20,051 nucleotides of DNA from a virus. Below the pieces are notes generated by a model, which was given only the letters and a program-made list of their open reading frames with translations, was not told the origin of the DNA and did not search any database. Every line of letters begins with the position of its first letter. Positions within the stretch are counted from its first letter, which is position 1. The translations under genes and the position numbers were made by a program. Below are positions 1 through 20,051 of the stretch, in pieces. The DNA is taken from positions 1 to 20,051 of the IMG/VR virus record IMGVR_UViG_3300042545_001759; one strand, written 5' to 3'.

Positions 1-1638
1 TGCAGAAGTTCCATCGGTTACTTTTGTTAATGGAGATGGAACTGTGTATATTGCCCAACCATTATTATCATGTGATGTATATGTAACAGGCCCATCATAC
101 GCATCTAATATTTTTACATTTGATATTTTCGTTGGGTCTATACTTCCAACTTGTCTCATATCAATTAACAATCTACTATTACCATTTAACCAACTTGCAT
201 TTGGATTTGTATAAGACCACTCTACCCCACCCGGAGATATAGTTGCTTTGTATGATGCAGGTGCCGACACGAATTGGTAACTTAATCCCCATCCACCATA
301 ACCCGATGTTGATACTCCATTACGAGTTGAACCAACATATTCACTTAACCCCTGTACTACTTTAATATAAACTTCTTTTGTTTGTCCGTTTGTTATAAAT
401 CCAGCGTGAACTGCCGCGGTTGGAATGTGTGTATCACTTGTGTAGATATCAGTTCCCCATATTGCTCCGCCAGTTGTACCTGTTATTGTTATTTTATATA
501 TCTTACCAATATCCGCTTCACTAAATTGTTGCATATCAGATGTTCCTGATGCCAATTGAATACCGGTTGTATAAATCTTTGAAGTATCTATTTGATTTGA
601 AAGAAATACTTTACCCAAACCACTTAATGATTTATATCCATCGGATGCCGTCCATGCCGATGTTGCATCATTTCTTTTGAATATCTGTGCTAAGAATTTT
701 GTTTTATCTATTGAAGTATTAAACTTAAATCCAAATAATGCTTTTATAGTTTCTCCGTTTGAATGTGTTACTGAATTGGTATAAAATTCAGTAAATGTAG
801 CGTTATCAGGGTTAGTCCAAGTTCCATATTCAATTACATACGGATTTGAAAAATGATTGGGTAAATCGTTCCATTGAGAACCACCACCCCATTTAGTTAC
901 TGCATAATCTTCGTTACCACTATCGTTTGGTTCACCAGGTGCCCAGTTGTTGTATTGACCGGGAATATTTCCGTTTAGTTGTCCGTTATTTATTTTAATT
1001 AGAGTTCCCTTTTCAGGTCCAGCATCTATCGTCCATCTAGCTTCACTTGCTTCATCGGTTAATGCAAACCAAATATTACCTTGTGGTACATTATTGAAAA
1101 TAAATGCATCTTCATCGGCAGAAGTAATTGTTACCAAATATCCCGTTTGTCCTTTGAATGTGGTTAATAGAGATGCCGCTCTTGCGTTCGTATAAGTTGC
1201 TCCGGTTGTTATTGGTCTGTAAAAGTGTCCGTTTACACCATTGTAATAATAACCAGTTGGGTTTACAGTTGCCGCTACCGAAATATTAATATCACCAATT
1301 ATTGTTCCTGTGTTTATTTTTAGAGACGCTAACGCAGTATTAATACTTGCCATTGTTCCAGTTACCACTAAACGAGTTTTATTACCACTTAAAGTAAATC
1401 CACTTGCTGCCGTTAAACCCGTTGTTGTGTTTAATACGAATGTTGTACCTGATGGTGGATTGACTAAACTTATAGAAGCAAGTAAAGTAGATGTTGCACC
1501 AAATCCACTTAATGAAAATCCACTAGCATCTTGTCCTGTGGTATTCACAGTAAATGATTTAGGGTCTGGAGCCGTTACTGACTGACCAAACCCTAAAAAT
1601 GATATAAATAAAAATAATACTACTAATAGTTTCTTCAT
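1..1638 (-). CDS. Secreted C-type lectin domain protein (3' end cut by window)
   Basis: The reading frame runs open from an ATG at 1638 to the window edge (546 codons seen, no stop). Residues 1-19 form a Sec signal peptide (MKKLL, a Val/Leu/Phe core, cleavage near GFGQ/S). Residues 20-125 are Ser/Thr/Gly-rich and beta-like. Residues about 137-271 match a C-type lectin fold without cysteines: WFALTDEASEARW at 190-202, WAPGEPN at 232-238 and WND at 256-258. EPN plus WND are the classic calcium ligands of mannose-type lectins, so calcium-dependent sugar binding is likely. The remaining 270 residues are another beta-rich region I do not recognise. The start lies 3 nt after the stop of the upstream gene, so they are probably co-transcribed. 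It may be a virion adhesin or a protein exported by the infected cell; the signal peptide favours export. Domain call is strong, biological role inferred. Confidence 0.85.
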   Translation of the reverse strand, partial: MKKLLVVLFLFISFLGFGQSVTAPDPKSFTVNTTGQDASGFSLSGFGATSTLLASISLVNPPSGTTFVLNTTTGLTAASGFTLSGNKTRLVVTGTMASINTALASLKINTGTIIGDINISVAATVNPTGYYYNGVNGHFYRPITTGATYTNARAASLLTTFKGQTGYLVTITSADEDAFIFNNVPQGNIWFALTDEASEARWTIDAGPEKGTLIKINNGQLNGNIPGQYNNWAPGEPNDSGNEDYAVTKWGGGSQWNDLPNHFSNPYVIEYGTWTNPDNATFTEFYTNSVTHSNGETIKALFGFKFNTSIDKTKFLAQIFKRNDATSAWTASDGYKSLSGLGKVFLSNQIDTSKIYTTGIQLASGTSDMQQFSEADIGKIYKITITGTTGGAIWGTDIYTSDTHIPTAAVHAGFITNGQTKEVYIKVVQGLSEYVGSTRNGVSTSGYGGWGLSYQFVSAPASYKATISPGGVEWSYTNPNASWLNGNSRLLIDMRQVGSIDPTKISNVKILDAYDGPVTYTSHDNNGWAIYTVPSPLTKVTDGTSA

Positions 1639-1641
1639 AAA

Positions 1642-3294
1642 TTATTCAACAATCAAATTAATCTTGTTTCCGTTTCCATCAACCGCGTCAGCTAAAACTG
1701 TATAAAATAAACCCGCCGTATTTGTTATGGTTTCTTTCGGTATAAAAGTTAATTTGTAAGGTGTCCCTATTTTAATTCTACCAGTTTTCATTTGATCCAT
1801 TGAACCGAATGTTAATCTACCATCTCCATTTGTTGAGAAGTTAGTTACGTTTGGACCGGCGTCAAATGATATATTATCAAATGTTAATTTTGAATTGTCA
1901 TATTGTAAGATTACCTCTAATCCCGCTAATCCGTCTTTTGTTAATGTTCCCGTTAATACAACTTTACCATTAACAATTGTAGAGTTTAATCCTAATGTTG
2001 CCTTTTCAATTGTTGGTGTATATGACATTGATTGAACTGAAAATGATTTGATTGATGAGGTACTTTTTTCATTAATTGAGTTTAAGTAAGTTCCTGCTGC
2101 AATTCTACTTGCGATTACATCAGGGTCAGATGAATGAGACCAATCCAAATCACCACCCCATGCGTATACCATATCTACCGATTGATTTGATGATGTTACT
2201 TTTGTTTTGTAAGTAGGTACACCATCTAACCAACTTTGATTTAATAAACCACTATACCATTTGAATAAACCACTATTTGTACTCAATGGAATCCATGCAC
2301 TATCTTTTACATTAGCGATACCCATTACATATGCAAACATATAATATGAATCACTTTCACTAAACACACTTTTACTCTTTGTAATTTGACCTATATTCTT
2401 TTGTAATTGTGGTCTTGTAAAATAAGTTTTTACACCCGCGATATCCGTTTGTGAAATACCTAAAAATGCTTTATATGCGTCCGATACTGTTATAATGTTA
2501 TTCATAAAAGTTTTTCCTGTTGCACCATACATCCACACCGCCAAACTATCTCCCACTTTCACTTCTGTTGTAAATGTCGCCTCACCACTTGCATCCAATA
2601 CTTTTGTTGCAATAGGGGTTACTGTAAAATCAATAGTACCATCCGTTTTTATTGGAAATAATGCAACACTGTGTGCGGTAATATCATATCCTGTTGGGAA
2701 TAAAACTCTTAGTTTGAACTGAGACGTATTACCCACGACATTTGTTAAAGACATTGTACCTGGGTCAGTCGTAATTGGTGTAATGTATGCACTTGTTGCG
2801 TCAATTGAATATGATAAGTCTAATTTGTGGATGTCGGTATATGCTCCCAAATCTTTAATTACATATTTTTGAGTTGCAAGATCTCCGTTGATTGATGCAT
2901 CGGTTCTTTGAACAGTTAATTGTCCTACATTCCAATCTGCGTTGGCTGCGTAACCCCATGGAGATATTAGATATTGTGCGTATAAATCTTTAGCAGTAAT
3001 ACTATTTGCAGTACTTGCGGTAAACTTATAAGATGACCAACCTGTGTAGAATGTTTGAACTGATGTTCCTTGTGAGAACGTTGTTGAAACATATGCAAGT
3101 GCCTTATTGTTAAATTGATACCTCAACCAAAAATATCTTGGCGTAGTTGTACCTCTCGCAACGGTATATTTTACTGAAATGGTATCGCCGACTTTTAATC
3201 CCGTTGTTGGAGTTACAGATTGATTAATTGTTAATTGAGCATTTGTTGCTAAGGATATTACTAGTATTCCAAGTAGCGTTAATAGTTTTTTCAT
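1642..3294 (-). CDS. Secreted protein with C-terminal cohesin-like domain
   Basis: A 550-residue protein starting MKKLLTLLGILVISLATNAQ, a Sec signal peptide with cleavage near NAQ/L. Residues about 20-110 look like an immunoglobulin or fibronectin-like beta domain. The middle is Ser/Thr/Tyr-rich and not recognised. Residues about 434-550 resemble a cohesin or carbohydrate-binding-module-like beta sandwich: a line of alternating hydrophobics including LAGLEVILQYDNSKLTF, then GRIKIGTPYKLTF and a closing beta strand. Cohesins normally dock dockerin-bearing partners; I see no dockerin in this window. It sits between a membrane-anchored gene (2 nt away) and the secreted lectin (3 nt away), so the three are probably one operon. 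The cohesin call is by pattern only; a phage structural beta-sandwich is the main alternative. Confidence 0.75.
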   Translation of the reverse strand: MKKLLTLLGILVISLATNAQLTINQSVTPTTGLKVGDTISVKYTVARGTTTPRYFWLRYQFNNKALAYVSTTFSQGTSVQTFYTGWSSYKFTASTANSITAKDLYAQYLISPWGYAANADWNVGQLTVQRTDASINGDLATQKYVIKDLGAYTDIHKLDLSYSIDATSAYITPITTDPGTMSLTNVVGNTSQFKLRVLFPTGYDITAHSVALFPIKTDGTIDFTVTPIATKVLDASGEATFTTEVKVGDSLAVWMYGATGKTFMNNIITVSDAYKAFLGISQTDIAGVKTYFTRPQLQKNIGQITKSKSVFSESDSYYMFAYVMGIANVKDSAWIPLSTNSGLFKWYSGLLNQSWLDGVPTYKTKVTSSNQSVDMVYAWGGDLDWSHSSDPDVIASRIAAGTYLNSINEKSTSSIKSFSVQSMSYTPTIEKATLGLNSTIVNGKVVLTGTLTKDGLAGLEVILQYDNSKLTFDNISFDAGPNVTNFSTNGDGRLTFGSMDQMKTGRIKIGTPYKLTFIPKETITNTAGLFYTVLADAVDGNGNKINLIVE

Positions 3295-3296
3295 GA

Positions 3297-3944
3297 TTAT
3301 TTATCAAATAATTTGGTTATTAATTTATCCGCCGATTTTTTTAGAGCATTACTCAAAGATGTTTGATTAAATTGCCCACCTTCATCTACAATCAATGTGG
3401 ACATTGATATTTCAGAAGATGACTCTTCAACCATTATTTCCTTTTCTTTCTTACCATCCTTATATAAAGTTCCTTTCATACGAATGACAACTTCTTCTTC
3501 ATTTTTATGAAAAACCGAAACGTTCTTTTTTGTGGTTAGAACATCCAAATAGATTATTTGGACTTTTAATTTGTATGGGGCTGAAGGTGTTAAATCATAA
3601 CCCTTTTCTTGTAAAAACTCCTCCAATGTATTTTTTACACCGAAAGCTAAATTTCTGTTACCTGCCAATTTACCCATCTTAACCTCATTGGTAACACTTT
3701 CAACCCAAATATGATCCTCAGCGTTGTACCAAATATTCTCAGGTGAGTTTTTGAATGTGCCATCTATTCTCCATTCTATCCAGTTCGTAATATTTCTTGT
3801 TATTTCCCTTTTACCGGATAATTCCAAGTATGTCATGAATATGCCGAATAAAACGGCTAATATTGTCCATGTAATTGCTAAGTATAAAAAACCTAAAAAG
3901 ATTTTATTACCTATGTCGTTTGTTAATGTTCTTAATTTTTCCAT
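3297..3944 (-). CDS. Single-pass membrane protein with YajG/LptE-like soluble domain
   Basis: With the ATG at 3944 the product has 215 residues (MEKLRTL...). A GTG 24 nt upstream (3968) would extend it, but lies inside a perfect hairpin, so I prefer the ATG. A hydrophobic helix at about residues 16-38 (IFLGFLYLAITWTILAVLF) is the only membrane segment; the rest is probably periplasmic or virion-exposed. The C-terminal half alternates helices and strands (LEEFLQEKGYDL, then YKLKVQIIYLDV), a pattern seen in small outer-membrane assembly lipoproteins of the YajG/LptE type; no lipobox is present. It is the first gene of the minus-strand unit leading to two secreted proteins, suggesting it may anchor or help assemble them. 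The family link is weak. Confidence 0.7.
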   Translation of the reverse strand: MEKLRTLTNDIGNKIFLGFLYLAITWTILAVLFGIFMTYLELSGKREITRNITNWIEWRIDGTFKNSPENIWYNAEDHIWVESVTNEVKMGKLAGNRNLAFGVKNTLEEFLQEKGYDLTPSAPYKLKVQIIYLDVLTTKKNVSVFHKNEEEVVIRMKGTLYKDGKKEKEIMVEESSSEISMSTLIVDEGGQFNQTSLSNALKKSADKLITKLFDK

Positions 3945-3947
3945 AAT

Positions 3948-3975
3948 GTTCCGAGTTTTAAAGCTCACTCGGAAC
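3948..3975 (-). promoter_or_regulatory. Perfect 9-bp hairpin immediately upstream of the first minus-strand gene
   Basis: GTTCCGAGT at 3948-3956 is the exact reverse complement of ACTCGGAAC at 3967-3975, with a 10-nt loop. Read on the minus strand the stem ends 3 nt before the ATG at 3944, where a ribosome must bind. It may control translation, stabilise the mRNA 5' end, or be a protein operator. Confidence 0.6.
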
Positions 3976-3996
3976 TACATATAAGGTTAATATGTA

Positions 3997-4015
3997 ATAC
4001 CTGAGAGAGAGGTAT
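3997..4015. promoter_or_regulatory. Short inverted repeat around a GAGAGAG core, possible operator
   Basis: ATACCT (3997-4002) and AGGTAT (4010-4015) flank GAGAGAG. It lies between the minus-strand operon and the plus-strand RNA cluster, the place for an operator controlling the divergent units. Six base pairs only, so weak evidence. Confidence 0.25.
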
Positions 4016-4091
4016 ATTTATTTTTTGTCTGTTTATAAATACTTCTATTTGCCTATACATTTAAATGTTGCCTAATATTTTTTTATTATAA

Positions 4092-4123
4092 TTTCATATA
4101 TTCATATATATTTATTATCTTTG
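4092..4123 (+). promoter_or_regulatory. Probable Bacteroidota-type promoter for the tRNA/RNA cluster
   Basis: TATCTTTG at 4116-4123 is an exact match to the Bacteroidota -7 element TAnnTTTG. A TTTC at 4092-4095, 20 bp upstream, is an imperfect -33 element. Initiation would fall near 4130, just before two hairpins and tRNA-Thr. An ATATTTATTA element (4108-4117) overlaps it. Confidence 0.5.
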
Positions 4124-4129
4124 TAAGAC

Positions 4130-4222
4130 TAATGGTTGATTGGGATTTAACGGGGCTAGCGAATAGTGAGAAACGCCAATCATAAAAACAGATGTCCACA
4201 CCCCCATCTTCTGTTTTCCATA
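4130..4222 (+). ncRNA. Two-hairpin leader RNA before tRNA-Thr
   Basis: TGATTGG (4137-4143) pairs with CCAATCA (4176-4182), and AAAACAGATG (4185-4194) pairs with the segment 4205-4217 with one bulge region. No open frame is present. The second stem ends 8 nt before the tRNA, with no U-tract, so it looks like a structured leader or processing element rather than a terminator. It may belong to the same primary transcript as the tRNAs. Confidence 0.35.
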
Positions 4223-4225
4223 AAA

Positions 4226-4298
4226 GCCTCGTTAGCTCAGTTGGTAGAGCAAGTCATTTGTAATGATTAGGTCTGCGGTTCAAGTCCGTAACGAGGCT
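4226..4298 (+). tRNA. tRNA-Thr (UGU)
   Basis: 73-nt cloverleaf: acceptor GCCTCGT (4226-4232) pairs fully with ACGAGGC (4291-4297), discriminator U; D-arm AGCTCAGTTGGTAGAGC; anticodon loop TTTGTAA gives UGU; T-arm with GGTTCAAGTCC. It reads ACA and other Thr codons, fitting the A/T-rich codon use. CCA is not encoded. Confidence 0.95.
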
Positions 4299-4653
4299 CA
4301 ACAGGTGACGACGGTGGTGTAACCCCACTGTCTATGAATCCCAAAAGATCCGTCTGACTCGCGAGGTAGGGTGGTGAGGGTAGAGTTACTATAAGTTGGG
4401 AATAATTAACCCGATACGAAAATGTAACCGCAGATTATGTCTGTTATGATGTACATAGATGGTACGAAAAACCTGTAACTTTTTGAGACTAACTCAACGA
4501 GGACTTTGTTAACCAGTGCATGACACGGATGGAGCAATTTAAGTGAGTTAGAATCAAACTTTAATGTGGTAGTCACTCCACGCAAGTGGTAAGCATCCGG
4601 CAGTAACACCGGAATGGCAATGTGGTTATCAAGAGGTAAGGAAAAGACTAATA
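4299..4653 (+). ncRNA. Structured gene-free region between tRNA-Thr and tRNA-Met, candidate novel RNA
   Basis: This 355-nt stretch has no credible open frame and is more G-rich than its surroundings. Paired elements visible by eye: GACGGTGG/CCACTGTC (4310-4317 with 4325-4332); TCCCAA/TTGGGA (4339-4344 with 4396-4401); CCAC-GCAA-GTGG, a GNRA-type tetraloop hairpin (4578-4589); CCGG-N8-CCGG near 4597-4612; and a self-complementary octamer CTCGCGAG at 4358-4365. It lies in one direction between two tRNA genes, so it is probably transcribed with them and released by tRNA processing. I see no RNase P signature (ACAGNRA) and no group I intron core. It may be a new RNA or a fragment of a giant phage RNA class; function unknown. 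Confidence 0.55.
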
Positions 4654-4726
4654 GGACTTGTAGCTTAATGGTTGAAGCAGCACACTCATAATGTGAAGAT
4701 TATAGGTTCGAGCCCTATCTGGTCCA
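4654..4726 (+). tRNA. tRNA with CAU anticodon (Met, or Ile2 if modified)
   Basis: 73-nt cloverleaf: acceptor GGACTTG with CTGGTCC (one U-U mismatch), discriminator A; D-arm GCTTAATGGTTGAAGC; anticodon loop CTCATAA, anticodon at 4687-4689; T-arm ATAGG-TTCGAGC-CCTAT. The G1-C72 pair argues against initiator tRNA. A CAU anticodon could also be lysidine-modified tRNA-Ile reading AUA, plausible in an A/T-rich phage. CCA not encoded. Confidence 0.9.
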
Positions 4727-4767
4727 CAAAAGTTTTTTGAAAAATTGTATTCAAGTATTGGAATATA

Positions 4768-4787
4768 ATTGTTATAATAATAACAAT
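4768..4787 (+). other. A/T hairpin between tRNA-Met and tRNA-Ser
   Basis: ATTGTTAT (4768-4775) and ATAACAAT (4780-4787) form a perfect 8-bp stem with an AATA loop. It sits 8 nt before tRNA-Ser and has no clear U-tract, so it may be a processing element rather than a terminator. Confidence 0.35.
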
Positions 4788-4795
4788 AAATAATT

Positions 4796-4881
4796 GGAGA
4801 GATGGCAGAGTTGGTCTATCGCGACAGTCTTGAAAACTGTAGACTGTAACAGGTCCGTGGGTTCGAATCCTACTCTCTCCG
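4796..4881 (+). tRNA. tRNA-Ser (UGA)
   Basis: 86-nt gene with the long variable arm of type II tRNAs. Acceptor GGAGAGA (4796-4802) pairs with TCTCTCC (4874-4880), discriminator G, typical for Ser. Anticodon stem ACAGT/ACTGT encloses loop CTTGAAA, anticodon UGA. It reads UCA. CCA not encoded. The radical SAM gene starts 19 nt downstream. Confidence 0.95.
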
Positions 4882-4900
4882 CAAATAAAATTACTTACCT

Positions 4901-6106
4901 ATGGTATGGAACTATGAGAACACCCATTTAGTCCATGTGGAACTTTCTAATCGGTGCAACGCTGCTTGCCCGCTTTGCCCAAGGTATGTAAACCATTCTT
5001 TAAGGGTTAACCCTGAATTAGATTTGGGTAGCGTTTCTTTAGACAGCTTCAAAAAATGGTTTCCTTTAGATTTTGTACAAAGAAGTAAAAGTTGGATTTT
5101 TTGCGGTACCAATGGTGATCCTATGATGGCTAAAGATGCATATGAAATTGTGGAATACGTTGCCAAAAACTCGGAAGCAAAAATTCAAATTAACACAAAC
5201 GGCTCAATGAGAGATGTTGCATTTTGGAAAAAAATGGGGACTCTTCTTGCCGAACCTTGTGTTAATAGTAGATATGTTGTTTTTTCTGTTGATGGCTTAG
5301 AAGACACTAATCACATATATAGAAGAAATGTAAAATGGGATAACGTTATGAAGAATATGAAATCATACGTTAAATCAGGTGCATTAGGATTATGGGATTT
5401 TTTAATATTCAAACATAATGAACATCAATTAGTTGAAGCCGAGGCGTTAGCAAAAACAATTGGGGTAACTTTTTCACCAAAGAGACCTTTTGGTTTTGAT
5501 ACACATGAACCAGATACCTATCAAGACATGATGGTTTATGATGAAGAGGGTAATTTTATTTATAAAATAGAACCTGCAAGTGAAGAATTTAGATTAAATA
5601 AGTCAATCAAAAAATTTGAGATTAGCGAAGATAAAATTTGGCTTCCACCAAAAGATAAACGAACTAAAGAGTCTATTGATAAGAAATGGGGCGAAACTAT
5701 AAAAAACAATTTAAGTGATTTTAAATTTCCTGAAAGATTTAAAGGTAAATCTGTAAGTTGTAAATCATGTCATAAAATTGGTATGGAGATATACGTTGAT
5801 TGTAAAGGAAATGTAATGCCGTGTTGTTTTGTTGGTACAATGTATAATAGCAATTTTGAAAATAAAGAAACACTACAAATTAGAAAAGAAATAAATAATT
5901 ACGGTTTAAATAAAATCAGTTTAAACGATTACTCTCTTAATGAAATTTTAGATAGTGATTATTTAGAAGTTGTTTTTGCAAGTAGATGGGAGAATGCTAA
6001 AAGCGATGACGATAAAATGGTTTATTGCTTCAACACATGTTCGGTTAACCATATAGAAAATTTGTTTTTAAAGAAAGACGATTTGCCTATTACACCGCTT
6101 ACATAA
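4901..6106 (+). CDS. Radical SAM enzyme with SPASM-like C-terminal domain
   Basis: 401 residues. The radical SAM signature CNAACPLC (Cys19, Cys23, Cys26) binds the 4Fe-4S cluster that cleaves S-adenosylmethionine; CGTNGDP at 68-74 takes the place of the GGEP motif, and NTNGS (98-102) and FSVDG (128-132) are usual later strands. A second cysteine set (287, 290, 301, 308, 309, 376, 380) follows, with the CxGNVMPCC pattern typical of SPASM or twitch domains holding auxiliary clusters. SPASM enzymes usually modify peptides, proteins or aminoglycoside-like sugars; the substrate here is unknown. It lies 19 nt after tRNA-Ser, with no Shine-Dalgarno before the ATG, and ends at an A/T-only hairpin. 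Downstream SGNH and glycosyltransferase genes hint at glycan work, but a peptide substrate is equally possible. Confidence 0.93.
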   Translation: MVWNYENTHLVHVELSNRCNAACPLCPRYVNHSLRVNPELDLGSVSLDSFKKWFPLDFVQRSKSWIFCGTNGDPMMAKDAYEIVEYVAKNSEAKIQINTNGSMRDVAFWKKMGTLLAEPCVNSRYVVFSVDGLEDTNHIYRRNVKWDNVMKNMKSYVKSGALGLWDFLIFKHNEHQLVEAEALAKTIGVTFSPKRPFGFDTHEPDTYQDMMVYDEEGNFIYKIEPASEEFRLNKSIKKFEISEDKIWLPPKDKRTKESIDKKWGETIKNNLSDFKFPERFKGKSVSCKSCHKIGMEIYVDCKGNVMPCCFVGTMYNSNFENKETLQIRKEINNYGLNKISLNDYSLNEILDSDYLEVVFASRWENAKSDDDKMVYCFNTCSVNHIENLFLKKDDLPITPLT

Positions 6107-6141
6107 AATTATTTTTAAACTTTTTTATAAATAATTTTTTT
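6106..6141 (+). terminator. A/T-only hairpin with T-tract after the radical SAM gene
   Basis: AAATTATTT (6106-6114) is the exact reverse complement of AAATAATTT (6129-6137), followed by further T residues to 6141. A G/C-free stem is weak, but its location right at the stop codon and the T-run fit intrinsic termination. Confidence 0.45.
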
Positions 6142-6166
6142 ATTTGAAACCTTTTTCTTATCTTTG
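6136..6166 (+). promoter_or_regulatory. Bacteroidota -7 element before the large RNA
   Basis: TATCTTTG at 6159-6166 exactly matches TAnnTTTG; the same eight bases occur before the tRNA cluster at 4116. The -33 position (6136-6139) is TTTT, only partly matching TTTG. Initiation is expected near 6173, where the gene-free structured region begins. Confidence 0.55.
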
Positions 6167-6172
6167 TAAAAG

Positions 6173-7064
6173 AAAGCAAAAATAGTTCTTTGAATTAAAA
6201 ATATTGGCGGTCTATAGTCAATAAAATAAACCATGAAAGTGGGATAAAGTGAAGCCTGTTGGTTGACAGGATTTGCGGATTCAGCAATGGATCTTAAGTA
6301 GACAAGCGAGATATCGTTGAACCTGAAGTAGTGAGGGTAACTCCGTAGCGAAATGGTTTGATGACTAAGCGATGTGAGGTCGTTTAGTTGAGGTGGGAAC
6401 ACCAATAAGAATAACTCGTAGAATTATTGTGAGAAGTGTGGTTATCCGACTATACAATTGCGTGGTTCAATATAATGGTTGTCTTAAAACCGTAGCGTCG
6501 CAAGACGGAAGGTATAACAAAAAACAGATGGTGCTGTTATTGTTCTTAATTAAATTCTACCAAGGATTTAGTTTTGAAGAAAACCAAAAATATGAAGGCA
6601 GGGATGTCTTAGAGAGTAGTTTAGTATCGAGTCGCTCAAAAGGTGGCTTGGCTGGTTGACGAACCACTACTTTCCATATCCTCACAAACCAAACTTTTAC
6701 TTTCAATCGGTGAAAACTAAAAAAATAAAAGAAAAAGTGTTCGTCAGTTGTTGAAGATAGATGACTACACAGTCAAGAGTGGTTCTTGGCCATAGGGGGA
6801 CTCAATCCCAATATGATTTTTAAGAAAGTTCTCTAAGCCCGCAAGGCTGAGTCAGGTCGGCAGATTTGATGAGTAATAAGTAATAAAAGAGTATTTGACA
6901 ACTTAAGGATTGGTTAATCTAATTAGCCGTCATTGATCGGTACAACTCAAAAGGTTGTGGAAAAGGAAAGAAACAAATAATGTTCCTAAGTCGGTTGCTA
7001 AAACATGTATTCTCAGTGTTTTATTTTTATTTATTTTTTATTGAAAAAATGAATCAATCGTATT
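6173..7064 (+). ncRNA. Large (~900 nt) structured noncoding RNA with own promoter and terminator
   Basis: No believable gene exists here on either strand, yet the stretch is bounded by a -7 promoter element (6159-6166) and a strong terminator (7065-7096). Local helices are dense: CCTGT/ACAGG (6255-6259 with 6266-6270); ACTAAGCGA/TCGTTTAGT, 9 bp with a 7-nt loop (6364-6372 with 6380-6388); CGTC-GCAA-GACG, a GNRA tetraloop (6496-6507); GACTC/GAGTC (6799-6803 with 6849-6853) enclosing AGCC/GGCT (6836-6839 with 6845-6848); AAAACAT/GTGTTTT near 7001-7024. G content is raised and runs of unpaired A occur between helices. Size and position beside phage tRNA genes resemble the GOLLD and ROOL classes, which are long ornate phage RNAs; I cannot confirm membership. 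Exact ends are inferred from the promoter and terminator. Confidence 0.75.
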
Positions 7065-7096
7065 AAGCCAAAGCCTCAAAAACTTTGGCTTTTTTT
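7065..7096 (+). terminator. Intrinsic terminator of the large RNA
   Basis: AAGCCAAAG (7065-7073) pairs perfectly with CTTTGGCTT (7083-7091), loop of 9 nt, followed by a T-run to 7096. It is oriented for plus-strand transcripts and separates the large RNA from tRNA-Leu. Confidence 0.9.
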
Positions 7097-7144
7097 GTTT
7101 ATAGGTTTTTTAATCTCATTTTTTTTATTTATATTTTATTATAA

Positions 7145-7229
7145 ACCTGGGTGATGAAATGGTATACATGACAGACTTAAAATCTGTTGAACAGAAATGT
7201 TCGTGTGGGTTCAAGTCCCACTTCAGGTA
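7145..7229 (+). tRNA. tRNA-Leu (UAA)
   Basis: 85-nt type II tRNA with long variable arm. Acceptor ACCTGGG (7145-7151) pairs with TTCAGGT (7222-7228) with two G-U pairs, discriminator A. Anticodon stem ACAGA/TCTGT, loop CTTAAAA, anticodon UAA; T-arm GTGGG-TTCAAGT-CCCAC. Reads UUA, the most frequent Leu codon in A/T-rich genes. TATATTTT at 7130-7137 could be its -7 element. CCA not encoded. Confidence 0.93.
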
Positions 7230-7230
7230 C

Positions 7231-7250
7231 AAACGCTACCGTTCTTTGAA
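7231..7250 (+). repeat. Left arm of an 18-bp inverted repeat enclosing the small membrane gene
   Basis: AACGCTACCGT-T-CTTTGAA (7232-7250) is the reverse complement of the right arm at 7531-7550 except for one inserted T. The arm begins 2 nt after tRNA-Leu. Confidence 0.8.
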
Positions 7251-7267
7251 TATAGGAGAAATAACAT

Positions 7268-7516
7268 ATGGATATATTATCATTTATTTTAGGAATGTCT
7301 ATTGTGGTGGTTATCGCGGTTGCGGTAGTTGCTGTAATAGCCTTTGTTAAGGTTAATAGAACTAACAAAGAAATTGAGGAAGTACAACAATGTCTCGGAA
7401 GAGAGGTTGAAAATCAAAACAGAGAACGTGAAAATGCAATGAACGATGTTTATCGTGTATTGGATTCGCGTTTAGATAAACTTGAGAGTAAAATAACAAC
7501 AAGCCGTAAGGCATAA
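7268..7516 (+). CDS. Small single-pass membrane protein with coiled-coil tail
   Basis: 82 residues. Residues 4-27 are strongly hydrophobic (LSFILGMSIVVVIAVAVVAV), one membrane helix, followed by VKVNRTNKE and a charged heptad-like helix to the C-terminus (coiled coil, about 30-78). A Shine-Dalgarno AGGAG at 7254-7258 lies 9 nt before the ATG, unusual in this window. No family recognised; the shape recalls small phage membrane proteins such as spanin or holin-associated proteins, but nothing specific supports this. The gene is precisely enclosed by an inverted repeat (7232-7250 and 7531-7550) and sits between tRNA-Leu and the SGNH pair. Confidence 0.75.
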   Translation: MDILSFILGMSIVVVIAVAVVAVIAFVKVNRTNKEIEEVQQCLGREVENQNRERENAMNDVYRVLDSRLDKLESKITTSRKA

Positions 7517-7530
7517 GGATTAAATAAAAA

Positions 7531-7550
7531 CTTTCAAAGACGGTAGCGTT
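7531..7550 (+). repeat. Right arm of the 18-bp inverted repeat
   Basis: CTTTCAAAGA-CGGTAGCGTT matches the reverse complement of the left arm at 7232-7250 with one missing base. It ends 10 nt before the ATG of the next gene (7561), so pairing could also affect that gene's translation. Confidence 0.8.
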
Positions 7551-7560
7551 ATTTTAAATT

Positions 7561-8280
7561 ATGGATAAAAAAATTTTATTTATTGGTGACAGTTGGGTGA
7601 CAAACTTTTTTAATGTTTATCCTCTTTGGGGAGAGGAATCACCAATCAGAGATTTTTGGAATAATGAAGGATTCACACCTTATTTTTTAGGTAGTCCTAG
7701 TAGAGATACTCAATCAACTTTAGACATATGGACAAAACATATTCCACATTTAACTCCTGATGATTTATTGGTAGTGTTCTTACCTGTGTTTAATAGAACA
7801 AGGCTTCCATTAAAAGATAGAAGAGCGTTATACGTTGGACATGGTATTACAAATTTCAATGATTATTTTCAAGGGAGTAAATCCTATAACCCTGAATTTA
7901 ATTCTTTGGAAATATGGAGTAATCAATATGATTTTAAATATTTTAATGATAAATTAGAAATTCAAGAATTAATTAATGGTAGCGATGCTTCTATTTTAAA
8001 TTATATTGAAGTTATTGAAGCGTTATACAAATTGACGCCATGTAAAAAAATTGTTCATTGTTGGGATCATAAAAAACATGATAGTAGTGTTATCATTTAT
8101 CGAGAAGAAATGACTGAATTAATTGGGATGTGGGAAACTAGAGGAGAAATACACATCAGAACTAACGGTGAACAAGAAATGAAAGGCGATTCTCATTGGA
8201 GTGATGATATGAACATGGAGTTCATGAATTTTTTAAAAAAACATTTCAATAAAAAGTATGAACAAATACGTTTGATATGA
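7561..8280 (+). CDS. SGNH/GDSL hydrolase-like protein
   Basis: 239 residues beginning MDKKILFIGDSWV. Gly9-Asp10-Ser11 fits block I of SGNH hydrolases, whose Ser is the nucleophile; GDSHWSD near 209-215 supplies the Asp-x-His (Asp210, His212) of block V. The block III GxND motif is not clear. SGNH enzymes are esterases or acyl transferases, often acting on acetylated polysaccharides. No signal peptide, so it acts in the cytosol or in the virion. The stop overlaps the next start (ATGA), so translation of the pair is probably coupled. No Shine-Dalgarno; the start is 10 nt after the inverted-repeat arm. Related but divergent from the next gene; substrate unknown. Confidence 0.8.
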   Translation: MDKKILFIGDSWVTNFFNVYPLWGEESPIRDFWNNEGFTPYFLGSPSRDTQSTLDIWTKHIPHLTPDDLLVVFLPVFNRTRLPLKDRRALYVGHGITNFNDYFQGSKSYNPEFNSLEIWSNQYDFKYFNDKLEIQELINGSDASILNYIEVIEALYKLTPCKKIVHCWDHKKHDSSVIIYREEMTELIGMWETRGEIHIRTNGEQEMKGDSHWSDDMNMEFMNFLKKHFNKKYEQIRLI

Positions 8281-9062
8281 TTAAGACAAATAAAAAATAC
8301 GATAATTTAATAACATTTGGCTGTTCTTTTACAACTGGACACAATTTAGGTGATGAAGGCTCGTGGGGGTTTTCTCTTGCTAAATTATTAAATTGCAAAC
8401 ACGTAAATAAAGGCGGTGGCGGTTCTAACACAAACATTTTTACAAATGTTATAAATTATTGTGAAAACAATGACATGAGCAATTCTTGTATTGGTATACA
8501 ATGGAGTGAAGTTACCAGAAGAGAATATTGGGATGAAAAAAATAGTAGATACCATACGTTGGGTATTGGAACATTTAGTTCCGTACATCAAATTTTTGAA
8601 AGAGAAACAAGTTATTATGATTCATTAAGTTTTATAAAAAATAACCAACCTTTTTTTGGTGATATGTGGTTTAATCTTGCGGAAAACACATTAAGAACTA
8701 TAATTGCAATGATTAGTGTAAAATCTTATTTAAAAAATAAGAATATTGATTTTATAATGTTTGAAGGGATTAATTCTATTAAAACTATAAACAAATCGTT
8801 TTATCCGCAGGATCATCAAACTAATATCAATCATTATAGCCCGTCAGAAGGAAATGATTTTACGTTATTAAGAGATGAAATAAGAATGTCAATATTAAAT
8901 GATGATACATTTTATAGCGAACAAAGTGATTGGATGAGTGCAATGTATAATCACCCTAATTTTGACACAACAATAAACGATGGACACCCACATCAAGAAA
9001 TAGTAGAGTGGTGGGTTGGTAAAATATACCAACACATTAAAAATGTAGAAAATAAAAATTAA
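8277..9062 (+). CDS. Second SGNH hydrolase-like protein (GCSFT type)
   Basis: 261 residues. LITFGCSFTTG (12-21) is the variant block I found in many phage and environmental SGNH-like proteins, with Ser17 as probable nucleophile; GGGGSNTNI (46-54) matches the Gly/Asn oxyanion block; NDGHPHQE at 234-241 gives the catalytic Asp235 and His (237 or 239). No signal peptide. Its ATG overlaps the preceding TGA by four bases (ATGA). Together with the previous gene it forms a tandem pair, perhaps a heteromer or two steps in acyl transfer to a glycan. A glycosyltransferase lies 1.4 kb downstream. The family call is good; the reaction is unknown. Confidence 0.85.
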   Translation: MIKTNKKYDNLITFGCSFTTGHNLGDEGSWGFSLAKLLNCKHVNKGGGGSNTNIFTNVINYCENNDMSNSCIGIQWSEVTRREYWDEKNSRYHTLGIGTFSSVHQIFERETSYYDSLSFIKNNQPFFGDMWFNLAENTLRTIIAMISVKSYLKNKNIDFIMFEGINSIKTINKSFYPQDHQTNINHYSPSEGNDFTLLRDEIRMSILNDDTFYSEQSDWMSAMYNHPNFDTTINDGHPHQEIVEWWVGKIYQHIKNVENKN

Positions 9063-9067
9063 ATTAT

Positions 9068-9298
9068 ATGTTTGTAAGTTATTATGTTATTTGTATTATT
9101 TATTGTTTGTATCAGTTGTTTAAAAATTTAAATCAAAGATATTCAAACGATCCAACAGGAGGTTCACCTGAATTAGACACTATTATGGTTATAATGATGG
9201 CGTGGGTTTTAGCACCAATTGATGTTTCGTTAACGTGGATTCGTTGGTATAGAGAAGCTGAAGAGGCAAGAAGAAGACAAGATAGTAAGTTTTTATAA
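9068..9298 (+). CDS. Small membrane protein, two hydrophobic segments
   Basis: 76 residues. Residues 2-18 (FVSYYVICIIYCLYQLF) and about 38-58 (IMVIMMAWVLAPIDVSLTW) are hydrophobic, joined by a polar loop with PTGGSPELD; the C-terminus is charged (REAEEARRRQDSK). Probable inner-membrane hairpin with the tail in the cytosol. It begins 5 nt after the SGNH stop, so it is likely in the same transcript. No family recognised. Confidence 0.65.
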   Translation: MFVSYYVICIIYCLYQLFKNLNQRYSNDPTGGSPELDTIMVIMMAWVLAPIDVSLTWIRWYREAEEARRRQDSKFL

Positions 9299-9356
9299 AA
9301 TATGGGACTCCGGTGGAAGTCCGCAAGAAGAATAGATGTTTTTCATCCATCATTGG

Positions 9357-9420
9357 TTATCATAGAGACCGCTAAATCGAGTTAGTGAAAATCTACATTC
9401 TCTGTGATAATTATTTTGTT
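9357..9420 (+). terminator. Long 12-bp stem with T-rich tail ending the SGNH operon
   Basis: TTATCATAGAGA (9357-9368) pairs with TCTCTGTGATAA (9399-9410), 11 Watson-Crick pairs and one G-U, followed by TTATTTTGTTTT. The 30-nt loop is large for a terminator. Two smaller hairpins precede it: GGACT/AGTCC (9305-9309 with 9318-9322) and GATG/CATC (about 9334-9346). Together 9299-9420 could be a structured 3' UTR or a small RNA. Confidence 0.5.
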
Positions 9421-9445
9421 TTATCAAAATAAAAATGTATATTTT
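9415..9445 (+). promoter_or_regulatory. Bacteroidota-type promoter for the 69-residue gene
   Basis: TTTG at 9415-9418, 19 bp spacer, TATATTTT at 9438-9445 (consensus TAnnTTTG, last base differs). Initiation near 9452 would leave an 18-nt leader holding the GGAGG ribosome binding site. The -33 element overlaps the tail of the preceding terminator-like stem. Confidence 0.6.
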
Positions 9446-9469
9446 AGTAATTAAAACATGGAGGAAACT

Positions 9470-9679
9470 ATGAAGTGCTTAAAAAATACAAAAACAGGAA
9501 ACATCATTAGAGTTGATGATAAACAAGCCACACAAATGGCGGGTAATACATGGAAATATGTAAGTAAAACCGAATGGAAAGGCGTTAAAGAAATACCATC
9601 CGTAGAAGTCGCCCATGATATGGGTGGTTCATATGAAACTCCAATTGAAAAGAAGAAAAAATCTAAAAAAGTTTCTTAG
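9470..9679 (+). CDS. Small basic phage protein of unknown function
   Basis: 69 residues from the ATG at 9470. An in-frame ATG at 9458 exists, but the sequence GGAGG (9460-9464) lies 5 nt before 9470, ideal for a Shine-Dalgarno, so the later start is chosen. The product begins MKCLKNTKTGNIIRVDDKQA, then WKYVSKTEWK, and ends in a Lys-rich tail (EKKKKSKKVS). The pattern of a short beta sheet followed by WxYVSKxxWK recurs in small hypothetical proteins of tailed phages; I know no function. It has its own promoter and terminator, so it is expressed independently, perhaps strongly. Confidence 0.8.
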   Translation: MKCLKNTKTGNIIRVDDKQATQMAGNTWKYVSKTEWKGVKEIPSVEVAHDMGGSYETPIEKKKKSKKVS

Positions 9680-9722
9680 TTTATTAAAACTAAGTGGTGG
9701 ACGAATGTACGCAAAACCGTAC
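9674..9722 (+). other. Two hairpins in the 3' UTR of the small basic gene
   Basis: CTTAGTTT (9675-9682) pairs with AAACTAAG (9687-9694) across the stop codon, and GTACG (9707-9711) pairs with CGTAC (9718-9722). With the terminator behind them this makes three consecutive stems in 85 nt, suggesting a stable 3' UTR-derived RNA. The core GGTGGA...CGCAA also appears 390 nt upstream at 9312-9326. Confidence 0.4.
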
Positions 9723-9730
9723 GGCCTCTA

Positions 9731-9759
9731 AAGGTTAGGATTAAACCTAACCTTTTTTT
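9731..9759 (+). terminator. Intrinsic terminator
   Basis: AAGGTTAGG (9731-9739) pairs perfectly with CCTAACCTT (9746-9754), 6-nt loop, T-run to 9759. It ends the small basic gene's transcript just before the phosphoesterase gene. Confidence 0.9.
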
Positions 9760-9771
9760 AAATTATTTTTT

Positions 9772-10521
9772 ATGAGAATTGTTTGTATATCCGATACACA
9801 TAGCTTACATGATTTAATGGAACACCCGTTACCAAAAGGTGATATATTAATTCATTCAGGTGACATCTCAAATAAAGGAGGTGAAAAAGACGTAGCTAAT
9901 TTCATTCATTGGTTCCAAAACTTAGGTGGATGGGACAATAAAATATTCATATCAGGTAATCATGATTTTTGTTTTGAAAGAGTTAATCAACCGCACCATA
10001 AAGGTGATTACGATTGGTTACGTAATTTAATGGCTCCTGAAAATTTATCGCAATCAGATGTCACTTATTTAGAGGATAATTTTATCACAATTGAAACACC
10101 TGAGTTTTCTCGTCCAATTAAATTTTATGGTAGCCCTTGGCAACCTAATTTTTATGATTGGGCTTTTAACTTACCAAGAATGGGCGATGAAATTAAATCT
10201 AAATGGGATATGATTCCTGATGACACCGACGTGTTAATCACACACGGACCTCCACAAGAAATTAGAGATTTTGTTGATAATTGGAGAAGCCCGTCAAATG
10301 TTGGATGTGAATTATTAAGGCATCAAGTGGAAAATAGAATTAAACCATTATTACATGTGTTTGGACATATTCATGGGGCATATGGTGCTGCTTATGTTAA
10401 GGACACATTATATGTTAACGCATCAACCTGCGATGAAAGATACGAACCAATAAATAAACCAATCGTTGTTGACTTAGTTGAAATCTACGGAAAAATAAAC
10501 GCAATATATGTCGAAGAATAA
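9772..10521 (+). CDS. Calcineurin-like metallophosphoesterase
   Basis: 249 residues with all motifs of the metallophosphoesterase fold in order: DTH (Asp8, His10), GD (30-31), GNHD (62-65), ITHGPP (His158) and GHIHG (198-202). These bind two metal ions and hydrolyse phosphomonoesters or phosphodiesters. Length fits the cytosolic single-domain type close to the YfcE/MPPED group; no signal peptide. It starts 13 nt after a terminator with no visible Shine-Dalgarno and overlaps the following glycosyltransferase by 14 nt, so the pair is probably co-translated. Substrate unknown: a nucleotide, a cyclic nucleotide, RNA end or sugar phosphate are all possible. In phages such enzymes may repair nucleic-acid ends or remove host signalling nucleotides, but nothing here decides. 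Confidence 0.93.
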   Translation: MRIVCISDTHSLHDLMEHPLPKGDILIHSGDISNKGGEKDVANFIHWFQNLGGWDNKIFISGNHDFCFERVNQPHHKGDYDWLRNLMAPENLSQSDVTYLEDNFITIETPEFSRPIKFYGSPWQPNFYDWAFNLPRMGDEIKSKWDMIPDDTDVLITHGPPQEIRDFVDNWRSPSNVGCELLRHQVENRIKPLLHVFGHIHGAYGAAYVKDTLYVNASTCDERYEPINKPIVVDLVEIYGKINAIYVEE

Positions 10522-11188
10522 TGAATTAGTAAGTGTGGTTATTTCCACCAGAAAAATAGAAGATACCTACGTTAAACATGTGGAAAGAATGTTTTCACAT
10601 CCAAAAACAGAAATTTTATTTTACGAAAATGACGGAGTATCCTCTTTAACTGAAATATATAACAAAGGTTTAAAAGACGCTAAAAATGATATCGTCGTTT
10701 TTATGCATGATGATCTTATTTTGGAGACACCAAATATGACACCCAAGATTGTCAAATTATTTGAAAAGCATCCTGAATACGGAATTATTGGTATTGCGGG
10801 AACTGATAAATTAACAAGTGGCATGTGGTGGCAGAACCGTGAAAATATGTTTGGGGTTGTTGGACATATACATGAGGGTAAAAGGCACGTTAATCACTAT
10901 TCTAAGGCGGTTTTTAACGATGTTCTTAAAGATGTGGTAATAGTAGATGGTTTATTCTTTATTGTTCATAAAGGGCGTTTAAAGAAGGAATTTGATGAAC
11001 AATTTACAGGATTCCATTTTTATGACATATCTTTTTGCGTTGAGAACCTATTAGAAGGTGTTAAGATTGGTTTAACAACAAAATTCGGGGTTACTCATAA
11101 ATCAATAGGTATGACTAATAAGCAATGGGAAAAGAACAAATTGTTCTTTGAGGCATTATATGAAAAACATTTACCCCTCACCGCTTGA
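10508..11188 (+). CDS. GT-A glycosyltransferase, StrF/family 2-like
   Basis: 226 residues. VSVVISTRK at 8-16 opens a nucleotide-sugar-binding Rossmann-like half; VVFMHDDLIL (63-72) contains the metal-binding DxD equivalent (His67-Asp68-Asp69); GFHFYDISFC (168-177) is the acceptor-side motif seen in StrF-like domains of glycosyltransferase family 2. Single domain without membrane helices, so cytosolic. It starts inside the end of the phosphoesterase gene (14-nt overlap, different frame). The enzyme probably adds a sugar to a phage protein, DNA base or surface glycan; the nearby SGNH pair and radical SAM gene would fit glycan decoration. Donor and acceptor unknown. Confidence 0.9.
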   Translation: MSKNNELVSVVISTRKIEDTYVKHVERMFSHPKTEILFYENDGVSSLTEIYNKGLKDAKNDIVVFMHDDLILETPNMTPKIVKLFEKHPEYGIIGIAGTDKLTSGMWWQNRENMFGVVGHIHEGKRHVNHYSKAVFNDVLKDVVIVDGLFFIVHKGRLKKEFDEQFTGFHFYDISFCVENLLEGVKIGLTTKFGVTHKSIGMTNKQWEKNKLFFEALYEKHLPLTA

Positions 11189-11215
11189 TAATTTCAACTA
11201 TTTTTCTTATATTTA
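11185..11215 (+). promoter_or_regulatory. Possible promoter for the Lys/Ala-rich protein
   Basis: TTG at 11185-11187, 20-bp spacer, TATATTTA at 11208-11215 (consensus TAnnTTTG, last base differs). It overlaps an ATATTTATTA element at 11209-11218, so either a host-type promoter or the phage element could be active. Confidence 0.4.
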
Positions 11216-11237
11216 TTATTACTAAAAAAAAACTTTT

Positions 11238-11429
11238 ATGAAAAAAATTATCGATTTAATTAAAAAACTTTTGAGTAGTGGAACAATGGCTGAAAAGGCA
11301 GTAGAACTAAAAGAACTTGAAACTGAAGTTGTTGCTGAAGTTAAAGTTGTAAAAGAAAAGGTTGCTGAAGTTAAGGCTAAAGTTAAAAAAGCTACTGCAC
11401 CTAAAGCAAAAAAAACTACAGCTAAGTAA
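11238..11429 (+). CDS. Small Lys/Ala/Val-rich protein with H1-like tail
   Basis: 63 residues. Residues 1-14 form an amphipathic basic helix (MKKIIDLIKKLLSS). Residues 17-48 are a charged helix rich in Val, Glu and Lys with heptad spacing, likely coiled coil. The last 17 residues (KKATAPKAKKTTAK and neighbours) are Lys/Ala/Thr/Pro-rich, as in histone H1-like or Hc1-type nucleic-acid-binding tails. Probable role: binding or compacting DNA or RNA, unproven. Own promoter-like element, terminator 29 nt after the stop, and position just before the tmRNA. Composition bias makes homology assignments unsafe. Confidence 0.75.
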   Translation: MKKIIDLIKKLLSSGTMAEKAVELKELETEVVAEVKVVKEKVAEVKAKVKKATAPKAKKTTAK

Positions 11430-11457
11430 TTTTTTTCAGATATAATAAAATAATAAC

Positions 11458-11487
11458 GGGTTAAAATTAGTTTTTTAACCCTTTTTT
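11458..11487 (+). terminator. Intrinsic terminator before the tmRNA
   Basis: GGGTTAAAA (11458-11466) pairs perfectly with TTTTAACCC (11473-11481), loop TTAGTT, then six T residues (11482-11487). Confidence 0.9.
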
Positions 11488-11511
11488 ATCTATTTTTATT
11501 AATACAACACT

Positions 11512-11907
11512 GGGGATGCTTTGGATTTGACTGGCGTTGGTATGGTACGTGGGCACGTAGTCAGATGTCACCTATGACTTAAAACTATGGTGATAAAAAA
11601 CAAAAGACAACGTTTATAACGTTATGGAATCTTGCGGTTTAATCGCAACTTCTACTGTGGCTGTAGCTTAATCGCACACTTACAAATCGGGTCGGCGGAC
11701 ATATAACCTAGGAACAGAAGTCCTTAAGGTGTAACACCACCTCAGAGTGTTGGAGCAAACTTGGCGGCTCTTGAAAATCCAGTCAGGAACGGTATTGTAA
11801 GTTTCCCGATATTAACTTACTATTTGTCTGTTATGAATAATAGAATAAACGTGTAGTCCATTTATGGTATGACGAACAGGACACGGGTTCGACTCCCGTC
11901 ATCTCCA
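11512..11907 (+). ncRNA. ssrA: tmRNA (transfer-messenger RNA), phage-encoded
   Basis: One-piece tmRNA of 396 nt. The 5' end GGGGATG (11512-11518) pairs with CATCTCC (11900-11906), discriminator A; GGATTTGACTGG follows as the degenerate form of the usual 5' motif; the T-arm ACGGG-TTCGACT-CCCGT precedes the 3' end. CCA is only partly present (ACC then T). The tag frame ends at TAA 11669-11671. Taking the TAATC before GCA (11645) as the usual pre-resume signal, the encoded tag is ATSTVAVA (8 residues), ending in a small hydrophobic degron as expected for ClpXP, but differing from the GENNYALAA-like tags of most Bacteroidota. An upstream in-frame resume codon near 11615 would give a longer tag. 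It rescues stalled ribosomes together with host SmpB. Confidence 0.95.
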
Positions 11908-11932
11908 CCTTAGACTTTTTTGAGTTTTCGAC

Positions 11933-11942
11933 ATATTTATTA
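11933..11942 (+). promoter_or_regulatory. ATATTTATTA element 2 nt before the start codon
   Basis: One copy of a recurrent start-proximal element; other copies at 15617-15626 (-), 17251-17260 (-), 19701-19710 (+), 19028-19037 (-) and 11209-11218 (+). Places A at positions -3, -6 and -12 relative to ATG. Confidence 0.5.
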
Positions 11943-11944
11943 GT

Positions 11945-12607
11945 ATGTCGAACTCAATCAAGTTAAAAAAATACCACTTCATTTATAAAACAACGAATTT
12001 ACTTAACGATAAGTTTTATATAGGTATGCATTCAACAAGTAATTTAAAAGATGGTTATTTAGGTAGTGGTAAAAGTTTAAGATATGCTATTAGAAAATAT
12101 GGTGAAGAAAATTTTAAAATTGAAATAATTGAATGGTGTAAAAATAGAGAAATTTTAATTCAAAGAGAAAAGGAAATTGTCACCGAAGAATATGTTCACA
12201 ATGTTAATTGTTATAATATGAAACCCGGTGGTTCAGGTGGGTTTAACAATCAAAAACATCAATTTAAATGTTCCCAAGCGGCCGGATTAAAACATAGTAA
12301 AAGATTAAAAACGGACGAAGAATATAGAAAAAAACGTTCTACACAAATATCTGAATCAAACAAAAAAAGACATCAAAGGGGTGAAATGAAACCAATACAA
12401 GAATATTATTCTTGGGAAGGTAAAAAACATAAACCTGAAACAATTGAAAAAATGAAATTATCAAAAAAAGGACAAGGTACGGGTGAATCAAATTCACAAT
12501 ATGGTTCTCAATGGATTAATAATGGTATTAAAAATAAAAAAATAAAAATGATGGGGATAATCCCAACAGGATGGAAATTAGGTAGAATAAATTTGAAACT
12601 TCCATAA
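11945..12607 (+). CDS. GIY-YIG homing endonuclease with NUMOD3-like motif
   Basis: 220 residues. The catalytic domain spans about 8-95: HFIYKTTN (11-18) and FYIGMHST (24-31) replace the GIY and YIG strands, Arg46/Arg50 in SLRYAIRKYG and Glu77 in REKEIVTE are the expected catalytic residues, and YNMKPGG (90-96) closes the fold. The linker is Lys/Arg-rich, with SWEGKKHKPETIEKMKLSKK (about 156-175) matching the NUMOD3 DNA-binding pattern; a WINNG...GWKLGR end is common in phage Seg/HNH-type endonucleases. It is free-standing and begins 37 nt after the tmRNA, as homing genes often lie next to conserved RNA genes. An ATATTTATTA element sits 2 nt before the ATG. Confidence 0.92.
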   Translation: MSNSIKLKKYHFIYKTTNLLNDKFYIGMHSTSNLKDGYLGSGKSLRYAIRKYGEENFKIEIIEWCKNREILIQREKEIVTEEYVHNVNCYNMKPGGSGGFNNQKHQFKCSQAAGLKHSKRLKTDEEYRKKRSTQISESNKKRHQRGEMKPIQEYYSWEGKKHKPETIEKMKLSKKGQGTGESNSQYGSQWINNGIKNKKIKMMGIIPTGWKLGRINLKLP

Positions 12608-12630
12608 AACAACAAAGAGGCTTGCGCCTC
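12606..12630 (-). terminator. Terminator for the minus-strand virion operon
   Basis: GAGGC (12617-12621) and GCCTC (12626-12630) form a stem; read on the minus strand it has a GCAA tetraloop and is followed by a T-rich tail (TTTGTTGTTTT). It lies about 90 nt beyond the stop at 12718. A second stem-loop (AGAGTTT near 12665 with AAACTCT near 12697, enclosing GGCG/CGCC) lies between. Confidence 0.6.
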
Positions 12631-12717
12631 AATGTCGAGATTTAGAATACCTCCTTTTCGTTTTAGAGTTTATCATTCAACGGCGACCAAACCGCCAAAC
12701 TCTGTATATAAATATCT

Positions 12718-14580
12718 TTATAACTTAGAATGTAGATGTTTTGAAACTATTTTTTTGATTATATCTTCTTTTAAACCAAGTTTTTGTAAATCGGCATCTT
12801 GTTGTGCTTTTGACACACCATATTTGCTAAATTTACTCGCATCAGTATCAAATTTAGATAACCCTAAACTATTATCTGGTAAACCTGTTTTAGGATCTAA
12901 TTTTGGTGTTTGAGTGGCTCCACTTGCTTTACGATTGTTAATAGCTTTAATTGTAATCGGTCCAAATATACCATATTTACCATTTTTAGGTTTAACACCT
13001 AACATTTTTTGTAATTTAATTACCGCATTTAATGTGTCTTGATTAAACACTCCACTTTGATCTACTTTTATATCTGGGTTATTTAAACTATTAATTAAAA
13101 CTTGCATATCTCTTACAACATTACCTTTCATACCACTACGAAGATAACCGCCTTTTGCAACATCAGTTAATGAATTTGGTTGTGGTTTTACCGCAGGTGC
13201 TGCTGCTGTTCCTGCTGCTGTTCCTGCTGCTGTTCCTGCTGCTGTTCCTGCTGCTGTTCCTGCTGCTGTTCCTGCTGCTGTTCCTGCTGCTTTATTACCC
13301 ACTGGACCTAAATTAGATTTAGTTGGGTTTAACATATCTTTTAATGATGGCATCGATGGAACACCACTTGGAAGTTTTCCTGTAGGTTTTGCTGCAGGCG
13401 CCGCTGCTGTTGGTTTATTAGTTACCGGTCCTAAATTAGATTTAGTTGGGTTTAACATATCTTTCATTGAAGGCATTGAAGGTACCCCACTTGGAAGTTT
13501 TCCTGCGGGTTTTACAGATGGTGCCGTTGCTGTTGCTGTTGGTTTATTACTTACAGGCCCTAAATTAGATTTGGTTGGGTTTAATGCGTCCTTTAATGAA
13601 GGCATTGAAGGTACTCCACTTGGAAGTTTTGCCGAAGGTGGCGTACCAGCTAATTTACCATCCTTTACTAATTTATCAGCATACTCAGCTGAAACTGGAC
13701 CAAATCCCTTAGTTATTGCCAATCTTTGATTTGGTGTTAATGTACCTTGTTCTTGTACTATTCCGGTTATAATGTCAGTTAGTTTCATATTTTCTTTTAA
13801 ACCGAGTTTTTTTAAATCGGCATCTTGTTGTGCTGTTGATACGTTGTATTTCTCAAACCTTTTTAAATCAGGATTGAATTTAGGTAACCCAAAGCTATTA
13901 TCAGGTAAACCTGTTTTAGGATCTAATTTTACTGGCACTTTAGCGCTCGTTGGTTCTTGAATTAACTTACCCCATGTTTCTTTACCCACAATTCCATCAT
14001 CACTTGCTTCATTTTTACGTTGAAAATCAATAACAGCTTGTTTAGTTCTTGAACCATATATGCCATCAATTTCTCCCGATTTACTAATATTTGTAAATCC
14101 GTGTTTAATTAGTAATTTTTGTATTTCTCTAACAATATCACCACTCATTCCTCGTTTAACAAGTTTACTACCATTTGCAACTTCATCAGTTTTTATATTC
14201 ACAACGTTAGTTGTTGTCTTACCCGTAGTGTTTATTGTGTTACCTGTTGTGTTTGTTGTATTACCTGTTGTGTTTGTTGTATTACCTGTTGTTATAACTG
14301 GTTCGGTTAAATCTGAAATTATTTTTTTATATGCAGGATATTTTGCAATAATTGCATTAAACAAATCATCATCAGATATATTATTATAACTTGGATATTT
14401 TTTTCTAATTTCGCTAACAAATTCTTTTTTTGTTAAAGTAACTACAGGTGAATCTGTTATGAGACTTTTGTATTGGGGATATTTTTCTAAATATGAATTA
14501 ACTAAAGTTTCATCCTTCACATCATTAAATTCTCCTGGATATTTGTTTCTAATTATAACCGCAAATTCATGTCTAGTCAT
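12718..14580 (-). CDS. Repeat-rich protein with two peptidoglycan-binding domains
   Basis: 620 residues, modular. Residues 5-38 and 53-86 are two copies of an IRxKYP...KYPxYKxxI helical repeat. A Thr/Asn/Gly spacer (98-122) has TTGNTTN repeats. PG_binding_1-like domains lie at about 138-208 and 479-548 (patterns GMSGDIVREIQKLL and GMKGNVVRDMQVLI, each with D/N-x-G-x-F/Y-G later). Three 41-43-residue repeats begin KLPSGVPSMPS at 319, 361 and 402. An AAGT tetrapeptide is repeated seven times at 431-458. A 45-residue block beginning LDPKTGLPDNS occurs at 219-263 and again at 561-605. No catalytic lysin domain is seen. Third gene of a minus-strand unit with two probable virion proteins, so likely a cell-wall-binding virion or fibre-like component. 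Confidence 0.85.
   Translation of the reverse strand: MTRHEFAVIIRNKYPGEFNDVKDETLVNSYLEKYPQYKSLITDSPVVTLTKKEFVSEIRKKYPSYNNISDDDLFNAIIAKYPAYKKIISDLTEPVITTGNTTNTTGNTTNTTGNTINTTGKTTTNVVNIKTDEVANGSKLVKRGMSGDIVREIQKLLIKHGFTNISKSGEIDGIYGSRTKQAVIDFQRKNEASDDGIVGKETWGKLIQEPTSAKVPVKLDPKTGLPDNSFGLPKFNPDLKRFEKYNVSTAQQDADLKKLGLKENMKLTDIITGIVQEQGTLTPNQRLAITKGFGPVSAEYADKLVKDGKLAGTPPSAKLPSGVPSMPSLKDALNPTKSNLGPVSNKPTATATAPSVKPAGKLPSGVPSMPSMKDMLNPTKSNLGPVTNKPTAAAPAAKPTGKLPSGVPSMPSLKDMLNPTKSNLGPVGNKAAGTAAGTAAGTAAGTAAGTAAGTAAGTAAAPAVKPQPNSLTDVAKGGYLRSGMKGNVVRDMQVLINSLNNPDIKVDQSGVFNQDTLNAVIKLQKMLGVKPKNGKYGIFGPITIKAINNRKASGATQTPKLDPKTGLPDNSLGLSKFDTDASKFSKYGVSKAQQDADLQKLGLKEDIIKKIVSKHLHSKL
13201..13290. repeat. 12-bp tandem repeat, seven copies, in frame
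   Basis: TGCTGCTGTTCC is repeated exactly seven times (13201-13284), then half a copy. On the minus strand each unit encodes Gly-Thr-Ala-Ala. The unit is a multiple of three, so slippage changes linker length without frameshift. Exact identity between copies suggests recent expansion. Confidence 0.95.
14219..14290. repeat. 21-bp imperfect tandem repeat (Thr/Gly/Asn spacer)
   Basis: About three copies of a unit containing ACCTGTTGTGTTTGTTGTAT encode the TTGNTTN spacer of the peptidoglycan-binding protein. Again in frame. Confidence 0.75.
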
Positions 14581-14597
14581 TCTATTTAAATTTTTTT

Positions 14598-15614
14598 TTA
14601 ATTACCACCACCTTTGTTTTGTAAAAGACCTAAGGGATCTTCGGTATTATTTGGTTGTACAATTATTGAATCTTTTGCTGGATTAATACCTGAAGAATTA
14701 GCGTCATTTGATTTTTTAAAACCTTTTTTTAACTCATCTTTAGCGCTATTATATTGATCACCCCCAACTTCTTTTGCACCACCAATCAACCAACCAAGCC
14801 AGTTGTCAATAGGTATACCCGCAGCCTTTATTGCTCTGTAACCAACAACAGTTGCCGATAAACCTATAGCAGTTTTAGCCCAAGAAGGTAATAAATTCCA
14901 ATTTTTTCTAATTAATTCTCTTTTTCCTGGCTTATCTAAAATTTTAGCATATGTAGGTTTAAAATTTTCTACCGCATCTTTAATCGCAATATCAAAAGTC
15001 GCTTGATCTTTTGTTTTACTCAAACCTTGAACCATTATTTCAATATCTCTAGATGGAGCCTTAGGAAACTGAGCTTTAAGTGCGGCTCTTGTAGCTGCAA
15101 CATCCACTTTCCAAGCTTGATTTAACGCTGTTGTATTTAAATTTGGAATATTAAAATTTGGTACACTACCTGCAACATTTGTTGCGGCGTTAGGGGTAAT
15201 TTTTGAACTTCCTCCCGATATTAAACTACCTGCTGCATCATCATAACCTTTAACTATTTTTTTAAAACCACCTTTAAAAGCCACTTTCTGAGCCGAACTT
15301 GTAATGTCCACACCAGCCTTTTTTGTTACTTCTTCTAAAGCTGCTCTTAATGGAGGAGCGGTAAACAATAATTTCATCTCATCATCAGCTAATTTTTGCC
15401 AATCAACTTTGGTTAACATCTTTGAGGTTTTATCAATTGCAATAACCCCCTTTCTTTCTAACACTTCAAATGCCGCTAAAATTGTGTCATCTAAAGCTGT
15501 TTTTGTAAATTTAGAAACTAATTGGGCTATAATGGATGATGGTGTAGCAGCCTCATTTATCATACCACCGAGAACTTTCATTCTATTTATTTCTTCTAAT
15601 AGTTGTTTTTTCAT
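14598..15614 (-). CDS. Putative virion protein with hydrophobic C-terminal segment
   Basis: 338 residues. The N-terminus MKKQLLEEINRMKVLGGMINE is a short helix of a type I associate with structural genes of Bacteroidota-infecting and T4-like phages. The body is helical and Lys/Ala-rich with a central Ser/Gly/Asn-rich spacer (about 130-165). Residues about 247-285 (LPSWAKTAIGLSATVVGYRA, then a GWLIGGA region) are hydrophobic, possibly one or two membrane helices. Middle gene of the three-gene minus-strand unit (17 nt from the next, 20 nt from the previous). An ATATTTATTA element lies 2 nt before the ATG. Probably a virion internal or ejected protein; no homologue recognised. Confidence 0.75.
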   Translation of the reverse strand: MKKQLLEEINRMKVLGGMINEAATPSSIIAQLVSKFTKTALDDTILAAFEVLERKGVIAIDKTSKMLTKVDWQKLADDEMKLLFTAPPLRAALEEVTKKAGVDITSSAQKVAFKGGFKKIVKGYDDAAGSLISGGSSKITPNAATNVAGSVPNFNIPNLNTTALNQAWKVDVAATRAALKAQFPKAPSRDIEIMVQGLSKTKDQATFDIAIKDAVENFKPTYAKILDKPGKRELIRKNWNLLPSWAKTAIGLSATVVGYRAIKAAGIPIDNWLGWLIGGAKEVGGDQYNSAKDELKKGFKKSNDANSSGINPAKDSIIVQPNNTEDPLGLLQNKGGGN

Positions 15615-15634
15615 TTTAATAAATATATTGTTTT

Positions 15635-17248
15635 TTAGTTTTTATCAGTATTGTTGGCAATTGCATTTAAATCTGATTTTGGATTTGCAATATATGCGTT
15701 TAATACAGCTTTTTGTATTTTTCTCAATTTGTTTAAATCAGCTTCATTTTCGGTATCATATTTATCATACTTAGCAAAAAGGGGTTTTATTTTATTTTCA
15801 AAATCACTTTTATTCATTTTATCAGCCTTTGCACACAATTGTGCTATTTCTACATCTTCTGATGGTGGCTTTAAACCTTGATTAACAGCTTCTTCTGCTT
15901 TTTTATTAAAATAATATCTAACTCCCGCTCCTGCTCCTATAATCAAACCACTTACACCTAAATCAAATCTAAATCTTTTAAAACCTAAAGTTTTATAAAA
16001 TGCAGCCGCAGATGCTTTTGGAATTACGCCGCTTTCCACTAGTTTATTAATTTGAGTGGCAACTCTTAAAGCCTGTTGTTTAGTGGCTATTTTACTTGAC
16101 ATAACATCAGTAATCATTTTATTTAGTGTCTTTGGATCTTGTTTTAATATTTGTTGTACAATGTATTGTTCTTGTTTAGGTAGTTTAGACATTGCCTCTA
16201 ATATCTCCTCTTCAGTTTTTAAAGGTGCGAATGTTTTTGCTAATTTTGATGCTGTTTTAGTAGACACCTTACCAACACGCGCAACATTTCCAATTACTGG
16301 AACAAATGCTAAAATAAAAGAAATACCGGCGCCAACGTTATCTTTTTTATTGACATACAAATCGGCTGCTGCAACTAAATCTAATCCAATTGAAATCAAC
16401 AACCCTTGAGCGCCTGGAATTAAACATGCTGCCAATATTGAACCTGCCGTTAATACCCATTGCCCCCATTCAGACCACCACCCCTCTCCTAACTGAAATT
16501 CTTCAGGAACTTGTTCTTTACTAATGTAATCCTTAGAATTATATGCTTTACCATCTTCATTAAAATACCAATGAAATCCATATAATAATGGTTTGTCACT
16601 AAATCGTTTTACATATGCAACATATCTTTTATTACCAATTGTAAAGCTTTTTAATGTTCCATTTGGCAATATCTCTTCTAATTGTCTTTGATCTGGTATG
16701 TAATCTTCATATTCGGTTCCAACCCAACTTTTAAAAAAAGCATATGGATTAAGTGGATGTTCATAAACATTATATGTTGTATTAATTCCCTCGTAATTTT
16801 TGGGTAAAATTAAATCACTTGCCTTTGATAACGATGTTTTTGGCATTTCAATCATAAAAAAGTTTTCATTGAAATTTTTGTCAATTTCTCTTTTTCTTTC
16901 TATTTCGCGCGCATTTAAAGCTTGTGCAATTTGAGTTGTTCTACCCGGTTGCATTCCTATTTCTTGTTCTTTTAAAGGATTAGCATGTCCTCTTGTTAAC
17001 TTAGCCCCAACAACGTCAGACCATTTTGCAACGCCGATAGGGTTGGCAGGTCCTCTTGTGATACCACTTTCCCATTTATCCACGGCAGGATAACCCGCCT
17101 TACTTGATTGAGTACCACTTGATTGTGAACTACTTGCGGTACTTGTAGTACTTGCGGTATCGGCACCAGAACTTGCACTCGTGTCACCATCTACCTCAAC
17201 CATTGATGTGATTAATTTTAATTGTTTTTCTGATAAAGCCACCTTCAT
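15635..17248 (-). CDS. Putative virion ejection protein with pre-toxin-like hydrophobic module
   Basis: 537 residues. N-terminus MKVALSEKQLKLITSMVE (helical), then a low-complexity Ser/Thr/Gly linker (21-50) and a near-repeat ITRGPANPIG / LTRGHANPLK (63-72, 84-93). Residues 150-255 are a mixed domain rich in Tyr and Trp. Residues about 263-327 are hydrophobic with the order WVLTAGSILAACLIPGAQG, LDLVAAADLYVN, GAGISFILAFVPVIGNVARV, a layout like the membrane hairpins of polymorphic-toxin pre-toxin regions. A third hydrophobic stretch is near 430-452 (GVSGLIIGAGAGVRYYF). The C-terminus is helical and charged. First gene of the minus-strand unit; the ATG is 2 nt after ATATTTATAA. Could be a tail or core protein that inserts in the host membrane during DNA entry. 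Confidence 0.75.
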   Translation of the reverse strand: MKVALSEKQLKLITSMVEVDGDTSASSGADTASTTSTASSSQSSGTQSSKAGYPAVDKWESGITRGPANPIGVAKWSDVVGAKLTRGHANPLKEQEIGMQPGRTTQIAQALNAREIERKREIDKNFNENFFMIEMPKTSLSKASDLILPKNYEGINTTYNVYEHPLNPYAFFKSWVGTEYEDYIPDQRQLEEILPNGTLKSFTIGNKRYVAYVKRFSDKPLLYGFHWYFNEDGKAYNSKDYISKEQVPEEFQLGEGWWSEWGQWVLTAGSILAACLIPGAQGLLISIGLDLVAAADLYVNKKDNVGAGISFILAFVPVIGNVARVGKVSTKTASKLAKTFAPLKTEEEILEAMSKLPKQEQYIVQQILKQDPKTLNKMITDVMSSKIATKQQALRVATQINKLVESGVIPKASAAAFYKTLGFKRFRFDLGVSGLIIGAGAGVRYYFNKKAEEAVNQGLKPPSEDVEIAQLCAKADKMNKSDFENKIKPLFAKYDKYDTENEADLNKLRKIQKAVLNAYIANPKSDLNAIANNTDKN

Positions 17249-17250
17249 GC

Positions 17251-17260
17251 TTATAAATAT
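17251..17260 (-). promoter_or_regulatory. ATATTTATAA element 2 nt before the start codon
   Basis: Minus-strand copy of the recurrent start-proximal element (see 11933). Spacer to ATG is GC. Confidence 0.5.
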
Positions 17261-17270
17261 CTAAATATTT

Positions 17271-17301
17271 TTTGTTATATCAAATAATATACTTAATTTT
17301 G
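17271..17301 (+). promoter_or_regulatory. Consensus Bacteroidota promoter
   Basis: TTTG (17271-17274), exactly 19 bp, TAATTTTG (17294-17301): a full match to TTTG-N19-TAnnTTTG. It gives a very short leader to the lipoprotein ATG at 17318 and would be read by the unmodified host RNA polymerase. Confidence 0.85.
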
Positions 17302-17317
17302 TATCAAATATAAAGAT

Positions 17318-18643
17318 ATGAAGTGGTTTTTACCTGTTTTATTGGTTTTTATGGTTTCTTGTAAGAAGGAAATTAATTTTATTGAGATACCAAACAAAAT
17401 TGAAAGTAGTACATATAAGACAACAACTGATTCATTTTCAGGTTACAAAGTGGCGGCTAACGCTAGACAATTAGGCACTGATTATTGGGAAAATACGCCC
17501 GTTTTAAGTGATTTAATGATTGGTGTATTTCAGAAAAATTTTGAAGTTTACGCACCTCCACAAGGTGACGCATATTGTGCATGGACTCAAGCTATTTGTA
17601 ATGGCGATTTTAATAATGACGGCTATATTGATGTTTTTAATGCAGGTAGTGCATTTGGAGGGCAAAAATCTAGATTAAGTTTTTTAATATGGAATAAAGA
17701 TTCGTTAAGGTTTGATGAAAAGAATTTAATAAATAATAAAACAAATTTTATTGGTGCGCCTACTAAAGTATCACCAATATATTTGAATAGCGATAGTTGT
17801 GTTGATTTAGTTATTTTTGGACATCAAGACGAATCCTCACCAAAAAATAGAATTGAACCTATTACTATTTGTTTAAGCGATGGTAAAGGAGGTTATGATT
17901 TAACTGAATTAATTTTACAACCACCTTTACCAAATGAAAATGTTGTTTATGAACATGGTTCTGTTGGAGACTTAAATGGAGATAAAATTCCCGATTTATT
18001 AATTATGGCTAACCCGAGAGTCTATGTTTTTTGGGGAATCACTACTTTTCCCTATTTTACCAATAAAAACTTTTTAGTTTCAGAAAGGAATGATTTACCA
18101 TTCTATTGTAAAATAAAAGATATAAATAAGGATGGTATAAATGATGCTATGATTGGAACCAATATTGAAAATCAACTATTTTTAAATGATAGTAAAGGAA
18201 ATGTACTTACTAATAAAATTACCGTACCCTATCCTACAACATCAACAAATACAATGAATGTGTTTGACTATATAGTTGATGATATAAATTTAGATAGTTT
18301 AAATGATTTTATAAATATTAGTGCAACAACACATTTAGAATGGGCAATAGATGCTTATATACAACAGAAAGATGGTTCTTTTAAAAGAGATGTTAGTTGG
18401 ATAGAATACGCCTCAGGAACAAAAAGAGGTAATTATCGTAATAAGCTGATTTATTATGATTTTAACGGCGACGGAAAAAAAGATATTACATATTCGGATA
18501 CTGGAATGGATCCATATACAAGTCCAACCAATGAAATTAAAAATAAAACCGTTTTCATAAGAGAAGGTAACAAATTTGTAGAAAAAGACTTCTTTCAGTA
18601 TGATCCATATGCTAAAAGCTTAAAAGTCAAATATTTCAAATAA
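17318..18643 (+). CDS. Lipoprotein with FG-GAP/VCBS-type calcium-binding repeats
   Basis: 441 residues. MKWFLPVLLVFMVSC-KKE is a lipoprotein signal peptide; Cys15 would be lipidated, and the following Lys-Lys-Glu is charged as in Bacteroidota surface-export signals. Six calcium-binding loops are spaced through the protein: YLNSDSCVD (155-163), DFNNDGYID (97-105), DLNGDKIPD (218-226), DINKDGIND (268-276), DINLDSLND (322-330), DFNGDGKKD (381-389). This is the FG-GAP/VCBS pattern of seven-bladed beta-propellers. Anchored in the envelope, it may bind proteins or glycans. Its near-perfect host promoter suggests early expression or expression outside the lytic programme, so it could be a lysogenic-conversion or superinfection-exclusion type gene; this is inference. 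It converges with the next gene with one base between stops. Confidence 0.88.
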   Translation: MKWFLPVLLVFMVSCKKEINFIEIPNKIESSTYKTTTDSFSGYKVAANARQLGTDYWENTPVLSDLMIGVFQKNFEVYAPPQGDAYCAWTQAICNGDFNNDGYIDVFNAGSAFGGQKSRLSFLIWNKDSLRFDEKNLINNKTNFIGAPTKVSPIYLNSDSCVDLVIFGHQDESSPKNRIEPITICLSDGKGGYDLTELILQPPLPNENVVYEHGSVGDLNGDKIPDLLIMANPRVYVFWGITTFPYFTNKNFLVSERNDLPFYCKIKDINKDGINDAMIGTNIENQLFLNDSKGNVLTNKITVPYPTTSTNTMNVFDYIVDDINLDSLNDFINISATTHLEWAIDAYIQQKDGSFKRDVSWIEYASGTKRGNYRNKLIYYDFNGDGKKDITYSDTGMDPYTSPTNEIKNKTVFIREGNKFVEKDFFQYDPYAKSLKVKYFK

Positions 18644-18644
18644 A

Positions 18645-19013
18645 CTATTCTTCGTATATAGTTTCGTCTTTCTTTGCGTACATTTTAATGTATTGTCCCG
18701 CTTTGGCGTTTGCTTCATCTTCAATTTCACCTCCAATATCGGGTGGTGGCGTTTTCAGTCTACCTTCTTCATATTGTTTATGATGAACTAATTCATGTGC
18801 CACACTCCTCATAACGTCCACTAATGCCCTATTTTTAGCGTTCACCTTGATTAACTTGTTTTCTTTATTATAATCGTAATTTGCGGTTGTTTTAAGCTCT
18901 TTTCTACCATTTTGAATAGCAATAGTGGGCGCACTTTCTATTTTTAGTTCGCGTATCACAAACAGAACAAAATCCTTTAATTTTTTCTTTTTATCTTCGT
19001 TTAAAAATCCCAT
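18645..19013 (-). CDS. Small HExxH zinc metallopeptidase-like protein
   Basis: 122 residues. VAHELVHHKQYEEGRL (71-86) holds the zinc-binding HExxH (His73, Glu74, His77), and GGEIEDEANAKAGQYI (94-109) supplies a downstream acidic third ligand (Glu98 or Glu100), the arrangement of minigluzincin-like peptidases. The small size is typical of phage versions. No signal peptide, so cytosolic or virion. Target unknown: prohead maturation or host protein cleavage are options. The ATG at 19013 has an ATATTTATAT element 14 nt upstream; another ATG at 19023 is out of frame. Confidence 0.85.
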   Translation of the reverse strand: MGFLNEDKKKKLKDFVLFVIRELKIESAPTIAIQNGRKELKTTANYDYNKENKLIKVNAKNRALVDVMRSVAHELVHHKQYEEGRLKTPPPDIGGEIEDEANAKAGQYIKMYAKKDETIYEE

Positions 19014-19036
19014 TCAAATACATTTTTATATAAATA

Positions 19037-19276
19037 TCACAGACTTAACTCTTCGGGTAAATCGTTGTTTAATAAATACTGCTCAATTAGCTCTATTACA
19101 AAATCCACATCCACCTCATTTATCTCATCTTCAGCCACAATATTAGGTGAGTAATACATAACATCTTGATATTCAAGTTCTAAAATTCTATAAAAACTAT
19201 CTCCGTCTTCTTTGGTTGAAAACTCAATGTATAAATTTTTACCATTTTCATTATAGTAATATTCGTGTATATTCAT
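19037..19276 (-). CDS. Small acidic protein, unknown
   Basis: 79 residues from the ATG at 19276; a TTG three codons earlier is possible but less likely. MNIHEYYYNENGKNLYIEFS suggests a small beta hairpin, followed by a very acidic helix (DEINEVDVDFVIELIEQYL). Net charge strongly negative. No family recognised. It lies 23 nt before the metallopeptidase, in the same direction, so they may share a transcript. Confidence 0.7.
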   Translation of the reverse strand: MNIHEYYYNENGKNLYIEFSTKEDGDSFYRILELEYQDVMYYSPNIVAEDEINEVDVDFVIELIEQYLLNNDLPEELSL

Positions 19277-19372
19277 GATAAACAATGATAATTATGTAGG
19301 TTTTATTCAAAATCAAAAAAAACATAATTTATTGATATAAAAAATTAAAAATTTTCATATAATTAAGATATA

Positions 19373-19696
19373 ATGGATTGGTATACAATAGAATATTTGT
19401 ACCCTAATGGGTTTAAAAGGTTTGCGGAAACTATGTTTCCGAATGTGGGTGTGTTGAGTCTCAATACGCTTGAATTTTATGATAATAAAAAACTTTATCA
19501 GTTTTTTGATAAGGAGGGGGTGTATCTAAATTTAGAAATGTATAAGAAAAACCAATGGGTTTATAATATATCACTACACAACGGTATTGTATTGGGGCCC
19601 GGGCAAGGCTCAAAACCAACAAGAGAAGAATGTGAAATAGATGGTTTTAATGAATGTTTCAAAGTAATCGATAAAATAATAAAAGAGAGGAAGTAA
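19373..19696 (+). CDS. Small protein of unknown function
   Basis: 107 residues, MDWYTIEYLYPNGFKRFAET at the start, beta-rich with a central FFDKEGVYLNLE and YNISLHNG, then a Gly/Pro turn (LGPGQGSKPTREE) and a C-terminal helix ending KIIKERK. The pattern is like small conserved proteins of large phages; I know no function. First of a plus-strand run of small genes after a 96-nt A/T-rich divergent gap (19277-19372), which holds a 7-bp inverted repeat ATTATGT/ACATAAT (19291-19297 with 19322-19328) and no clear promoter. Confidence 0.7.
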   Translation: MDWYTIEYLYPNGFKRFAETMFPNVGVLSLNTLEFYDNKKLYQFFDKEGVYLNLEMYKKNQWVYNISLHNGIVLGPGQGSKPTREECEIDGFNECFKVIDKIIKERK

Positions 19697-19700
19697 TTTG

Positions 19701-19710
19701 GTATTTATAA
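19701..19710 (+). promoter_or_regulatory. GTATTTATAA element 1 nt before the start codon
   Basis: Variant copy of the recurrent start-proximal element (see 11933), here with one base between it and the ATG at 19712. Confidence 0.45.
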
Positions 19711-19711
19711 T

Positions 19712-20002
19712 ATGAATTTAAATTTTTTACTGCAAGCTACAAGGGTGTTAAGTGTAAATAATTATGATGAGGATGAATTAATTATGATTTTTAATTTTAT
19801 GACAGCTATTGACAATGAAATTTTAAATGATTATAATAATACATGCACGATAATTTCTTATGACAATGATTTACAATTGTATATTGAGATTTTAGACGAA
19901 CTTATTAATATTTTTGAAGAAAGGGAAGAATATGAAAAATGTGAAATTTTAAAAATTAAAAAAGAAGAATCGTTAATAATAATGGAAAATAAAACAATTT
20001 AA
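19712..20002 (+). CDS. Small helical protein, UVR-like helix
   Basis: 96 residues, acidic and helical. LDELINIFEEREEYEKCEIL (about 61-80) resembles the UVR helix of UvrB/UvrC, LxxxxxxEExYExCAxL, found in many small phage proteins with no proven role. Fifteen nucleotides after the preceding stop, so probably the same transcript; next ATG is 1 nt beyond its stop. Confidence 0.7.
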   Translation: MNLNFLLQATRVLSVNNYDEDELIMIFNFMTAIDNEILNDYNNTCTIISYDNDLQLYIEILDELINIFEEREEYEKCEILKIKKEESLIIMENKTI

Positions 20003-20003
20003 T

Positions 20004-20051
20004 ATGAGCACATTTAAAATGTCGCAAGAAGAAAAAAAGAAAATCTCACAG
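20004..20051 (+). CDS. Start of a further gene (cut by window end)
   Basis: ATG at 20004 opens a frame of 16 codons to the window edge, MSTFKMSQEEKKKISQ; an internal Met at codon 6 is an alternative start. It begins 1 nt after the preceding stop, so it continues the run of small plus-strand genes. Too short for any function call. Confidence 0.5.
   Translation, partial: MSTFKMSQEEKKKISQ

Follow-up and report, generated by a model that had tools for sequence, protein, structure and literature searches.

Positions 6171–7096 of the window, the 20,051-nucleotide stretch of viral DNA analysed here, are a single non-coding RNA gene, whose product is a complete member of the known GOLLD family. The full Rfam model of GOLLD (RF02032, positions 1–416 of 416) matched positions 6612–7019 on the plus strand with 300.5 bits and an E value of 1.7e-85; the score is double the 150 bits that Rfam sets as the gathering threshold. 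This model covers only the 3′ half of GOLLD, and the 5′ half, which has no Rfam model, was placed by other means (Table 1). An earlier interpretation made from the letters alone (the sequence-only reading) had proposed a giant structured RNA without a gene and had named GOLLD as a candidate, although it could not recognize the conserved core. The Rfam match and the covariation described below bear out the proposal, and the core is present at full length. We hold with high confidence the overall interpretation of a complete GOLLD gene from a phage probably of Bacteroidota, with a boxA-led transcript, two domains, cage assembly and a lytic role.

The window RNA shares with GOLLD a full-length 3′ domain, a 5′ domain of about 410 nt, a variable internal linker, the GC/CG loop L21a, a phage genome and tRNA neighbours. 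As for GOLLD, its two domains together exceed 800 nt, and the total is about 850 nt compared with 833 nt in the GOLLD RNA env-38. The sequence-only reading had proposed running the models of several large RNAs: GOLLD matched, whereas ROOL, OLE and HEARO did not match anywhere in the window at the gathering level, nor at E ≤ 5 in positions 6100–7140, so that these three identities were rejected. ROOL is similar to the window RNA in being a giant phage RNA near tRNAs, and it also forms an RNA cage (PMC12286853). GOLLD belongs to the small number of natural RNAs that form cages of RNA alone. The analysis adds an aligned set of GOLLD sequences from Bacteroidota phages that includes the 5′ domain, as well as an rRNA-like leader; the set is large and well aligned, and, with a complete 5′ domain missing from Rfam, it provides covariation for contacts between the domains.

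Table 1 Coordinates of the GOLLD gene, its parts and the adjoining tRNA in the window
Feature	Positions	Strand	Details
−7 promoter element TATCTTTG	6159–6166	+	Bacteroidota consensus TAnnTTTG; predicted start near 6171
boxA-like element GTTCTTTGA	6185–6193	+	26 nt after the start of TATCTTTG
GOLLD 5′ domain	6204–6611	+	nhmmer matches, 3′-selected loci, covariation
9-bp hairpin	6364–6388	+	each of its 8 consensus pairs varies on both sides
GNRA hairpin CGTC-GCAA-GACG	6496–6507	+	most relatives have gaps here in alignment A2
GOLLD 3′ domain	6612–7019	+	RF02032 match; 77 pairs, 66 with two-sided change
Variable A-rich linker, 63 nt	6677–6739	+	closed by helix 6658–6663/6740–6745
Probable L21a hairpin AGCC-CGCAA-GGCT	6836–6848	+	self-complementary GC at 6841–6842; bridge B8 between half-shells
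Intrinsic terminator	7065–7096	+	AAGCCAAAG, 9-nt loop, CUUUGGCUU, U-tract; last helix of the fold
tRNA-Leu	7145–7230	+	directly downstream of GOLLD; ARAGORN and Rfam

Linkage of the 5′ and 3′ domains

A DNA similarity search with the 5′ half recovered two named phages, LR756502 (642 kb) and LR745206 (635 kb), both of which carry GOLLD, and searches with 5′-domain motifs added more than 100 further viral contigs. The first motif scan, with AAGCCCGCAAGGCTNAG, had returned 51 matches, 12 of which were scanned with Rfam, and GOLLD was seen in one (L039). Two 5′ motifs gave no matches to these exact motifs in host genome contigs (one genome per species). Profile searches with nhmmer placed the 5′ domain in all 117 loci gathered through 5′ motifs or DNA similarity, and the full GOLLD 3′ domain was present in 42 of 46 and 35 of 36 searched records of this collection; the five records without it contained partial RNAs or were cut by a contig end.

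To remove the bias of gathering by the 5′ half, we made a separate collection with 3′ motifs. It contained 113 new loci, of which 13 were cut off, 96 carried the same 5′ domain and 4 did not. The same 5′ domain was thus found in 96 of the 100 3′-selected loci with enough upstream sequence; these 3′ domains therefore normally come with it, and it is not something newly attached. Among the four exceptions are L266 and L267, whose 5′ domain has diverged; in L194, also one of the four, a tRNA (713–775, +) lies inside the GOLLD RNA (636–1077), as reported for other GOLLD linkers.

These results bear on the suggestion, also made from the letters alone, that the giant phage RNA of the window might represent a new class, similar to GOLLD merely in its size and setting. 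The 5′ half, unmatched by Rfam, would fit such a class. However, the whole GOLLD model matches the 3′ half at E 1.7e-85, and the 5′ domain and GOLLD 3′ domains nearly always occur together; we consider a new class highly improbable and abandoned it in favour of GOLLD.

Across the collected loci, the median distance was 0.34 for the 5′ domain and 0.40 for the 3′ domain, whereas the literature calls the 5′ domain the less conserved, a difference that is partly an effect of gathering loci by 5′ motifs. One 14.5-kb contig (L135) contains GOLLD twice, with equal scores and in opposite orientations (4492–4880, −, and 9641–10029, +), possibly an assembly palindrome.

Covariation and non-coding status

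We aligned 48 full-length sequences with mutual identities below 93% (alignment A2), in which the relatives are 49–79% identical to the window. RNAalifold predicted 178 pairs, and 146 of these, in both halves, showed two-sided changes. In the 5′ domain, where 80 of 100 pairs had a two-sided change, 97.6% of cells were paired (78.9% in shuffled and about 39% in slid controls) and 941 cells were two-sided, compared with 247 after shuffling; in the 3′ domain, 97.2% were paired (72% shuffled, 38–48% slid) and 896 were two-sided, compared with 250, although these controls overstate the effect somewhat because the structure was drawn from the same alignment and related sequences are not independent. 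A mutual-information scan that used no structure placed the same helices first and added long-range contacts. The window RNA also folded better than its shuffled versions: the z score of the whole RNA was −5.6 against 20 shuffles, and that of the 5′ half was −5.1 against 100. Fold scores and massive covariation in both halves thus agree with the dense helices described by the sequence-only reading.

The individual helices named in that reading fared differently. Its 9-bp hairpin is a real element of the family. The GNRA hairpin is present in the window and is a lineage-specific insertion common to few relatives. The nested three-part helix at 6799–6853 resolved into two separate family hairpins (6798–6808 and 6836–6848), and its outer GACTC/GAGTC helix, which is not conserved in the alignment, was rejected.

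Several contacts lie outside the nested fold. Positions 6658–6663 form a covarying helix with 6740–6745 that closes the linker, 6761–6765 are coupled to 6929–6933 by mutual information, and 6731–6732 contact 6802–6803 in a manner that resembles the pseudoknot of L22 with J17/22. Within the 5′ domain, 6445–6447 contact 6602–6604. Between the domains, the hairpin loop at 6374–6378 covaries with 6680–6683 of the 3′ domain, a signal in which pairing within a chain and between chains is indistinguishable; in the window, UGUGAGG (6373–6379) is complementary to CCUCACA (6679–6685). The two domains may be joined partly by this loop-to-linker pairing. For the L20 to J13/15 kissing loop known from the published structure, loop 6779–6783 showed no standout covariation with the 5′ domain in the alignment.

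Just two open reading frames overlap the RNA, at 6393–6659 (+) and 6115–6405 (−), with 88 and 96 codons' worth of amino acids, respectively. They raise the alternative of a protein-coding or leader region that encodes small proteins and whose RNA structure is incidental. Stops interrupt the plus-strand frame in 45 of the 48 sequences and the minus-strand frame in 43, the length differs from that of the window by other than a multiple of 3 in 36, and compensatory two-sided changes occur throughout. We rejected the coding alternative, to which we assign virtually no probability, and read the nearly 900 nt as non-coding, as their lack of a credible gene had first suggested. Homologues of the window RNA therefore have covarying helices and show no coding conservation, the two points that the sequence-only reading had singled out as decisive.

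Promoter, terminator and probable host

The Bacteroidota promoter consensus is TTTG/TAnnTTTG (PMC6847099). TAnnTTTG occurred within 250 nt upstream of GOLLD in 33 of the 48 sequences, compared with 6.3 expected, and the two-part form TTG-N19/20-TAnnTTTG occurred in the same interval in 29 of 48, compared with 5.5% of random windows from the same loci and strand. The promoter proposed at the 5′ end of the window RNA was upheld for its −7 element only: TATCTTTG lacks the usual TTTG 19–20 bases upstream and has one 12 bases upstream, so that a well-spaced −33 element is absent here, whereas the two-part promoter is clear in relatives.

Both the sequence and the fold confirm the strong intrinsic terminator noticed at the 3′ end, which our terminator scan missed because its loop limit was 8 nt and the loop here has 9. 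Terminator-like sites were found downstream of GOLLD in 21 of 46 sequences and in 9% of random windows. Host RNA polymerase would start near 6171 and stop at the terminator hairpin, and the predicted transcript would consist of a short leader with the boxA-like GTTCTTTGA followed by about 850 nt of GOLLD.

The closest named relatives are the 635- and 642-kb Mahaphages; phages of 634–642 kb belong to the Mahaphage clade and are predicted to replicate in Bacteroidetes (PMC7162821). Because 29 of 48 sequences have promoters of this phylum ahead of the RNA and the nearest named relatives are Mahaphages, the host of the window's phage is probably a member of the Bacteroidota. The promoters, the predicted host of these relatives and the rRNA-leader-like boxA also favour the Bacteroidota branch of GOLLD that the sequence-only reading had listed as an option.

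A boxA-like leader

Of the 48 sequences, 35 had TTCTTTGA in the 120 nt that precede GOLLD, compared with 1.7% of random 120-nt windows, and in GOLLD loci the boxA-like motif mostly lay 35–37 nt after the promoter. Within GOLLD-bearing loci, the motif followed 85 of 164 promoters before GOLLD and 8 of the 59 that lie ahead of tRNAs. It followed 23 of the 392 remaining promoters, and several of these stand before a tmRNA identified by Rfam. Nine of 12 Bacteroidota 16S leaders, taken from plasmid records, carried GTTCTTTGA upstream of 16S, and most of these had it 40–55 nt after TAnnTTTG. The window's element is identical to this host rRNA-leader sequence and likewise sits shortly after a promoter. 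We take GTTCTTTGA to resemble E. coli boxA, and from this likeness and its position we infer that it is the boxA of Bacteroidota rRNA operons. In E. coli, boxA and NusB together keep Rho from terminating long non-coding transcripts (PMC4807359).

The leader in front of GOLLD appears to be an antitermination leader of the rRNA type. Like the leaders of Bacteroidota rRNA operons, that of the phages combines a TTTG-N19/20-TAnnTTTG promoter with GTTCTTTGA; it differs in driving GOLLD, tmRNA or tRNAs instead of 16S, and in a spacing of mostly 35–37 nt instead of mostly about 40–55 nt. Together with the E. coli boxA and NusB data, the enrichment of the motif and its match to 16S leaders suggest that phages make GOLLD with the host rRNA elongation machinery. 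Most likely, boxA would recruit the host rRNA antitermination factors (NusB, S10 and SuhB) and the long untranslated RNA would escape Rho; antitermination of GOLLD is proposed here from the sequence and position of the motif. More broadly, we lean towards the view that Bacteroidota phages express GOLLD, tmRNA and some tRNA arrays from host-rRNA-like promoter–boxA leaders, through the host antitermination machinery.

One alternative, which we rate as a somewhat smaller but appreciable chance, accepts GOLLD as real and takes GTTCTTTGA as a chance or inherited leader motif, with the fold alone resisting Rho. Consistent with this, the exact motif is absent within 120 nt in 13 of 48 sequences and from 3 of 12 Bacteroidota 16S leaders, and the relatives share ancestry. 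By contrast, the motif and its distance from the promoter are kept while the surrounding sequence changes, and it recurs before tmRNA, before tRNA arrays and in host rRNA leaders. A boxA leader of the rRNA kind would hint at how phages make so much long untranslated RNA and is directly testable; if the broader view is true, boxA would be a marker of non-coding RNA genes in Bacteroidota phages and could help to discover others. Our search of the open-access literature found no earlier report of boxA with GOLLD, and the rRNA-like promoter–boxA leader of GOLLD looks new.

A promoter and GTTCTTTGA stand directly before tmRNA-like starts in L099, L108, L122, L169, L179, L211, L220 and L225, and Rfam found tmRNA in those that were scanned (L169, L179, L211 and L225). 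The window's own phage tmRNA (11512–11909, tag ATSTVAVA) has no GTTCTTTGA directly before it. A further GTTCTTTGA lies at 7241–7249 in the window, right after tRNA-Leu and before an 82-aa open reading frame (7268–7516) without a Pfam match.

Features of the proposed RNA cage

The structure of GOLLD env-38 is a closed RNA cage of 14 copies with the linker inside, and GOLLD rises during lysis (PMC12286853). In this structure, two chains are joined by pairing of their L21a loops at a self-complementary dinucleotide, which is GC in some GOLLD RNAs and CG in others (PMC12286853). Position and sequence indicate that the hairpin at 6836–6848 is probably L21a. Its dinucleotide is GC in most of the 48 sequences, including the window (CGCAA), and CG (GTCGAA) in 14. 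The linker is 56–74 nt long in relatives, consists half of A and is less conserved than the rest of the RNA. By analogy with env-38, copies of the window RNA may assemble into a similar closed cage with the A-rich linker inside, and the 5′ domain would form its cap, as in the published structure.

The cage structure comes from another sequence, env-38. Ribosomes have been reported to bind GOLLD in pull-downs (PMC12286853), which would suit a GOLLD that acts in this lineage as a single chain or together with proteins and not as an RNA-only cage. We regard this as unlikely, given that the GC-to-CG switch of the self-complementary L21a dinucleotide makes sense for the pairing of two copies. The cage, which remains our preferred form, would probably have its role in the lytic phase, as a container for RNA or for cargo related to ribosomes. 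One Lactobacillus brevis prophage did not need GOLLD for phage production (PMC7567579), and the benefit of the RNA may therefore be small or conditional.

Neighbouring genes and other RNA elements

The phage and tRNA-gene setting ascribed to GOLLD-type RNAs in the sequence-only reading applies here: tRNA-Leu adjoins the RNA on the same strand, and 25 of 48 sequences have a tRNA within 500 nt of GOLLD, compared with 24% of locus length that near a tRNA. The window also contains three other tRNAs and a tmRNA, and such surroundings are usual for GOLLD (PMC12286853). A gene for a radical SAM protein (4901–6106) lies between the tRNA cluster and GOLLD.

Other RNA elements were found near GOLLD in relatives. 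In L267, a Pistol ribozyme (837–912, −; 69.4 bits) is located at about the 5′ end of GOLLD (94–475, −) and may define where the mature RNA begins; it was found in this one of 50 records searched and is absent from the window. A group I intron match in L169 overlaps the 3′ end of the phage tmRNA gene (7880–8277 and 8253–8474, +). In 13 loci (5 distinct sequences), an unnamed element of 122–153 nt lies 130–260 nt upstream of GOLLD, for example in L097 (3493–3614, −), L098 (2626–2778, −), L118 (444–594, −) and L210 (3247–3398, +), and also in L187, L164 and others. Searches of this element against Rfam gave no family at gathering and none above chance. It often has its own promoter and a boxA-like motif, its ends pair with compensatory change (GGTTAC/GTAATC and GGTTAT/ATAACC), and it is possibly a new phage non-coding RNA.
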